The notes below the pieces were generated by a model. The model had not been told where the DNA came from. It did no database searches and was given only the letters and a program-made list of their open reading frames with translations. From Actinomycetota bacterium (lineage in GTDB: Bacteria; Actinomycetota; Geothermincolia; Geothermincolales; RBG-13-55-18), in contig JACIXD010000003.1 of NCBI GenBank assembly GCA_014360645.1, positions 124,001-188,000 of the forward strand: a DNA stretch of 64,000 bases. Direction: 5' to 3'. How positions within the stretch are numbered: position 1 is the first letter of the stretch; each line of letters begins with the position of its first letter. Position numbers and translations under genes: made by a program. Of the stretch, positions 1-64,000 are shown piece after piece.

Positions 1-834
1 GACGTGGCGGTGTCCTTCGGCGGATACGCGGGCGTGCCGGGGTCGCTGGCCGCCCTTAGCCTGGGCGTGCCCCTGGTGATACACGAGCAGAACGCCGTAC
101 CCGGCCTGGCCAACCGCATGCTGGCTCCCCTGGCGCGCAAGGTGGCGGTGTCCTTCCGGCGCACCCTGGAGGAAGCCCCGGGCTGGAAGAAAAAGACAGT
201 ACTCACCGGAAATCCCCTGCTGTCCCGCGCGCGGCAGGGAGGGGATGTGGACCCCTGGTCCTTCTTCGGTCTCGAGAGGGGGAGGAGGACGGTGGCCGTG
301 GTGGGAGGCAGCCAGGGCGCCGCTTCCCTGAACCGTGCCGTGCTGGAGGCCCTTCCCGCATGGAGGGAAAGGGGCGACCTCCAGGTGGTGCACGCGGTGG
401 GCGTGGAGAAATACCCTGAGTTCGCTTCCCTGGTGGGCGGCGCGGTGGCGGGCCCGCTCATCTACCGGCCCTACCCCTACATCCAACGCATGGACTTGCT
501 GTACGCCGCGGCCGACCTGGTGGTCTGCCGGGCGGGGGCCTCCACCATCGCGGAGCTGGCGGAGGCGGGATGCCCCGCCGTCCTGGTGCCCTACCCTTAT
601 GCCACCGCCGGTCACCAGGAGGCCAACGCCGGGGAGCTGGTCTCCCTGGGGGCGGCGGTGATGGTGCCCGACGGCGAGCTGGACGGTTCCAGGCTCCGCG
701 CGGAAGTGGAGGCGCTGCTGGCCGACGCCTCCGGGCTGGCGCGCATGCGGGAGGCGGCGAGGCGGGCGGCGGTGCCCGGGGCGGCGGCGCGCCTCGCGGA
801 CCTGGTGGCGGTGGCGGCGGGGAGGAGAGGATGA
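1..834 (+). CDS. murG: MurG, UDP-GlcNAc transferase of lipid II synthesis (5' truncated by window edge)
   Basis: Transfers GlcNAc from UDP-GlcNAc to lipid I to make lipid II at the inner face of the membrane. The reading frame is open from base 1, so the N-terminal portion (roughly 80-90 residues of a family length near 360) lies outside the window; 277 residues are present. Visible family motifs are HEQNAVPGLANR, the GGSQGAASLNRAV loop starting the C-terminal Rossmann domain, and RAGASTIAELAEAGCP followed by PYPYATAGHQEANA, which binds the UDP-GlcNAc donor. The stop TGA overlaps the murC start (ATGA), typical of translational coupling in the division/cell-wall cluster. Confidence 0.96.
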   Translation, partial: DVAVSFGGYAGVPGSLAALSLGVPLVIHEQNAVPGLANRMLAPLARKVAVSFRRTLEEAPGWKKKTVLTGNPLLSRARQGGDVDPWSFFGLERGRRTVAVVGGSQGAASLNRAVLEALPAWRERGDLQVVHAVGVEKYPEFASLVGGAVAGPLIYRPYPYIQRMDLLYAAADLVVCRAGASTIAELAEAGCPAVLVPYPYATAGHQEANAGELVSLGAAVMVPDGELDGSRLRAEVEALLADASGLARMREAARRAAVPGAAARLADLVAVAAGRRG

Positions 835-2231
835 GCGGCGCCGGGAGAGTCCATTTCATCGGCGTGGGAGGAGCGGGCATGAGCGCCATCGCCGTGGTGC
901 TCCTGGCACGGGGCGTGCAGGTGAGCGGGTCCGACCTCAAGGAGTCGCGCAACACGCGCAGGCTGCGCCAGATGGGGGCCCGCATCCATATCGGGCACCG
1001 CCCGGAGAACGTCGAGGACGCCGGGATGGTGGTGGTGTCGTCGGCCATCCCGGAGAGAAACGTGGAGCTGTCCAGGGCGCGCGAGAAGGGGCTCGAGATC
1101 ATCCCCCGCGCCGCCATGTTGGGAAGGATCATGGAGGAGGGGAAGGGGATCGCGGTGGCCGGGACCCACGGCAAGACCACCACCACCTCCATGCTGGCCA
1201 TGATCCTGCGCGAGGCGGGACTGGACCCCACCTACGTGGTGGGAGGGGAGCTCAACGACGTGGGCAGCAACGCCCATGCGGGCCAGGGAGAGTACGTGGT
1301 GGCGGAGGCGGACGAGAGCGACGGCTCCTTCCTCCTCCTCCGGCCGTGGGCCGCGGTGGTGACCAACCTGGAGGAGGACCATCTCGATTACTTCGCGAGC
1401 CGCGAGGCCATCGTGGAACATTTTCGCCGCTTCGTATCCATGCTGCCCGAGGGTGGCCTGCTGGTGCTGAACGGCGACGACCCGGGAGCCGCGGCCGTGC
1501 TCGGCCATACCCGGGCGCGGGAGGTGACCTTCGGGACGGGAGCGGACTGCACCTATCGCTGCACGGACATATGCCTCCTCAAGGGCAGGTCGCAGTTCGT
1601 GCTCCGTGCGCCGGGAGGCATGCGGCGGGAGATACAACTGCGGGTCCCCGGGCGTCACAACGTCCTCAACGCCACGGCGGCCTTGGCCCTCGCCTTGTCC
1701 ATGGGGGTGGATGCGGATAAGGCGGCGAGGGCGCTGCGGAGGTTCGGCGGCGTACAGAGGCGCTTCCAGGAGGTGGAGAGCGTGGCGGGGGTCAGGCTGG
1801 TGGACGACTATGCCCACCACCCCTCCGAGGTACTGGCGACATTGGAGGCGGCCAGGAACGAGGGAGCGGAGCGCGTGGTGTGCATATTCCAGCCCCACCG
1901 TTATACGCGCACGGCGTCGCTGTGGGAGGAGTTCGGGAGGGCTTTGGCGCTCGCGGATGTGGTGATGGTGACGGACGTCTACTCCGCGGGCGAGGAGCCG
2001 CTGCCGGGCGTGAACGGAAAGCTCATCGTCAACGCCATACTGGATGCGGATCCCGCGCGCCAGGTGGTGTATCTCCCCCAGCGTTCGACCCTGGGGGAGG
2101 GAGCGGCGTCCTTCCTGCGCCCCGGCGACTTGGTGCTCACCATGGGGGCGGGAGACGTATCGCAGTGCGCGGCGGAGATCGCGACCATACTCCGGGAAAA
2201 GGGGGAGAAGGCACGTGGCGAGGACCGGTAA
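831..2231 (+). CDS. murC: MurC, UDP-N-acetylmuramate--L-alanine ligase
   Basis: ATP-dependent cytoplasmic ligase that adds L-Ala to UDP-MurNAc, the first step of the stem peptide. 466 residues, normal for the family. The N-terminal Rossmann motif IGVGGAGMSAIA, the P-loop GTHGKTTTTSM near residue 110, EADESDGSF, the NLEEDHLDYF segment and VDDYAHHPSEV in the C-terminal Mur ligase domain are all intact. The ATG at 831 overlaps the murG stop and is followed directly by the Rossmann fold, so longer upstream readings are not needed. The 3' end overlaps murB by 17 bases. Confidence 0.97.
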   Translation: MSGAGRVHFIGVGGAGMSAIAVVLLARGVQVSGSDLKESRNTRRLRQMGARIHIGHRPENVEDAGMVVVSSAIPERNVELSRAREKGLEIIPRAAMLGRIMEEGKGIAVAGTHGKTTTTSMLAMILREAGLDPTYVVGGELNDVGSNAHAGQGEYVVAEADESDGSFLLLRPWAAVVTNLEEDHLDYFASREAIVEHFRRFVSMLPEGGLLVLNGDDPGAAAVLGHTRAREVTFGTGADCTYRCTDICLLKGRSQFVLRAPGGMRREIQLRVPGRHNVLNATAALALALSMGVDADKAARALRRFGGVQRRFQEVESVAGVRLVDDYAHHPSEVLATLEAARNEGAERVVCIFQPHRYTRTASLWEEFGRALALADVVMVTDVYSAGEEPLPGVNGKLIVNAILDADPARQVVYLPQRSTLGEGAASFLRPGDLVLTMGAGDVSQCAAEIATILREKGEKARGEDR

Positions 2232-3171
2232 GGGAAGCGACGAGGCCTGCGCGGAGGTGGCGGAAAGGCTCAAGGGGAGATTCCAGGGGAGCATGGTCGA
2301 GGGAGTGCCGCTCTCGGAGTACACCACCTTTCGTATCGGCGGCCCCGCCGACCTCCTTGCTTTCCCCAAGGGGATGGGCGACCTGGGGAGACTGCTGCAG
2401 GCGATAGCGGATGCGCGGTGCCCCTGGATGGCCATGGGGAACGGATCGAACCTTCTATTCTCCGACGCGGGTTTCCGGGGGGTTGTGGTGGTGCTCGGCA
2501 GGGGTCTCAACAGGATAAAAAAGAATCATAAACATGAAGTTTATGTTGAGGGTGGTTGCACCATAAACCGCTTCCTTTCCTGGGTGGAGGAGGCTGAACT
2601 GGCAGGGCTCGAGGACCTGGCGGGTATACCGGGAACCGTGGGAGGCGCGGCGCGGATGAACGCGGGCGCCATGGGGACCAGCATCGGGGACCGGGTGGCG
2701 GAGCTGCACGTGGCGGGGGAAAGGGGCGGAGAGGTTCACTACCGCACCTACCAGCGTCACGAGGCGGGGTTCGGGTACCGTTCAACGGGTATCGAGGAAG
2801 GCGAGATCATATATTTAGTTAAACTTGAGCTTTATAAAGATGATAGAAAATATATCCGGGAGCGCAGGGAGAGAGTGCTTGAATGGAGGAGGAGGCACCA
2901 GCCGCTGGAATACCCCTCGGCGGGAAGCGTGTTCAAGAACCCGCCCGGTATATCGGCCGGGGAGCTCATCGACCGCTGCGGGCTCAAGGGGGCGCGAGCG
3001 GGCATGGCGCAGGTGTCCGAGAAACACGCCAACTTCATCGTGAACCTGGGCGGAGCCAGGGCGAGCGAGGTGGTGTCCCTGATCCGGAGGGTGAAAAAAG
3101 AGGTGTACGAACGGGAGGGAATAGAGCTCGAGGAGGAAATAAGGATAGTGGGAGAGGACCTGGAGGCCTGA
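2215..3171 (+). CDS. murB: MurB, UDP-N-acetylenolpyruvoylglucosamine reductase
   Basis: FAD- and NADPH-dependent reductase that forms UDP-MurNAc. I choose the GTG at 2215, 57 codons inside the longest reading, because GGGGGAG lies just upstream and the product (318 aa) then has normal type II length; ATG 2293 is an alternative. Motifs: YTTFRIGGPAD, GNGSNLLF, GIPGTVGGAARMNAGAMG around residue 137, the catalytic Ser in SAGSVFKNP near 236, and KHANFIVN. Two strongly AT-rich stretches (about 2510-2570 and 2806-2856) interrupt the high-GC codon use; see findings. Overlaps murC at its 5' end and ddl at its 3' end (TGATG). Confidence 0.96.
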   Translation: MARTGKGSDEACAEVAERLKGRFQGSMVEGVPLSEYTTFRIGGPADLLAFPKGMGDLGRLLQAIADARCPWMAMGNGSNLLFSDAGFRGVVVVLGRGLNRIKKNHKHEVYVEGGCTINRFLSWVEEAELAGLEDLAGIPGTVGGAARMNAGAMGTSIGDRVAELHVAGERGGEVHYRTYQRHEAGFGYRSTGIEEGEIIYLVKLELYKDDRKYIRERRERVLEWRRRHQPLEYPSAGSVFKNPPGISAGELIDRCGLKGARAGMAQVSEKHANFIVNLGGARASEVVSLIRRVKKEVYEREGIELEEEIRIVGEDLEA

Positions 3172-4145
3172 TGGCGATGCGCGTCGCGGTGCTCATGGGA
3201 GGGACCTCCGCGGAGCGGGAGGTGTCGTTGCGCTCCGGAGGAGCGGTGGCCTCCGCCCTGCGCGAACTCGGCCACGAGGTCGTGGAGGTGGACGTTGGCC
3301 CCGACGTCGCCTTGCGCATGGCGGACCTGCAGGGGCGCATCGATGCCGCTTTCCTGGCGCTGCACGGGCGCATGGGGGAGGACGGGACCATCCAGGGCCT
3401 GCTGGAGATACTGGGGATCCCCTACACCGGTTCCGGGGTCATGGCCAGCGCGCTGGCCATGAACAAACACCTGAGCAAGCTGGTCTTCCGCGCCTGCGGC
3501 ATCCCCGTGGTCGAGGACGTGGTGGTAAGCGCCGCGCGGGTGGGCGCGGAGGGGCTCGAGGAGGTGGCCGGAGAGGTCTCCTCCCTCCTGGGCTTCCCCT
3601 GCATGGTCAAGCCCAACTGCGAGGGCTCCACGGTGGGGGCGGGCAGGGTTCGGGGGCGCGAGGAACTGGAGGATGCGATACGGGAGGCGCTGCGCCATGA
3701 CGACCTGGTGCTGGTGGAGCGCTTCATCACCGGCCGCGAGGTCACCGTGGGCCTGGTGGGGGGCGGCCCCACCGTGTTGCCGGTGCTCGAGGTGGTTGCC
3801 AGCAAAGGGTTTTACGATTACGAGTGCAAATATACCCCGGGGATGACGGAATACATCGTCCCCGCGCCCATCTCCGCTTCTCTCGCCGAGAGGCTGCAGG
3901 AGCTTGCCCTGGAGGCGCACGCCGCCCTGTGCTGCGAAGGTCTCTCCCGCGTAGATTTCATGCTCGACGCGGAGGAGCGTCCCTACTGTCTGGAAGTAAA
4001 CACCATCCCCGGAATGACCTCGCTGAGCCTCATACCCAAAGCGGCGGCGGCGGCGGGGATCTCCTTCAACCGCGTGGTGGAGATGGTCCTGGAGACGGCG
4101 CGCCTGAAGATCAACCGGGAGGGTGGCTGCCGTGAGAGCGCGTAG
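3171..4145 (+). CDS. ddl: D-alanine--D-alanine ligase
   Basis: ATP-grasp ligase making the D-Ala-D-Ala terminus of the muropeptide. 324 residues, family-typical. The N-terminal LMGGTSAEREVSLRSG, the ATP-binding KPNCEGSTVGAGRV near residue 147, the GREVTVGLVGG strand and the metal-binding LEVNTIPGMT with SLIPKAA near the C-terminus are all present. ATG at 3171 shares its A with the murB stop codon, indicating coupled translation. The last 23 bases overlap the ftsQ start. Confidence 0.97.
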   Translation: MAMRVAVLMGGTSAEREVSLRSGGAVASALRELGHEVVEVDVGPDVALRMADLQGRIDAAFLALHGRMGEDGTIQGLLEILGIPYTGSGVMASALAMNKHLSKLVFRACGIPVVEDVVVSAARVGAEGLEEVAGEVSSLLGFPCMVKPNCEGSTVGAGRVRGREELEDAIREALRHDDLVLVERFITGREVTVGLVGGGPTVLPVLEVVASKGFYDYECKYTPGMTEYIVPAPISASLAERLQELALEAHAALCCEGLSRVDFMLDAEERPYCLEVNTIPGMTSLSLIPKAAAAAGISFNRVVEMVLETARLKINREGGCRESA

Positions 4146-5664
4146 CGCCGGACACGGCGGGGCCAGCGTAAGGGCCTCCAGAGCCCGGTCGCGGGTGGCG
4201 GCAAAGCGCAAGGCGGAGGCGTCCCGCACGCGGGAGAAAAGGACCGCCGCTAAGGCCCCCCTGGCTTTCCTGGGGATCGTAAAGGGCGAGGAGGGCGAAG
4301 AACTAAGGTCTGCCGCGGAGAGGGCCGCCCGGGAAGAAAAAGGGAGGCGGCCACGCCGCGCGGGCCGGGAGCGCCCGGCGGAGATGGCAAGGGTGGACGA
4401 TGCCCCCCTCCCGGGTCGCCTGACCGGAGCCGGGAGGGGAGGTCCTGCCGCGGAGAGGGCCGCCCGGGAAGAAAAAGGGAGGCGGCCACGCCGCGCGGGC
4501 CGGGAGCGCCCGGCGGAGATGGCAAGGGTGGACGATGCCCCCCTCCCGGGTCGCCTGACCGGAGCCGGGAGGGGAGGTCCTGCCGCGGAGAGGGCCGCCC
4601 GGGAAGAAAAAGGGAGGCGGCCACGCCGCGCGGGCCGGGAGCGCCCGGCGGAGATGGCGGATGGGACCCCCGGGGTGGGGATGTCCGAAGCCTCCGGGAA
4701 AAGGCGCGCCGCGCGGGCCGCCGCGGACGGAGCATCGGCCTCCCGCAGGGTCGGGAAAAAAAGAGCGGAAACGCCCGGTCTCCGCGGTGTGCGTCGCGGG
4801 AGCGGGGCGGCGCGCGGCGTGGCGTCGGCGGGCGGAAGCGCGGCGGGCGCCCGTGCGCGCGGTGAGATGGCGGTCGCGGGAGAGGGCGCGGCCGAGATCG
4901 GGCCGCGTCCGTGCGGCGGGCGAAAAGGCGGCGGGGCGAGGACGGTCATCCTCTCCGTCCTCCTGGTGGCGGCGTTCGGCTGCCTGCTCTGGGTGTATAC
5001 CGCCACGGGGGTCCTGAACGTGCGGGAGGTGGAGGTAAGTGGCAACCGGAGACTGGATGGCTCCTACCTACGCGTCCTGAGCGGCATCACCCCCGAGACG
5101 CATCTCCTGAAGATGGACGTGAAGGCGGTGGAGAGGGCGCTGCTCACGGAGCCCTACGTCGAGGAAGTCCGGGTGTCAAGGCGCTTCCCCGCCACGGTCC
5201 TGCTCACCGTGCGGGAGAGGGAGCCCGCTGGTTTCGTGCGGCAGAACGGCAGGTGCGTGCTGGTTGCCGGGGACGGCACGGTGCTGGAGAGTCTGGAGCA
5301 GGCCCCCACCGGGCTGGCGGAGATCAGGGCCTCCGGGCTGCCCCTCCTGGTGCCGGGAGAGAAGGTGGACGCGGAGGATCTCCTGCGCGTGGCCTCCCTG
5401 CTGCTGAGCCTCGACCCGGAGCTGGGGGGCATGGTGAGCGCGGCGGGATGCAGCAACGGCGCTCTGTACCTGGAGGCGTGCGGCACCAGGGTGTTCTACG
5501 GAGACCTCTCGGAGCTGGAACGGAAGAACTCCATAGCCTGCCTGGCGCTGGGGGAACTGGCGGGACGGTACGGCTCGCTGGAATACATAGACGTGTCTTT
5601 TCCCGACCGCCCGGTCGTCAAGCCGGTTTCCATGGATGGGACTCAGCCCGTCGCCACCCCGTGA
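4123..5664 (+). CDS. ftsQ: FtsQ-type divisome protein with long repetitive cytoplasmic N-terminus
   Basis: Single-pass membrane protein of the divisome. The C-terminal part is ordinary FtsQ: a transmembrane helix around residues 274-293 (TVILSVLLVAAFGCLLWVY), a POTRA domain beginning NVREVEVSGNRRLDGSY, then a beta domain. At 513 aa it is about twice the usual length because some 270 residues of Arg/Lys/Ala/Glu-rich low-complexity sequence precede the membrane helix. Residues about 63-178 are encoded by a perfect 135-bp tandem repeat (45 codons, about 2.6 copies). The start is GTG 4123 after GGGAGGG; GTG 4132 is also possible. The charged arm would be cytoplasmic and disordered. It is the last gene before the ftsZ regulatory gap. 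Confidence 0.93.
   Translation: MAAVRARSAGHGGASVRASRARSRVAAKRKAEASRTREKRTAAKAPLAFLGIVKGEEGEELRSAAERAAREEKGRRPRRAGRERPAEMARVDDAPLPGRLTGAGRGGPAAERAAREEKGRRPRRAGRERPAEMARVDDAPLPGRLTGAGRGGPAAERAAREEKGRRPRRAGRERPAEMADGTPGVGMSEASGKRRAARAAADGASASRRVGKKRAETPGLRGVRRGSGAARGVASAGGSAAGARARGEMAVAGEGAAEIGPRPCGGRKGGGARTVILSVLLVAAFGCLLWVYTATGVLNVREVEVSGNRRLDGSYLRVLSGITPETHLLKMDVKAVERALLTEPYVEEVRVSRRFPATVLLTVREREPAGFVRQNGRCVLVAGDGTVLESLEQAPTGLAEIRASGLPLLVPGEKVDAEDLLRVASLLLSLDPELGGMVSAAGCSNGALYLEACGTRVFYGDLSELERKNSIACLALGELAGRYGSLEYIDVSFPDRPVVKPVSMDGTQPVATP
4311..4658 (+). repeat. Perfect 135-bp tandem repeat, 2.6 copies, inside ftsQ
   Basis: Copies begin at 4311, 4446 and 4581. The first two are base-for-base identical over 135 bp; the third matches for its first 78 bp and then diverges at 4659. 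The unit is exactly 45 codons, so the reading frame is kept and each copy encodes the same Arg/Glu/Ala-rich segment beginning AERAAREEKGRRPRRAG. Absence of synonymous drift implies a recent duplication or ongoing homogenisation. Confidence 0.97.
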
Positions 5665-5776
5665 TCGCAGCGCCATTCCGTCTCGGCGATCTTCCGGTGC
5701 CGCTTTACCCGTAGGAACAGGCGCGGCGGCGACGCCCTCTGGTGGCAGGATGGAGGCGGCTATGGAGCGGTGGGGG

Positions 5777-5805
5777 TTGAAGTCGGCGCCTGTATCCTGT
5801 ATAGA
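5777..5805 (+). promoter_or_regulatory. Predicted sigma70-type promoter upstream of ftsZ (P1)
   Basis: TTGAAG at 5777-5782, a 17-bp spacer, and TATAGA at 5800-5805. It sits about 110 bp after the ftsQ stop and about 610 bp before ftsZ, in an AT-rich pocket of an otherwise GC-rich region. Expected start about 5812, which would fall at the left arm of the inverted repeat listed next. Confidence 0.7.
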
Positions 5806-5810
5806 TAAAG

Positions 5811-5861
5811 ACTTAACGGTTAGACAATAATGCAAACATCATGTTACCGTTAAGGTATAAT
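5811..5861 (+). promoter_or_regulatory. Inverted-repeat operator candidate plus second -10 (P2) before ftsZ
   Basis: A 9-bp perfect inverted repeat, CTTAACGGT (5812-5820) and ACCGTTAAG (5846-5854), separated by 25 bp. It is followed at once by a consensus -10 TATAAT at 5856-5861. No good -35 lies 16-18 bp upstream of this TATAAT, so P2 may need an activator. A protein bound to the two arms would cover the start of P1 and the -35 zone of P2. Confidence 0.5.
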
Positions 5862-6418
5862 ATTGCCGCGGGCGGCGCGTGTCGCGCGGTTGATGTGCTC
5901 GGAGGGGCCGCCGGCTGAGGAAGTCGGGGAAAAGGGAAGGTGCCCGGAAAGAAGCGGATGCGGGCCCAGTGAGGATGCGGGAATCGGACGGCCACGCGGT
6001 AAGGGGAGCGTCGCGGGGGCGAGAGAAGGAAAGGGACGCGGGTGGGCAGCGGCTCCGGGATCGGTATGGACCCGGGGTGCGTGGGGAGCCGGTGCGGCGG
6101 GGGAAGGCGGAAAGACACGGGAGGACCGGTTTCCGGCGGGCGAGAAGGGATATAGCGGATAAAGTTGGAGGGATTGGCGCTGCGGCCCGGCCCCGACGGT
6201 GACGAGGCGCCTCCGGGGCCGAGATGGAAAAAGTATGTAAAAGAGGAAGGATGGGGAAGGAGATAAACGGGGCCCCGTCGTAGTCTAGAGTTGACGGCGG
6301 GAGGGAGAATGGAGAGGAGAGGCGGTACGGCGGGTGAAGAGTATCGACCAAAGGTTTAGACTTTGAGAGCGCGCCTCGAGGGTTTTTCGAGAGGCCGGGG
6401 ATAAAGGAGGGACCGGAG

Positions 6419-7480
6419 ATGCCGGAGACAGCGACCAACTATCTGGCGGTGATCAAGGTGGTCGGAGTGGGAGGTGGCGGCACCAATGCCATCAACCGCA
6501 TGATCGACGCCGGGCTCAAGGGCGTGGAGTTCGTGGCCATCAACACCGATGCACAGGCCCTCCTGATGTCCGACGCCGACGTCAAGGTGTACATCGGCGG
6601 CAACATCACCCGCGGGCTGGGAGCGGGATCCAACCCGGAGGTGGGGGAGCAGGCCGCGCTGGAGAACAGGGACGCCATCGCGGAGTCCATCAAGGGCGCG
6701 GACATGGTCTTCATCACCGCCGGGAAGGGAGGCGGAACCGGCACCGGCGCGTCGCCCATCGTGGCGGAGATCGCCAAGGAGCAGGGAGCGCTGACCATCG
6801 GTGTGGTCACGCGGCCGTTCTCCTTCGAGGGGCGCAAGCGCGCGCAGCAGGCCGAGGCGGGGATAGACAAGCTGCGGGAGAAAGTGGACACCCTCATCAT
6901 CATCCCCAACGACCGTCTGCTGGAAGTCGCCGAGCAGAAGACCTCCATCCTCAACGCCTTCCGCATGGCCGACGACATCCTGCGCCAGGGCGTCCAGGGC
7001 ATCACCGACCTCATCACCGTGCCGGGGCTCATCAACCTGGACTTCGCGGACGTGCGCACCATCATGTCCAACGCGGGATCGGCGCTCATGGGGATTGGGG
7101 TCGGGAGCGGCGAGAACCGCGCCTCGGAAGCGGCGAGGGCCGCCATCTCCAGCCCCCTGCTCGAGGCCTCCATAGAGGGGGCCAAAGGCATCCTGCTCAA
7201 CATCTCCGGGGGCACGGACCTGGGGCTCTTCGAGGTGAACGAGGCGGCGGAGATCATCGCCAGCGTGGCCGACCCCGACGCCAACATCATCTTCGGAGCG
7301 GTGATCGACGACTCCCTGGGAGACGAGCTCAAGGTCACGGTCATCGCCACGGGGTTCGAGTTCGGCACTGCCCCCAGCAAGCCGGGACGCCGTGGCGTGA
7401 AGACGGAGGCGCCCCCGGAGAAGACCATGGTCTTCGAGTCGGAGGAGCTGGACATCCCGGTCTTTCTACGCAATAAGTAA
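6419..7480 (+). CDS. ftsZ: FtsZ, tubulin-like cell division GTPase
   Basis: Forms the cytokinetic Z ring. 353 residues. Motifs: [13 protein letters not shown] near the N-terminus, the tubulin signature [10 protein letters not shown] near residue 105, NFADVRTIM-type segment [10 protein letters not shown], and the conserved C-terminal peptide [11 protein letters not shown] that binds partners such as SepF. The linker is very short (about 30 residues). ATG 6419 follows a consensus AAAGGAGG. A rho-independent terminator follows at 7533-7560, so ftsZ ends its transcription unit. Confidence 0.98.
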
Positions 7481-7532
7481 AGAAGGGCCGAACCCCGGAA
7501 CCGGCCGCGGGAGGCCGGGGCGAAGTTCATGA

Positions 7533-7560
7533 GGCGGCTCTGAGGGCCGCCTTTGTGTTT
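7533..7560 (+). terminator. Rho-independent terminator after ftsZ
   Basis: GGCGGC (7533-7538), 7-base loop, GCCGCC (7546-7551), followed by TTTGTGTTT. It extends to 8 pairs if a G-T and a C-G pair within the loop form. Located 53 bp after the ftsZ stop and 38 bp before the next start. Confidence 0.75.
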
Positions 7561-7588
7561 GAAAGACGGAAAGGCAGAAACGCGGGAC

Positions 7589-9454
7589 ATGGAGAGAGCG
7601 GAGCTGGAGAGATTCCTGAGCGAGGAGCTCCCGGGGGTTTCCCGCCCGGGCCGTTACCTGGGCATCGAGGTCAATGCCCGGCGCAAGCCCCTGAGGAGCG
7701 AGGGGGTCAACTGCGTGCTCGTCTATCCCGACGCCTATGAGATCGGCATGTCCCACCTGGGGCTTTTCATCCTCTACGAGGAGATAAACGAGCGCGAGGA
7801 CGCCATGGCCGACCGCGCCTACCTTCCGTGGGTGGACATGCAGGAGCGCATGCGGGCGCGCGGCGTGCCCCTCTTCGGACTCGAGAGCCGCGCTCCCCTC
7901 CTGGCCTTCGACCTTGTGGGCATAACTCTGCAGCACGAGCTGACCTACGCCGGCGTGGCGCGCGTGCTCGACTTGGCGCACATCCCCCTCCTGGCCGCGG
8001 AGCGAGACGATGCCTGTCCCCTGGTGGTCGGGGGAGGGCCCTGCGCCTTCAACCCCGAACCCGTGGCGGGCCTCTTCGACCTCCTGGTGGTGGGGGAGGG
8101 GGAGGAGGTCGTCCACGAGTTGCTGGACGCCCTGAAGGAATGGAAGAGGGGTGGGAAAAAAGGGCGCGCCGCTTTCCTCCGCGCCTGCGCGGACCTGGCG
8201 GGAGTGTACGTGCCCTCCCTCTACCGGGTGGCCTACCATGCTGACGGCAGGCTGGAGGGTATCGAGGCGGAAGGGGGAGCGCCCCTGCCGGTGCGCAAGC
8301 GTACGGTGCGGGACCTGGACGCCTGGCGCTATCCGCGGCGTCCGCCGGTACCCCTGGTGGAGTCGGTACACGACCGCTGCAGCCTGGAAATCTTCCGGGG
8401 ATGCACCCGTGGCTGCCGTTTCTGCCAGGCGGGGATGGTCTACCGCCCGGTGCGCGAGCGCGGAGAGGAGCTGCTGAAGGACTGGGGGCGGGAGCTGGTG
8501 GACAACACCGGCTGCGACGAGCTCACCCTGGCCTCCTTGAACAGCGCCGATTACAGCTGCATCTCCTCCCTCGTAGACGACCTGGCGCGGGAGATGGAGG
8601 CCAGACACGTGGCGGTCTCCTTGCCCTCGCTGCGCACCGATACCTTCAGCGTGGAACTCGCGTCCAGGCTGCGCAAGGTCAGGCGGACCGGCATCACCCT
8701 CGCCCCGGAGGCGGCCTCCGAGCGCCTGCGCAGGGCGGTGAACAAGGGGGTGTCCGACGAGGACCTCCTGGAAGCAGTTTCCAGCGCGTACCGGGAGGGA
8801 TGGAGAAGACTGAAGCTCTATTTCATGATCGGGTTTCCCGGCGAGGAGGAGGAGGACGTGGAGGCCATCTGCGCCCTGGTGCGGCGCATCATGCGCGAGG
8901 GAAACGCGGGCGCACCCGCCCGGGGACTGCAGGTGTCCGTGAGCGTCTCCACCTTCGTCCCTAAGCCGCATACTCCTCTGCAGTGGGTGGGTCAGATGCC
9001 GGCTCCCGCCGTCGCGCGGCGGCACTTCATCCTCAAGGAGGGCATGCGCATGCGCGGCGTGACCCTGCGCTGGCACGCGCGCGAGATGAGCCGGCTGGAG
9101 GGGGTGCTGGCGCGTGGTGACCGCAGGCTGCTCCCGGTGGTGCTACATGCCGCGCGCGCCGGGTGCCTGGACGGGTGGAGCGAGTGCTTCTCCTGGGAGC
9201 GCTGGGAGCGCGCCCTGCAGGCGGCGGGGCTGGACGCGGCGTGGTACGCGGAGAGGGAGAGGGAGCGGGACGAGGTCCTGCCTTGGGATCACCTCCACGC
9301 CGGGGTGACCAAGGAGTTCCTGTGGGCGGAGTACCGGCGTGCGGCGCGGGAAGAGGAGACCCCCGACTGCCGCTTCGCCGCCTGCAGCGGCTGCGGGGCA
9401 TGCCCGGAGAAGGAAGGCGGTCCCCCTGAGGTGGAGGGAACATGGCGCGCCTGA
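7589..9454 (+). CDS. TIGR03960-family B12-type radical SAM protein
   Basis: A cytoplasmic radical SAM enzyme of unknown reaction, almost always paired with a TIGR03936 gene, as here. 621 aa. The first ~200 residues resemble a cobalamin-binding-like Rossmann region (VYPDAYEIGMSHLG). The radical SAM cluster motif CTRGCRFCQ lies near residue 271, followed by SLNSADYS and LPSLRTDTFS. The C-terminus has an extra Cys pattern, CSGCGAC, possibly a metal site. I prefer ATG 7589 over the TTG at 7553, since the latter sits in the ftsZ terminator tail. The stop overlaps the next gene, and the pair precedes RNase G, as in many Gram-positive genomes. Confidence 0.9.
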   Translation: MERAELERFLSEELPGVSRPGRYLGIEVNARRKPLRSEGVNCVLVYPDAYEIGMSHLGLFILYEEINEREDAMADRAYLPWVDMQERMRARGVPLFGLESRAPLLAFDLVGITLQHELTYAGVARVLDLAHIPLLAAERDDACPLVVGGGPCAFNPEPVAGLFDLLVVGEGEEVVHELLDALKEWKRGGKKGRAAFLRACADLAGVYVPSLYRVAYHADGRLEGIEAEGGAPLPVRKRTVRDLDAWRYPRRPPVPLVESVHDRCSLEIFRGCTRGCRFCQAGMVYRPVRERGEELLKDWGRELVDNTGCDELTLASLNSADYSCISSLVDDLAREMEARHVAVSLPSLRTDTFSVELASRLRKVRRTGITLAPEAASERLRRAVNKGVSDEDLLEAVSSAYREGWRRLKLYFMIGFPGEEEEDVEAICALVRRIMREGNAGAPARGLQVSVSVSTFVPKPHTPLQWVGQMPAPAVARRHFILKEGMRMRGVTLRWHAREMSRLEGVLARGDRRLLPVVLHAARAGCLDGWSECFSWERWERALQAAGLDAAWYAERERERDEVLPWDHLHAGVTKEFLWAEYRRAAREEETPDCRFAACSGCGACPEKEGGPPEVEGTWRA

Positions 9455-10023
9455 TGGTAAAATACGGCAAGCACGGTGACGCGGCCCTGCTCTCTCACCG
9501 CGAGAGCATGCGCGCGTTGGAGAGGGCGCTGAGGCGCTCACGCCTGCCCCTGGAGTTCACCTCCGGGTACAACCCCCGGCCGCGCATGAGCTTTTCGCCC
9601 GCCCTGCCCCTGGGGGTGGAGGCGGAGGCGGAATACCTCGAGGTGTCCGTGACTGGTGAGGTTGAGGAGGACGCGGCGGTGGAGGCGCTGAACCGCGCCC
9701 TGCCCGCGGGGTTGTCGGTACGGGAGGTGCGCCTCCTCCCTCCGGGCATGCCCAAGCTCTCCCGCTGGGCGCGCTACGGCCTCTACCGCCTGGAGGGAGA
9801 GGGCGGCATCCTCTACCTCCTCCTCAAGGTGGCCGGCGAAAGCCAGGCGAGGCTGAAGGACGCTTTGGCGGCGGTGTCGTCGCGCCCGGGGTGGTCCCGG
9901 GGGCCGCGGAGGGTGGTAAGGGTGGGGCTGTACGCCTCCCCCGAGGAGGTATGCGAGGATGTGCAAGACGAGGTCTATCATTACCACGCGGAGAGCGGCG
10001 AGCTGCGCCCGGTGGAGAGATGA
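9442..10023 (+). CDS. TIGR03936 / DUF2344 family protein
   Basis: 193-residue partner of the preceding radical SAM protein; the two are sometimes fused in other bacteria. Family features are VKYGKHGDAALLSHRES near the start and SGYNPRPRMSFSPALPLGVE. Biochemical role is not established. ATG 9442 has GGAGGG three bases upstream; ATG 9454, sharing its A with the upstream stop, is an alternative with a more normal distance. The overlap argues for co-translation. Confidence 0.88.
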   Translation: MARLMVKYGKHGDAALLSHRESMRALERALRRSRLPLEFTSGYNPRPRMSFSPALPLGVEAEAEYLEVSVTGEVEEDAAVEALNRALPAGLSVREVRLLPPGMPKLSRWARYGLYRLEGEGGILYLLLKVAGESQARLKDALAAVSSRPGWSRGPRRVVRVGLYASPEEVCEDVQDEVYHYHAESGELRPVER

Positions 10024-10085
10024 GCGGAAGGGGCGGTGCTTGACGCCGCCGCCGTGGCGGCGGCCTGTGGGGAGCAGGTGAGAGC

Positions 10086-11366
10086 ATGGCGAGAAGAAGA
10101 GGAAGCGCGGCTGAAAAGGGAAAGGACGCCCCTCCCGGCAAAGAGATAGTGGTCGCGTCCTACCACGATGAGACCAGGGTGGCGGTGCTGGAGCGCGGCG
10201 AGCTGCAGGAGATCTTCGTCGGCCATCACGAGCGGCGCTCCATCGTCGGGGACATCTACAAGGGGAGGGTGCAGAACGTCCTCCCCGGCATGGAGGCGGC
10301 GTTCGTGAACATCGGCCACAACCGCAACGCCCTCCTCTACGCGGGGGATATCTTCGTGGAGGAGGAGCGACAAAAGGGGAAGCGCGACATCACCAGGCTG
10401 CTGAAGCCGGGACAGGAGGTGGTGGTCCAGGTCACCAAGGACCCCATGGGAAGCAAGGGAGCGCGGCTCACCACCTACCTCTCCATACCCGGGCGCTACC
10501 TGGTGCTCCTACCCCAGATGAACAGCGTGGGCATCTCCCATCGCCTGGACGAGGGAGAAAAGGCGCGCCTGCGCAAGCTGGTGGAGGAGGTGAGGCCCAA
10601 GGACGTGGGGATAATCGTGCGCACGGCGGCGCGGGAGGCGGAGGCGGCGGAGTTGAGGAAGAGCCTCGCTTACCTGAACAAGGTCTGGCGCCAGGTGCAC
10701 CGGACGGCGGAGAAGAAGAGGGCCCCTGCCATCCTCTACCAGGAGCCCGAACTGGAGATCAAGGTGATCAGGGACATCATGGACGAGAGCTTCGAGCGCG
10801 TGCTGGTGGACTCCCACCGTTCCTTCCGCCGCATCAAGCAGTACCTCAAGATGGTGGCCCCAGCTCTGGCCGAGCGCGTGGTGCGCTACGCCGATGAGAC
10901 ACCGGTCTTCGAGGCCCTGGACATCAACCGCCAGATACGCGACGCCCTGCGCAGGGAGGTGCCCCTTCCCTCGGGGGGTTCCATCGTCATCGACAGAACC
11001 GAGGCCCTCACCGCCATAGACGTCAACACCGGCAGATACGTGGGAGACCGCTCGCTGGAGGACACGGTGCTGCGTACCAACATCGAGGCGGCGGCGGAGG
11101 TGGTGCGACAGCTCAGGCTGCGCGACATCGGGGGGATCATCATCATCGACTTCATCGACATGAACGAGGCCAAGAACCGCCGCGCGGTCCTCAAGGCTCT
11201 CAACCAGGAACTGGAAAAAGACCGCACCAAGACCTATGTGGTGGAACTCACCAAACTGGGCCTGGTGGAGATGACGCGCAAGAACGTCTCCGAGGGGCTG
11301 GTGGAGGTGTTCGGCGAGACCTGTCCGGTGTGTCAGGGGCGCGGCGTGGTGTTCCGTGAGCCCTGA
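10086..11366 (+). CDS. rng: Ribonuclease G/E family endoribonuclease
   Basis: Endoribonuclease for 5'-end-dependent cleavage in rRNA maturation and mRNA decay. 426 aa, close to RNase G catalytic-core length, with none of the long disordered scaffold of E. coli RNase E. An S1 domain (GDIYKGRVQNVLPGMEAAFVNIG) is followed by the catalytic DNase I-like region with AIDVNTGRYVG near residue 310 and the second metal-binding Asp segment DFIDMNEAKNRR near 354. The Zn-link CPVCQG near the C-terminus supports dimer or tetramer assembly. It sits 62 bp after the TIGR03936 gene, upstream of L21/L27, a common arrangement. Confidence 0.95.
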   Translation: MARRRGSAAEKGKDAPPGKEIVVASYHDETRVAVLERGELQEIFVGHHERRSIVGDIYKGRVQNVLPGMEAAFVNIGHNRNALLYAGDIFVEEERQKGKRDITRLLKPGQEVVVQVTKDPMGSKGARLTTYLSIPGRYLVLLPQMNSVGISHRLDEGEKARLRKLVEEVRPKDVGIIVRTAAREAEAAELRKSLAYLNKVWRQVHRTAEKKRAPAILYQEPELEIKVIRDIMDESFERVLVDSHRSFRRIKQYLKMVAPALAERVVRYADETPVFEALDINRQIRDALRREVPLPSGGSIVIDRTEALTAIDVNTGRYVGDRSLEDTVLRTNIEAAAEVVRQLRLRDIGGIIIIDFIDMNEAKNRRAVLKALNQELEKDRTKTYVVELTKLGLVEMTRKNVSEGLVEVFGETCPVCQGRGVVFREP

Positions 11367-11378
11367 GAGGAGCGGCCG

Positions 11379-12029
11379 ATGAAGGGAAAGAGGCACCCGG
11401 GAAAGGAGGCAGGGGAGGGGGAGAGGCGGCGCCGCAGGGGGAAGCTGCTCGTCGTCCTGGGCATCTCCCTCATCCTCCTAGGCCTGCTGGCCCTGGCGGG
11501 GGTCTACGCGTACATCTACTTCACCGACCGGCGGGCAGCGAGGGCCCAGGAGGAGTTGCGGCGGGAGTGGGAGAGGGAGCCTCCCTCCCCGGAGAGCGGC
11601 GAGGTGGGGGTGGGGGACGGCATAGCCCGCATCATCGCGCCCCGCATCGGCCTGGATGCCATTGTGGTGGAGCTGTGGGGGCTGGACGACGCCGAGAACC
11701 TCAAGCGGGGACCCGGGCACATCCCCGGCACCGCCTATCCCGGGCAGGCGGGGAACTGCGTCATCTCCGGTCACCGCACCACCTACGGGGCCCCCTTCCG
11801 CCATATCGAGCAACTGACGGCGGGGGAGAGGATAACCCTGGTCACCGCCTCGAACCGCTACGTCTACGAGGTCTACGAGCAGCGCGTGGTGCAGCCCTCC
11901 GACCTCACGGTGCTGGAACAGGGGGGAGATCCCAAGCTGACCCTCACCGCCTGCCACCCCTGGTATAGCGCGGCGCAACGCATAGTGGTAATCGCCAGGC
12001 TGGTGGAGAGCACTCCCAGGGAAGGATAA
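11379..12029 (+). CDS. Sortase family transpeptidase (class D/E type)
   Basis: Membrane-anchored cysteine transpeptidase that would attach sorted proteins to the envelope. 216 aa: basic N-terminus, one transmembrane helix at about residues 23-45, then the sortase barrel. The catalytic triad is visible: His in SGHRTTYG (about residue 130), Cys in TACHPWY (about 190) and Arg in SAAQRIVV. RBS GAGAGG before ATG 11379. It follows RNase G by 12 bp, so may be co-transcribed. No LPXTG-like substrate is seen in the window; the CAP-repeat protein downstream lacks a sorting signal. Confidence 0.9.
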   Translation: MKGKRHPGKEAGEGERRRRRGKLLVVLGISLILLGLLALAGVYAYIYFTDRRAARAQEELRREWEREPPSPESGEVGVGDGIARIIAPRIGLDAIVVELWGLDDAENLKRGPGHIPGTAYPGQAGNCVISGHRTTYGAPFRHIEQLTAGERITLVTASNRYVYEVYEQRVVQPSDLTVLEQGGDPKLTLTACHPWYSAAQRIVVIARLVESTPREG

Positions 12030-12078
12030 GAACCAGGGAAAGGGAGGCGGGACCGGAAATCGAGACCGGAAAAATAGA

Positions 12079-12106
12079 GACCGGAAAGTGGGCAGGCTTT
12101 CCGGTC
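12079..12106 (+). terminator. Strong hairpin after the sortase gene
   Basis: GACCGGAAAG (12079-12088) pairs perfectly with CTTTCCGGTC (12097-12106) across an 8-base loop. There is no U-run, so this may be an RNA-stabilising 3' hairpin or rho-assisted terminator. A second weaker hairpin (GCCAAAA at 12110 with TTTTGGC at 12132) follows, and TTTTTTCTTCCCC occurs further down at about 12178. Confidence 0.45.
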
Positions 12107-12432
12107 GAGGCCAAAACTCACTCGGCGTAGATTTTGGCATTATCCTTATCGGCGCTTCCGCCCCCATCCTTTAGAGGTTTTTTCTTCCCCCGCAGGGGCC
12201 TATATCGACCTCCGGCCGGGATGAGGCGAGGCATCCTTCCCGCGCCCGTCGTCCAACCGGAGTCGCGGCCCCGCCCCCCGCGGTCAGCAGTGCCTTCAAC
12301 CCGCGCATCCGGCCCGCTTATTGCGGCATGAATTCCGGGAAAACGCGGCTCGGTTCAGGGAACCCGTTGAAGAGGAGGCGCCGTTCAGGAAAAGACGCAT
12401 CCTGATGCTGCTGGCCGTAGATCCGGCCTTTA

Positions 12433-12438
12433 TATAAT
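12433..12438 (+). promoter_or_regulatory. Consensus -10 (TATAAT) of the riboswitch transcript
   Basis: TATAAT in the only AT-rich pocket between the sortase and the CAP gene. No convincing -35 lies 16-18 bp upstream. A start about 12445 would give a ~65-nt lead into the aptamer and ~255 nt of leader in all. Confidence 0.5.
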
Positions 12439-12509
12439 TTTGTGTCCGGGCTCAAGGAATCCGGCCGCCCTGACGATAATGGAAACGGACATTGAGAACC
12501 GCATATCCC

Positions 12510-12602
12510 TGTAGGTGATAAAGGCAAACTCTTCCGAAAGGAGAGGGCGCAAAGCCATGGGTCTAAGGCCGCGCAAGCGGTTATGATCGCCAGGTTGCCG
12601 CC
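12510..12602 (+). ncRNA. Cyclic-di-GMP-I riboswitch aptamer (GEMM-I)
   Basis: Matches the GEMM-I core in order: AAAGGCAAACT, a GAAA tetraloop closed by C-G (CGAAAG), GGGCGCAAAGCC, GGTCTAAGG, then TATGATCGCCAGGTTGCC. The TCTAAG/TATGA pair looks like the 11-nt tetraloop receptor that docks the GAAA loop. The Vc2-type core GGCAAAC-n-GACGCAAAGCC-n-GGCCTAA-n-GGTTACC is reproduced with conservative changes. It senses c-di-GMP in cis and lies just ahead of an intrinsic terminator and the CAP-repeat gene. Whether ligand turns expression on or off cannot be told from sequence. Confidence 0.92.
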
Positions 12603-12612
12603 TCATAAGCGA

Positions 12613-12647
12613 CGCCCTTTCCGTGGAGGAAAGGGCGGTTCGTTTTT
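12613..12647 (+). terminator. Riboswitch expression-platform terminator
   Basis: CGCCCTTTCC (12613-12622) pairs perfectly with GGAAAGGGCG (12628-12637) over a 5-base loop, then GTTCGTTTTT. It begins about 10 nt after the aptamer and ends 50 nt before the CAP-protein start, as expected for transcriptional control by the c-di-GMP riboswitch. Confidence 0.85.
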
Positions 12648-12698
12648 CGGGGAACGGGAGAGTTGCCACCGGCCTCGGGGACAAAGGAGAGGCTGACG

Positions 12699-14552
12699 AT
12701 GAAGGGGCTCACTCGGTGGCAGAAGGGCGCAACACCTCTACTCGCGATCGTCTTTCTCGCCCTGACCGTGACCGTACCGATGATCCTTCCGGCCGTGGAG
12801 GCCGCCGCGGCGGTCGATGCCACGGCCGCGGAGGCCCGCATGCTGGAGCTGGTCAACCAGGCGCGCAACACGGCGGGCCTTCCCTCCCTCTACGCGGAAC
12901 GGCAGCTCACCGATTTCGCGCGCGCCTATTCCGCGGAGATGATTCAGTACGGGTTCTTCGGGCACGTCTCGCCGGCGTCCGGCAACCTGCAGCAGCGCAT
13001 CGTGGCCAGGGGGATCACCGGCTGGACCCTGGCGGGCGAGAACATCGCCAAGGCCCCCAGCGTGGAGGTGGCCTTCGAGGCGCTCATGAACAGCCCCGGA
13101 CACCGGGAGAACATCCTGCGGGCGGAGTTCAACTGCATCGGGGTGGGGGTGGTGGCGGAGGGGAACACCCTCTACATCACCCAGGAGTTCATGTGCTTCT
13201 CCCCCATCCCCGAAACCGCTGACCGGGAAGGGAACATCGCGCCCGCGCCCGCCGGGACCTCGCCCTCCGCGCCCGTGCCCTCCGCCCCGCCGTCCAACAG
13301 CTTCGACTCCTACCTGCTGCTCATGAACCCCAACCCCGAGGACGCGAGGGTGAAGGTGGACTTCCAGGGCGAGGACGGCGGCATCCGCAGCTTCTCCTAC
13401 ACGGTGGCGGCGGGCAGCCGCTTCACGGTCCCGGTGCGCGAGACGGTGGGATGCGGCTCCTTCTCCGCCCAGGTGGAGAGCGACCTCCCGGTGCTCGCGG
13501 AGCGCGCCATGTATTTCAGCTACGAGGGACGGCGCGGCGGCCACGACTCCATCGGCGCCAGCTCGGCCTCCCGGACCTGGTTCTTCGCCGAGGGCTACAC
13601 CGGCGACAGCTTCGACACCTGGATCCTGCTGCAGAACCCCAACGACAGCGAGGTGGCGGTGACCCTGAACTTCATGCGCCCGGACGGGGCGGTGATCACC
13701 CGCCAGGTGAACATCCTCCCCAGGCGCAGGCACTCCGTGCACGTGGACGAGATCCCGGGCCTGGAGTCCGCGGACGTCTCCACACAGGTGGTGGCGGATC
13801 TCCCGGTGGTGGCGGAACGCGCCATGTATTTCAGCTATGCAGGAAAGGACGGCGGCCACGGCTCCATCGGCGCCAGCTCGGCCTCCCGGACCTGGTTCTT
13901 CGCCGAGGGCTACACCGGCGACAGCTTCGACACCTGGATCCTGCTGCAGAACCCCAACGAGGCAGCCACCACGGTGACCCTGAGGTTCATGAAGCCTGAC
14001 GGCAGCGTGGTGCAGAGGCAGGTTAGCGTGCCCGGGCGCCGTCGCTACACCGTGCACGTGGACGAGATCCCTGGCCTGGAGTCCGCGGACGTCTCCACCT
14101 CGGTGACCTCGGACCTGCCCATCGTGGCGGAGCGCGCCATGTACTTCGACTACCGGGGCCGGCGTGGAGGGCATGTGACCGTCGGCGCCGCCTCCCCCGC
14201 CGAGAGCTGGTACCTGGCGGAGGGATATACGGGAGGGGAGTTCGACGAGTACGTCCTCCTCCTCAACCCCGGTGAGGAGAAGGCCGTGGTGAAGGTGGTC
14301 TTCATGCGCTCCGACGGCCTGAAGGTGGAGCGCGAGGTGGAGATCGGTCCCCACGCCCGCCATACCATCCACGTGGACGAGGTGGAGGGCCTGGCGGACG
14401 CCGAGGTGAGCACCGAGGTGAGGTCCTCTTCGCCGGTGGTGGTGGAGCTGGCGCAATATTTCAACTACCGCGGCATGGCCGACGGCAACAACGCCATGGG
14501 AGCGAGCGAGCCCTCCAGGAGGTGGTATTTCGCGGAGGGTTGCGTGCAATAG
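12699..14552 (+). CDS. Secreted CAP (SCP/PR1)-domain protein with 105-residue C-terminal repeats
   Basis: 617 aa with a Sec signal peptide (hydrophobic core LLAIVFLALTVTVPMIL). A CAP domain spans about 46-170, with FGHVSPASGN, GENIA and SPGHRENIL, the signatures of bacterial CAP proteins. After a Pro/Ala linker come beta-rich repeats, each around WFFAEGYTGDSFDTWILLQN and VHVDEIPGLESADVST...VAERAMYF. Repeat landmarks fall near residues 291, 396, 501 and 606, exactly 105 apart; the protein stops eleven residues into the last unit (RRWYFAEGCVQ). RBS AAAGGAGAGG decides the start at 12699. No LPXTG or C-terminal anchor is seen. It is under a c-di-GMP riboswitch, so likely a surface or adhesion factor; function inferred. 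Confidence 0.9.
   Translation: MKGLTRWQKGATPLLAIVFLALTVTVPMILPAVEAAAAVDATAAEARMLELVNQARNTAGLPSLYAERQLTDFARAYSAEMIQYGFFGHVSPASGNLQQRIVARGITGWTLAGENIAKAPSVEVAFEALMNSPGHRENILRAEFNCIGVGVVAEGNTLYITQEFMCFSPIPETADREGNIAPAPAGTSPSAPVPSAPPSNSFDSYLLLMNPNPEDARVKVDFQGEDGGIRSFSYTVAAGSRFTVPVRETVGCGSFSAQVESDLPVLAERAMYFSYEGRRGGHDSIGASSASRTWFFAEGYTGDSFDTWILLQNPNDSEVAVTLNFMRPDGAVITRQVNILPRRRHSVHVDEIPGLESADVSTQVVADLPVVAERAMYFSYAGKDGGHGSIGASSASRTWFFAEGYTGDSFDTWILLQNPNEAATTVTLRFMKPDGSVVQRQVSVPGRRRYTVHVDEIPGLESADVSTSVTSDLPIVAERAMYFDYRGRRGGHVTVGAASPAESWYLAEGYTGGEFDEYVLLLNPGEEKAVVKVVFMRSDGLKVEREVEIGPHARHTIHVDEVEGLADAEVSTEVRSSSPVVVELAQYFNYRGMADGNNAMGASEPSRRWYFAEGCVQ
13547..13960 (+). repeat. Direct repeat: two identical 99-bp blocks 315 bp apart in the CAP-protein gene
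   Basis: Bases 13547-13645 are identical to 13862-13960. Offset is 315 bp, exactly one 105-residue protein repeat. Flanking parts of the repeats have diverged, so the identity suggests recent gene conversion or selection on this block. Confidence 0.93.
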
Positions 14553-14575
14553 GCGGTTGAGGGATTTCATAGAGG

Positions 14576-14607
14576 GGAGGGGCGCCGGCGCGGTGCGGCG
14601 CCCCTCC
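14576..14607 (+). terminator. Long GC hairpin after the CAP-repeat gene
   Basis: GGAGGGGCGCC (14576-14586) pairs perfectly over 11 bp with GGCGCCCCTCC (14597-14607), 10-base loop, no U-run. Located 24 bp after the stop; probable transcript end. Confidence 0.6.
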
Positions 14608-14714
14608 GGCCGTGCGGGGAGCGGGAGCTGCGGACAGGGCGCAGCTGTCCGCGATGCAGTGAACCAGCACAGTGCCTTTACACCGCTTTCCGTGCGTGTT
14701 ACTGTTTGTTGCTG

Positions 14715-14723
14715 TGGTAAAAT
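14715..14723 (+). promoter_or_regulatory. Extended -10 promoter of rplU-rpmA
   Basis: TGGTAAAAT, an extended -10 (TGn plus TAAAAT). A start near 14730 would leave a very short leader with GGAGG at 14731-14735 and ATG at 14742. Confidence 0.6.
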
Positions 14724-14741
14724 TGGCCCTGGAGGTATAGC

Positions 14742-15107
14742 ATGTTCGCGGTTATCGAGACGGGAGGCAAGCAGTACCGCGTGGAGCAGGGCTCGGTCAT
14801 CAGGATCGAGAAGCTCGACGTGCCCGAGGGAGACGCGGTGGTCTTCGACAGGGTGCTGCTGGCGGGAGACGAGGGTAAGGTCCTGGCGGGTCCCGAGGCC
14901 GGCAAGGTCAGGGTGGAGGGCACGGTGATCCGGCACGGCAAGGGCAAGAAGGTGATCGTGTTCAAGTACAAGCCCAAGAAGGGTTATCACCGCAAGCGCG
15001 GCCACCGCCAGCTGTTCACCGAGGTGAGGGTGGACAAGATCACGGGAGCGCTCCGTGCCGACAGGGCGGGGAGGAAAAAGGAGGAAGGGGAGGCCGGAGA
15101 GGACTGA
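14742..15107 (+). CDS. rplU: Large ribosomal subunit protein bL21
   Basis: 23S rRNA-binding protein of the 50S subunit. 121 aa, slightly longer than the usual ~103 because of a charged C-terminal tail (GRKKEEGEAGED). Begins MFAVIETGGKQYRVEQG and contains KYKPKKGYHRKRGHRQ, both diagnostic. GGAGG lies 6 bases before the ATG. The L21-L27-Obg order is conserved in bacteria. Confidence 0.98.
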   Translation: MFAVIETGGKQYRVEQGSVIRIEKLDVPEGDAVVFDRVLLAGDEGKVLAGPEAGKVRVEGTVIRHGKGKKVIVFKYKPKKGYHRKRGHRQLFTEVRVDKITGALRADRAGRKKEEGEAGED

Positions 15108-15132
15108 GCCGCAAAGGGAGAGGTGAAGTCGC

Positions 15133-15390
15133 ATGTCCAGTAAGAAAGGCGTGGGAAGCTCGCGCAACGGGCGAGACAGCCACTCGAAGAGGCTGGGTAT
15201 AAAGAGTTTCGGAGGACAGTTCGTGAGCGGAGGCTCCATCCTGGTGCGTCAGCGCGGCACCAGGGTGAAGCCGGGAGAGAACGTGGGGGTGGGCAAGGAC
15301 TACACCCTTTACGCAAAGACGGACGGATACGTGAGTTTCCGCCGCAGCGGAGACCGCCATATCGTTAGCGTCACGCCGGTTCAGGAATAG
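15133..15390 (+). CDS. rpmA: Large ribosomal subunit protein bL27
   Basis: 50S protein whose N-terminus reaches the peptidyl-transferase centre. 85 aa. Sequence starts [16 protein letters not shown], then [13 protein letters not shown] and [17 protein letters not shown]. The usual MAHKK start is replaced by MSSKK, and there is no cleavable Firmicutes-type N-terminal extension. 25 bp after rplU. Confidence 0.98.
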
Positions 15391-15415
15391 GCCGCTGCCA
15401 GCGGCTCCTTCATGG

Positions 15416-15448
15416 CGGCAGAACCCCGGCCGGGCCGGGGTTCTGCCG
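15416..15448 (+). terminator. Long GC hairpin between rpmA and obg
   Basis: Near-perfect inverted repeat: CGGCAGAACCCCGGCC (15416-15431) and GGCCGGGGTTCTGCCG (15433-15448). The loop must open to a few bases, leaving about 13-14 pairs. Followed only by TTGCGG. It may end or attenuate the ribosomal-protein transcript before obg. Confidence 0.6.
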
Positions 15449-15686
15449 TTGCGGGAAGGGTTGGGGGACGTCGCGGGCCGGCACGGAAGCGACCTGCCTC
15501 GAGGCGCGCGCCTCCTGGGAGGCTGGGGCGCCGGAGGCGAGACGGGCAGCGGAGAGGCGAAGGCGATAAAAGGAGGACGGGCGGCCGCGGCGCCGGCGGG
15601 GAGCGCGTGGATGCCGCGGGTGACGGGCGTTCTTCACCCTCGATGAGAGGGGGCGCCGGGAACGGCATGCCGGACGGCGAGGTAAG

Positions 15687-16967
15687 ATGTTCATCGACGA
15701 GGCGAGGATAAAGGTTAGGGGAGGCCGCGGGGGCGACGGCTGCACCAGCTTTCACCGCGAGAAGTATCGTCCCCTGGGCGGCCCGGACGGCGGGGACGGA
15801 GGCAGGGGAGGCTCGGTGATCATCCGCGCCTCGGAGGGCGTGAACACCTTGGTGGAATACACGCGCAGAAAACACTTCCGGGCGGAGGACGGGGGGAGCG
15901 GGTCCGGCAACGACCGCCGCGGGGCGGACGGCGAGGACCTGGTGCTCCTGGTGCCCGTGGGCACGCAGGTGAGGGGCGATGGAGGGGAGCTGCTGGCGGA
16001 CCTCTCCCGGCCCGGCAGGGAAATGGTCGCCGCCGCGGGCGGCAGGGGAGGCCGCGGGAACGCCTCCTTCGCCACCCCGGCGCGTAGGGCCCCCGACTTC
16101 TCGGAGCGGGGCGAGCCGGGTGAGGAGAGATGGATACGTCTGGAGCTGAAGCTGCTGGCGGACGTGGGCCTGGTAGGGCTTCCCAACGCAGGAAAATCCA
16201 CCCTCGTCTCGCGCCTCTCGGCGGCGAGGCCCCGCATCGCGGACTATCCCTTCACCACCCTGGAGCCGGTGCTGGGGGTGGTGCGGGTGGACGAGGAGAG
16301 GAGCTTCGTCATCTCGGACCTGCCCGGCCTGGTGGAGGGGGCGCACCGGGGAAAGGGACTGGGCCTGCGCTTCCTGCGCCATGTGGAGCGGACGGCGGTC
16401 ATCCTGCACCTTCTCGACCTCTCGCCCCACGCCCCCCTCGCCCCCGCAAGCGCCCTGGAAGTGGTGCTCGGGGAGCTCTCCTCCTACGGGGCGGGCCTGA
16501 TGGAGAGGCGCCACCTGGTGGCCGGCTCAAAGCTGGACGTCGCCGACCCCCTGCGGCTGGAGGAAGCCAGGAGGGCGGCGGCCGAGAGGGGCTGGGATTT
16601 CTATCCCCTCTCCTCCGTGAGCGGCGAGGGGCTGATGTCCCTGGTGCTGAGGCTGGCGGAGCTGGTGGAGGAGGCGCGCGGGGAGTGCGGCGGGGAGCTG
16701 CCGCGGGAGAGGACCCTTTACACCTACGACCCCCAGCGGGAGGGCGGCTTCAGGGTCTCGCGCCGCGGAGATGCCTTCCACGTGGAGGGGAAGAGGGTGG
16801 AGCGGCTGGTGAAGAGCCTGGACCTCTCGAACCCCCAGGCCCTCTCCTATATGCAGGCGCGCTTGATGCGGATGGGCGTGGAGGAGGAGCTGATGAGGCA
16901 GGGTGCCGGAGAGGGCGATACGGTGGTCATCGCCGGATACGTCTTCGATTTCCTCCCCGGGCGCTAA
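15687..16967 (+). CDS. obgE: Obg/CgtA GTPase
   Basis: Essential GTPase acting in 50S assembly and stress control. 426 aa: Gly-rich Obg fold (FIDEARIKVRGGRGGDGC), G domain with G1 GLPNAGKST near residue 165 and G3 DLPGLVEGAHRGKGLG, then an OCT domain over the last ~75 residues (FHVEGKRVERLVKSLDL). The G4 motif is SKLD rather than the usual NKxD (VAGSKLDVAD), which may affect nucleotide choice. The start ATG 15687 directly precedes the Obg fold. Downstream proB and nadD keep the classic obg-proB-proA-nadD order. Confidence 0.97.
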   Translation: MFIDEARIKVRGGRGGDGCTSFHREKYRPLGGPDGGDGGRGGSVIIRASEGVNTLVEYTRRKHFRAEDGGSGSGNDRRGADGEDLVLLVPVGTQVRGDGGELLADLSRPGREMVAAAGGRGGRGNASFATPARRAPDFSERGEPGEERWIRLELKLLADVGLVGLPNAGKSTLVSRLSAARPRIADYPFTTLEPVLGVVRVDEERSFVISDLPGLVEGAHRGKGLGLRFLRHVERTAVILHLLDLSPHAPLAPASALEVVLGELSSYGAGLMERRHLVAGSKLDVADPLRLEEARRAAAERGWDFYPLSSVSGEGLMSLVLRLAELVEEARGECGGELPRERTLYTYDPQREGGFRVSRRGDAFHVEGKRVERLVKSLDLSNPQALSYMQARLMRMGVEEELMRQGAGEGDTVVIAGYVFDFLPGR

Positions 16968-17234
16968 GGGCGGCCGGGGCCCCGGTGCGGGCGGATGCGG
17001 TGATCTGCATGCCCCCCCGGCGGGGAGCGGCGGGACTTGAAGCCGCCGCGGGAATTATACTGGCTGTGTGCGGCGGTCCTTTCCGGGGGGGGAGGGGACG
17101 GGGAGCGAACCCGCACTTCGCGAGACGCGAGAAACGGAACGGCCATGACCGTCCGGGGACGGAAGGACGGGACGGGACGCGAAAGACGCCGGAGCGCATC
17201 AAGAGAGGGAAGACAGAGAGAGGGAATATACGGG

Positions 17235-18374
17235 ATGACGGCGGCTGAGAAAAGGAGGAGGATCGACGCGAGGCGCGTGGTGGTGAAGGTGGGCACCTAT
17301 ACCCTGAGCGACCACGCGGGACGCCTGGACCGCGCCCAGATGCGGGGATTGGTGGGGCAGGTGGCTTCCCTGCGGCGGGACGGGCGTGAGGTGGTACTGG
17401 TGTCCTCAGGCGCCATCGCGGCGGGGGTGGAGCTGCTCGGCCTGGGGGAGCGTCCCCGCGACATCCCCACCCTGCAGGCGGCGTCCTCGGTGGGCCAGGG
17501 CCTTCTGGTGGGGCTGTACAGCGGATTCTTCGCCCAAGAGGGACTCAAGGTGGGACAGGTGCTCTTCACCCAGTACGATTTCGCCCACCGCAGCCAGTAC
17601 TTGAACGCCCGCAACACCTTCCGCCGCCTGCTGGAGATGGGGGTGGTGCCCCTGGTGAACGAGAACGACACCGTGGCGGTGGAGGAGATCCGTTTCGGGG
17701 ACAACGACCGCCTGGCGGCGCTGGTGGCGGTGCTGGTGGAGGCGGACCTGCTGGTGATGCTCTCCGATACCGAGGGCTTCTTCACCGCCGATCCCAAGCG
17801 GCACGCGGAGGCGGAGATCATCAGCGAGGTGGAGCACATCACACCGGAGATGTTCCGGCTGGCGGGAGGCGCTGTGGAAGAACATTCCAGCGGAGGCATG
17901 GCCGCCAAGCTGGAGGCCGCCAGCATAGCGGGCGCGGCGGGGATCGCCACGGTGATGGCCTACGGGCGCGAGCGCGAGGTCCTTGAGAGGGTGTTGGCCG
18001 GGGAGCGCCTCGGCACCTATTTCCACCCCCCGGCGAGGAAGCTGCGCGGGCAGAAGCACTGGATAGCCTACGGAGCGCGCCCGCGGGGGACCATCGTGGT
18101 GGACCGGGGCGCCCGCGAAGCCCTCCTGCGCGGCGGCCGGAGCCTGCTGCCGGCGGGGGTGCTGGAATGCCGCGGGGAGTTCGTCTCCGGCGACGCCGTG
18201 GAGGTGGTGGACGAGGAGGGGAGGAGGATAGCCCGCGGCATCTGCGGGCTTTCGTCCGCGGAGCTGGAGATGGTCAAGGGACTGCGCAGCGACGAGGCGG
18301 CATGCCGCCTGGGAGAAGAGGAGTGCGAGGAGGTCATCCACCGCGATTACCTGGTGATCCTGGATAGCGGGTGA
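17235..18374 (+). CDS. proB: Glutamate 5-kinase with PUA domain
   Basis: First step of proline synthesis: phosphorylates glutamate to gamma-glutamyl phosphate. 379 aa. Amino-acid-kinase domain with VVKVGTYTLS, VSSGAIAAGVELLGL, NENDTVAVEEIRFGDND and SDTEGFFTADP; C-terminal PUA domain from about residue 285. The usual KxGSS start is KVGTYT. ATG 17235 places the kinase fold 14 residues in; the open frame extends upstream without family similarity. The upstream gap (16968-17234) holds TATACT at 17056, a possible -10. Confidence 0.95.
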   Translation: MTAAEKRRRIDARRVVVKVGTYTLSDHAGRLDRAQMRGLVGQVASLRRDGREVVLVSSGAIAAGVELLGLGERPRDIPTLQAASSVGQGLLVGLYSGFFAQEGLKVGQVLFTQYDFAHRSQYLNARNTFRRLLEMGVVPLVNENDTVAVEEIRFGDNDRLAALVAVLVEADLLVMLSDTEGFFTADPKRHAEAEIISEVEHITPEMFRLAGGAVEEHSSGGMAAKLEAASIAGAAGIATVMAYGREREVLERVLAGERLGTYFHPPARKLRGQKHWIAYGARPRGTIVVDRGAREALLRGGRSLLPAGVLECRGEFVSGDAVEVVDEEGRRIARGICGLSSAELEMVKGLRSDEAACRLGEEECEEVIHRDYLVILDSG

Positions 18375-18419
18375 GGGGGAAGGGCGGTTTCCGGCCGGTC
18401 AGCGGGCGCTGCGGCGGGG

Positions 18420-18457
18420 CTCCCGCTTCCCGTGCGGGCATGTGCCCCTGCGCGGGA
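18420..18457 (+). other. Nested hairpin between proB and proA
   Basis: CTCCCGC (18420-18426) pairs with GCGGGAG (18451-18457), enclosing GGGCA-TG-TGCCC. No U-run. TATACT occurs at 18489-18494, 20 bp before proA, and could be a -10, but no good -35 is present. Confidence 0.35.
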
Positions 18458-18514
18458 GAGCAGGAATCGCGTTGAGGGCATCCAAGACTATACTTAGAGC
18501 GAAGGGGAGGAGAC

Positions 18515-19762
18515 ATGGGCCTTATCGAGGAGATGGGAGCCAGGGCGAAGGCCGCGTCCAGGGAGCTCTGCCTCATGGACGCTGATACCAAGAACCGCGC
18601 CCTGGAGGAGATGGCGCGCGCCCTCCTCGCCAGGAGCGGGGACATCCTGACCGCCAACCGCGAGGACCTGGAGGCGGGGCGGGAGTCGGGCATGAGCGAA
18701 GCGCTCGTCGACCGCCTGACCCTGACGGAGAAGAGGATCGAGGACATGGCGCGGGGCCTGCGCGAGGTGGCGGCCCTCACCGACCCCGTGGGGGAGGTCA
18801 TCGACGGCTGGAGGCTCCCCAACGGGCTCGAGATCCGTAAGGTGCGCGTCCCCCTGGGGGTGGTGGGGATCATCTACGAGGCGCGCCCCAACGTGACCGT
18901 GGACGCCGCGGGCCTGTGCGTGAAATCCGGGAACGCGGTCATCCTGCGCGGCAGCTCCTCCGCCATCCGCTCCAACCTCCTGCTCACCGAGGTCATAGCG
19001 GGGGCGGGGGAGGCGGCGGGCCTGCCCGCGGGTTCCATCCAGCTCATCCCCCTCACCGACCGCGAGTCGGCCAGGGAGCTCATGCGGTTGCGCACGTACG
19101 TGGACGTGCTCATCCCACGCGGCGGGGCCGGGCTCATCCGCACCGTGGTGGAGGAGAGCACGGTGCCGGTCATCGAGACGGGGGTGGGCAACTGCCATAC
19201 CTACGTGGACGCCAGCGCGGACCTGGAGATGGCGGAGAAGATCGTCATCAACGCCAAGACGCAGCGCCCCGGGGTATGCAACGCCATGGAGACCATGCTG
19301 GTGCACGAGGCGGTGGCGGAGGAGTTCCTGCCCCGCGCCGCGGCGGCCCTGCGGGAGCGGGGAGTGACCCTGAGGGGATGCGAGCGCACGCGCGCCATAT
19401 TACCGGGGATCGAGGCGGCCTCGGAGCAGGACTGGTACGAGGAGTATCTGGACCTCATCCTGGCGGTGAAGGTGGTCTCCTCGCTGCACGAGGCCATAGA
19501 GCACATCAACAACTACGGGTCGCGCCATTCCGAGGCCATCGTGACCCGCGACCTGGAAGCGGCGCGGCGCTTCACCGCGGAGGTGGACTCGGCGGACGTG
19601 TACGTCAACGCCAGCACACGGTTCACCGACGGAGGCCAGTTCGGGCTGGGGGCGGAGATCGGCATCTCCACCCAGAAGCTGCACGCCCGCGGGCCCATGA
19701 GCCTGCGCGAGCTCACCTCCAGCAAGTTCGTGATCTACGGGGAAGGACAGGTGAGGCCCTGA
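18515..19762 (+). CDS. proA: Glutamate-5-semialdehyde dehydrogenase (gamma-glutamyl phosphate reductase)
   Basis: NADPH-dependent second step of proline synthesis. 415 aa. Motifs: [25 protein letters not shown], the catalytic Cys in [15 protein letters not shown] near residue 255, and [26 protein letters not shown] before ATG 18515. The nadD start follows the proA stop by one base. Confidence 0.97.
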
Positions 19763-19763
19763 G

Positions 19764-20393
19764 ATGGGGAGGCTGCGGAGAAGGCGCATCGGGGTGATGG
19801 GGGGCACCTTCGACCCCATACACACCGGCCATCTGGTGACGGCGGAGGAGGCGCTGCACCAGTTCGGGCTGGACGAGGTGCTGTTCATCCCCAGCGGGCA
19901 TCCGCCGCACAAGGAGGACCGCGAGAGCCTGGACCCGGAGAGCAGGTACCTCATGGCGGTGATCGCCACCGCCGACAACCCCCGCTTCCGGGTGTCGCGC
20001 ATGGAGCTGGAGCGCCCCGGTCCCTCCTACACCATAGACACGGTGAGGGAGCTGCGGCGACTTTACGGTCCCGGCACCGACATCTTCTTCATCACCGGCG
20101 CCGACGCCATCCTGGAGATACTCACCTGGAAGGACCCGGAAAAGCTCCTGCGGGAGGCCAGGTTCATCGCCGCCACCCGCCCGGGGTATGACCTGAAGAG
20201 ACTGGAAGACGCCCTGCCGGAGGCGGAGAAGGAGAGGCACGCCGAAGACCCGCGCGTGCTGGTGATGGAGATCCCCGCCCTCGCCATCTCCTCCACCGAT
20301 ATCCGCGAGAGGGTAAGGGAGGGGAGGCCCGTAACCTACCTGGTGCCGAAGGGGGTCAGGGAGTTCATAGAGAAGAACGGGTTCTATCGTTGA
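19764..20393 (+). CDS. nadD: Nicotinate-nucleotide adenylyltransferase
   Basis: Makes deamido-NAD from nicotinate mononucleotide and ATP. 209 aa. Nucleotidyltransferase motif GGTFDPIHTGHL at the N-terminus, PSGHPPHKED, GADAILEILTWKDPEKL, and the C-terminal ISSTDIRERVREG. Its stop TGA overlaps the TTG start of the next gene. In actinobacteria this gene commonly neighbours a LytR_C protein and rsfS, as here. Confidence 0.96.
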   Translation: MGRLRRRRIGVMGGTFDPIHTGHLVTAEEALHQFGLDEVLFIPSGHPPHKEDRESLDPESRYLMAVIATADNPRFRVSRMELERPGPSYTIDTVRELRRLYGPGTDIFFITGADAILEILTWKDPEKLLREARFIAATRPGYDLKRLEDALPEAEKERHAEDPRVLVMEIPALAISSTDIRERVREGRPVTYLVPKGVREFIEKNGFYR

Positions 20394-21661
20394 GAAGGAA
20401 AGGGGAAGCGGAGGCGCCCGAGAGCGCGGTCAAGGTCAGGCCCTCGCGGGTAAAGAGGCGGCGGGAGGCGGAGACGAGGAGAAGGCGCCGCGCCGTCATC
20501 ATCATCGCCCTGGCGGTGGGGCTGACCCTGGCGCTGGGCGCCGCGCTGGACATCCCCTACATAAACCTAGCACGGGTGGCGGGCGCGAAGCTGGGCGAGC
20601 TCCTCTCCTCTTCCCCCGGGGAGACGGGGGAGGCCGGGCCCTCGTACCTTTTTCTCACCCATCCCCGGAACGGGAGCCGTCTGGAGGGCGACGTATCGGT
20701 GCTCCTGGCCCTCTATGCGGACAGGATGGAGGGCGAGGAGGGGCGCACCGTGTTGGGGCTGGCCCTCTTCACCTATTCGACGGCCACGGGAGCGGGGGAG
20801 GTGTACATCGTGCCCGAGGACTCCGTGGCCTACGACGCATCCGGGAGGGAGACCGACCTGCGGAGGGCGCTGCGCGAGGATAACGGAGACGACCTCCTCA
20901 TCGGCACGGTGTCCAACCTCGCGGGCGAGGAGGTCGACTACCTGGTGGAGGTGGAGTTCTGGGAGGCGGTGAGGGTCTTCCAGGGGCTGCGGCCTCCCCC
21001 CTTGCTCATGGGCGAGGACACGGTACTGGTGAACTCCATGAACGGGGAGAGCGATTTCCTGGCGCGGGGCCAGGAGGTGAGGGATACCGACCGCCTCTTG
21101 TTGTGGCTCCTGGGAGCGGACGAGACGGATCGCAGGGAGGCCTACGCGAGGCGCGGGGAACGCGCTCGCCTCTACCTAGAGGAGCTCCGGGAGGAGAGGG
21201 GCGGGCAGGCGGAAGGGCTTCTCTCCGAAGAGGCTGCGGAGGGGTTGAAGATGAGGCCCTCCACCGCCTCGTGGCAGGGCGACCGGGAGTACCTCCTCTC
21301 CATGCTGCGGGCCTTCCTGGAACTGGAAGAGGGAGACCTGGTGGTGCGTGCGGTGCCGCGGGTGGAGGTGCTGAACGGGTGCGGCCTCCCGGACCTGGGC
21401 AAGAAGGTGGGGGAGAGGCTTCTCTCCCTGGGGGTCCCCCTGGCGGGGACGGGCGGAAACGCCAAGATCAACGTGGACGGAGAGGAGGTCAACGACTTCA
21501 CCCACCAGGAAAGCGTGATCATCTACCGCAGCGAGGCCGCCAAAGTAGCCGCCTATGCCCGCTATCTGGGGGTCCTGCTCTCCGTGAAGGAGGTCAGGTT
21601 CGAGACGGGAGCAGGTCCGGAGGTGGTCCTCATCGCGGGGAGGGACCTCGCCGCGCCATGA
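20390..21661 (+). CDS. Membrane-anchored LCP-like protein with LytR_C domain
   Basis: 423 aa. A very basic N-terminus and one transmembrane helix at about 35-53 (VIIIALAVGLTLALGAAL) are followed by an extracytoplasmic region resembling a LytR-CpsA-Psr domain. The last ~90 residues form a LytR_C domain (RVEVLNGCGLPDLGKKVGERLLSLG). Active LCP phosphotransferases carry conserved Arg/Asp residues in an IPRD-like segment; the matching place here reads YIVPEDSVAYD, so the enzyme may be degenerate. Start is TTG 20390, overlapping the nadD stop. Envelope role inferred. Confidence 0.75.
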   Translation: MRRKGEAEAPESAVKVRPSRVKRRREAETRRRRRAVIIIALAVGLTLALGAALDIPYINLARVAGAKLGELLSSSPGETGEAGPSYLFLTHPRNGSRLEGDVSVLLALYADRMEGEEGRTVLGLALFTYSTATGAGEVYIVPEDSVAYDASGRETDLRRALREDNGDDLLIGTVSNLAGEEVDYLVEVEFWEAVRVFQGLRPPPLLMGEDTVLVNSMNGESDFLARGQEVRDTDRLLLWLLGADETDRREAYARRGERARLYLEELREERGGQAEGLLSEEAAEGLKMRPSTASWQGDREYLLSMLRAFLELEEGDLVVRAVPRVEVLNGCGLPDLGKKVGERLLSLGVPLAGTGGNAKINVDGEEVNDFTHQESVIIYRSEAAKVAAYARYLGVLLSVKEVRFETGAGPEVVLIAGRDLAAP

Positions 21662-21761
21662 GGCCTGGGGCCGGAGGCGGGTTGTGATAAGCTTGGGATG
21701 GGACCCGGTGTGGCCGGGCCCGGGAACGCAGGCATGGCTCGAAGCGACGTAAAGGAGGTGC

Positions 21762-22142
21762 GTGGCGGCGGAGGAAAACAGGGAGCTCGCGATCGCGGCG
21801 GCGAAAGCCGCCTCCGACAAGAAGGCTCAGGACATCCTGGTGATGGACATGCGGGAGGTGATGGTCCTCACCGATTATTTCGTCATCTGCAGCGGCAACA
21901 CCGACCGTCAGGTGGGGAGCATCCGCGAGGCGGTGGAGGAGAGGCTCGCCGCCATGGGACACAAGCCGGCCCGGCGCGAGGGGGAACGGCACCGCAGGTG
22001 GGTGCTCCTGGATTACGTCGACGTGGTGGTGCACGTCTTCCGCGCGGAGGAACGCGCCTACTACGAGATCGAGAGGCTTTGGAAGGACGCCCCCCTGGTG
22101 GAGTGGGAAGAGGAGACGGGAAAGGCCGCGACGTCGCGCTGA
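21762..22142 (+). CDS. rsfS: Ribosomal silencing factor RsfS
   Basis: Binds uL14 and blocks 30S-50S joining in starvation. 126 aa, normal length. Signature segments: KKAQDILVMDMRE, LTDYFVICSGNTDRQVGSI, and WVLLDYVDVVVHVF with YYEIERLW. GTG 21762 follows AAAGGAGG. Its place after nadD is widely conserved. Confidence 0.95.
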   Translation: MAAEENRELAIAAAKAASDKKAQDILVMDMREVMVLTDYFVICSGNTDRQVGSIREAVEERLAAMGHKPARREGERHRRWVLLDYVDVVVHVFRAEERAYYEIERLWKDAPLVEWEEETGKAATSR

Positions 22143-22276
22143 GCTCTCCCGACGACCGGAGGCGGAGGGAAGGTGACGTGGGAGCGCAGCCGCCGGGACC
22201 ACCTCGCGGGGATCTGCCCGAGAGGGGTCGCGGCCGTGGCCCGGGCGCGAGGGCATGCGTCCGCAAAGGGCGGTCG

Positions 22277-22305
22277 TTGACGGGTTTTTTGACAGTCCTT
22301 ATACT
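22277..22305 (+). promoter_or_regulatory. Sigma70-type promoter of tRNA-Ala
   Basis: TTGACG (22277-22282), 17-bp spacer containing a T6 run, TATACT (22300-22305). Start expected about 22312, a few bases before the mature tRNA 5' end at 22323. Confidence 0.85.
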
Positions 22306-22322
22306 TCATTAAGTGCGGTGAT

Positions 22323-22397
22323 GGGGCCGTGGCGCAGTGGGAGCGCGCTACCTTGGCATGGTAGAGGTCACGGGTTCAAGTCCCGTCGGCTCCACCA
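22323..22397 (+). tRNA. tRNA-Ala (anticodon GGC)
   Basis: Cloverleaf read by eye: acceptor GGGGCCG with CGGCTCC (one G-T pair), D arm GCGC...GCGC, anticodon stem CTACC/GGTAG with loop TTGGCAT giving anticodon GGC, T arm ACGGGTTCAAGTCCCGT, discriminator A and encoded CCA at 22395-22397. Own promoter and terminator flank it. Confidence 0.96.
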
Positions 22398-22404
22398 GCA
22401 TCCA

Positions 22405-22446
22405 ACCGGGGTTTTGCGATAGCGAAACCCCGGTCTTATCTTCTTT
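22405..22446 (+). terminator. Rho-independent terminator after tRNA-Ala
   Basis: ACCGGGGTTT (22405-22414) with AAACCCCGGT (22425-22434), inner TGC/GCG extension and GATA loop, then CTTATCTTCTTT. Confidence 0.9.
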
Positions 22447-22662
22447 ACGGAAAACCCGTCTGAAGAGTAGCTCTTATTGGGGTTTGGTTCATCCGGGGAC
22501 CGAGGGATAGGGGAGCGGGTGCCTAGGTTCAGAAACACGGTGGACTTTTTATATTTTGTGCTTCATGCTATTGATATGAGCGCATCTGTCCGGCAGGGGT
22601 GGCTGCGGGTGGCCCGGTCGGAGTGAAAGAGCTGGTCGAGGAGGAGAAGAGGAGGTAGGAAG

Positions 22663-23172
22663 TTGAGGAAAGCTGCAGTGATGCTGCTCCTGCTGGCTAT
22701 GGCCGCGTCCCTGGTCATGGCGGTGGGCTGCGGCGGAAGCAAGACCACGGTGAAGACCCCCGAGGGAGAGGTGAGGGTCGAGGAGAAGGACGGAAAGGTC
22801 ACCTACGAGACCGAAGAGGGCAAGGTGACCTACGAGGGTTCGGACAAGGCACCCAGCGAGGCGGAGCTGGGAGCGCCGATCTATCCCGGCGCGGAATACG
22901 TGGAGGGAAGCGGGGGATCGGCCACCGCCACCGGGCCCGAAGGAGAGTTCAGCACCGCGGGAGCGGAGTTCATGACCAAGGATAGCTATTCCAAGGTCGT
23001 CGACTTCTACCGGGACAAGCTGGGCGAACCCATGTACCAGGACACCGCCACCAAGGAGGCCACCTGGATGATGAACGTGAACGAGGAGTCGTTCACGGTG
23101 GTCACCGTCAGCGAGGAGAACGGTGAGGTCAAGATAACCATCGGGCGCATGGCCGGCAAGGGCGGCCTGTGA
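22663..23172 (+). CDS. Small secreted lipoprotein of unknown function
   Basis: 169 aa. Lipoprotein signal peptide ending AVGCGGSKTTV (lipid-modified Cys about residue 23). A short internally repetitive acidic stretch follows (GEVRVEEKDGKVTYETEEG, then GKVTYEG), and then a compact domain beginning GAPIYPGAEY and including DSYSKVVDFYRDKLGEP. That layout resembles small actinobacterial lipoproteins with no known role. The start is TTG 22663, favoured by AGGAGG about 8 bases upstream. Upstream, TATATT at 22550 with TTCAGA 16 bp before may be its promoter. A clear terminator follows. Confidence 0.8.
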   Translation: MRKAAVMLLLLAMAASLVMAVGCGGSKTTVKTPEGEVRVEEKDGKVTYETEEGKVTYEGSDKAPSEAELGAPIYPGAEYVEGSGGSATATGPEGEFSTAGAEFMTKDSYSKVVDFYRDKLGEPMYQDTATKEATWMMNVNEESFTVVTVSEENGEVKITIGRMAGKGGL

Positions 23173-23194
23173 ACGGCTAAAGGCGCGTACCCGG

Positions 23195-23227
23195 GGCCCG
23201 GTTGTCTATCCGGGCCTCCTTTTTTTG
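23195..23227 (+). terminator. Rho-independent terminator after the lipoprotein gene
   Basis: GGCCCGG (23195-23201), 8-base loop, CCGGGCC (23210-23216), then TCCTTTTTTT. Confidence 0.88.
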
Positions 23228-23998
23228 CAGGGCGGAAGATCGAGCGATTTCTTATAGCGGGGTCGGTTTGCCGGTGAAGGGATGCAGATCCCCCTCCTGT
23301 GCTGACAGGCCGTTCCTTGGGGTCCGGGATTTACGGCTCGTCCCATCAACTGCACGGACCTATCCCTTTCGCCGCCGATATTGCCGCTATCTCGCCCGAA
23401 GCAGACGGTCGTCCTCCGGCCGCCGGCGGGTTCCGACTGCCGTAACGCGCATGACCCGCGCAAAGCATTCAACTTTCCGCGGACCTCCGGGATGTAAGAC
23501 CACGCATATCGGGGCACATGCGGCGCAGATGCTACTACGCGGGCAGGTTTACTACTCTGGGGGCATGGACGATGCTGATGGATTCGCAGAATCGAACGTT
23601 ATTCATGCCGTCCGTTCATTGACTGCCGGATAACAGGCGGATATAGTAATGGCGTGTCAGTTCCAAGGGGTGGGCCTCGGTGAGTGAGCGGCGGCCGCGG
23701 AGCTCCCCGAGGCGGACAGATCCGGTACGCGGCGTTCCCCGGCTCGCATGGACGTGGCGGGGCGGTCGGGCCGGACCGTTGGGGAGCGGCGCGCGCGGGA
23801 AGGCGTCGGACGGGCGCGGAGGCGGGAGTTGCGTCCGGCCCCGAGGGCGCGGGTTCGAGCCGGGAACGGGGACGACGGCGGGGGGAGGTATTCACGGAAC
23901 AGCAGGACGCCCCGTTTCCGCGGGGCATCCGAGGGTATGGATGCCGACGAGGCGGCGAAGGTCCGGGGTTCGTCATGACGAGAAAGGGGTAGAAGGCG
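23228..23998. other. 771-bp intergenic region with one promoter
   Basis: No convincing coding sequence on either strand. It contains the promoter at 23619-23647 and the ~345-nt GC-rich leader of the acyl-CoA synthetase gene. A small hairpin (GCCCCG/CGGGGC near 23910-23930) is visible; no riboswitch class is recognised. Confidence 0.6.
23619..23647 (+). promoter_or_regulatory. Sigma70-type promoter upstream of the acyl-CoA synthetase
   Basis: TTGACT (23619-23624), 17-bp spacer, TATAGT (23642-23647). Faces the acyl-CoA synthetase, leaving a leader of about 345 nt. Confidence 0.75.
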
Positions 23999-25837
23999 AT
24001 GGATTACCCATGGTTCAAGGAGTACAGGCTCTTCGGGGTTCCCGAGACCCTTGAGCCCTATCCGGACGAGCCCACGCACTTCTTCCTGGACCAGGCGGCG
24101 GTGACATGCCCGCGCCTGGGATGCGTGCAGCTCGGCCTGGAGATGAGCTACGCGGAGGTCAAGGAACACGCCGACCGCCTCGCCAGCGCGCTGGCGGCCA
24201 TGGGGGTGGAGAAGGGCGACCGGGTGGCGACGCTCCTACCCACCTCCATCCAGTTCGTGGTGGCGGACGCGGGGATATCGAAGGCCGGGGCGGTGCACGT
24301 GCCGTGCAGTTTCCTGGAGCCCCCTGACACCCTAGCCCACAAGTTCGGGGAGAGCTCGCCCAAAGCCCTCATCTGCCTGTACGAGCATCTTGCCATGGCC
24401 GAAGATTTGCGCGAGCACATGGGGGCCCCCAACCTCATCATCACCGAACTGGAAGATTATTCCTCAAGCCCGCCCCGGCACGGCGGCGTGGCCGGCGCGT
24501 ACTGGCTGACGGAGGTGATCGAGCAGGCCCGGCCGTTGCCCCCCGCCATCGCCTTCGAGCCGGCGCGGGACCTGGAGACGCTGCTCTTCACCGGGGGGAC
24601 CACCGGGCTTCCCAAGGGGTGCATGCTCACCCATCGCAACATCGTGGCCAACGCTCTGCAGAACATCGCCATCTTCGGGCCCGTGACCAGGATCCTGGAG
24701 GGAAACGTCTCGGCGATCCTTGGGCTGCCTTTTTTCCACAGCTACGGACACTGCATCATGCACACCATGATCGGGGGGCTGCGCGCCAACATGCTCATCG
24801 TCCCCGATCCTCGGGATACCAAAGCCATGGTGGCGATGGTGAAGAAATACCACCCCGTGCTGCAGTTCGGGGTGCCCACCCAGTTCATGAAACTGCTCAG
24901 CGAGGATCTCAAGGGCACCCACATCATCGGCATCTCCGGGTCGGCGGCCCTGCCGCCCAACGTGCAGGAGGAGTTCGAGAAGACCAGCGGCGGGTTCGTC
25001 TCCGAGGGCTACGGGCTTTCCGAGCTCTCTCCCGTCACCCACTTCAACGTCTCCACCAACATCCGCATCATGGGCGGGCGCGAGAGGGTCCCCCTCATGA
25101 ACAAGCTCCTCTTCAACCGCTTCAACGTCGCCTTCATGAGGGCCCAGGCCAGGCTGCTGGGGCCGGCGAGGTACGGGCACCTGTTCAGCACCATCATAGG
25201 GCTCATGACCAGGTTCGCGGGCGGCGGGAAGAAGGCGCGCCAGGTGGAGAAACGCGCCACCATCGGCATCCCCCTCCCGGACACGGTGGTGAAGGTGGTG
25301 GAGGTGGACAGCGGCGCCCCCCTCTCCTTCGAGGAGCTCTACCGCGACGGCAAGGTGGGGGAGATGCTCCTGCAGGGACCCCAGCGCATGCTCGGCTACT
25401 GGCCGGAGCCCGGCCGGGGCCTGGACGAGGAGGGCTTCGTGCACACCGGCGATGTGGTGAAGATGGACGAGAACGGCTATTTCTCCATCGTCGACCGCAC
25501 CAAGGACATGGCCATCGTCTCCGGTTACAAGGTCTATACCCGCGAGGTGGACGACATCCTCTACGAGCACCCCGCCACGGCCATGGCCGCCACCATCGGG
25601 GTGCCGGACCCGGAGCGCGAGGGGAGCGAGCGCATCAAGGTCTTCGTGCAGCTCAAGGAGGAATACAAGGGGAAGGTGAGCGAGGAGGACTACCTGGAGT
25701 ACCTGAGGGGCAAGGTGGCCAAGTACGCCGTGCCCCGCTCCGTGGTCTTCCTGGACGAGATGCCCCTCACCGAGGTCTTCAAGGTCAACAAGAAGTACCT
25801 GCGGGAGATGGAGATAGGAGCCGGGAGCGAGGCCTGA
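23999..25837 (+). CDS. AMP-forming acyl-CoA synthetase (long-chain fatty acid--CoA ligase type)
   Basis: ANL-superfamily enzyme activating a carboxylic acid through an acyl-adenylate to its CoA thioester. 612 aa. The P-loop-like LLFTGGTTGLPKGCMLTHRN lies near residue 198, followed by the GYGLSE motif, the hinge/ATP-binding HTGDVVKMDENGYFSIVDR and the C-terminal KVYTREVDDILYEHP; the catalytic Lys region reads LTEVFKVNKKYLRE. Substrate cannot be read from sequence, but a fatty acid is likely. A long segment of about 60 residues between the GYGLSE and ATP motifs (FNRFNVAFMRAQARLLGP) is unusual. ATG 23999 has a weak AAGGGGTAGAAGG site upstream. Confidence 0.9.
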   Translation: MDYPWFKEYRLFGVPETLEPYPDEPTHFFLDQAAVTCPRLGCVQLGLEMSYAEVKEHADRLASALAAMGVEKGDRVATLLPTSIQFVVADAGISKAGAVHVPCSFLEPPDTLAHKFGESSPKALICLYEHLAMAEDLREHMGAPNLIITELEDYSSSPPRHGGVAGAYWLTEVIEQARPLPPAIAFEPARDLETLLFTGGTTGLPKGCMLTHRNIVANALQNIAIFGPVTRILEGNVSAILGLPFFHSYGHCIMHTMIGGLRANMLIVPDPRDTKAMVAMVKKYHPVLQFGVPTQFMKLLSEDLKGTHIIGISGSAALPPNVQEEFEKTSGGFVSEGYGLSELSPVTHFNVSTNIRIMGGRERVPLMNKLLFNRFNVAFMRAQARLLGPARYGHLFSTIIGLMTRFAGGGKKARQVEKRATIGIPLPDTVVKVVEVDSGAPLSFEELYRDGKVGEMLLQGPQRMLGYWPEPGRGLDEEGFVHTGDVVKMDENGYFSIVDRTKDMAIVSGYKVYTREVDDILYEHPATAMAATIGVPDPEREGSERIKVFVQLKEEYKGKVSEEDYLEYLRGKVAKYAVPRSVVFLDEMPLTEVFKVNKKYLREMEIGAGSEA

Positions 25838-25861
25838 GGAGACGGCCACCCTCGAGCCGGG

Positions 25862-26638
25862 TCAGAGGTCGAGGAAACCGCCCCCGAGCACCGCGGACTC
25901 CACCGCCTGCAGCGCCTCGCAGGGCGGGAGCTCGAGGAAGCTGTGAGCCCCGGCGTCGAACTCCCTGACGGTCTCGTCCTCGGGAACCCATCCCAACAGG
26001 GGAAGGTCGCTGCGCGAGGCCAGCGCAAGGGCATCCTCCTTGCCGCGGGCGCGGTTCACCAGTAGGCCGAGCCTGCGGTAGTTCACCGCCTCCTCGGCCA
26101 CCCTTCGTATGGCCTCGGCCACGTTGAGGCTCTTGGGGGTGGGGTCGCAAACCAGCAGGAGGTGGCTCACGGAACGCATCACCCTGCGGTTCACCTGTTC
26201 GACCCCCGCCTCGGCGTCGACGAGGGTGAGGTCGAAATGAGCCGACAGGGACTCGATAGCCTCGCGCAGCAGGGTGTTGAGCTGGCAGTAGCACCCCTCG
26301 TCCTCGGGGCGTCCCACAGAGAGGAATCCCAGCCCGCCGTTCTGGTGCACGGCCTGCATGAGCTTGTAATCCACCGATGCCGCGAGGTCCAGGCTGTCCG
26401 TGGCGTGTTCCTTCACCGTATCGATGATCTCCTTGCGGATATCGTTGACCGTGCGCTCCGGAAAGATGCTCAAGGCCATGCCCAGGCCCACGGCGGGGTC
26501 GGCGTCCACCAGCAACACCCTGCCTTCCCCGCGTTCGGAGAGGAGGCGCGCCAGCAGCGCCGAGACGGTGGTCTTGCCCACCCCTCCCTTGCCGCACACC
26601 GCCAGGACGTCGCGCCCGGGAAGTCCTCCGCCCTTCAT
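25862..26638 (-). CDS. CooC/MinD-like P-loop ATPase
   Basis: Related to CooC (nickel insertion into CO dehydrogenase) and other MinD/ParA-type maturation ATPases. 258 aa with the deviant Walker A GKGGVGKTT near residue 15, DADPAVGLGMAL (Walker A' region) and the second Asp motif TLVDAEAGVEQVNRRVM. I use ATG 26638 because GGAGG lies 8 bases upstream; GTG 26653 would add five residues without an RBS. It is the last gene of a minus-strand trio with an ACS-like protein and a BadF ATPase, separated by single bases, suggesting a metalloenzyme-maturation or activation role. Confidence 0.85.
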   Translation of the reverse strand: MKGGGLPGRDVLAVCGKGGVGKTTVSALLARLLSERGEGRVLLVDADPAVGLGMALSIFPERTVNDIRKEIIDTVKEHATDSLDLAASVDYKLMQAVHQNGGLGFLSVGRPEDEGCYCQLNTLLREAIESLSAHFDLTLVDAEAGVEQVNRRVMRSVSHLLLVCDPTPKSLNVAEAIRRVAEEAVNYRRLGLLVNRARGKEDALALASRSDLPLLGWVPEDETVREFDAGAHSFLELPPCEALQAVESAVLGGGFLDL

Positions 26639-26654
26639 GCCCTCATCCTCCACG

Positions 26655-27434
26655 TCATGCCTCCGCGTCTTCCCCTTGCCGCGCGGGCGGTTCGGGGCGT
26701 CCTTCGGCGCCGGCCGCCCCCTCTCCCTTCTCCCGTTGCAGGCGGTCGCGGATCTGCCGCAGCTCCACCACGCTGTCGCACACCTCGAGGTACTCGCATT
26801 CCTCGCAGTCGAAGTTCATCTCCTCGTACATCTTGATCAGGGCCTCGACGATGTCCATGACCTTGTCCCCCGGGGAGGCCAGGGACTCGATGTCCTCGCG
26901 GTCCGAGGTGACCATGAGCACCTCGGCGGAGCGCACGAAGGGCAGCTCCTTGACCGCCTGGATGAGGGCGCTCCCCAGGATCTGGGCGCTGAAGCCCGCC
27001 GCAAGGGCATCCTTGGAGATGCGGCACCACACCGACTGCCTGCCCGGGAAGACCCGGGCCATGAACCCGCGCAGCCTGAGGTTGTAGGTGGCGTCGCGCA
27101 GGTCTCGGTAGCAGTCGTATTCGTCCTCGAACTCCCCTCCCGCCACCACCACCTGGGCATAGGGGAGGCTGGAGGAGGTCGCCTGCGTGAAATCCGGGCC
27201 TACCAGCACGATGCGGCCGTCGCTCACCCCGCCCTCCGTATCCCAGAGCAGGAGCGAGCGGGAGGCGGCGCCGGGATTGCCCAGCTCCAGCCCGGTGTCC
27301 TCGCTGAGGATCACCTGGGCGGACTCGACGCGCGGCAGGACGGGGGTGAAGGGCAGCACCCGCGCCCTTCCCTCGGCGAGCCGCTCCTCGATGAAGGAGC
27401 GGATCTCCTCCAGGGGCTGGTCGAAGAGGCCCAA
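26655..27434 (-). CDS. Acetyl-CoA synthase (AcsB/CdhC)-like middle-domain protein lacking the A-cluster domain
   Basis: 259 aa. Residues about 60-190 resemble the domain of ACS/CdhC that precedes the catalytic nickel A-cluster (for example VWCRISKDALAAGFSAQILG, like the family's IRISKEAVEKGF). The family's following FYGCTLCQSFAPTHVC-type A-cluster segment is absent; in its place is a compact Cys motif FDCEECEYLEVCDSV (CxxCx5C), then a charged tail. It cannot be a full acetyl-CoA synthase. TTG 27434 is the start, with GGAGGA 7 bases upstream inside the badF-like stop region. Assignment is from recalled family sequence, not a search. Confidence 0.65.
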   Translation of the reverse strand: MGLFDQPLEEIRSFIEERLAEGRARVLPFTPVLPRVESAQVILSEDTGLELGNPGAASRSLLLWDTEGGVSDGRIVLVGPDFTQATSSSLPYAQVVVAGGEFEDEYDCYRDLRDATYNLRLRGFMARVFPGRQSVWCRISKDALAAGFSAQILGSALIQAVKELPFVRSAEVLMVTSDREDIESLASPGDKVMDIVEALIKMYEEMNFDCEECEYLEVCDSVVELRQIRDRLQREKGEGAAGAEGRPEPPARQGEDAEA

Positions 27435-27435
27435 C

Positions 27436-28206
27436 TCAGTCCTCCTCCACCGCGAGGGCCGCCCCCACCGCGCACGCCAGCTGCGGGTCCAGGGGGAAGG
27501 GGACGTATTCGCCCTCCAGGCGGCGGCACGCCAGCCCCACCACCGTTCCCACCCTGGCTACGCCTCCCGTGAAGGTATAGCGCTTGCCCATGCCGAAACG
27601 TCTCGCCTGGGAGGCCACGATGCGCGCCACCGCGTCGCAGAGCCCGGCCACGATGTCCCGCGGCGCCTCGCCGTTGTTCACGTGGGTGATGACCTCGCTC
27701 TCCACGAAGACCCCGCACTGGGAGCTGATGGGGACCTGTTTGCGTGCCCGCGAGGCCTCCTCTTCGATGCGCTCCACGGGCACGCCCACGGCGCCGCTCA
27801 TCACCTCCAGGAAGCGCCCCGTCCCGGAGGCGCACTTGTCGTTGCGCATGAAGTCCAGGACCTCGCCCTCCTCGTCCAGCAACAGGGAGGTGATGCTCTG
27901 TCCCCCAATGTCCACCACCAGGTCCACTTCCGGCAGGATACACCTCGCCGCCCAGGCGATGCACGCTATCTCGTCCTCCAGGAAGCTGGCCTCGGGGACG
28001 AGCTCGGCCCCGCTGCCGGTGGCCACGATGCCGTCGAGGTCATCCCGTTTCAGACCGGCGTCGGCGCAGACCCCGTCCAGGAGTGACTCCATCTCCGAGG
28101 TCAGGTTCCCGGTGGTGGCGATGACCCTGGCGGCGAGCAGCCGCTCTCCGTCCATCACCACCGCCTTGGTAAACAGGCTACCGACGTCGCAGCCCAGGCT
28201 TTTCAT
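27436..28206 (-). CDS. BadF/BcrA/HgdC-type ATPase (CoA-enzyme activase family)
   Basis: Actin-fold ATPase of the family that injects low-potential electrons into 2-hydroxyacyl-CoA dehydratases or benzoyl-CoA reductases. 256 aa: phosphate-1 motif GCDVGSLFTKAVV, VVDIGGQSI, and NDKCASGTGRFLEVM carrying one of the Cys ligands of the inter-subunit 4Fe-4S cluster; a second Cys occurs in SSQCGVFVESEV; TFTGGVA is the adenosine motif. No dehydratase or reductase partner is encoded nearby; the ACS-like protein directly downstream may be its target. ATG 28206 has GGGGAGGG upstream. Confidence 0.9.
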   Translation of the reverse strand: MKSLGCDVGSLFTKAVVMDGERLLAARVIATTGNLTSEMESLLDGVCADAGLKRDDLDGIVATGSGAELVPEASFLEDEIACIAWAARCILPEVDLVVDIGGQSITSLLLDEEGEVLDFMRNDKCASGTGRFLEVMSGAVGVPVERIEEEASRARKQVPISSQCGVFVESEVITHVNNGEAPRDIVAGLCDAVARIVASQARRFGMGKRYTFTGGVARVGTVVGLACRRLEGEYVPFPLDPQLACAVGAALAVEED

Positions 28207-28548
28207 CCCTTCCCTCCCCAGCGAGGGGCTCTACCCCTGGTAAGGATTGTAGCGCGTGCCGTGACACAAGGCCATGATTGCGGAGGCTCCACTAGGAACG
28301 GGCGCGGGCCGTTCCCTGCGGTTGCCGTGCCGTCGCCGCGCCGAGTTGCCGCACGTACTTTTCACGATTCTATGTTCACCCATGGGAGCCGGCAAGGGGG
28401 GATCCCCCTTTTTTCGGTGGGTGATAACCCCCGCGCCGCCTGGCGGCATGCCGGGCCGTTCATACGGCGGTAGGCGTACCGCAGGCAGGTCCGGAGACGG
28501 CGGGCGTAGGGGGCGCGCCCCGCTCCTGCGGGCGAGGAGCCGACGCGG
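28207..28548. other. 342-bp intergenic region between the AIM24 and BadF genes
   Basis: No gene seen. A GGGGGATCCCCC palindrome followed by T6 (28396-28414) looks terminator-like on the plus strand, but no plus-strand gene feeds it. On the minus strand TACAAT (28246-28251) could be a -10 for the BadF gene; no clear -35. Confidence 0.4.
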
Positions 28549-29499
28549 TTAGCGTCCCAGGACCCCGCCGAGTATTCCCCCGGCGGGACCGCTCCCTCCG
28601 CTCTTGGGGTCCTGCAGCGTGGTCTTGGGGGCTTCCTCGCTGGGCTGCACCACCACGAATCCGTTTCCCTGGAAGGCGAGCTGGAAGAGCTCTCCGTGCG
28701 CGGAGCCGAAGATGCCCTTGGGGCTGGTGAGGTTGGCGTCCACGTGGACGGTGGGGTTCAGCCCCGCCGACCAGGCGATGGTGGCGTTGGGGTCCGTGTA
28801 GGTGGGCTGCTCGGGGGTCACCTTCAGGGTCATGGGCTCCCCCTTGGAGATGAGGGCCAGGTAGCCGGTGCCGTTGAGCTCCACCGTCCACAGACCCCCG
28901 CTCATCATCCCCGCCGCTCCCTTGATCATCACGATGTCCCAGGAGATGCTGGGGCTGAAGGCGAGGAGGTTCAGCGCCTCCACGGTGATGCTCTCGTTGT
29001 TGAGGTAGAGGAGCACGATGTCGTTGGCGGCATCGGCGAGGAAGAGGTCGCCTGTGCCCTGGCAGAGCATGAGGGTGAAGGACTCGCCGGAGATGGCTTT
29101 CTTGATCCACTTGGCGGCGCCGCCGCTCCCCTGGCGGGAGAAGCTGATCTGCCCCTGGTAGGCGATCATGGAGCCGGCTTTGGCCAGGACCTGCCCTCCG
29201 GAGGCCGCCAAGTTCACGCGCAGCAGCTTCTTGCTCTGCAGGTTGAAGGCGTTGGGGCTCTCCAGCTCCATGGATTCCTTTACCAGTTGCGCGAGGGTGG
29301 TAGGGGCCAGCTCCTCGGAGAAGGGCACGCCGACCCCGGAGGGCGCGGGAGCCGGCGCCTGTGGTGGTGGCGCCGCCTGCGGGGGCGGGACCTGGGGGGC
29401 CGCCTGCGCCTGGGGAGCGGCGCCCGCGAGCGCCTGGCCGCAGAAGCGGCAGAACGCCGCGCTGTCGGCATTTTCCTGGCCACATCCGGGACAGAACAT
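28549..29499 (-). CDS. AIM24/DUF124-family protein with N-terminal zinc ribbon
   Basis: 316 aa. Starts with a zinc ribbon (MFCPGCG...FCRFCG, two CxxC pairs), followed by a Pro/Ala/Gln-rich linker to about residue 55. A TRAP-like beta domain of the AIM24 family follows (LLRVNLAASGGQVLAKAG, GTGDLFLADAANDIVLLYL). The C-terminus is Gly-rich (GPAGGILGGVLGR). AIM24 proteins have no firm bacterial function. The Shine-Dalgarno GGAGG is 7-8 bases before ATG 29499 but only one base before ATG 29505, so 29499 is preferred. Monocistronic on the minus strand. Confidence 0.83.
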   Translation of the reverse strand: MFCPGCGQENADSAAFCRFCGQALAGAAPQAQAAPQVPPPQAAPPPQAPAPAPSGVGVPFSEELAPTTLAQLVKESMELESPNAFNLQSKKLLRVNLAASGGQVLAKAGSMIAYQGQISFSRQGSGGAAKWIKKAISGESFTLMLCQGTGDLFLADAANDIVLLYLNNESITVEALNLLAFSPSISWDIVMIKGAAGMMSGGLWTVELNGTGYLALISKGEPMTLKVTPEQPTYTDPNATIAWSAGLNPTVHVDANLTSPKGIFGSAHGELFQLAFQGNGFVVVQPSEEAPKTTLQDPKSGGSGPAGGILGGVLGR

Positions 29500-29589
29500 C
29501 TTCATACCTCCTCCGGTGATGGGCCTGCATGGCAGCAGGATCAAGACGACGGGCTGCATAGCAACGGATCGGACAACATCGGCTTATTC

Positions 29590-29620
29590 ATTATAGCCGG
29601 GAAGCGAGAACTTCCGGCAA
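29590..29620 (-). promoter_or_regulatory. Promoter candidate for the AIM24 gene
   Basis: Minus-strand TATAAT at 29590-29595 with TTGCCG at 29615-29620, spacer 19 bp (long). Leader would be about 85 nt. Confidence 0.5.
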
Positions 29621-29741
29621 GCGAGCCATGCGGCAGTCACCGCCCTGTGGGACGGCAGGCTGCACCAGGCATGCGATACCCCGCATCGTGAATGAGCGTA
29701 CAAAGGCGGCGGTAGGCTCACGTAGCGGGCGTCGGCGGACC

Positions 29742-29845
29742 GCCTCCTGACCTCGCGGCTCCCGCGGCATCGCGCCGAGGTCACGACCGGCCGTATGGTA
29801 AATTCTTACAGGCCTCCTGACCTCGCGGCTCCCGCGGTATCGCGC
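29742..29845 (+). repeat. 34-bp direct repeat, two copies 70 bp apart
   Basis: 29742-29775 and 29812-29845 are identical except for one C/T difference. Each contains CCTCCTGACCTCGCGGCT. They lie in the 464-bp gap (29500-29963) between the AIM24 and CrtI-like genes, where no gene is seen. No inverted ends or target duplication suggest a transposon. Confidence 0.85.
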
Positions 29846-29963
29846 TCGCCGGTCGTGTTGGCCGGCGGGCCCGGAGGAAGGCGGCCGAGAAAGAGGACCT
29901 TCGGGGCTTTCACCTGTTCGTATCCCGACCGGGAGAGATCACGGCTCGGCCCCTGTCTCCGGA

Positions 29964-31424
29964 TCAGGCGTCCTTCAGCAGGTAATAGAGGCGCAGGGCG
30001 CTGTCGGCGGCCATCTCGGTGCCGATGCCGCGGCCTCCGGCGTCCGATCCCACCAGGTACAGGCCTTGTACGGGCGTGATCTGGGAGGGGCGGAGGGAGA
30101 CGTCCTGCCCCACCTCCTGGGCCAGCCCTATGCAGTCGCCGCCGCGCCGTCCGCTCAAGGCGGCGATGGCCGGGGTGGTCACGCGCTCCACCCTGTCGGC
30201 GCAGGCGTCGATCTCCGGGAAGAGGGACCGCGCTATCTCCTGCGCCAGGTCCAGTATGGCGTCGCATCTCTCCCGGCCCGCCAGGGCCGACGGCGCGGGT
30301 GTTCCCACCAGCAGCACGTCCCTGCCGGGGGCCGCCAGGGATTCGTCCCACGCGGCGGGGGCGGTGACGAAGAGAAAGAGGTCCTGCGGGTCCTTCCCGT
30401 CCTCGAGATAGTCGAACATATGGAAGGGGTCGAGGTCCGGCAGGTGTAGGAGGCAGGGGGTACGCATGGACCTCATCCGGCCCTCGAGGAAGAACTTCAC
30501 GGCGATGAAGGCCTCGGAGTCGCGCGCGCTGTCCGCCCGCTCCAGGTACTCGCGGGGGAAATGCTCCCTTCCGGCCAGCCCCACGGTGTTGGCCAGTCCC
30601 GCGTTGGAGATGACTAGGTCGGCGGGGATGAACTCCCCCTCCGAAGTGGTCACCCCGCGGGCGCGGCCGCCCTCCACCAATATGTCCGCGGCGGCGCAGC
30701 CCCTCCTCGTCTCTCCCCCCAGGCGCTCGAGGGCGTGGAGGCAGGCCGCCGGTATGGCTCCCGCTCCGCCGCGCGGGTAGCAGAGATAGGCGGCGCGCAT
30801 GGTGCTGGCGAGGATGTAGGCGAACTCCCCCATGGAGGCGCGGTGCCAGGGAAGGACCATGGTCAGCATGGCCTGGGCGTGAAAGGTGCGCAGGAAGTCC
30901 GGCGAGACGGAGAGGGGGGAGAGAAAATCCGCCACCGTCACGCCCTGGAGCTCGCGGTAGAGGGGGAAGCGGGGGTCGTGGAACCTCCGCGCGAGGCGCA
31001 GCAGGCCACCCGGCCCCAGGCGTTGCAGGGACCTCGCGCCCGTGGAAAGCCATCCCATCTTCTGCCAGCCACTGAGGTGGCCTCTGGCGAAGTTGAAGGC
31101 CGAAAGGGGGTCGAGGACGGAGGAGGCCATCTCCAGCTTCCCGCCTCCCGAGAGGCTCAGGGTGAAGGAAGGCCTGCGGGCCACCCATTCCGGACCGCTC
31201 CCCAGGATGCGGCCGATCTCGCCGAAGGGCCCAAAGGGGCCGCGCCCGAACATGTGCACGCCCGTGTCCACCACGCATCCATGGCGGGGAAGGGAGGAGC
31301 ACTTGCCTCCGAAGAAAGGGTTCCTCTCCAGAAGGGTGACGCGATGTCCCGCATGGGCCATGAGCGCCGCCGCCGCGGCTCCGCCCGGCCCCGACCCTAT
31401 GACCACCACGCGCCTGCCGCCCAT
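29964..31424 (-). CDS. CrtI-like FAD-dependent oxidoreductase (phytoene desaturase superfamily)
   Basis: 486 aa with an N-terminal dinucleotide-binding motif VVVIGSGPGGAAAAALMAHAG followed by LLERNPFFGGKCSS, and the C-terminal FAD motif GLYLVGSDAGGRGIGTEMAADSA, as in phytoene desaturases and isomerases and related retinol-saturase-like enzymes. No carotenoid genes (crtB, crtE) are nearby, so the substrate is unknown. ATG 31424 is preferred: it starts the Rossmann fold immediately and has GAGGAGA upstream; the frame continues to 31493 with an Arg-rich, non-homologous stretch. Confidence 0.85.
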   Translation of the reverse strand: MGGRRVVVIGSGPGGAAAAALMAHAGHRVTLLERNPFFGGKCSSLPRHGCVVDTGVHMFGRGPFGPFGEIGRILGSGPEWVARRPSFTLSLSGGGKLEMASSVLDPLSAFNFARGHLSGWQKMGWLSTGARSLQRLGPGGLLRLARRFHDPRFPLYRELQGVTVADFLSPLSVSPDFLRTFHAQAMLTMVLPWHRASMGEFAYILASTMRAAYLCYPRGGAGAIPAACLHALERLGGETRRGCAAADILVEGGRARGVTTSEGEFIPADLVISNAGLANTVGLAGREHFPREYLERADSARDSEAFIAVKFFLEGRMRSMRTPCLLHLPDLDPFHMFDYLEDGKDPQDLFLFVTAPAAWDESLAAPGRDVLLVGTPAPSALAGRERCDAILDLAQEIARSLFPEIDACADRVERVTTPAIAALSGRRGGDCIGLAQEVGQDVSLRPSQITPVQGLYLVGSDAGGRGIGTEMAADSALRLYYLLKDA

Positions 31425-31748
31425 CTTTCTCCTCGGCCTCCTGCTATGTCCCCGACGGGTCGTGAACGCCCGCCCGTTGCCGCTCACACCCACATCTCAC
31501 CCACGGACCTTCACCGCGGGACCCGGGCCTCCGCCGTGCCTTGGGTAGCAAGGCCGAGCGCTATCATATGTGCACATCCCGCCGGTGCACGCGGCCCGAT
31601 CGGGGACCCGGCTCGAGGGGGCACGCATCCCTGCGGAGCGCGGGGAAGTCCATGAGATGTCGCATGGATTATAAACGCGGGGGCTCATTTTCGGAAGACA
31701 TACCCGCGCGGCGACGGGAGGCCGGCACGTGCGCGCGTCCGGGTGTCT
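31425..31748. other. 324-bp intergenic region
   Basis: Lies upstream of the CrtI-like gene and downstream of the PrcB-type lipoprotein (both minus). No gene seen. A short inverted repeat TCCATG-n8-CATGGA lies around 31649-31668. Confidence 0.4.
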
Positions 31749-32345
31749 TCAGATGTCCGCCCGCTGTTCCGCCAGGATGTCGTCGTTGCGGTCCACGAAG
31801 GTGAAGAGCAGCGGCCCGCGGGGCTGAAAGGCTTCCCGCTCCGCGACGACCAGGTGGTAGGGGCTGGTGAGCACCTGGGCGTTCATGCTTCCCGGCTCCG
31901 GCTCCACCAACTCCAGCTCCACCCGCACCGCCGAGCCCTCCTGGCAGACGCGGGTTATGGAGACGGCAAACCCCCCCGTGTCCCTGGGCCCTAGCATGGA
32001 CACCAGCACCACGCTGCGGGAGAAATCCACATCCTCCACGGGTTCCTGGAAGCGGGCTAGGGAGACCAGGCGCTGCAGCTCGTCCGTGTCCGTGATCACC
32101 AGGCACTCCGGCATGGCGTTCTCCGCCGCGGGCACCCCTTCCAGGCGGCCGTACTCGCTGTAGACGCCCTGAGCCAGGGTGCTCACCGCCACCTCCCTCG
32201 CGGGCTCCAGGCCGACCAGGCCGCCTTCCTCCCCTTCCCGAGCTCCCCGCCCGGCGCATCCGGGCACGAGGAGTGATAGCGCGAGGACGGTCGAGAAAAG
32301 GATCATGCCCGCGGCACGGCGCATCACTCGGTCTTCGCAGCCCAT
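31749..32345 (-). CDS. Lipoprotein with PrcB-like C-terminal domain
   Basis: 198 aa. Signal peptide with lipobox LVPGC, then an Asp/Glu-rich segment and a C-terminal domain of the PrcB type: VDFSRSVVLVSMLGPRDTGGFAVSI...VRVELELVEPEPGS...SPYHLVV. That domain is found in Treponema PrcB and many bacterial lipoproteins. Start ATG 32345 is chosen from GGAAGGGG upstream; ATG 32324 is possible. A minus-strand TATAAT at 32409-32414 is the likely -10, giving a short leader. Confidence 0.75.
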   Translation of the reverse strand: MGCEDRVMRRAAGMILFSTVLALSLLVPGCAGRGAREGEEGGLVGLEPAREVAVSTLAQGVYSEYGRLEGVPAAENAMPECLVITDTDELQRLVSLARFQEPVEDVDFSRSVVLVSMLGPRDTGGFAVSITRVCQEGSAVRVELELVEPEPGSMNAQVLTSPYHLVVAEREAFQPRGPLLFTFVDRNDDILAEQRADI

Positions 32346-32846
32346 CTCCAACACCCCTTCCGATACACGCCGCCTGCCATGCTGCCGGTCACGCCTCCCA
32401 GCAATACCATTATAGCGGTTCCGGGCGGACCGCTGGCGCGTGGAGGCATCGGTCACAAGTTCTCGTCGTGGAGACAAGTTGCCGGGAGGACCGCCGGCGC
32501 ATAGAGGCGGCGGTCCCCGCGGGACGGGGCGCCCGGCGCCGGGGCCCAGCGGAAGCCTCCTTCCGCATGCCGCGCGGGGAATGGCGGGGCGCGCGGGCGG
32601 GAGCGCGAAAACGGAGTGGAGACGCCCGGCGGGAGCCCTCCGGGGAAGCGGAGAACAGACCCCCGGTAAAAGTCCCGGCGTGGGTGTTTAACCTTACCGA
32701 TCGGGTATATAATAGTATGGCCGCCGCGCGGCGGACACCGGGCGAGGGAAAGGCAACGGCAGCATCTCGGCGTGTCATCCCGGGCCCGGGCAAGGGCAGA
32801 GCAGCCGTGGGGGAAGGTCCCCCGAGTCGAGGAAAGGAGAGGGTTT
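32346..32846. other. Divergent intergenic region with two -10 elements
   Basis: Separates the minus-strand lipoprotein from the plus-strand SDR gene. Minus TATAAT at 32409-32414; plus TATAAT at 32708-32713 with a weak -35 (TGTTTA, 32685-32690, spacer 17). Open frames here are GC-rich shadows. Confidence 0.55.
32695..32713 (+). promoter_or_regulatory. Promoter -10 and palindrome upstream of the SDR gene
   Basis: TACCGATCGGGTA (32695-32707), containing the perfect palindrome CCGATCGG, abuts the -10 TATAAT (32708-32713), so a bound regulator would block the promoter. A related TACCGGCGGTA occurs before the PHA operon. Confidence 0.45.
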
Positions 32847-33758
32847 ATGGCGGAATTAAGGTTTGACGATCGCGTCGCAGTAGTGACCGGGGCCGGAGGC
32901 GGCCTGGGTAGGGAATACGCCTTGCTCCTTGCCAGCCGCGGGGCCAAGGTCGTGGTGAACGACCTGGGCGGCGCCATGGACGGCACCGGCTCCGGGACCA
33001 CCGCCGCAGAGCAGGTGGTGAAGGAGATCAAGGACGCCGGCGGGGAGGCCGTCCCCAACTTCGACAGCGTGGCGGACTGGGAGAGCGCCCAGAACATCAT
33101 CAAGACCGCCATCGACGCCTACGGAAAGATCGACATCCTCATCAACAACGCCGGCATCCTGCGCGACAAGAGCTTCATCAAGATGGAGATGGAGGACTAC
33201 GAGAAGGTGATGGCGGTCCACCTGGACGGCACCTTCTTCTGCAGCAAGGCCGCCTTCCCCTACATGAGGGAGAACAACTACGGCCGCATCATCTCCGCCT
33301 CCTCCGCCGCGGGCGTGTACGGCAACTTCGGCCAGGCCAACTACGGGGCCGCCAAGATGGGCATCGTGGGCCTCATGCACGTGCTCAAACAGGAGGGCGC
33401 CAAGTACAACATCATGGCCAACGTCATCGTGCCCATCGCCGGCACCAGGATGACCGCCACCGTGCTGCCGCCCAACCTGGTGGAGATGCTCAAGCCCGAG
33501 TACGTGGCCCCCATGGTGGTGTGGGCCTGCCATGAGAAGTGCACCTTCTCCGGCTACACCTTTGTGGCCGGCGCCGGTTATTTCAGCCGCACCGCCTTCA
33601 TGGAGGGCCCCGGGGTCTTCATCAATCCCACGGAGGGGATCACCCTGGAGAAGATCGACGAGAACATCGAAAAGATCGTCTCCCTCGAGGGCGCCCAGAC
33701 CTTCGGCAGCGCCACCGAGCAGACGGGGTACGCGCTCTCCAAGCTGAACCTGGGTTAG
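32847..33758 (+). CDS. SDR-family 3-hydroxyacyl-CoA dehydrogenase
   Basis: 303 aa. NAD(P)-binding TGAGGGLGREYALLLASRGAK, LINNAGILRDKSF, the catalytic Ser in SASSAAGVYGNFG and the YxxxK motif YGAAK. Overall it resembles the dehydrogenase part of multifunctional enzyme type 2 (HSD17B4), which acts on (3R)-hydroxyacyl-CoA. ATG 32847 has GGAAAGGAGAGG upstream. Forms a pair with the MaoC-type hydratase 39 bp downstream, which acts on the same (R)-intermediates. Confidence 0.9.
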   Translation: MAELRFDDRVAVVTGAGGGLGREYALLLASRGAKVVVNDLGGAMDGTGSGTTAAEQVVKEIKDAGGEAVPNFDSVADWESAQNIIKTAIDAYGKIDILINNAGILRDKSFIKMEMEDYEKVMAVHLDGTFFCSKAAFPYMRENNYGRIISASSAAGVYGNFGQANYGAAKMGIVGLMHVLKQEGAKYNIMANVIVPIAGTRMTATVLPPNLVEMLKPEYVAPMVVWACHEKCTFSGYTFVAGAGYFSRTAFMEGPGVFINPTEGITLEKIDENIEKIVSLEGAQTFGSATEQTGYALSKLNLG

Positions 33759-33797
33759 GCCCGGTGAGGCGAGCGGAAAAACGAAGGGGTTGATAAG

Positions 33798-34646
33798 ATG
33801 CCTATCGATCTTTCGGTGGTGGGGAAGGAGCTTCCCCCGCTGGACTACGAGTACACCACCCGCGACGTGATCCTATACGCCCTCGGCGTGGGGGCGGGTT
33901 ACGAGGCCGACGAGCTCAAGTTCGTCTACGAGAACGGCCTCCAAGCCCTTCCCACCTTCGGGGTCATCCCGCCCTTCCCGGCCCTCATGGGCCTGGTGGC
34001 GGTGGAGGGCGTGGACATCAACCTGGTGATGCTGGTGCACGGCGAGCAGTACCTGGAGGTGCGCAAGCCCATCCCCGTGCAGGGCAAGCTGACCTCCAAG
34101 CCCAAGATCGCCGCGGTCTGGGACAAGACCAAGGGCGCGGTGATCGACCTCGACGTGGACACCGTGGACGAGTCGGGAGAGGTGGTATTCTTCAACAAGT
34201 TCTCCAGCTTCATCCGCGGCGAGGGCGGTTTCGGCGGCGAGCGCGGCCCCGACCCGGGGAACGAGCCCCCCGAGCGCGACCCGGACAAGGTGGTGGAGAT
34301 GAAGACCCTCACCACCCAGGCCATGATCTACCGCCTCTCGGGTGACTACAACCCCCTGCACGTGGACCCCAACTTCGCGGCCATGGCGGGATTCGACCGC
34401 CCCATCCTGCACGGCCTGTGCACTTTCGGCCACGCGGGAAGGGCGGTGCTCAGGGAGTTCTGCGACAACGACCCCGCGAAGTTCAAGGCCATAAAGGTGC
34501 GCTTCAGCCGCCCGGTGTGGCCGGGGGACACCATCGTCACCCAGATGTGGAAGGAGTCCGACGACAAGATCGTCTTCCGCTGCACCACCAAGGAGCGCCC
34601 GGAGGAGTACTGCATCACCAACGCCGCCGTCTGGCTCAACGTCTGA
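33798..34646 (+). CDS. MaoC-like (R)-specific enoyl-CoA hydratase, double hot-dog
   Basis: 282 aa, length of the two-domain MFE-2 hydratase type. The C-terminal hot-dog carries the hydratase motif YRLSGDYNPLHVDPNFAAMA with catalytic Asp and His, followed by FDRPILHGLCTFG. With the SDR gene it would complete an (R)-specific beta-oxidation or PHA-monomer supply module. A bidirectional terminator follows. Confidence 0.92.
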   Translation: MPIDLSVVGKELPPLDYEYTTRDVILYALGVGAGYEADELKFVYENGLQALPTFGVIPPFPALMGLVAVEGVDINLVMLVHGEQYLEVRKPIPVQGKLTSKPKIAAVWDKTKGAVIDLDVDTVDESGEVVFFNKFSSFIRGEGGFGGERGPDPGNEPPERDPDKVVEMKTLTTQAMIYRLSGDYNPLHVDPNFAAMAGFDRPILHGLCTFGHAGRAVLREFCDNDPAKFKAIKVRFSRPVWPGDTIVTQMWKESDDKIVFRCTTKERPEEYCITNAAVWLNV

Positions 34647-34661
34647 TGGACGACGCTCGTC

Positions 34662-34693
34662 AAGAAGGGCGGGGGTGAAACCCCGCCCTTCTT
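34662..34693. terminator. Bidirectional terminator between MaoC-type and ferredoxin genes
   Basis: AAGAAGGGCGGGG (34662-34674) pairs perfectly over 13 bp with CCCCGCCCTTCTT (34681-34693). A and T flanks on both sides serve the converging transcripts. Confidence 0.88.
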
Positions 34694-34712
34694 CTCATCA
34701 TCTTCCGGGTAT

Positions 34713-35714
34713 CTACAGGTTGGGGATGAAGGACTCCTCCCTCACCGCCACCATGGAGATGGCGTCCTCGGGGCAGGTCACCTGGCAGAGGCCGCACCCC
34801 ATGCACTTCTCGGCCTCGATGACCGACACCTCCTCGCCGCCCTTCTCCGCCAGGGAAATGGCCTCGAAGAGGCAGCGGTCCACGCAGGTGCCGCAGCCGC
34901 TGCAGGCCTCCTCGTCCACCCGCGCCTGGAAACGGCTGGGATCCACGATCTTGGTGGGCTCTATGGGCAGGCCGAAGGCCACGCAGCAGTCGCCGCAGCA
35001 GTTGCAGATGATGTGGCTGTCGTAGGCCTTGTTCATGGTCACGTGCACCAGGCCCGCCTCCTCCGCCTGCCGGATCACCTCTATGGCCTCGTCGACGGTG
35101 AGCTCCCGACCCGTGCCCCTTTCCAGGGCGTAGTCGGCCGCCTTCCCCAGCTGGATGCAGACCTCGAGGGGCTTGCCGCATTTGCCGTCCACCATGCGGC
35201 AGGTGCAGTTGACCACCGCCAGGCGACCGGCGTTTTTCACTATCTGCTCCACGTCCTCGTAGGCGAGGATGCTCTGGCGTGCCTCCACCGGCTGGTTCAC
35301 GGGAACCACGCGGGTCATGGGTTTGGGCATGATCATGCTGATCATGTTGATGTAGTCGGGCAGTTCCTCGAAGGTCTGGCGCTTCCAGAGGTCCAGATAC
35401 TCCCTGGTGGCCCCCTCCCAGAGGATGGTGGCGTCGTGGAACTGGGTGACGTCCCTGCACATGCGGTAGATGGTGCCCTCCGGCTTGCGGGCCTTGAACA
35501 CCAGCCCCTTCTGGAAGAGCTTTTCCAGCCGAGTCTCCATGTCCTCGACGGAATAGCCGAGGCGCTGCGCCAGGTCCTCCGCCGTTCCCGGGGTGGCCAG
35601 CATGATGCGGGCCTCCTCCTCATCGGCGATCATGCGGAAGAGCTCGGGTATGAACTTGCTCCCCTTCGTGAGGATGCGCTCCGACAGCTTTTCGTAGATG
35701 TCTTCTTCGTTCAT
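34713..35714 (-). CDS. Ferredoxin-type 4Fe-4S protein with N-terminal helical/winged-helix-like region
   Basis: 333 aa. The N-terminal ~90 residues are helical with an HTH-like stretch (GTAEDLAQRLGYSVEDMETRLEKLFQKGLV). The central part holds Cys-rich motifs VNCTCRMVDGKCGKPLEVC and ICNCCGDCC, and the C-terminus has a 2[4Fe-4S] ferredoxin (CSGCGTCVDRC and CMGCGLCQVTC). Probably an electron carrier or redox-linked protein; such proteins are frequent in anaerobes. ATG 35714 has AGGAGG 8 bases upstream. A minus-strand TATAAT at 35764-35769 is its likely -10. Confidence 0.85.
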   Translation of the reverse strand: MNEEDIYEKLSERILTKGSKFIPELFRMIADEEEARIMLATPGTAEDLAQRLGYSVEDMETRLEKLFQKGLVFKARKPEGTIYRMCRDVTQFHDATILWEGATREYLDLWKRQTFEELPDYINMISMIMPKPMTRVVPVNQPVEARQSILAYEDVEQIVKNAGRLAVVNCTCRMVDGKCGKPLEVCIQLGKAADYALERGTGRELTVDEAIEVIRQAEEAGLVHVTMNKAYDSHIICNCCGDCCVAFGLPIEPTKIVDPSRFQARVDEEACSGCGTCVDRCLFEAISLAEKGGEEVSVIEAEKCMGCGLCQVTCPEDAISMVAVREESFIPNL

Positions 35715-36049
35715 GCTGGCCCTCCTGTATAAGTCGCGTTGCGGCCTCCCCTTGACGCCTAAGATTATACACCCCGAGCGGGCGGTGCACGGCGGCGGCC
35801 TGCGCCGGGGGGAGAGGAGGCTGGAGCCCGTCCGCGTTCGGGAGGCGTCCAGGAGGCGGGTCTCGCCGAGGGACGGTGAGGGGCGAAAAGGGGCGGTTCC
35901 GCGCTCGGCGCCCGCGGCGGGGATGGCCTGTCGCGCGGGGCGGGGCGAAACGCGTGCCCTCCAGGTCGTCAGGCTTATGCGGCCGGTGACGGAGCGCGGC
36001 TCTCCGCCGTGATGCCCGTCTCGAGCTCCGAGGCCTGGATGTCGGGGCT
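35715..36049. other. 335-bp intergenic region
   Basis: Contains the ferredoxin-gene -10 at 35764-35769. Otherwise GC-rich with no gene that I can support. Confidence 0.4.
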
Positions 36050-36577
36050 TCAGTGGCCGGTGCCGGAGTGCGGCTCCCCGCCCGTTTCCCCCTGCTCCCC
36101 GTGCCCTGCCGTCGATTCCTCCTCGCGGGCTTCCCCTTCTCCGTGTGAGGACTCCTCGTCTGGGGAGGGCTCACCGCCGTGGACGGAGCCCTCCTCCTCA
36201 GCGCCGTGCTCCCGGGAAGAGAGCAAGCCCTCGAGGGCGGAAGAGGTCCCGGCATACAGGGCCAGAAGGTCCGCGTGGAAGTCCTCCATGCCCGCGGGCA
36301 CCTTCACCCTCGAGAGCTCGAGCGCTGCGGCGCGAAGTTCCTCCACCAGCTCCTCCGGGGACGGCGCGCCCTCCCCGGCGTCCTCGTGCGCCGGAAGTCC
36401 GCCTTCCTCCGCGAGGTGCGCGGCCTCCGCCAGCAGCTCCGCGGACGTGCGGTTGATCTCCCCCACGCGTCTCTGGTAATCGTCCAGGGGCGCGCTTCCG
36501 CACCCCGCCGCAAGCGCGGCCAGCGCGATTCCGGCGCAGATCGAGGCGGCCATGCGGAGAAAGGAGCTTGCGGGCAT
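36050..36577 (-). CDS. Lipoprotein with helical core and acidic/His-rich tail
   Basis: 175 aa. Signal peptide with lipobox LAAGC (lipidated Cys about residue 28), a helical region that probably forms a coiled coil (QRRVGEINRTSAELLAEAAHLAEE), and a disordered tail rich in Glu, Ser, Gly and six or more His (ending GGEPHSGTGH). Start ATG 36577 is chosen because GAGGGG is 8 bases upstream; ATG 36607 lacks an RBS. No family recognised; the tail could bind metal, which is a guess. Confidence 0.65.
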   Translation of the reverse strand: MPASSFLRMAASICAGIALAALAAGCGSAPLDDYQRRVGEINRTSAELLAEAAHLAEEGGLPAHEDAGEGAPSPEELVEELRAAALELSRVKVPAGMEDFHADLLALYAGTSSALEGLLSSREHGAEEEGSVHGGEPSPDEESSHGEGEAREEESTAGHGEQGETGGEPHSGTGH

Positions 36578-36640
36578 CTTCTTCACCCCTCGGGATCCAG
36601 TTTCCATGTCCGGACAGCCGTGGTCATTGCAATAATATAA

Positions 36641-36726
36641 CCCACCCCGCGGGAGGGGGAAAGCGGCGGTTGTCGGCGCTGATGGGCTCGCCTCTCCCCG
36701 GCCCACCCCGCGGGAGGGGAAAAGCG
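36641..36726 (+). repeat. 25-bp direct repeat, two copies 61 bp apart
   Basis: 36641-36665 and 36702-36726 differ at one base. Core CCCACCCCGCGGGAGGGG contains partial dyad symmetry. Lies just upstream (minus sense) of the acidic-tail lipoprotein. Confidence 0.85.
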
Positions 36727-37302
36727 TCCTAACGATTTTGACATCTGCTCAGGCACACGCTAAACATAGGCTTTGAAGCCCATAACGCAACCTCATGTTG
36801 TGCCGGCGCCATCCCTTCCCGAGCTAACGGACTAATCGTAAGCGACCTCTTCCCGGGACGGGGCTTTTGAGCGGCCGTCCCTTCCGCCCGCCGATCTCGC
36901 ACGGCATTCCCGGGACAAGGGGGGCGGGCCGCCACACATGCCGACCTCAAGGACGGCCTCGGGAAGCATGGGGCATCCCCTTCGGGCTTGAGCGGGGGCT
37001 CCCGCCCTTGCTCCCCTGAAGGGAAGCTAAAGACCTGCGGTTCGGCGCCCGATCAATAAGGGGATCCTACCGGCGGTAGAATTTCGCCGCGTGCCCGGCG
37101 GCGCGGGCCCGGGCGGAAGTGAAGGTCATGTTTACCCTCGACCGCGCGGAGGAACCATAACCGTAGCGGTAACGTGCGGGAAGCGCCCGCATTCGGGCGG
37201 TCTGCGACGTCCCGCGAGGGTCTAGGACGGTGAGGCCCGCGAGGCCCGCGGAGCGGCCCGGGCTGGGGTAGATGGCGGAGAGATAAGGAAAGGGGTGCGG
37301 AG
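36727..37302. other. Upstream region of the PHA operon
   Basis: No gene seen in about 575 bp. It holds TAGAAT at 37077-37082 overlapping a CTACCGGCGGTAG palindrome (37067-37079), a possible regulated -10. The stretch 36970-37030 folds into GC hairpins; no riboswitch class is recognised. Confidence 0.4.
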
Positions 37303-37563
37303 ATGGATCCCAAGATGATGCAGAGGATGATGGTGGAGGGCATGCGCGCCGGCATGCGCATGACCTTCGACGCTGTGAACGCCATGCAGGAGCAGATGGA
37401 AAAGGTCTGGAAGGTGATCCTCGAGCAGGGAGAGGACGCGCGCAGGGAGGGGGAGAAGGTCCTCGCGGACTGGATGGAGAACATGCGCAAGAGCCGCGAG
37501 GAGTTCCGGCGCAACCTCGAGGACGGCCTGCGCAAGATGGAGGAGCTAATAGGCCAGGAGTGA
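37303..37563 (+). CDS. Small helical phasin-like protein
   Basis: 86 aa, Met-, Glu- and Arg-rich, predicted fully helical and amphipathic (MMQRMMVEGMRAGMRMTFDAV, then MEKVWKVILEQGEDARREG). Resembles the short phasin-like proteins that coat PHA granules, though too short for confident family assignment. It precedes phaE by 16 bp and so is first in the PHA operon. RBS AAGGGGTGCGGAG before ATG 37303. Confidence 0.7.
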   Translation: MDPKMMQRMMVEGMRAGMRMTFDAVNAMQEQMEKVWKVILEQGEDARREGEKVLADWMENMRKSREEFRRNLEDGLRKMEELIGQE

Positions 37564-37579
37564 GGGAGGAGAGGACGCC

Positions 37580-38698
37580 ATGCAGGAGAGCGGCGCCGCG
37601 TGGTCGGAGATGTGGAGGGCCTGGCAGAGGATGCAGGCCGAGGCCTACCGCGGCTGGATGGAGACGTGGCTGGGCGCCTGGGGTCAGCGGGGCAGGACGG
37701 AGGAGGGGGGCGGGGAGAAAGGGGCCGGGACGCCCGGCGACCTCTACCGCCAGTGGATGGATTTCATGCGCGAGATGATGGAGAGGTTCGTCCCTCCCGC
37801 GCAAGGCGTGGGGCCGGACACGTTTGCCAAGATGTTCCAGAGCGCCGACGTCTACACCCATCTCTACGCCATGTGGGCGGGAATGTACGAGCGCTACCGC
37901 AGGGCGGTGGGCGAGGGAGGGGAGCTCGACCTCAAGGCCTTGGGGGGTATGCTTGAGGAATGGGGAGAAGAGTACCGGGAGCTGGTGCGCAAGGTCTTCG
38001 CCCCCGCCCTCCCGGAACAGCTGCAGTGGATCGCCGAGCTCTACTCGGGGGAGATCCCCCTCATGGCCGCCGGCCTCCTGGCCAAGATGTGGGCGCCCTG
38101 GTATGATTTCGCCCGCGAGACCGTGGCGCGGGGGATGAGCCCGGAGGGGCCGTCCCCGCAGACCGCCGTGGAGCTGTACGAGGGATGGCGCAAAGCCTAC
38201 GAGGAGAGCTTCGGACGCCTGCTGCGGGCGCCGGCGATGGGCTATTATCGCGAGGCGGCGGAGAAACTGGTACGCGCCGTGGATTCCCTCAACGAGTTCA
38301 ACCTGGTGCTCTCGGAGTTCTACGCCTCGCTGCAGGGGGCGGGCAGCAGGGGGTTCGAGAAGCTGCAGGAACGCCTGGCGGCCATGCAGGCGGAGGGCAA
38401 GCAGGAGCCCATGTCCTTTCGCGACCTCTACCGCCTGTGGTGGCAGACCAACGAGGACATCTACATCGAGCTCTTCCGCACCGAGGAGTTCTCCCGCCTG
38501 CTGGGGTCGCTGGTGGACCGGGGGATGCAGTTCCGGCGCGCCTTCCAGGCCTACGTGGAGGAGATCACCAAGGAGCTCCCCTTCCCCAACCGTTCGGAGA
38601 TGGACCACCTCTACCGGACGGTTGACCGGCTGAAGCGGGAGGTGAGGGCGCTGAAGAAGGAGCTGGCGGCGCTCAAGGCGGCCGAGGAGGGGGAGTGA
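37580..38698 (+). CDS. phaE: PhaE, accessory subunit of class III PHA synthase
   Basis: Forms the active PhaC-PhaE complex in class III synthases. 372 aa, mostly helical and Trp/Tyr-rich, with the family's WMDFMREMMERFVPP, MWAPWYDFARE, PMSFRDLYRLWWQTNEDIYIE-type region and a C-terminal coiled coil (LKREVRALKKELAALKAAE). Stop overlaps the alternative phaC GTG start. Confidence 0.92.
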   Translation: MQESGAAWSEMWRAWQRMQAEAYRGWMETWLGAWGQRGRTEEGGGEKGAGTPGDLYRQWMDFMREMMERFVPPAQGVGPDTFAKMFQSADVYTHLYAMWAGMYERYRRAVGEGGELDLKALGGMLEEWGEEYRELVRKVFAPALPEQLQWIAELYSGEIPLMAAGLLAKMWAPWYDFARETVARGMSPEGPSPQTAVELYEGWRKAYEESFGRLLRAPAMGYYREAAEKLVRAVDSLNEFNLVLSEFYASLQGAGSRGFEKLQERLAAMQAEGKQEPMSFRDLYRLWWQTNEDIYIELFRTEEFSRLLGSLVDRGMQFRRAFQAYVEEITKELPFPNRSEMDHLYRTVDRLKREVRALKKELAALKAAEEGE

Positions 38699-38700
38699 CC

Positions 38701-39900
38701 ATGTTAAGGGAGTTCATGGACCCGAAGTTCTTCCTCGAGGAGCTCGAGGAGGTGAACCGCAAGCTGGTCAAGGGGGCCGAGATCCTCACCGGCATCCCCG
38801 ACGTGGACGTGGAGCCCACTCCCAAGGAGCTGGTCTTCGAGGAGGACAAGATGAAGCTCTACCACTACCTCCCCGGGGAGAGTCTCTCCTGCCCCACGCC
38901 CATCCTCATCTGCTACGCCCTGGTGAACCGCCAGTACATGATGGATCTGCAGTCGGACCGCAGCCTCATCCGCAACCTGCTGGGCCAGGGGCTGGACATC
39001 TACATCATCGACTGGGGGTACCCGGACCACGGAGACCGCTACGTCACCCTGGAGGACTACATCGACGTCTATCTCAACGACTGCGTGGATTTCGTGCGCG
39101 AGCGTACCGGGTGCGAGAAGATAAACCTCCTGGGGGTATGCCAGGGCGGCACCTTCACCGTGATCTACACCGCCCTGTACCCCGAGAAGATACGCAACCT
39201 GGTGACCATGGTCACTCCCGTAGATTTCCATACCACCGACGGGCTGCTCAACGTCTGGAGCAGGCACATGAACATCGACAACATGGTGGACACCATGGGC
39301 ATCATCCCCGGGGAGTTCATGAACGTGGGCTTCCTCATGCTCAAGCCCTTCCAGCTCATGGTGGACAAGTACGTGGGGCTCATGGACAACCTGGACGACC
39401 CCGCCACGGTGGCCAACTTCGTGCGCATGGAGAAGTGGATCTTCGACAGCCCCGCGCAGGCGGGAGAGGCCTACCGCAAGTTCCTCAAGGACCTCTACCA
39501 GGAGAACAGGCTGGTGAAGGGGGAGCTGGAGATAGGCGGCCGGCGCGTGGACCTGAAAAAGATAACCATGCCCCTGCTCAACATCTACGCCACCGAGGAC
39601 CACCTGGTCCCGCCCGCCTCTTCCATCCCCCTCAACGACCTGGTGTGCAGCGAGGACAAGACCCTCTACGGCTTCCCCGGAGGCCATATCGGCATCTATG
39701 TGAGCTCGCGCTCCCAGAAGGAACTCGCGCCCCGGGTCTCGCAGTGGCTCGTAGAGCGATGTCCCAGGGGCAGGGACGGCAGGCAGGTGTGCGGGCCGGC
39801 GAAGAGGCCGGCGAGGAAGGGGAGCGCGGGAGGGGCGGTCGCCGCAGGTGGGCGCAGACCCGCGAAGAAGGCGGCGAAAAAGCCGCCGGCCAGAGGATAG
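38701..39900 (+). CDS. phaC: PhaC, class III polyhydroxyalkanoate synthase with Lys/Ala-rich C-terminal tail
   Basis: Polymerises (R)-3-hydroxyacyl-CoA into PHA. 399 aa; alpha/beta hydrolase with the lipase-like box GVCQGG (nucleophile Cys about 147), Asp in ATEDHLVPP (about 300) and His in GGHIG (about 329). Class III PhaC is normally about 355-360 aa; here about 44 extra residues follow, rich in Lys, Arg, Ala and Pro (AKRPARKG... and RRPAKKAAKKPPARG), like the histone-H1-like tails of PhaF phasins. ATG 38701 preferred: GGAGGGGGAG lies 6 bases upstream; GTG 38695 overlaps the phaE stop. Confidence 0.95.
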   Translation: MLREFMDPKFFLEELEEVNRKLVKGAEILTGIPDVDVEPTPKELVFEEDKMKLYHYLPGESLSCPTPILICYALVNRQYMMDLQSDRSLIRNLLGQGLDIYIIDWGYPDHGDRYVTLEDYIDVYLNDCVDFVRERTGCEKINLLGVCQGGTFTVIYTALYPEKIRNLVTMVTPVDFHTTDGLLNVWSRHMNIDNMVDTMGIIPGEFMNVGFLMLKPFQLMVDKYVGLMDNLDDPATVANFVRMEKWIFDSPAQAGEAYRKFLKDLYQENRLVKGELEIGGRRVDLKKITMPLLNIYATEDHLVPPASSIPLNDLVCSEDKTLYGFPGGHIGIYVSSRSQKELAPRVSQWLVERCPRGRDGRQVCGPAKRPARKGSAGGAVAAGGRRPAKKAAKKPPARG

Positions 39901-40000
39901 AGGGCAGGGGCGGGGCGATCAAGGATCCCTCGCGTCTCCCGGAAGTAGCGTCAGCGCGGCGCGCGACCGCGTTTCTGTGGCCAGAGGGCCGGGATGCCTA

Positions 40001-40441
40001 TCAGGGGCCGTTCTTTGCGCCCCCGGCGGTCCTCCAGAGATGGGCGAGGGTGGACGCGCCCAGCCCCAGGGTCCAGAGATGGATGGCCAGCATCACGGAG
40101 CGGTCCTGGTCCAGGGGCCAGTATTTGCGGTTCTCCAGGGAATAGAGGATGTCCATGAGGGCCAGGAAGACCAGGGCGCTGCCCGCCGCGGTGCCCAGGA
40201 ACTCCCCTTCGCGCTCGCCCCGCCAGAGGTGCCAGGCGGCGAGCATGGCCATGGAGCTCATCCAGGCGTCGGCCAAAGGAAAGGCGCGCTCGAAGGCCTC
40301 GTCCTGCTCCGTCTCCGTGGCCTGTACCTTTCCCGCGAAGAAGAGCGCCCAGAAGGCCGCCGTGCCCAGACCGGTGGCGCCCAGGAGTGCCGCCAGCAGG
40401 CGGCGCCTCCAGCCGACCTCTCCTTTGCCTTCCTCGCTCAT
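40001..40441 (-). CDS. Four-helix integral membrane protein of unknown function
   Basis: 146 aa. Four hydrophobic segments, around residues 13-36, 58-70, 80-97 and 116-135. No family recognised. It has no Shine-Dalgarno site; an extended -10 sits six bases before the ATG, so the mRNA is probably leaderless. Convergent with phaC. Confidence 0.7.
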   Translation of the reverse strand: MSEEGKGEVGWRRRLLAALLGATGLGTAAFWALFFAGKVQATETEQDEAFERAFPLADAWMSSMAMLAAWHLWRGEREGEFLGTAAGSALVFLALMDILYSLENRKYWPLDQDRSVMLAIHLWTLGLGASTLAHLWRTAGGAKNGP

Positions 40442-40447
40442 GCCGCT

Positions 40448-40456
40448 ATTATAGCA
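40448..40456 (-). promoter_or_regulatory. Extended -10 promoter giving a leaderless mRNA
   Basis: Minus-strand TGCTATAAT, 6 bases before the ATG at 40441, so the expected first transcribed base is the A of the start codon. Confidence 0.7.
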
Positions 40457-40542
40457 GGAGGTGCGGTGGCCGCAGGGCGCTTGTCCCTCGAAACGCCGCG
40501 TGCTATTACTGTTCTCATCATCTCATCAAGGGGGAGCTCGCA

Positions 40543-41658
40543 TTGGGACATGGCGTCAAGGCAAGGGTGAGGCTGGTTGCCGTAGGCCTTCTTCTGGCCG
40601 TGGGGGTCTTTCTCATCGCCTGGTTCCATCACGTGGAGAAGAGCGACGTCGTCTTCACCCACTTCCTCTACCTCCCCGTGGTCCTGGCCTCGTTGTGGTG
40701 GGGGTATCGCGGGCTGGGGGCGGCGGCGGCGATCTGCCTGGTCCTTCTGGTCTCACGCCTTCTCGGCACCCTGGAGGTCTCCCTGTGGTTGGACCTGGCG
40801 AGGAGCGCTTCCCTGCTGCTGGTGGGGACGGTGGTGGCCGCTCTGAGCGAAAGGCGCGGCAGGTTGGAGGAAGGCCTGGTGCGCCAGAGCCGGGAGTTGG
40901 AAGCGCGGGTGGAGGAGCGCACGCGGGAGCTCAGGGAGAGGAACCGCGACCTGGAGGCATACTCCTATACCATCTCCCACGACCTCCTCGCGCCCCTGGT
41001 GGTCATCGAGGGCTTCGCAGAATTGCTGCTGGAGCGCAAAGGGGAGGAGCTGGGGGAGGAAGGGAAGGAATACGCGGAGCGCATCCTCAAGGCGGTGGAG
41101 CGCATGCGCAGGCTCACCTCGTCCCTGCTGGAATACGCCCGTGCCGGGAGGGCGGAGGGAGAGACGGAGGCGGTGAACCCCGGGGATGCGGCACGGGAGC
41201 TGCTCGCGGAAAGGGAGATGGAGCTGCGCCGCCTGGGGGCGGAGGTCCTCGTCCGGGAAGGACTGCCGGCGGTCATGGTCGATCCTGTGAAACTGTCACA
41301 GGTCCTCTCCAACCTGCTGGACAACGCGCTGAAATATGCGCACCAGGACCGTGCTCCCCGGATTGAGATAGGCGGCGAGGCGGGCGAGGACGAGGCTCTC
41401 GTCTTCGTGCGCGACAACGGGGTAGGCATTGAGGCCGGTGACCTGCCGGAGGTATTCGAGCCCTTCAAGCGCTTTCACGGCGGGGAGGAGATCGGTCTTG
41501 GCATCGGCCTCGCCACGGTGAAAAGGGCGGTTGAGGCCTGGGGAGGAAGGGTCTGGGCTGAGTCCGTTCCGGAGGAGGGCTCCACCTTTTACTTCACCGC
41601 GCCCCTGGCCGCGGGGATCGGGGAGCGCGGGGCCGCCCGGCAGGACTCAAACGCTTAA
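40543..41658 (+). CDS. Orphan membrane sensor histidine kinase
   Basis: 371 aa. Three or four N-terminal membrane helices with little periplasmic sequence (residues about 10-105), a coiled coil (RQSRELEARVEERTRELRERN), then the HisKA dimer domain with phospho-accepting His in YSYTISHDLLAPLVV (about residue 146). The ATPase domain has NLLDNALKYA (N box), DNGVGIE (G1) and GLGIGLATVKRAV (G2). TTG 40543 is chosen from AAGGGGGAG about 6 bases upstream. No response regulator is adjacent. Its 3' end overlaps the convergent nucleosidase gene by four bases. Confidence 0.92.
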   Translation: MGHGVKARVRLVAVGLLLAVGVFLIAWFHHVEKSDVVFTHFLYLPVVLASLWWGYRGLGAAAAICLVLLVSRLLGTLEVSLWLDLARSASLLLVGTVVAALSERRGRLEEGLVRQSRELEARVEERTRELRERNRDLEAYSYTISHDLLAPLVVIEGFAELLLERKGEELGEEGKEYAERILKAVERMRRLTSSLLEYARAGRAEGETEAVNPGDAARELLAEREMELRRLGAEVLVREGLPAVMVDPVKLSQVLSNLLDNALKYAHQDRAPRIEIGGEAGEDEALVFVRDNGVGIEAGDLPEVFEPFKRFHGGEEIGLGIGLATVKRAVEAWGGRVWAESVPEEGSTFYFTAPLAAGIGERGAARQDSNA

Positions 41659-42467
41659 TCGTTCTCCAGGAAGGCGCGGAGGAACTTCTCCAGCCTCTCG
41701 AGGGCCAAATCCCTTCCCCGCGCCAGTTCCCTGGCCCTCTCCACCGCCGCGGGGTCCTCCACCGTGAGCCTGAAACGCTCCGCCCAGAGGTTCCGCCTGC
41801 TCTGCCCCCTGTACTCCAGGGCCCTTTCCAGGCCCGCGAAATCGTGGCTCACCTCGTCGCTGATGCCGCGCACCGCCAGGAAGGGGATCCCCGCACATGC
41901 CGCCACCTGCGCCACCGCCGCCCCCTCCATCTCCACTGCCAGGGCGCCGAACCTCTCCTCAAGGTGGAGGCGCAGCGCGGGGTCCAGGACCACCTGGTCG
42001 CAGGTGAGCACCCTGCCCACGCGATGGGGCAGGGAGGCGGATGCCGCCGCCGAGCGCGCCCTCAGCAGCAGCTCGGGGGAAGCGGGGAAGGCAGGGTGGA
42101 AGACCAGCCTCTCTCCCTCTCCCATACCGGGTCCGGTGGTGTGGAACCCGCCCGAGTGTGCGATCCCCGTGTCGGCGGGCACGGCCTCGTCCGCCAGCAC
42201 CAGGTCGCCGAGCCTCAGCTCCTCGTCGAGGGCGCCGGCGACCCCGAGGACCAGGAGCTCCTCCGCCCCGTGGCGCTCCAGCAGGAACATGGCGCCGGCC
42301 GCGGCGGCGACCTTGCCCACCCCCGCGCACAGCACCACCACCTCGCTCACGCCCCCCTTTCCGCGCCGTGCCCGCATCCCGCCGGGAGCCTCTTCCTCAC
42401 GTAATCCGGGCAGGGCGCCGAGCACCGCCTTCATCTCCCATGGGGTGGCGCAGATGATGCCCCTCAT
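41655..42467 (-). CDS. Nucleoside phosphorylase/hydrolase family protein (MTA/SAH nucleosidase or futalosine hydrolase type)
   Basis: 270 aa. PNP-superfamily features: VVLCAGVGKVAAAAGAMFLL, GVAGALDEELRLGDLVLAD, and the substrate-site AVEMEGAAVAQVAACAGIPFLAVRGISDE, with Glu binding the ribose and Asp the base. MTA/SAH nucleosidases are about 230 aa; the extra length and start IICATPWEMKAV are nearer futalosine hydrolase, but no menaquinone genes are adjacent. Function between these is unresolved. Confidence 0.82.
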   Translation of the reverse strand: MRGIICATPWEMKAVLGALPGLREEEAPGGMRARRGKGGVSEVVVLCAGVGKVAAAAGAMFLLERHGAEELLVLGVAGALDEELRLGDLVLADEAVPADTGIAHSGGFHTTGPGMGEGERLVFHPAFPASPELLLRARSAAASASLPHRVGRVLTCDQVVLDPALRLHLEERFGALAVEMEGAAVAQVAACAGIPFLAVRGISDEVSHDFAGLERALEYRGQSRRNLWAERFRLTVEDPAAVERARELARGRDLALERLEKFLRAFLEND

Positions 42468-43126
42468 CGCCTCGACCCCTTCTCCTCGCTCGCGTTCCGG
42501 CCAAGCGTACTCGGCCCGCAGGGATCTTCACCAGCGGCGGCGGGGATATCCTGCGCCGCCGGGGATGCCCGCCCGCTATACCATGCGATCCGCCACGCGG
42601 TGTTTCCCGGTGGTGATCAGGCCGCCGCCGGCCCGCGCCCAGGGCCTCTTGTCCCACGATCTTTGCCCCATCATGATACAGGAGGCGGGCTCACGGTGCA
42701 GCAACGGCAGTCCCCTCGGATGCCCTCGGACCGGCACGGTGCCGGGGCGCGCGAGGAAAGGTGGGCGCAAGGCCCAGCGAGCGCGCCCGCAAAGTCCCGT
42801 GGCGAGGGGCCGGCGGCGAGGCATGGTTCCTTCCACGGGGTTCCGCGGTTGCCCCTGAACGCTCACGGTTACATTTAAATGCCAATATATGCCATATGAG
42901 AAAGCGGTAGCGGCGTGCCCGGCGCGCCCCTCCCCGACGGCAGCGGCCCTCGGGATGCTCCCGCCGCGTGCAGGGCAAGGTCTCCGCTCCCCGCGCTTTT
43001 CCGGCCGGCGACCTCCCGTTTCCACCCCCTCCCGGTCGCGGTTACAATGTCCTTGGCGCGCCTCCTCGGGGGAAGCGGGACAGGTGGCCGGGTCCTAAAG
43101 GGAAAAGGCAGAGACAGGAGGCCTCC
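42468..43126. other. 659-bp intergenic region
   Basis: No gene that I can support. An AT-rich patch around 42860-42900 (TTACATTTAAATGCC, then CATATGAG) stands out and may hold a promoter for the DUF4190 gene, but no well-spaced pair is seen. Confidence 0.4.
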
Positions 43127-43708
43127 ATGGAAGAGGAGAGGATGGAGGAAGAGAGGGTGGAAATGAAGGAGGAAGAGGAGGGGACGCAGGAGGTAAACGG
43201 GTACCTCGCATGCCGGCACTGCGGAAAGCTCATGCCCTCCACGGCCCGTTACTGCCACGCCTGCGGCCGGGAGCTAGGGGCCGCCGACGCCTCGGTTTGG
43301 GGCACGGGGATATACGGGACGGGATCTGGGTCCGGGGTAGCGTCCCCGCCGGGCGCCGTCGCCCCTCCCCCGGGTCCGCCGCCGCCATGTCCCTCCCCCT
43401 ATCCCTACCGTCCCGGCTCACCGTATTGGCCTGCCTATCCCTGCCAGCCCCCGTACAGGCCGCGCAGGATGGATGAGGCGGCGGTGATCTCCCTCGTCTG
43501 CGCGCTGGCCAGTTTCGTGATCCTCCCCTTTTTCCCCGCCGTGGCGGCCATCACGCTGGGGTTCGTATCGCGCCAGCGCATCCGTGAAGGGGGAGGGAGC
43601 CTGGAGGGGGCCGGGCTTGCGCTGGCGGGGATCATCTTGGGCGTGATCAACGTGGCCTTATGCCTGGGGGTGTTCATGCTCCTTGTGGTGCTGGTCGCTC
43701 GCCCATAG
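43127..43708 (+). CDS. Zinc-ribbon DUF4190 membrane protein
   Basis: 193 aa. Acidic N-terminus, zinc ribbon CRHCGKLMPSTARYCHACG, a Pro/Tyr-rich linker, then two transmembrane helices of the DUF4190 type (AVISLVCALASFVILPFFPAVAAI; GLALAGIILGVINVALCLG) flanking a short basic loop. The family is common in actinobacteria without known role. ATG 43127 has ACAGGAGG upstream. Confidence 0.82.
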   Translation: MEEERMEEERVEMKEEEEGTQEVNGYLACRHCGKLMPSTARYCHACGRELGAADASVWGTGIYGTGSGSGVASPPGAVAPPPGPPPPCPSPYPYRPGSPYWPAYPCQPPYRPRRMDEAAVISLVCALASFVILPFFPAVAAITLGFVSRQRIREGGGSLEGAGLALAGIILGVINVALCLGVFMLLVVLVARP

Positions 43709-43768
43709 CCCCGGGGGCGCGGGCGAGGCAAGGGATAGCCCCCCTCGCGGGCCGGGGCGGGTGCCCGT

Positions 43769-44329
43769 TCAGTCGGGGGCGGGGGTTTCGAGGCTGCGGA
43801 AGAGGTTGGCGTCCTCCGCCAGGTCCCGCAGAGCCCGGAGCTCGTGCTCGTTTCTGCTGCGAGCCGCCAGACGGATGTATTCCAGTGCCTTTTCCCGCAC
43901 CTTGCGGTGGGTCTGGGGATAGAGCTCCCGCACCGCCATGTCCAGGGAGTCCTCGAGGGAAAAGCCGGCCTGCCGCTTGCGCTGCGCCAGGGCGAAGACG
44001 CGCGGATAATCAGCCACCGCCGGTTCGGCATGAGCCCCGGCTTGAGCACCGGCATGAGGAAACCCCCTGACGCGCAGCTCTTCCGCCAGCCCCTGCCGGT
44101 CCGCGAGCTCGCGCAGCGCCCTCAAGGAGCCCCATTCACGTTCCTCCTTCAGGCGGCGCAGGATGAGACACGCCTCGGCGATGATGTCTCTGCAGGTGAG
44201 GGGATAACGCTCCCGGATGCAGGCCTCCAGGGCCTCGGTCACGCTGGAACCCCTGCCCACCAGCAACAGGGCGTCGGAGAAGACGGCCTGGTAATCCACG
44301 AAGTCGGTGGCGCGGAGATCCTCTTCCAT
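43769..44329 (-). CDS. Orphan protein with an internal duplication
   Basis: 186 aa, soluble, mainly helical. Two ~75-residue units align by eye: residues 12-82 (DYQAVF...SVTEALEACIRERYPLTCRDI...LRALRELAD) and 107-180 (DYPRVF...SLEDSLDMAVRELYPQTHRKV...LRALRDLAE). No family recognised. Minus-strand TGGTAAAAT (44337-44345) ends 7 bases before the ATG, so the transcript may be nearly leaderless. Confidence 0.7.
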   Translation of the reverse strand: MEEDLRATDFVDYQAVFSDALLLVGRGSSVTEALEACIRERYPLTCRDIIAEACLILRRLKEEREWGSLRALRELADRQGLAEELRVRGFPHAGAQAGAHAEPAVADYPRVFALAQRKRQAGFSLEDSLDMAVRELYPQTHRKVREKALEYIRLAARSRNEHELRALRDLAEDANLFRSLETPAPD

Positions 44330-44336
44330 GCCCCTT

Positions 44337-44345
44337 ATTTTACCA
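44337..44345 (-). promoter_or_regulatory. Extended -10 immediately before the duplicated orphan gene
   Basis: Minus-strand TGGTAAAAT, same form as the rplU promoter. Seven bases separate it from the ATG at 44329. Confidence 0.55.
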
Positions 44346-44382
44346 TGCAGCGAGGCCGTCCTTGCACGCCGCCGGGTATCCC

Positions 44383-45810
44383 TCAGGGGGCGAAGCCCTG
44401 GGAGTCGTGTCCTCCGGGCCAGTTGTAGGAATGATATCCCTGGTAGAAGAAATACATGGGGCGCTCGCAGATCACCGCACGGTCCGACTGCACGAAGGCC
44501 GAGAGCTGGAGGTCCTTGCCCACCTCCGTGCCCACGTTGACGGTATAGCGGCTCTGGGGGTCCACGTCATGGTGGGTGGTCACCGGCGGGCTTCCTTGCA
44601 AGTTGTAGGTGATGGTGAGATGGGCGACGTCCGTTCCGGGGTTCTGCACCGTCAGCCACTCGTCGAACCCCTGTCCGGTATAGCCCTCCCCGAAATACCA
44701 CTGCATGGAGGGGGAGTTCGCCCCCGTGGCGCAGTGGCCTCCCGGCAGCCCCCCGTAGAGCATGTCGAAGTACATAGGCCTCTCCACCAGTATGGGCAGG
44801 CTGGAATGGAGATAGGCGGAGAGCTCGGAGCTCACCCCGAGTCGAGCCCCGCGTTGATGGTGTAGCAAGAGGAGGCGTCAACGGTGTGGCTGCGGGTGAT
44901 GGGGGGCCCTTCCCGAGGCCGTCGTGCGCCGAGTAGGCCATCATGTAATCCTCGGCCCAGGGGCGCTCAAGCAAGGCGAAATCCTCTATGCCCCCGGCGT
45001 CCCAGGTGGCCGGCGTCCCCCTCAGGACGGGGTTGGAGACGCTCCTGGACCAGGTGAGGCCGTCCGGGGAGGAGGCGTACCCCACCGCGCCGACGTGGCC
45101 CGCGTCGTAGGCGGAGTACCACATGGCGTAACCGGACCCCGCCTGCCTGACGGTGATGTAGTTGAGGTTCTCGTCCCACAAACAGGAAGGCCCCGGCCCG
45201 AAGACGAAACCCGGCTCCCGCTGCCAGGACCTCAGGTCCGGCGAGGTGGCTCGGCCGTAGCGATAAACGCCGCCGGCGTCGTAGCCGCGGAAGAACATGG
45301 TGTAGTGGTCGCCCTCGTCGATGAGGGGACCGTAGCTCACGCCGCCCGCGTCCCACCCCCCGTGCCGCCGCTGAGCACCGGGTTGTCCGCGTGTTTCGTC
45401 CAGGCCACCCCGTCGGGGGAGGAGGCGTAACCCACCGCGTCCGTTCCACTTGTGTCCGCACCTCGGTAAAGGATCTCGTATCCGCCCCCCTCCCGGGCGC
45501 GGGGGAACCCGAGCACCATACTCCTGTCCCACGCCCCCGCCCCTCCCGGCGTCAGCACGGGGTTGGACGGGTCCCTGGTGAAGGGAGCGCAGCGGTGACT
45601 CAGCCTGATGGTGCCGGGCACGCTGAAGGTGTCGACGCGGTAAGAGCTCTCGTAGCGCGCGTCATCTTTCCACGGGACCTGGCCGGGTCCCCCCGACCAG
45701 TCGACCTGCCTCCACTCCCACCCCGAGGCCCGCGCCGCCGGAGCCGGGAGGACGGGGAAGGTGGCGAGGGAAAGAAGGAGACAGAGGAACGGGACGGACA
45801 GCTTGCGCAT
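44383..45810 (-). pseudogene. Frameshifted secreted beta-propeller protein with CAP-type repeats
   Basis: Starts at ATG 45810 (AGGGAGG upstream) with a signal peptide (LSVPFLCLLLSLATFPVLPAP). A glycosidase-like five-bladed propeller follows, with repeated WDAGG and YASSPDG motifs. The frame breaks at a G-run near 45360 and resumes as GGWDAGGVSYGPLIDEG. It breaks again at a C-run near 44908 (into PITRSHTVDASSCYTIN) and again near 44845 (into VSSELSAYLHSSLPILVERPMYF). The C-terminal repeats (WYFGEGYTGQGFDEWLTVQNPG) are the same family as in the CAP protein at 12699, but the first half of the first unit is missing. Three frame breaks plus a deletion favour a real pseudogene, though homopolymer errors could account for some. 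Confidence 0.8.
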
Positions 45811-46347
45811 GGCGCACCTCCCTGACGGATCTCCGGAAGCGGCGGCGGTGAGGCGACGGGCCACCGGGATATCTTGCTTGCACTACTGCTTTCTTCATTC
45901 GCCGTCGATCTCCTTTATGCCCATGCGAGGCCGGCGTCAATCCCGCCAGGGCCTGCGGTCTTCCTTAGCCGCAGCGTGGAGGCGGGAGTTCCGCCCCGGA
46001 CCTGCCGACAGAGGAGCGAAGATGGAGCGACCCCCGTTTCAGGGGCATGCCGAGGCGGCACGGGTATGGCCTTGGGGTTTCTACCCGCGCACGGTTTACC
46101 TCCCCCACCTTCACCACGACCGTCCCGGAGGATCAAGACCCGCAGAACCCGCGCGCACACGGCGGGATGGTGTATGGTAAGCGGGAGGTCGAGGCCGAGG
46201 TTTTCAAGACCGCGAGGGGAGGGATGAGATGATGGCGGAAGCGGCGTCCCTCCGGGACGCCGTGGTGAGGGACGGTTCGGGCGGCCCCGGAGCCGGCGCG
46301 GCGCGGCGTCTTTGGCGCGGGAAAGCGACGAGACGGGGAGGGACGGA
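45811..46347. other. 537-bp divergent intergenic region
   Basis: Between the pseudogene and the MFS gene. No gene supported and no well-spaced promoter seen on either strand. Confidence 0.4.
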
Positions 46348-47499
46348 GTGAAGAGGCTCCTGGCCCTGGTGTGCCTGGTCATCTTCGTGGACAGCCTGGG
46401 ATACGGCGTGGTGGTCCCGGTGATGCCCGTCTACGCGCGGGACCTGGGGATAGGTGAGCTGGGGCTGGGCATGCTCTTCGACTCCTATGCCCTGGGGAAC
46501 ATCGTCGCCGCCGTCCCCTTCGGCCTCGTCTCCGACCGTTTCGGGCGACGGCCCTTCCTGGTCTTCGGCATGCTGGCCATGGCCGGCGCCTTCGTCCTCT
46601 ATGCCTACTCCGGCACCTACGCGGCGCTCTTCCTCTCGCGTTGCCTGGACGGGGTGACCGCGGCGGCCAACTGGTCGGTGGGCCTGGCCATCATCGCTGA
46701 CGCCTACCCGGCGGGGGAAAGGGGCCGGGGTATGGGCATGGTGATGGCGGCCATGGGGGCCGGGGCCATCGCGGGGCCGGCCATGGGAGGCGCCTTCGCC
46801 GACTGGCTGGGACACCGCGCTCCCTTCCTCTTGGTGGCGGGGATCTGCGTCCTCGGCGGGGTCATGGCCTTGACCAGCCGGGACCTCCGGCACGTGGGGC
46901 CGCGCGGCAGCGAGGCGGGTTACGGGCGGATGATGCGCGAGGTGCTGGCATATCCCGGCATGGTCCTCGTCCTCGTCATCGTGATGATGGGCACGGTGAG
47001 CCTGGGAGTGCTGGAGCCCCTCTTCCCCGTCCACCTCCGGGAGAACCTGGGGCTCTCGAGCACGGCCATCGGCCTCCTCTTCGCCCTCACCGTCCTCTTC
47101 TATACCCTGGCCAGCCCGCTGGCGGGTTCCCTAGCCGACCGGCGGGGTAAGCGCGGGCTCCTGGCCGCGGGGCTGGCGGCGACGGCGCTGGCCGCCCCCG
47201 CGCTCACCTTCTCCCGCGACCTGGCCACGGCGGCGGCGCTCTTCGCTGTCTGCGGCGTCACCATCGCCCTCTTCGAGACCCCCACCCTGCCTCTCATCGC
47301 CGACCTGCTGACGGGCAGGGCGGAGGCGGACGTGCACGGCACCGCCTTCGGCCTCTTCAACATGGCCTGGGCCATAGGATACCTGCTGGGTCCGGCGGCC
47401 GGGGGGTTCCTGGCCCAGAGGCACGGACTGCCCACGGCGATGATCGTGCTCTCCGTGCCCATGCTGGTGCTGGCATGGAGGGCATGGGAGACGCTATGA
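46348..47499 (+). CDS. MFS transporter
   Basis: 383 aa, about 12 membrane helices. Major facilitator motif A (GLVSDRFGRRPFLV) after helix 2, a second copy after helix 8 (GSLADRRGKRGLL), and the efflux-type motif GxxxGPxxGG (GAGAIAGPAMGGAFADWLG) in helix 5, suggesting a drug:proton antiporter. Substrate unknown. GTG 46348 is preferred for GGGAGGG 5 bases upstream; TTG 46312 would add 12 polar residues. Confidence 0.88.
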   Translation: MKRLLALVCLVIFVDSLGYGVVVPVMPVYARDLGIGELGLGMLFDSYALGNIVAAVPFGLVSDRFGRRPFLVFGMLAMAGAFVLYAYSGTYAALFLSRCLDGVTAAANWSVGLAIIADAYPAGERGRGMGMVMAAMGAGAIAGPAMGGAFADWLGHRAPFLLVAGICVLGGVMALTSRDLRHVGPRGSEAGYGRMMREVLAYPGMVLVLVIVMMGTVSLGVLEPLFPVHLRENLGLSSTAIGLLFALTVLFYTLASPLAGSLADRRGKRGLLAAGLAATALAAPALTFSRDLATAAALFAVCGVTIALFETPTLPLIADLLTGRAEADVHGTAFGLFNMAWAIGYLLGPAAGGFLAQRHGLPTAMIVLSVPMLVLAWRAWETL

Positions 47500-47685
47500 G
47501 CGGATGGGGGTGTGAGAGAACGCGGGTCTCAGGAAAAGCCGGCCCTCTCCGGGCCATAGCTCGTTGTAGCATAAAGGGCGCGGGAGAGGTTCTGAACGGC
47601 AAATGCATGGGGCGCGGCTTAAGCACCGTTGGTTATACTGGCAACGTGGACGGTAAGGGGACCGGGACGAAAGGCGAGGTGCGCC

Positions 47686-48672
47686 ATGGCGGAGGGTGAC
47701 GCGTCCGGCGCGAAGGGGCGCAGGGCTTTGGTGCTCTTCTCCGGCGGCCTCGATTCCATGCTGGCTGCGGAGCTGCTCAGGCGCTGCGGCGTGGAGGTGC
47801 TGGCCCTGACCTTTACCACCCCCTTCTTCGGAAAAGCGGTGGCGGAGAGGGTCGCCGCGGGGATGGGCCTGGAGCTGGAGGTGATGGACATCACCGCGCG
47901 CCACCTCGAGGTGGTGAAGAACCCGCGCTACGGCTACGGCAGGAACATGAATCCCTGCATCGACTGCCACGCGCTCATGGTGAGGGTGGCGGCGGAGCGT
48001 CTCCGGGACCTGGGGGCGGACTTCGTGGCCACGGGGGAGGTGCTTGGGGAGCGGCCCAAGAGCCAGAACCGCCAGGCCCTGGAGCTGGTGGCGCGCCATT
48101 CGGGGGCCGGGGACCTGCTACTCCGGCCGCTCTCCGCCCGCCTCCTGCCCGAGACCCGGCCGGAGCGGGAGGGGTGGGTGGAGAGGGAGCTCCTCCTGGA
48201 CCTCTCCGGCCGCTCCCGGCGCAGGCAGATGGAGCTGGCGGAGGAGTGGGGGCTTAAGGATTACCAGAGCCCCGCCGGGGGGTGCCTGCTCACCGACGCT
48301 GGCTTCAGCTCCCGGTTGAGGGAGCTGATGTCGCGGGTGCCGGATTTCGACGGGGCCGACGCGGAGCTGCTCAAGGTGGGAAGGCATGCCTGGGCGGGCA
48401 GCACCCTCATCGTGCTCGGACGCAGGCACCAGGAGAACCTGCGCCTGGTGGAGCTGGCCTTGCCCAGCGATGTGTTGCTGCGGGATAGGGAGCTGCCGGG
48501 GCCCACGGCCCTCCTGCGCGCCTTCCCGCGAGGGGCCTCGCCCAACCGGAGGGAGGTCAGGGAGGCCGCGTGCTTGCTGGGATTATATGGAAAGAAAAAG
48601 AGGCCCCTCGAGCCGCGGGACCTGGCGGAGGTGGAGCGCGGCGGCGGTGAGGAGGGTTCGCAGCCTGTTTGA
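47686..48672 (+). CDS. PP-loop ATPase, MnmA/ThiI-related, with NFACT-R-like C-terminus
   Basis: 328 aa. N-type ATP pyrophosphatase with PP-loop LFSGGLDSMLAAELL, NPCIDCHALM (possible thiol site) and GEVLGERPKSQN. The C-terminal ~80 residues (ELLKVGRHAWAGSTLIVLGRRHQENLRLVEL, then PGPTALLRAF) resemble the NFACT-R_2 domain that follows such PP-loop domains in anaerobes and thermophiles. Likely a tRNA thiolation enzyme, but distinct from canonical MnmA. ATG 47686 has GCGAGGTG upstream. TATACT at 47635 is a possible -10. Confidence 0.78.
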   Translation: MAEGDASGAKGRRALVLFSGGLDSMLAAELLRRCGVEVLALTFTTPFFGKAVAERVAAGMGLELEVMDITARHLEVVKNPRYGYGRNMNPCIDCHALMVRVAAERLRDLGADFVATGEVLGERPKSQNRQALELVARHSGAGDLLLRPLSARLLPETRPEREGWVERELLLDLSGRSRRRQMELAEEWGLKDYQSPAGGCLLTDAGFSSRLRELMSRVPDFDGADAELLKVGRHAWAGSTLIVLGRRHQENLRLVELALPSDVLLRDRELPGPTALLRAFPRGASPNRREVREAACLLGLYGKKKRPLEPRDLAEVERGGGEEGSQPV

Positions 48673-48734
48673 GCCTGAATAGAAGGCGAGGAGCGCGGGG
48701 AACGCCGCGGGAGGGCCGACCCATGGGGGCCCCG

Positions 48735-48813
48735 CGCCCGCGGGCGCTTTCCGCCCTGCTACACGAGAAAAGGTCGGCGCACAACCTATGCCTTTCGCCC
48801 GCGGGCGCTTTCC
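48735..48813 (+). repeat. 18-bp repeat carrying a 14-bp perfect palindrome, two copies 61 bp apart
   Basis: CGCCCGCGGGCGCTTTCC at 48735-48752 and 48796-48813. The core GCCCGCGGGC is self-complementary, with the first copy extended to GCGCCCGCGGGCGC. Each could form a small hairpin followed by TTT, perhaps ending transcription from the PP-loop gene. Confidence 0.75.
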
Positions 48814-48933
48814 TGAAGAAAATGGTGGCGGGAGCAAGGCGCGGTCGTGATCGGCCGCGGGGATGACTCGCCCGCGCGCGGCAGCTGCCGCAGATCATGG
48901 GGTGGCGGAGAAGACGGGAGCTTTTAATATAAC

Positions 48934-48962
48934 TTGTAAAATATATATAACTGATGTATAAT
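48934..48962 (+). promoter_or_regulatory. Strong sigma70-type promoter of leuS
   Basis: TTGTAA (48934-48939), a 17-bp AT-only-rich spacer, TATAAT (48957-48962). It lies in the most AT-rich stretch of the intergenic region and points to leuS, with a leader of about 345 nt. Confidence 0.85.
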
Positions 48963-48968
48963 GTGCCC

Positions 48969-49312
48969 TGCGCGGCGGCGGTGAGCGGCGGGAAAAGCGT
49001 AGCTGCCTTGCGTTGCGAGTAAGCATAAATTAAGTTTACCTGGAAGGCTTCCTTCGCCTGGAGGGGCACGGGGCGCCCGGGTGCCGGCGACCGTGAGCCG
49101 CGCGACGCATCCGCGCGGGGAGGACGGAAGGGCGCGGAGGACGGCATGCGGCGCCCGAAGCCCGGCCGCTCCTCCTGGAGGGAGGAGAGAGGGAAAAGCG
49201 GCGTGAGACGCCGTGGGGGCCGTCCTCTCGCGGGAGGCCTTACCGGAAGGGCGAACGGCGGAATACGGCGGGCGGGCCGGCGGCGGTCCAAGAGATCGAC
49301 CGGAGCGGAGAG
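48969..49312 (+). promoter_or_regulatory. Long structured leader of leuS
   Basis: About 344 nt between the predicted start and leuS. It holds an AT-rich element around 49020-49041 (AAGCATAAATTAAGTTTACC) and several GC hairpins, including CGGCGT-GAG-ACGCCG near 49200. The T-box sequence GGTGGNACCGCG was looked for and not found; no known class fits. A regulatory role is inferred only from length and structure. Confidence 0.45.
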
Positions 49313-51790
49313 ATGAACGAAAGATATGACTTCAAGGCCATAGAGGAGAAATGGAGGCGCCGCTGGGAGGATTCGGACCTCTACCTTTCCCGCGAGCTTC
49401 CCGGCGTGCCCAAACGATACGTGCTGGTGATGTTTCCCTACCCCTCCGGGCCCGCCCATATCGGCCACGTGGCCAACTACAACCTCGGTGACGTGCTGGC
49501 GCGCTATCTGCGCCGGAAGGGGTTCAACGTGCTTCACCCCATGGGCTGGGACGGCTTCGGTCTCCCCGCGGAGAACGCGGCCATCCGCTCCGGGGTGCAT
49601 CCCGCCAAGTATACCTGGGACAACATCGCGCTGCTCAAGGAGGGACTGCAGCGCCTGGGGTATTCCTACGACTGGGGTCGCGAGCTGGCCACCTGCGCGC
49701 CCGATTACTATCGGTGGACGCAGTGGCTCTTCCTGCGCTTCCTGGAGAAAGGGCTCGCCTACAAGGCGGAGGGATGGGCCAACTGGTGTCCATCGTGCCG
49801 CACCGTGCTGGCCAACGAACAGGTCATCGCGGGCCACTGCGAACGCTGCGACACCCTGGTGGAGCAGAAGGCCCTCTCGCAGTGGTTCCTGCGCATCACC
49901 GCCTACGCGGAGCGGCTGCTGGAGGACATGCGGGAGCTGGAGGGCTGGCCGGAGAGCGTGCTCACCATGCAGCGCAACTGGATAGGCCGCTCCGAGGGGT
50001 GTGAGGTCTTCTTCCGCATCAAGGGCATGGACACCGAGATACCCATCTTCACCACCCGCCCAGACACCCTCTGGGGGGTCACCTTCTTCCTCCTGGCGCC
50101 CGAGCATCCCCTGGTGGACGAGCTCACGCGCGGCACTCCCCGCGCGGAAGAGGTGGCGCGTTTCCGGGAGAGGCTGCGGGGGGTCTCCAGCATAGAGCGC
50201 ACGGCCATGGACACGGAGAAGGACGGGGTCTTCACCGGCGCCTACGCGGTGAACCCGGTCAACGGCGAGGAGGTTCCCATCTGGACCGCCAATTTCGTGC
50301 TCATGGAATACGGCACGGGGGCGGTGATGGCCGTGCCCGCCCACGACCAGAGGGATTTCGAGTTCGCGCGCAAGTTCGGCCTCCCCATCCGCGTGGTCAT
50401 CCAGCCCCCCGGGGGGGGACTGCGCCCGGAGGAGATGGAGGAGGCCTACGTGGATCCCGGCATCATGGTGGATTCGGGGGATTTCGACGGCCTGGACAGC
50501 GAGGAGGGGAAGCTGCGCGCCGTGCCCGACCTGCTGGAGGAGCGCGGCTGGGGGAGGCGCGCGGTGAACTACCGCCTGCGTGACTGGCTCATCTCCCGGC
50601 AGCGCTACTGGGGGGTGCCCATACCCGTGGTTTACTGCGGCGAATGCGGCATGGTGCCGGTGCCGGACGAGGAGCTGCCGGTGCTGCTCCCGGAGGACGT
50701 GGAGTTCGAGTTCGAGGGCCCCTCGCCCCTGGAGCGTTCGCAGGAGTTCAGGCGCACCGTCTGCCCCCACTGCGGGGGGGAGGCGGAGAGGGAGACGGAC
50801 ACCATGGACACCTTCGTGGATTCCTCGTGGTACTACATCCGCTACGCCAGCCCCCACTGCGAAGAAGCGGCCTTCGATCCCGAGGCGGTGCGCTACTGGC
50901 TGCCCGTGGACCAGTACATCGGAGGCATCGAGCACGCCATTATGCACCTCCTGTACTCGCGCTTCTTCACCAAGGTGCTCAAGGACCTGGGGCTGGTGGA
51001 TTTCTCGGAGCCCTTCACCAACCTCCTCTGCCAGGGCATGGTGGTCATGGGCGGGGCGAAGATGAGCAAGTCCAAAGGGAACATCATCACCCCCGAGCAG
51101 TTCATCGACACCTACGGGGCGGACACCCTGCGCCTCTTCATCCTCTTCCTGGGCCCCCCCGAGGCGGACAAAGAGTGGAGCGATTCCGGCATCGAGGGGG
51201 CGCATCGCTTCCTCAACCGCGTCTGGCGCCTCCTGTACCGCTACCTGGATATCCTGACCTTGAAGACCCAGCCCGTCCCCAGTGACTCCGAGGTGCGCAA
51301 GCGCCTCTCGCACCTCACCCACCGCACCATCAAGAAGGTGACGGAGGACATCGAGCGCTTCGCCTTCAACACCGCCATCGCCGCCATCATGGAGTTCACC
51401 AACGGGTTGTACCGCGAGATCGAGGCGGCGCCGGATGCCTTCAACACCTTCGAGGGACACGAGGCCATGCGGACCCTCGTCCTCCTCCTCGCCCCCTTCG
51501 CGCCCTTCATCTGCGAGGAGCTCTGGGAGGAACTGGGAGGAGAGTTCAGCGTTCATTCCCAGTCCTGGCCGGAATACGACCCCGAGCTGGCGAGGGCGGA
51601 ACGTATCACCCTGGTGCTGCAGGTGAACGGCAAGGTGAGGGAGCGCGTGGAGGTCGACGCGGACGTCACCCCCGAGGAGATGGAGAAGATCGCCCTCTCC
51701 TCGCGCCGCGTGGGGGAATATACCGCCGGAAAGGACATCGCCAAGGTGGTGGTGGTGCCGGGCAAACTGGTCAACGTGGTGGTGCGCTGA
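49313..51790 (+). CDS. leuS: Leucyl-tRNA synthetase
   Basis: Class I synthetase charging tRNA-Leu. 825 aa, bacterial length. HIGH motif as [10 protein letters not shown] (about residue 45), CP1 editing domain in the middle with [12 protein letters not shown], and the KMSKS loop [11 protein letters not shown] near 584. A Zn-knuckle-like CPHCGG and the earlier CPSC...CERC pair are visible. Anticodon-binding and C-terminal domains follow. ATG 49313 preceded by GGAGCGGAGAG. A GGCGGC/GCCGCC hairpin without U-run (51817-51838) follows the stop. Confidence 0.98.
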
Positions 51791-52147
51791 TAACGCAAGG
51801 CGCGCCTCCTCCTCCCGGCGGCCACGGGGAGAGCCGCCACGGCGAGATCCCTGTATCACGCGATTGAAGCACGCAGGGTAACGCCGCGCTCGTTGTGCGC
51901 ACGCGCCTTGGAGGCCGGCCGCTCAGGGGGACACGCCGCCGGCAGCGGGCCGGGGTGTCCCCGGGCCGCCGGGTCACCGCGTCGATCGCCTTCAACTCAA
52001 CCTCAGAAGAGCCCTCCGGGGCGGGGCGGCGCCGCCTTCGGCGAACCGCCTGTCCGACCTTCCGGACCGAACGGCGGGCCATCCCGGCCGGGCCGCGGGC
52101 CGGTGCCCGAACGCCGGTCTCCGGGACGACGATACGGGAGGAAGACC
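51791..52147. other. 357-bp intergenic region after leuS
   Basis: Contains the 51817-51838 hairpin. The comEA frame stays open upstream but without family similarity. No other feature seen. Confidence 0.45.
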
Positions 52148-52750
52148 TTGTCCACGATGGACCGCCTGACCGACCTTCTGGACCGCTTGGCGGACTTGCC
52201 CCGCTGGCAGCTGGCCGTCATGGCCCTTTGCGCGGCCGCCCTCGTCGCGGGGGGATACGTGCTCCTGCGTCCTCACTCGCGTACCGCCGCTGAGTTCATC
52301 TCAGCGGAGGGCGGCGGGGAAGAGTTATCCCCGGAGGCGCGGGAGGTGGTGGTCTATGTGGCGGGGGAGGTCGCGAGCCCCGGGGTGATGCGCCTACGCG
52401 AGGGGAGCCGCGTCGTCGATGCCCTGGAGCAGGCCGGAGGCCCCACCCCCGACGCCGACCTGGAGACCCTCAACCTCGCGCAGCCCCTGCAGGACGGACA
52501 GAAGATACAGGTTCCTCGCGCGGGCGAGGGGGCGGGCGCACCGGGTGGGGGTGGGAGCGGGAAGGTCAACATCAACCTCGCCGGCCGCCAGGAGCTCGAG
52601 AAATTGCCGGGAATCGGGCCGACTCTCGCGGAACGCATCATCGCCTATCGCGAGAGCAAAGGCGGGTTCAGAAGCGTGGAGGAGCTAAAAAAGGTATCCG
52701 GCATAGGGGAGAAGAAGTTCGCCGAGATACGGGACCTGGTGGAGGTCTAG
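52148..52750 (+). CDS. comEA: ComEA-type DNA-binding competence protein
   Basis: 200 aa. Membrane anchor at about residues 21-42 (WQLAVMALCAAALVAGGYVLL), an SLBB domain (VVVYVAGEVASPGVMRLREGSRV), a Gly/Pro linker and a C-terminal helix-hairpin-helix pair (INLAGRQELEKLPGIGPTLAERIIAYRE). In naturally competent bacteria it binds incoming DNA at the cell surface. TTG 52148 is favoured by GGGAGG 6 bases upstream; ATG 52157 is the alternative. Three bases before comEC. Confidence 0.92.
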   Translation: MSTMDRLTDLLDRLADLPRWQLAVMALCAAALVAGGYVLLRPHSRTAAEFISAEGGGEELSPEAREVVVYVAGEVASPGVMRLREGSRVVDALEQAGGPTPDADLETLNLAQPLQDGQKIQVPRAGEGAGAPGGGGSGKVNINLAGRQELEKLPGIGPTLAERIIAYRESKGGFRSVEELKKVSGIGEKKFAEIRDLVEV

Positions 52751-52752
52751 GG

Positions 52753-55062
52753 TTGTCCGGGGAGGGGACAGCCTACCGGGGGCGCCTTCTGTGGTGCGCG
52801 TGCGCCATGGCCCTGGGGGCGCTGGCGGGATGCACGGGCTCTCCTCTGAAGGTCTGCACGGCGCTGGCATGCATGGCGGCGTGCGCCGTCGGCGCTCTCC
52901 TTGTCCCCCGGGGATGGAAACGGGGGACGGTGTGCGCCTGCGCCGTCTTCGCGCTGGCGGGACTGTGTCTGGGAGGCGCCCGCCAAGCCCGCTGGCGGGG
53001 CAGGGAGGGAGCGGCGGGGGAGGTGGCGGTGAGGGGGGTGGTGGAGCCGGGCTGCCGCGGAGACCGCAGCGATATCGCCAGCCTTTTTCGGGTGGAGGAG
53101 GTCCTGGAGAGCGTGGGCTCCGGAGGCGGGAAGGGCTCCGCCAGGGGAGACCTGTACCTGTTGCGGGCGGGAGAGGGGACGGTGGAGGGACTGCTCTGGG
53201 GAGACCGCGTGGAGGTCAGGGGCTCGCTATACCTGTACGGCAGGGCGAAGGGAGGGGTGGGCGGCAGTCTGGCGGCGGAGGAGATAAGGGTATTGGGCCA
53301 CACCGGGAACCCCCTGCTGCGGGCCGCCAATGCCTATCGCGCCTCCCTGCGAAAAGCGGTGGCGGGAGTGGCTCCCGGAGAGGCGGGGCTCATCCAGGGC
53401 ATGGTGCTGGGTGATTACCGTTTTCTGGAAGCAGGCGACCTGAGGGCCTTCCGCCTCTCCGGACTGGTGCACCTCTGCGCCGCGTCCGGGCTGCACGTGG
53501 CCATGTTGGCGGCTTTCCTTGACCGCCTGGGACGCCGGGCGCGCCTTCCCCGCCGCCTGGTCTTGCTCCTGCAGGTGCCGCTGCTGGCCACCTATGCGCT
53601 GGCGGCCGGCCTCACCGCTCCCGTTTTGAGGGCGGCGGCGGTGGCGGTGGTGGCGACCTGGGCCTTTCTGCGCGGGCGGGATTTCGACCTTCTGCCCGCC
53701 CTGGGAGCGGCCATGATCTACATGGTGGTGCGGGACCCCGGCGCCGCCGGGGGCACCAGCTTCCAGCTCTCCTTCGCCGCCGCGACGGGGATCTCGCTCC
53801 TGCACCGTCCGCTGGAGTCCCTTCTTCCGCGGACACCCCGCCGTGGTCCTTCCCTGCTCGCCGCCACCCTGGCGGCCCAGCTCTCCGTGGCCCCGTTGCT
53901 CCTGTACCGTTTCGGGGAGGTGTCGCTGCTGGCGCCAGCGGGCAACCTGCTGGCGATACCGCTGTTGGCGCCGCTCATGGCCCTGGCCATGCTCTCCCCC
54001 CTTCTGGAGATGGCGGGGATCCCCGCCGCCGGGATGCTCATGCGGGGGGCGGCCCTGTGCGCGCGTGCCCTCACCCGGGTGGCTCACTGCGTGTCCTCGC
54101 CGGGATGGGCGGCCCTGCGCGTGTTCCCCCTCTCCCCCGCATGGCTGGCGTTATATTATCCCGCGCTGGCGGCGGCTTTCCTGGGCGGCGGGAGATGGAG
54201 GAGGGCGGGAAGGGCGGCGCTCGCCCTGCTGCTGGCGGCGGCCATCCTCGCGGGCCTGCCATGGCCGTCTGGAAATGCCTTCCGGGGAGGCGGTGTTACG
54301 GTGACCTTCCTGGACGTGGGGCAGGGGGATGCCGCGCTGCTGCGGGCGCCCTCCGGCGCCTGCGTGCTCATAGACGGCGGCAGGGATGACCGGGTCCTGG
54401 CAGCGGGCCTGCGCTCCCGGGGCATCCGGTACCTCGAGGCGGTGCTGGTCAGCCACCTGGAGATGGACCACATCGGGGGCCTGGAGGGCGCCCTCGAGTC
54501 ATGTGGGGTGGGGATGCTGGTCTACCCCGAGGTAAAGGAGACGGAGAGGGCGGGGGAGAGGCTGTTGTCCCTGGCGGGGGAGCTGGGGATACCCCTGCGG
54601 GCCATGCGCAGGGGCGACCGCCTCTCCCTGGGAGGGATGACCCTGCAGGCCCTGGGACCCGGCGGGGACATGCCCCCGGAGCTTCCCGCCAACGAGCGCT
54701 CTCTGGTGCTGAGGGTCAGCACCCCGGGTCTCTCGGTGCTCTTCGCCGGCGACGTGGAGGAGAACGGCGAGGAGGCGCTGATGCGGGACGCGGCCTCCCT
54801 GAAGAGCGACGTGCTCAAGGTCCCGCACCACGGCGGGTATGCCCGGACCGGCGCCGATTTTTTCGCGCTGGTCGATCCGAGGGTGGCGGTGGTCAGCGTG
54901 GGGGAAGATAACCCTTACGGACATCCCGCGCCGGGGACCCTTGAGGACCTCCGGCGTACGGGATGCGCCGTCTACCGCACCGACCGGAGCGGTGATATAT
55001 TGGTCCGTGTCGGCGACGGGGGCTACCGGGTGGAGTGCGAGAGAGAGGGCGCGCCCCCGTAG
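52753..55062 (+). CDS. comEC: ComEC/Rec2 DNA-uptake channel
   Basis: 769 aa. N-terminal membrane helices and OB-like DUF4131 region, the Competence domain (GLHVAMLAAFLDRLGRRARLP start, many helices to about residue 500), then a C-terminal metallo-beta-lactamase domain from about 516 (VTFLDVGQGDAALLRAPSG, SHLEMDHIGG, VPHHGGYARTG). Carries single-stranded DNA across the membrane in transformation. The metal motif is HLEMDH, one residue different from the common HxDxDH: the first Asp is Glu. TTG 52753 with GGAGG upstream. Confidence 0.95.
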   Translation: MSGEGTAYRGRLLWCACAMALGALAGCTGSPLKVCTALACMAACAVGALLVPRGWKRGTVCACAVFALAGLCLGGARQARWRGREGAAGEVAVRGVVEPGCRGDRSDIASLFRVEEVLESVGSGGGKGSARGDLYLLRAGEGTVEGLLWGDRVEVRGSLYLYGRAKGGVGGSLAAEEIRVLGHTGNPLLRAANAYRASLRKAVAGVAPGEAGLIQGMVLGDYRFLEAGDLRAFRLSGLVHLCAASGLHVAMLAAFLDRLGRRARLPRRLVLLLQVPLLATYALAAGLTAPVLRAAAVAVVATWAFLRGRDFDLLPALGAAMIYMVVRDPGAAGGTSFQLSFAAATGISLLHRPLESLLPRTPRRGPSLLAATLAAQLSVAPLLLYRFGEVSLLAPAGNLLAIPLLAPLMALAMLSPLLEMAGIPAAGMLMRGAALCARALTRVAHCVSSPGWAALRVFPLSPAWLALYYPALAAAFLGGGRWRRAGRAALALLLAAAILAGLPWPSGNAFRGGGVTVTFLDVGQGDAALLRAPSGACVLIDGGRDDRVLAAGLRSRGIRYLEAVLVSHLEMDHIGGLEGALESCGVGMLVYPEVKETERAGERLLSLAGELGIPLRAMRRGDRLSLGGMTLQALGPGGDMPPELPANERSLVLRVSTPGLSVLFAGDVEENGEEALMRDAASLKSDVLKVPHHGGYARTGADFFALVDPRVAVVSVGEDNPYGHPAPGTLEDLRRTGCAVYRTDRSGDILVRVGDGGYRVECEREGAPP

Positions 55063-55091
55063 TCCAAGCGCTCTTCGGAGGAGGGACGTAA

Positions 55092-56108
55092 GTGAGCCCC
55101 GTGGGCAGGACCCCCGTATATCTCATCCACGGAAACCAGAGGCTGCTGGTGGAGGAGGAGCTGACGAAGCTGCGCTCCGCCATGGCGGAGAAAGTGGACC
55201 CCGAGTTCAACCTCGACGTCTTCGAGGCGGGCGAGGACCCGCTGGAGAGAGCCCTGCAGTCGGCGGAGACGGTGCCCCTGGCCGCGGACCGCCGCTACGT
55301 GATCGTAAAAGAGGCCCAGAGGCTCACGCCCTCCGAGCTCAAGCAGCTGTCCGGCTACCTCGAGAACCCCGCGGAGAGTGCCCTCCTGGTGCTGGCGGCG
55401 GTGGACATCAAGCCCGGGTCCTCGCTCCTGCGCATGGTGGAGAAGGCGGGGAGGGTCAAGGAGGTGGCCCGGACCAGGAGTCAGATCCCGGGATGGGTGA
55501 GGGAGAGGTTCAAAAAAAAAGGACTCAAGGTATCGGGCAAGGCCTTGGCGTATCTGCAGGAGGCCCTGGGGGACGACCTGATGGCCATAGAGAACGCGGT
55601 GGAGAAGGTGGCCGCCTACCACGAGGGGGAAGGGGAGGTGGACCTGGACGAGGTCCTGGCCCTGGTCTCCCCCTCGGCGGAGAGCCCGGCCTTCGAATAC
55701 GTGGACCGGGTGGCGGCCGGAGACACGGAGATGGCGGTGAAGCTGATGCGGAGGCTGCTCGAGCAGGGCGAGCGCCCCGCCAGCCTCCTAAACGCCCTTT
55801 CCCGCCGCTTCCGCGAGCTGCTCCTCTATCATGCCCTGCGCGAGGAGGGCAGGCAGGAGGGAGAGATCGCCGCCAGCATGTCCCTGCCCCCGAACCGCGC
55901 CTGGATGGTGTCCAGGAAGCTCAAACCGCAGTCCGTGGGGCTGGAGGAAAAGGACTTCCTGGCCATCCTCTCGCTCCTCCTCGACGCGGAATGGGGCATG
56001 AAGTCGGGGAGGTGGGAGGACGAATACGCCCTGGAGCGCGCCACCGCTGGCGCCGCGGGGCTGGTGGCGGCCGGGAAGCGGCGCAGACCCGCGCCCCGCG
56101 CCCGCTGA
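55092..56108 (+). CDS. holA: DNA polymerase III delta subunit
   Basis: Clamp-loader subunit that opens the beta clamp. 338 aa. VYLIHGNQRLLVEEELTKL at the N-terminus, the variant AAA+ fold, VREVARTRSQIPGWVRERFKKKGL-like region (KEVARTRSQIPGWVRERFKK) and LGDDLMAIENAVEKVAAY, all typical. Runs downstream of comEC, the usual bacterial order. GTG 55092 chosen; GGAGGAGGGACG lies 7-17 bases upstream. rpsT, often next, is absent here. Confidence 0.93.
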   Translation: MSPVGRTPVYLIHGNQRLLVEEELTKLRSAMAEKVDPEFNLDVFEAGEDPLERALQSAETVPLAADRRYVIVKEAQRLTPSELKQLSGYLENPAESALLVLAAVDIKPGSSLLRMVEKAGRVKEVARTRSQIPGWVRERFKKKGLKVSGKALAYLQEALGDDLMAIENAVEKVAAYHEGEGEVDLDEVLALVSPSAESPAFEYVDRVAAGDTEMAVKLMRRLLEQGERPASLLNALSRRFRELLLYHALREEGRQEGEIAASMSLPPNRAWMVSRKLKPQSVGLEEKDFLAILSLLLDAEWGMKSGRWEDEYALERATAGAAGLVAAGKRRRPAPRAR

Positions 56109-56193
56109 GTCCTCGCGGGCGTGCGTCCGCGGGATCTCTTCCCTCACCGAGGCCGTGGGCGTGTGCTGCATATAAAATAGCCCTTGCGTTTTT

Positions 56194-56217
56194 TGCAATA
56201 ATATGCATCAATATACA
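56194..56217 (+). promoter_or_regulatory. ARG boxes (ArgR operators) upstream of argC
   Basis: TGCAATAATATGCA (56194-56207) fits the ArgR half-site pattern TGMAT-W4-ATKCA with one mismatch. An overlapping weaker copy TGCATCAATATACA runs 56204-56217. They sit 37-60 bp before the argC ATG, in an AT-rich pocket. TATAAAAT at 56171-56178 may be the -10. ArgR is encoded downstream at 61915. Confidence 0.75.
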
Positions 56218-56253
56218 TATATGAACCGGAAAAAGAAGGGGTGAGGCAAAGGT

Positions 56254-57291
56254 ATGAGAGCGGGCATCATCGGGGCTTCCGGATACACGGGAGCCGAGCT
56301 CATGAGGTTATTATGCCTGCATCCGGAGGTCGAGGTCACCTACTTGACCGCGCAGACCTACGCGGGAAAACGGGTGACGGATCTCTATCCTCATTTGCAT
56401 AAATATGCAAATATGCGTTTCGAGAAGTTCTCCCTGGAGCGGGCGGCGGAGGCGGCGGACCTCCACTTCCTGGCCCTGCCCCACGGCGAATCCATGCAGG
56501 TGGCGCCGGGGCTGCTTGATTCGGGGGCCAGGGTCATCGACCTCTCGGCCGATTACCGCCTGCTTGACCCGGAGGAATACGGGCGCTGGTACGGCGCAGA
56601 GCATACCTCCCCGGGGCTGCTCTCGGAGGCGGTCTACGGGCTGCCCGAGATAGCGGGGGAGGGGCTGGCGGGGGCGAGGCTGGTGGCGGTTCCCGGCTGC
56701 TATCCCACCGCGGCGCTCCTCGCCCTGGCCCCCCTGGCGAAGGCGGGCGTCCCGGGACTGGACGGCGCGGTGGTGGACGCCAAGTCGGGGGTGTCAGGGG
56801 CGGGAAGGTCGCTGTCGCTGGCGGCGCACTTTGCGCAGGCGGAGGGGAGCGTGAAGCCTTACGGGGTGGGCTCGCACCGGCATATGCCGGAGATGGAGCA
56901 GGCCCTGGGGGGGCTGGCGGGCAAAAGGTGCAGGCTGGTCTTCACCCCTCATCTGGTGCCCATGAGCAGGGGCATCCTGGCCACCTGTTACGTGCGCGTC
57001 GGGGATGCGCTGGAGCAGGAGGAAGTGGACCGCATCTACGAGGAGTTCTGCGCTTCGCGGCCCTTCCTTGTCCCCCTGGGAAGGGACCGCTTTCCGGAGA
57101 CCAAGGCGGTGTGCGGCAGCAATTACTGCCACCTGGGATGGCACCTGGATCCCGAACGCGGGATGCTCACGGTGGCCGCGGCCATAGACAACCTGGTGAA
57201 GGGAGCTTCGGGACAGGCGGTGCAGTGCATGAACCTGGTGTGCGGCTGGGAGGAGAGCGCGGGCCTCGAGGCCTTGGGGCTCTTCCCGTAG
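56254..57291 (+). CDS. argC: N-acetyl-gamma-glutamyl-phosphate reductase
   Basis: Third step of arginine synthesis, NADPH-dependent. 345 aa. Rossmann motif GIIGASGYTGAELMRLL, the catalytic Cys in VAVPGCYPTAALLAL (about residue 148), and SKSGVSGAGRSLSL-type segment (DAKSGVSGAGRS). ATG 56254 follows AGAAGGGGTGAGG. An ARG-box palindrome lies within codons 47-53. First gene of the arg cluster. Confidence 0.97.
   Translation: MRAGIIGASGYTGAELMRLLCLHPEVEVTYLTAQTYAGKRVTDLYPHLHKYANMRFEKFSLERAAEAADLHFLALPHGESMQVAPGLLDSGARVIDLSADYRLLDPEEYGRWYGAEHTSPGLLSEAVYGLPEIAGEGLAGARLVAVPGCYPTAALLALAPLAKAGVPGLDGAVVDAKSGVSGAGRSLSLAAHFAQAEGSVKPYGVGSHRHMPEMEQALGGLAGKRCRLVFTPHLVPMSRGILATCYVRVGDALEQEEVDRIYEEFCASRPFLVPLGRDRFPETKAVCGSNYCHLGWHLDPERGMLTVAAAIDNLVKGASGQAVQCMNLVCGWEESAGLEALGLFP
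56393..56412 (+). promoter_or_regulatory. Intragenic ARG box in argC
   Basis: Perfect palindrome ATTTGCAT-AAAT-ATGCAAAT. Its centre TGCATAAATATGCA (56396-56409) matches TGMAT-W4-ATKCA at every position. It uses AT-rich codons (LHKYANM) inside an otherwise GC-rich gene, about 140 bp downstream of the start codon. Confidence 0.8.
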
Positions 57292-57340
57292 TACGCCATG
57301 CCGGCGGGGGCGCGGCGTGGGCAAGCGCCTCCGGCGCCGG

Positions 57341-57423
57341 GGATAGAAAGACATGAAGAGACAAGAGGAAACAGGAGGAAACAAGAAGAGGCAAGAAGAG
57401 GCAAGAAGAGGGACAAGAAGAGC
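57341..57423 (+). repeat. Polypurine tract with a 10-bp tandem unit between argC and argJ
   Basis: About 80 bases are almost wholly A and G on the plus strand. Three copies of (A/G)CAAGAAGAG occupy 57381-57410 and related GAAACAGGAG units precede them. No coding potential is supported. Confidence 0.8.
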
Positions 57424-57468
57424 ATCTAAACGGAGCAGGATCGCGAGAGGAAAGGAAGGGCGGATCAG

Positions 57469-58644
57469 TTGGGATTTGCGAGGACGCGGGGAGGCGTATG
57501 CGCGCCCGCTGGGTTCAGGGCCGCTGCGGTGGCCTGCGGTCTGAAAAGGAGCGGGGAGCCGGACCTGTGCCTGATCGCGGCGGAGGAGAGGTGTGCCGCC
57601 GCGGGGACCTTCACCCGGAACGCCTTCAAGGCGGCCCCGGTCCTGGTCACCATGGAGCACCTCCGGGATGGATACCTCCGGGCGGTGGTGGTGAACGCCG
57701 GCAACGCCAATGCCTGTACCGGCGAGCGCGGGCTGCGTGACGCCGAGGCCATGGCCTCCATGGCCGCGCGGGAACTGGGGATAATCCCGGAGGAGGTGGC
57801 GGTGGCCTCCACCGGGGTCATCGGGCGCTTCCTGGAGATGGACAGGGTGGAGGAGGGCATCGTCAGGGCCGCGCGGCGCCTGGACGCGGGGAGCGGCGGC
57901 GAGGCGGCGCGCGCCATCATGACCACCGATACCCGGCCCAAGGAGGTGGCCCTGGACTGCGGCTCCTTCAAGGTGGGGGGCATGGCCAAGGGAGCGGGCA
58001 TGATCAGGCCGGACATGGCCACCATGCTCGCCTTCCTGACCACCGACGCCCGGGTAGATCACGAGACCCTGGCCCGCGCCCTGCGCGGGGCGGTGGAGGG
58101 GACCTTCAACCGCATCACCATAGACGGATGCACGAGCACCAACGACATGGTGCTGTGCATGGCAGGCGGCGCATCCGGGTACCGGCCGGACGAGGAGGAG
58201 CTGGGGGCCTGCCTCCGGGAGGCATGCTCCGAGCTGGCCCGCGACATCGTGCTGGACGGCGAGGGCGCGACGCGGTTCGTGACCGTGCGGGTACGCGGGG
58301 CGGCCGGCGAGGAGGAGGCCAGGACCGCGGCCATGGCGGTGGCGGAGTCCCCCCTGGTGAAGACGGCGGTCTTCGGGGGGGATCCCAACTGGGGCCGGGT
58401 GGTACAGGCGGTGGGAGCGGCGCTGCAGCACATCGACCCCCGCGCGGTGAGCGTGGATATCTGCGGTATCCGGGTGGTGGAGAGGGGAACCCCCGCGGAC
58501 ACGTCCGAGGACCTGGAGGCGGCGGTGTCCGGAAGGGAGGTGACCCTGGAGGTGAGCCTGGGCCGCGGGGAGGCCGAGGTAGAGGTGTGGACCTGCGACC
58601 TGTCTTACGAATACGTGCGCATCAACGCCGAATACCACACGTGA
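57469..58644 (+). CDS. argJ: Bifunctional glutamate N-acetyltransferase / amino-acid acetyltransferase
   Basis: Moves acetyl between N-acetylornithine and glutamate and may also use acetyl-CoA. 391 aa. It is made as a precursor that self-cleaves before Thr in KGAGMIRPDMATML (Thr about residue 185). NAGNANACTG, ASTGVIGRFL and GDPNWGRVV are family signatures. The start is TTG 57469 (AAGGAAGGGCGG upstream), and the first residues GFARTRGGVCAPAGFRAA fit the family start. Confidence 0.96.
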   Translation: MGFARTRGGVCAPAGFRAAAVACGLKRSGEPDLCLIAAEERCAAAGTFTRNAFKAAPVLVTMEHLRDGYLRAVVVNAGNANACTGERGLRDAEAMASMAARELGIIPEEVAVASTGVIGRFLEMDRVEEGIVRAARRLDAGSGGEAARAIMTTDTRPKEVALDCGSFKVGGMAKGAGMIRPDMATMLAFLTTDARVDHETLARALRGAVEGTFNRITIDGCTSTNDMVLCMAGGASGYRPDEEELGACLREACSELARDIVLDGEGATRFVTVRVRGAAGEEEARTAAMAVAESPLVKTAVFGGDPNWGRVVQAVGAALQHIDPRAVSVDICGIRVVERGTPADTSEDLEAAVSGREVTLEVSLGRGEAEVEVWTCDLSYEYVRINAEYHT

Positions 58645-58821
58645 GGGACGAGAGCGGGGACCTGTCGAAGGGGATTCGACGGAAGGCATCGCGAAGGCGG
58701 CTGAGCCGCCCGGAGGTAGGTGAGGCGACGCCGGTCTCTATAACCGGAAGGAGGCGAGCGGAGACCGGAGGGGATCGGGCACGTCAAGGTCGTCAAATAG
58801 GGGCATGACAGGAGAGAGAGG

Positions 58822-59709
58822 ATGGAAAAGGCGCGGGAGAAGGCGAGGGTGCTCATGGAGGCCCTCCCCTATATCAAGGACTACTACGGCAAGACGGTGG
58901 TGGTGAAGTTCGGCGGCAACGCCATGGAGAACGAGGAGCTCAAGGAGCGTTTCGCCTCGGATATCGTGCTCATGCGCTATGTGGGCATGAACCCGGTCAT
59001 CGTTCACGGCGGAGGCCCCCAGATCACGGAATATATGCGGCGCCTCTCCCTTGAGGTGCGCTTCGTGGACGGACACCGCGTCACCGACGCCGCGGCCATG
59101 GAGGTGGCGAAGATGGTGCTGGTGGGAAAGGTGAACAAGGAGATCGTCTCCCTCATCAACGGACACGGCACCCTGGCGGTGGGCCTTTCCGGGGAGGACG
59201 GCAACCTGCTCATGTGCAGGAAGCGCGTGCACCGCGGAGAGGAGGGGGAGGTGGACCTGGGTTTCGTGGGCGAGGTCGAGAGGGTCAACCCGGGCATACT
59301 GAACAACCTCATCCGCGACGAGTTCATCCCCGTGGTGGCGAGCATCGGGGTGGACGGCAGGGGACAGAGCTACAACATCAACGCCGACCTGGTGGCGGGG
59401 GCCCTGGCCCAGGCGCTGGGGGCGGACAAGCTCATCTACCTCACCGACGTGGACGGCATCTACCGCGACCTCTCCGACCCGCAGAGCCTCATCCCCGAGC
59501 TCGGGGTGGAGGAGGCGGAGGAACTGCTGGCCGCGGGCAGCCTCTCCAGCGGCATGCTCCCCAAGCTGCGGAGCTGCGTGGAGGCGGTGCGGGCGGGGGT
59601 GAGGAGGGCGCACATCATCAACGGCACCATCGATCACGCCCTCCTCCTGGAGCTCTATACCGACGCGGGGATCGGCACCATGGTGAGGGCGGCGGACGAC
59701 GGCATCTGA
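58822..59709 (+). CDS. argB: Acetylglutamate kinase
   Basis: Phosphorylates N-acetylglutamate; in many bacteria the arginine-feedback step. 295 aa. VVKFGGNAMENEELK, VIVHGGGPQITEYM, EVRFVDGHRVTD, and NINADLVAGALAQALGADKLIYLTDVDG. The N-terminal helix (MEKAREKARVLMEALPYIKDYYG) is the type found in arginine-sensitive hexameric enzymes. RBS GGAGAGAGAGG. A 178-bp gap precedes it, longer than others in the cluster. Confidence 0.97.
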   Translation: MEKAREKARVLMEALPYIKDYYGKTVVVKFGGNAMENEELKERFASDIVLMRYVGMNPVIVHGGGPQITEYMRRLSLEVRFVDGHRVTDAAAMEVAKMVLVGKVNKEIVSLINGHGTLAVGLSGEDGNLLMCRKRVHRGEEGEVDLGFVGEVERVNPGILNNLIRDEFIPVVASIGVDGRGQSYNINADLVAGALAQALGADKLIYLTDVDGIYRDLSDPQSLIPELGVEEAEELLAAGSLSSGMLPKLRSCVEAVRAGVRRAHIINGTIDHALLLELYTDAGIGTMVRAADDGI

Positions 59710-59725
59710 CGGAGGAGATCGAGGG

Positions 59726-60970
59726 ATGACGGCGGGAGGAAAGATGGAATATGACCTGCAGGCGGCCAGAAGACAGGAGGAGCTCTTCCTGATCGGGAAC
59801 TACGGGCGCCTCCCCGTGCTTTTCGTGCGCGGCCACGGCACGCGGCTCTGGGACGACACCGGGAAGGAATACGTGGACTTCGTCTCCGGGCTGGGGGCAT
59901 GCGTGGCCGGCCACTGCCACGCCGAGATCATCGCCGCGGTGGCCAGGCAGGTCTCGCAGCTCATCCACGTCTCCAACCTCTTCTATACCCGTCCCCAGGG
60001 GGAGCTGGCGGAGATGCTGGCGCGCTACTCCTTCGCGGACAAGGCGTTCTTCTGCAACAGCGGTACGGAGGCCAACGAGGCGGCCATAAAGCTGGCCCGC
60101 AAGTACATGCGGGAGGTGAGGGGGCAGGAGCGCTACCGGGTGGTGTCCGCCCTGCGCTCCTTTCACGGGCGCACCCTCGGCTCCCTGGCGGCCACGGGAC
60201 AGCCGGCCAAGGCGGAGCCCTTCGCCCCGGTGACCCCGGGTTTCGTGCACGTGCCCTTCAACGACCTGGAGGCCCTGGAGGAGGCGGTGGACGGGACGAC
60301 CTGCGCCGTGCTCCTCGAGCCCATCCAGGGCGAGGGAGGTGTCTACGTCGCGGATGTGCCCTACCTGCAGGGGGCGCGGGAGGTATGCCGGCGCAAGGGG
60401 GCCCTGCTGGTGCTGGACGAGGTGCAGACGGGCATGGGGCGCACGGGAGCCCTCTTCGCCTACGAGCATTACGGCATCGTCCCCGACATGATGACCCTGG
60501 CCAAGGGGCTGGCGGGGGGGCTTCCCATCGGTGCCCTGCTCACCACCTCCGAGATAGCGGAGGGGTTCAAGCCCGGGGACCACGGCAGCACCTTCGGCGG
60601 GAACCCGGTGGTCTGCGCGGCGGCACTGGCGGTGATGACCGTGCTCAGGGAGGAGCAGCTCGTGGAGAACGCCGCGCGGGTGGGCGCGTATTTCCGGCAA
60701 GAGCTGGAGAGGCTTGCCGGGAAGACGGGCGCCTTCAGCGAGGTGCGGGGCATGGGCCTCATGCTCGCCGCAGAGTTGAAGGAGCCCGTGGCGCGCGAGG
60801 TGGTGCTACACTGCCTGGAGGCGGGGTACGTGGTGAACAACATCGGCGACTCCATACTGCGTTTCCTGCCCCCTCTCTCCGTCTCCACCCGCGAGGTGGA
60901 CGGACTGGTGGAGGCGCTGGGGGGGATCGTGGCCGAGGCCGGTTCCGGCACGGGGACGGGAAAGGAGTGA
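59726..60970 (+). CDS. argD: Acetylornithine aminotransferase
   Basis: PLP enzyme converting N-acetylglutamate semialdehyde to N-acetylornithine. 414 aa. FVSGLGACVAGHCH, NSGTEANEAAIKLARKYMRE, the Asp of VLDEVQTGMGRTG that pairs with the PLP ring, and the Schiff-base Lys in MTLAKGLAGGLPIGAL. ATG 59726 is 16 bp after argB; ATG 59745 would shorten it by a few residues. Confidence 0.96.
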   Translation: MTAGGKMEYDLQAARRQEELFLIGNYGRLPVLFVRGHGTRLWDDTGKEYVDFVSGLGACVAGHCHAEIIAAVARQVSQLIHVSNLFYTRPQGELAEMLARYSFADKAFFCNSGTEANEAAIKLARKYMREVRGQERYRVVSALRSFHGRTLGSLAATGQPAKAEPFAPVTPGFVHVPFNDLEALEEAVDGTTCAVLLEPIQGEGGVYVADVPYLQGAREVCRRKGALLVLDEVQTGMGRTGALFAYEHYGIVPDMMTLAKGLAGGLPIGALLTTSEIAEGFKPGDHGSTFGGNPVVCAAALAVMTVLREEQLVENAARVGAYFRQELERLAGKTGAFSEVRGMGLMLAAELKEPVAREVVLHCLEAGYVVNNIGDSILRFLPPLSVSTREVDGLVEALGGIVAEAGSGTGTGKE

Positions 60971-60974
60971 GCGG

Positions 60975-61901
60975 ATGAAAGATTTGTTCGGAAGGGATTT
61001 CCTTAGCGTGGCCGACCTCAATGCCGGGGAGCTGGCGGCCGTCCTCGACGCCGCCGACGCCTTCAAGAGCTCGCTGCGCGCCGGCGCCGTGAAGCGCAGC
61101 CTGGAGGGCAAGGCGGTGGCCTTGATCTTCCAGAAGCCGTCCACCCGCACCCGGGTATCCTTCGAGGTCGCGGTGCATCACCTGGGCGGACACCCCGTGG
61201 TGCTGAACGCCGCCGAGCTCCAGCTCGGGAGGGGCGAGACCATCGCCGATACCGGTAGGGTGCTCTCGCGTTACGTGCACGCCATAACCTTGCGCACCTA
61301 CGGGCACCACGAGGTGGAGGAGTTGGCGCGGGCGGCCGAGGTGCCGGTGATCAACGCCCTGACCGACCTCGAGCACCCCTGTCAGGTGCTCGCGGATCTC
61401 ATGACCATAAGGGAGCGTAAAGGCGAGCTGGCGGGCATACGCCTCGCCTACGTGGGAGACGGCAACAACGTCGCCAATTCCCTCGCCCTGGGATGTGCCC
61501 TGACGGGCATGGTCTTCACCGCCGGCTGTCCCGAGGGTTACGAGCCGGACGCGCGCATCATCGCCCTCGCCCGCTCCCTCGCCGGTCCCGATGCGGTGAG
61601 GGTGGTGCACGATGCCCGGCAGGCGGTGGCGGGCGCCCAGGTGGTATACACCGACGTCTGGACCTCCATGGGGCAGAAGGAGGACCAGAGGAGGAGGCGC
61701 GACCTCGAGCCCTTCCGCCTCGACGGCGAGCTGCTGGCGGCGGCGGATCCCGAGGCCGTGGCCATGCACTGTCTCCCCGCCCACCGCGGCGACGAGATAA
61801 CCGACGATGTCCTGGACGGACCCCGCTCCGCGGTATGGGACCAGGCGGAGAACCGCATGCATGTCCAGGCCGCCCTCCTCCACCTGCTGGCGGGGAGATG
61901 A
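60975..61901 (+). CDS. argF: Ornithine carbamoyltransferase
   Basis: Makes citrulline from ornithine and carbamoyl phosphate. 308 aa. Carbamoyl-phosphate site STRTRVSFE (about residue 56), HPCQVLADLMTI, DGNNVANSL and the ornithine-site HCLPAHRGDEI near 264. RBS AAGGAGTGAG before ATG 60975, four bases after the argD stop. Confidence 0.97.
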   Translation: MKDLFGRDFLSVADLNAGELAAVLDAADAFKSSLRAGAVKRSLEGKAVALIFQKPSTRTRVSFEVAVHHLGGHPVVLNAAELQLGRGETIADTGRVLSRYVHAITLRTYGHHEVEELARAAEVPVINALTDLEHPCQVLADLMTIRERKGELAGIRLAYVGDGNNVANSLALGCALTGMVFTAGCPEGYEPDARIIALARSLAGPDAVRVVHDARQAVAGAQVVYTDVWTSMGQKEDQRRRRDLEPFRLDGELLAAADPEAVAMHCLPAHRGDEITDDVLDGPRSAVWDQAENRMHVQAALLHLLAGR

Positions 61902-61914
61902 GAGAGGGGAAGAC

Positions 61915-62379
61915 GTGGAGCGCCGCCGCAGGCTGGAGCTGGTGAGGGAGATCATCGCCAGCCGGGCGCCGTCCTCCCAGGCGGAGCTGGTCCAGGAGCT
62001 GGCGGAGAGGGGGGTGGTGGTGGACCAGTCCACGGTCTCGAGGGACCTGCGGGACCTCGGGGTGGTGAGGGTGCCGGGCCCGGGTGGGCGCCGCGTCTAC
62101 GGGTTCGCCGCGGAAGGGCGGGGGACGGCGGCGGTGGACGAGGAGGGGCTCAGGCGGGGATTGAGGGAGTTCCTGGTGGGGATGGAGGTGAGCGGGAACC
62201 TGCTGGTGCTGCGCACGGGGCCCGGAAACGCGCATGCCCTTGCCGCGCTGCTGGACCGCAACGGCAGGGAGGAGGTGGCGGGGACGGTGGCCGGCGACGA
62301 CACCATCCTGGTGGTGGTGCGCGAGGGCTACGAGGCGCGCGATCTGGCGCGGGTCCTCCGGGAGATGGCCGGGCTTTGA
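61915..62379 (+). CDS. argR: Arginine repressor ArgR
   Basis: Arginine-responsive hexameric DNA-binding protein. 154 aa: N-terminal winged helix with the recognition segment VVDQSTVSRDLRDLGVVRVP, and a C-terminal oligomerisation/arginine-binding domain (LRTGPGNAHALAALLDR, AGTVAGDDTILVVVRE). GTG 61915 follows GAGAGGGGAAG. Its predicted targets are the ARG boxes before and inside argC, so the cluster is likely self-regulated. Confidence 0.96.
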   Translation: MERRRRLELVREIIASRAPSSQAELVQELAERGVVVDQSTVSRDLRDLGVVRVPGPGGRRVYGFAAEGRGTAAVDEEGLRRGLREFLVGMEVSGNLLVLRTGPGNAHALAALLDRNGREEVAGTVAGDDTILVVVREGYEARDLARVLREMAGL

Positions 62380-62655
62380 AGGGGCGGCCACGGGCGCTGT
62401 GGTGCCGGCACGATGCTGGGGCGGGCAGGACGCGGCGTGATACCATGAAGGGAAGCGGCGCACGCGCGGCGGCGCGTTCACCGGGCAAGGCGGGCGCGGG
62501 AAAAACGGGGACGGAGGAAAAGGGATAATGGGCTTCGCCCGCTCCGGGCGGTGGTTCATCCATCGGCGGCGGACGGCAGGACGGCGGGCACGATCTGCGG
62601 ACGGCCCCTGAGCGTGGCGGCAAACAGGGTTACGGAGCGAAAAGGGAGACGGAGC

Positions 62656-63855
62656 ATGAAGGAAACGGTGATCCTCGCCTACTCCGGGGGCTTAGACACC
62701 TCGGTGGCCATCAAGTGGCTGGAGGACAGGTACGGCATGCAGGTGGTGGCGCTGGCGGCGGACCTTGGCCAGCCCGGCGACCTGGAATCCCTGCGGGAGA
62801 AGGCCCTTTCCATAGGGGCCGCGGACGCCGTGACCCTGGACCTCAAGGAGGATTTCGCGCGCGACTACGTGCTCCCGGCCCTCAAGGCCAACGCGCTCTA
62901 CGAAGGGAAGTATCCCCTGGCCACCTCCCTCGCCAGGCCCCTGATCGCGGCGGCCATGGTGGAGGAGGCGCGCCGGAGGGGAGCCTCCGCCGTGGCCCAC
63001 GGCTGCACGGGGAAGGGCAACGACCAGGTGCGCTTCGACCTCACTACCATGGCCCTGGGCCCGGACCTGAGGATCATCGCGCCCCTGCGGGAGTGGAACA
63101 TGTCGCGCGAGGAGGAGATCGCCTATGCCAGGGAGCACGGCATACCCGTTCCCGTGACCCTGGAAAGCCCCTACTCCGTGGACGAGAACCTGTGGGGGAG
63201 GAGCTGTGAGGCGGGCGTGCTGGAGGATCCCATGGCGGAGCCGCCCGAGGATGCCTACGCCTGGACGGCGTCTCCCCGCGAGGCGCCCGACGAGCCGCGT
63301 TACCTGGAGGTGGCCTTCGACGCCGGCCGGCCCACCGCCCTCGACGGCGAGGAGCTGGGCTTGGTGGAGTTGATAACCCGCCTCAACGCCCTGGGCGGCG
63401 AACACGGGGTGGGACGCATAGACATGGTGGAGAACCGCCTGGTGGGGATAAAGTCGCGCGAGGTCTACGAGGCGCCCGCCGCCACCATCCTCATCGAGGC
63501 CCACCGCGCCCTGGAGGCCCTCACCCTCACCAGGGAGACGCTGCATTTCAAGCCGGTGCTGGAGGCGAAGTTCGCGGAGCTGGTCTATTACGGGCTCTGG
63601 CACGATCCCCTACGGGAATCCCTGCAGGCGGCGGTGGAGTCCACCCAACGGAGGGTGAGCGGGCGGGTGCGCCTGAAGCTGTTCAAGGGGAACTGCACGG
63701 TGGTGGGCAGGGAATCCCCCCATTCCCTTTACGATTATTCCCTGGCCACCTACGACCGGGCGGACGAGTTCAGCCACCGTTCCAGCGAGGGCTTCATCGC
63801 CCTCTGGGGCCTTCCCCTCAAGGTGTGGGGGAGCAGGGGCGGGGAGCGGGAGTAG
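62656..63855 (+). CDS. argG: Argininosuccinate synthase
   Basis: ATP-dependent condensation of citrulline and aspartate. 399 aa. N-type PP-loop VILAYSGGLDTSVAIKWL, AHGCTGKGNDQVRFD, SPYSVDENLWGRSCEAGVLED and SREVYEAPAATIL. ATG 62656 with GGAGACGGAGC upstream; the open frame before it has no family similarity. The 276-bp gap after argR (62380-62655) shows no ARG box or other recognisable site. Confidence 0.97.
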   Translation: MKETVILAYSGGLDTSVAIKWLEDRYGMQVVALAADLGQPGDLESLREKALSIGAADAVTLDLKEDFARDYVLPALKANALYEGKYPLATSLARPLIAAAMVEEARRRGASAVAHGCTGKGNDQVRFDLTTMALGPDLRIIAPLREWNMSREEEIAYAREHGIPVPVTLESPYSVDENLWGRSCEAGVLEDPMAEPPEDAYAWTASPREAPDEPRYLEVAFDAGRPTALDGEELGLVELITRLNALGGEHGVGRIDMVENRLVGIKSREVYEAPAATILIEAHRALEALTLTRETLHFKPVLEAKFAELVYYGLWHDPLRESLQAAVESTQRRVSGRVRLKLFKGNCTVVGRESPHSLYDYSLATYDRADEFSHRSSEGFIALWGLPLKVWGSRGGERE

Positions 63856-63885
63856 ACGTCCCATGGCGGAGGGAGGCGCGGAGAG

Positions 63886-64000
63886 ATGAAGCTGTGGGGA
63901 GGCAGGTTCGAGAAGGAGACCGAGGCGCTGGTGCATGCCTTCAGCTCCTCGCTGCCCTACGACCGCCGCCTGGCGCCCCATGACCTCCGGGTCAGCGCGG
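63886..64000 (+). CDS. argH: Argininosuccinate lyase (3' truncated by window edge)
   Basis: Only the first 38 residues are inside the window: [20 protein letters not shown], then [13 protein letters not shown], the standard ArgH N-terminus. ATG 63886 preceded by GGAGGCGCGGAGAG, 30 bp after argG. Completes the arginine pathway by splitting argininosuccinate into arginine and fumarate. Confidence 0.93.

Follow-up and report, generated by a model that had tools for sequence, protein, structure and literature searches.

A c-di-GMP-I riboswitch behind a WhiG-type promoter precedes a secreted CAP-domain protein gene in a hot-spring actinobacterium, a candidate double gate for one second messenger

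Cd1 of Clostridioides difficile is a transcriptional OFF riboswitch of the c-di-GMP-I class, and the nucleotide position governing selectivity between c-di-GMP and cGAMP has been named (PMC9262584). The Bacillus riboswitches Bc1 and Bc2 belong to the same class and have long expression platforms followed by surface-related genes (PMC11218506, PMC4933901); the name 'Cap' in PMC4933901 refers to a collagen adhesion protein rather than to the CAP domain. In Streptomyces and Rubrobacter, the messenger is read by a protein, as c-di-GMP arms RsiG to form the RsiG-(c-di-GMP)2-WhiG complex and WhiG is blocked; FliA and WhiG have one promoter consensus in common, TAAA N~15 GCCGATAA, and single-motif RsiG was reported in Rubrobacteria and Thermoleophilia only (PMC8325347). 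The locus described here resembles each of these systems in part.

The window, a stretch of 64,000 nucleotides, comes from a hot-spring member of the Actinomycetota in a Candidatus Solincola-like family. The genomes analysed, its own (G000) included, were assemblies, mostly MAGs: 15 genomes of the Solincola-like family, and 147 genomes for the co-occurrence of RsiG and the riboswitch. The set of 14 leader and aptamer sequences consisted of 13 loci of the family and that of G016, which belongs to another family of the same order. A first-pass annotation of the window had proposed that a c-di-GMP-I (GEMM-I) riboswitch and a terminator control a secreted protein with CAP-domain repeats, in an interval beginning at 12510; the regulatory unit begins at the promoter, at 12452.

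The aptamer lies at 12513–12602 on the plus strand. It scores 74.8 bits with RF01051, whose gathering threshold is 35, at an E-value of 7.6e-13 and over model positions 1–87 of 87, with every conserved element aligned, confirming the proposed aptamer, and it is the only c-di-GMP-I aptamer in the genome. Across the 14 sequences, 98.7% of the cells in the three aptamer helices were paired, four pairs had changes on both sides, and the covariation score exceeded those of all 500 shuffles. Such double-sided changes occurred in P3b and were absent from P2, as would be expected if an antiterminator and a latch also bind P2.

The aptamer probably binds c-di-GMP. Variants of GEMM-I specific for 3',3'-cGAMP exist, and sensing of this or another cyclic dinucleotide was considered here; cGAMP specificity was judged unlikely because the selectivity position, aligned at model position 11, is G and not A. 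The full-length RF01051 match also speaks against another ligand, as does a genome that encodes both RsiG and GGDEF enzymes, making this reading highly improbable. The occurrence of GGDEF proteins, on which the first-pass annotation had staked its proposal, was borne out by nine matches; eight of them exceed the cut-off, and the GGEEF motif is intact in at least three.

The downstream gene (12699–14552, plus strand, ATG start at 12699) is preceded by a Shine-Dalgarno region, AAAGGAGAGG, at 12683–12692 and encodes a secreted protein of 617 aa with matches to PF00188 and PF18986. As had been described from the sequence, this is a signal-peptide CAP protein with 105-residue repeats: the CAP domain spans residues 49–164 (PF00188, 54.5 bits against a cut-off of 21.1) and is followed by DUF5719 repeats, whose landmarks WFFAEGY, WYLAEGY or WYFAEGC recur at residues 294, 399, 504, and 609, exactly 105 apart. 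In the window protein (residues 580–617) and its orthologues, the C-terminus is a conserved WYFAEGCV(x) whose cysteine is near-terminal, and it looks like a fifth repeat truncated at a fixed point. A CAP domain with a signal peptide is also found in the YkwD-type CAP/SCP (PF00188) secreted proteins of bacteria, which differ from the present protein in that here the domain is fused to DUF5719 repeats and placed under predicted riboswitch control. No other PF00188 gene was found in the genome, and relatives of the protein are found in Candidatus Solincola daggyaiensis and in MAGs of related Actinomycetota.

The riboswitch was present in 13 of the 15 family genomes, in a single copy except in G014, which has two, and every riboswitch-bearing genome carries a copy 5' of a CAP orthologue. 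The same pairing occurs in G016, and most loci with covered flanks retain the gene order sortase-riboswitch-CAP-rplU. These data uphold the assignment of riboswitch and terminator to the CAP gene, a control that is predicted from this conserved arrangement. Outside the family, the first genes behind 73 c-di-GMP-I aptamers included 17 type IV pilins (N_methyl), 15 CAP genes, and five genes for GH26 enzymes, so that outside the family only type IV pilins are a commoner target than CAP. CAP proteins stand behind c-di-GMP-I aptamers in six other actinobacterial families, seven in all, indicating that the pairing is recurrent in the phylum. The first-pass annotation had regarded this pairing as undescribed: no publication describing it was found in the openly accessible literature searched, but the pairing is broader than the single case envisaged, with 14 further loci in the six other families. 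At L041, L042, L048, L116, and others, a WhiG-type promoter and a c-di-GMP-I riboswitch precede type IV pilin genes and, at five loci, genes for GH26-type secreted enzymes. The second copy of G014 (L040, G014:C158), with diverged promoter and latch, precedes a different large secreted protein resembling a glycosidase.

A sortase gene (PF04203, class-E-like) is the syntenic upstream neighbour at 11379–12029 on the plus strand. Its adjacency had been pointed out correctly, but a functional link to the CAP protein is unsupported: neither the window protein nor any orthologue has a C-terminal LPXTG-type signal with a membrane anchor (two of the sequences are incomplete or masked), and we rejected a sortase partnership on this ground. 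The likely sortase substrates that were observed are adhesins under c-di-GMP-II control, encoded at other sites of this genome.

Upstream of the riboswitch, a predicted promoter of the WhiG/flagellar type was located at 12452–12479 on the plus strand, with the -35 element TCAA(G) at 12452–12455, a 16-nt spacer, and the -10 element GACGATAA at 12472–12479, matching 10 of 12 consensus positions. The family loci read CTCAAGG-N-GTCGATAA or close variants at this place, and the promoter is conserved in all 13 of them and in G016. When 100 nt upstream of each of 88 actinobacterial c-di-GMP-I loci were scanned at 12 scored positions with shuffles as the expectation, 51 loci reached at least 10/12 (1.2 expected) and 19 reached at least 11/12 (0.06 expected). 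Neighbouring 100-nt windows had no site of at least 10/12, either further upstream (0 of 87) or downstream (0 of 89). Positions outside the scoring were conserved as well, namely a C preceding and a G following TMAA. The 28 CAP loci included 18 with a promoter scoring at least 10 and 25 with one scoring at least 9. A sampling of G000 for WhiG-type sites gave 26 against 9 for the reversed pattern, many of them within reading frames.

A WhiG equivalog scoring 402 bits (cut-off 343) is encoded in the genome, where xerC-like and rpsB-like genes flank it. The genome also encodes an RsiG of 102 aa with a single motif (PF22802, 67.3 bits against a cut-off of 27), in which the motif E(X)3S(X)2R(X)3[Q/H](X)3D is intact as ESRISYQRRILHGKID. 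A motif pattern with Q alone missed this protein, and allowing H yielded the recurrent reading frame. The orthologue in G007 matches the solved RsiG chains 6pfj and 7lq2-4 (PDB). At L182:863-1806 (minus strand, G000:C6), rsiG is directly followed by the gene for a zinc-ribbon/FHA protein, presumably similar to GarA, and then by an apparently MerR-like gene. A WhiG orthologue, a single-motif RsiG, and a flagellar-type promoter are shared with the RsiG-WhiG system of Streptomyces and Rubrobacter, and pilins are a target class common to that system and the related phylum members considered here (PMC8325347). Unlike in that system, the WhiG-type promoter here carries a second, RNA-based c-di-GMP sensor, and unlike in the reported distribution, RsiG is found in a further lineage. 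The term riboswitch does not occur in PMC8325347, and the openly accessible literature that names riboswitches and RsiG together consists, by titles and abstracts, of general reviews.

RsiG was found in 63 of 65 genomes with c-di-GMP-I riboswitches versus 36 of 82 others, a raw co-occurrence in which kinship is not weighted. The clearest exception, G038, is without RsiG, without a sigma factor at WhiG level, and without a WhiG-type promoter; in G146, the sigma factor and promoter are present and RsiG was not detected. These observations bear on a simpler reading, in which an ordinary c-di-GMP-I OFF switch stands under the flagellar sigma factor FliA and its promoter is part of the motility regulon, with RsiG playing no role here and the CAP protein being a surface protein of the motile phase. 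The shared promoter consensus suits this reading, and the genome has a second sigma factor of the FliA/WhiG family (216 bits) beside a CheY-like gene, which could read the same promoter. However, several genomes of the family retain the promoter with no second sigma factor of comparable score among their listed matches: WhiG stands alone among the matches listed for G006, G010, and G014, and the next sigma factor in G005 is far weaker (145 bits). Moreover, RsiG tracks the riboswitch across the phylum, and 13 genomes of the same class that lack both the riboswitch and RsiG retain WhiG-family sigma factors. We consider control by FliA unlikely and favor use of the promoter by WhiG, which RsiG would probably bind in a c-di-GMP-dependent way.

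A perfect 10-bp hairpin, CGCCCTTTCC-GTGGA-GGAAAGGGCG, followed by the U-rich GTTCGTTTTT, forms an intrinsic terminator at 12613–12637 (plus strand), just as the first reading of the sequence had it. In the relatives, its arms are nearly invariant and its loop is variable. Folding of aptamer against terminator had been suggested as a source of alternative states. The two are not in conflict, since the terminator has no overlap with the aptamer and the minimum-energy fold contains both, and the alternative that excludes the aptamer is a proposed antiterminator on P2. Here the 5' arm of the terminator, CGCCCTTTCC (12613–12622), complements the 3' strand of P2, GGAGAGGGCG (12540–12549, plus strand), over 10 bp with one G-U pair. 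With the RNA 3' end at 12622, the antiterminator ensemble reached -48.6 kcal/mol versus -36.7 kcal/mol for the aptamer fold, about 12 kcal/mol better; once the terminator 3' arm is transcribed, the folding energies favor the terminator state. Because the full-length RNA at equilibrium prefers the terminator, the ON state must be kinetic. In the 14 sequences, 96% of the antiterminator pairs are kept, and covariation is silent on this helix because it is nearly invariant. The leader thus has what a transcriptional OFF riboswitch comprises, a terminator compatible with the aptamer and an antiterminator that excludes it, although the latter complementarity is weak in G003 and G016, where it is no better than in shuffles.

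From this anatomy we infer a kinetic OFF switch, in which the ligand would have to stabilize the aptamer against a strong competing helix. The ligand should favor termination, as aptamer and terminator are compatible and the sole strong aptamer-excluding pairing found is the antiterminator. The same aptamer fold and conserved core as in Cd1 and RF01051, a downstream terminator, and an antiterminator drawn from aptamer strands place the leader near Cd1, from which it differs in that the antiterminator uses P2, a downstream putative latch would capture the aptamer 5' half, the target is a CAP protein, and the promoter is of WhiG type.

The putative latch is a conserved strand 3' of the terminator, CGGGAGAGTTGCC...GCCTCGGGGA (12655–12681, plus strand), complementary to 12506–12536. 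It pairs with the conserved 5' leader TCCCTGTAGGT (12506–12516, plus strand), which forms the upstream strand of the long-range helix and the start of aptamer P1, and with the GGCAAACUCUUCC of the aptamer. The duplex amounted to -26 to -36 kcal/mol in the 14 genomes, and in 12 of them, including G016, none of 200 shuffles was as good. Of its pairs, 88% were kept, compared to 40–61% when the alignment was slid, with no significant covariation. This segment probably serves to hold the antiterminated state, and it may affect translation too.

The extension of the latch to near the ribosome-binding region also fits a riboswitch that is an ON switch or acts mainly on translation. Together with WhiG control, this would give an incoherent gate and expression at intermediate c-di-GMP or in a pulse; incoherent dual regulation has been described for Bacillus Bc1 (PMC11218506). 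In G004 (L103), the terminator is absent and the aptamer and latch strand are retained; this naturally occurring variant might work solely through translation. Against such a scheme, the aptamer and terminator fold without conflict, and the strong pairing found to exclude the aptamer is the antiterminator only. We regard an ON or translational switch as quite unlikely and continue with the OFF switch.

With a probability of roughly two in three, judged from sequence, we propose that the CAP gene is expressed only at low c-di-GMP and that one messenger gates it at both initiation and termination. WhiG would read the CAP promoter; at high c-di-GMP, RsiG armed by the messenger would hold WhiG and no transcript would start. 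On transcripts that do start, the aptamer would sense the messenger during transcription. With ligand, it would stay folded and the terminator would form; without ligand, the 5' arm of the terminator would displace P2, and RNA polymerase would read through the resulting antiterminator. The freed 5' strand of the aptamer would then be captured by the latch, which would keep the leader ON and perhaps expose the ribosome-binding region as well. With an OFF switch, both gates would have the same sign and the response should be sharp, with little leak. The recurrence of the promoter/riboswitch arrangement across the phylum suggests that the same signal shuts surface genes off twice. Bc1 and Bc2 share with this locus the riboswitch class, the long expression platform, and surface-related downstream genes; they differ in their targets and in having no WhiG/RsiG layer, and Bc1 has two terminators.

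A second WhiG-type promoter, TAAAG N15 GCCGATAA, lies divergently at 12146–12173 on the minus strand and matches 12 of 12 consensus positions. It precedes a predicted conserved small RNA of ~70 nt (12067–12139, minus strand), composed of a hairpin with the loop CTACGCCGAGTG and an intrinsic terminator at 12106–12079. The small RNA has no Rfam match and occupies this site in 12 genomes of the family, lying at a contig end in G013; an alignment of 11 sequences was 88% identical with a fold z of -5.5. Its loop has a 12-bp complement, GCUCACUCGGUG, at CAP codons 3–7 (12707–12718, plus strand), and in the window none of 300 shuffles was as good as this duplex (-24.1 kcal/mol). Of 12 genomes, 10 retain this complementarity, G009 and G013 through wobble pairs. 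Its loss in G003 and G005, and the fact that both hairpins fold alike on either strand in some genomes, would also suit an accidental complementarity of hairpins that are only a bidirectional terminator or a repeat element. We find this doubtful, given that the minus strand has its own WhiG-type promoter and T-run, that conservation is near letter-for-letter in 12 genomes, and that wobble preserves the pairing in two of them.

A model of the small RNA, R1, gave weaker matches elsewhere, and all those examined lie on the antisense strand just 3' of c-di-GMP-II aptamers of two class variants. These loci are upstream of genes for SdrD_B/SpaA proteins of ~1100 aa, LPXTG-anchored in all five ends read; with their LPRTG or LPATG ends, the adhesins are likely sortase substrates. 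At L235 (G000:C19) and L236–L247, genes for large SdrD_B/SpaA adhesins follow c-di-GMP-II riboswitches (RF01786/RF03169), and the small RNA is antisense to an element of their leaders. The duplexes between the small RNA and the adhesin leaders comprise 54–60 bp, a strength due in part to how the matches were found, which does not explain their common location. We hypothesize that the small RNA is a trans-acting antisense link between two riboswitch regulons. A wider proposal, to which we give even odds, is that Actinomycetota c-di-GMP-I riboswitches generally lie within the RsiG-WhiG regulon, with control through both sigma release and nascent RNA, and that the Solincola-like family adds a WhiG-dependent small RNA whose pairing with both the CAP mRNA and the leaders of the c-di-GMP-II LPXTG adhesins couples low- and high-c-di-GMP surface programmes.

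The WhiG-type promoter with its RsiG context, the proposed antiterminator and latch, the likely OFF sign, and the predicted divergent small RNA are what the present comparison adds to the first-pass annotation. The c-di-GMP biology of Actinomycetota is known mainly from Streptomyces. If the proposed double gate is correct, a single second messenger would be sensed at two steps in the expression of one gene, initially by a sigma-withholding protein and then by the mRNA itself, and serial gating of this kind should sharpen the response and suppress leak. It would also show where c-di-GMP riboswitches act in the phylum and add another deep lineage to those with RsiG. CAP proteins, of largely obscure function in bacteria, would gain a physiological context, namely co-regulation with type IV pilins.
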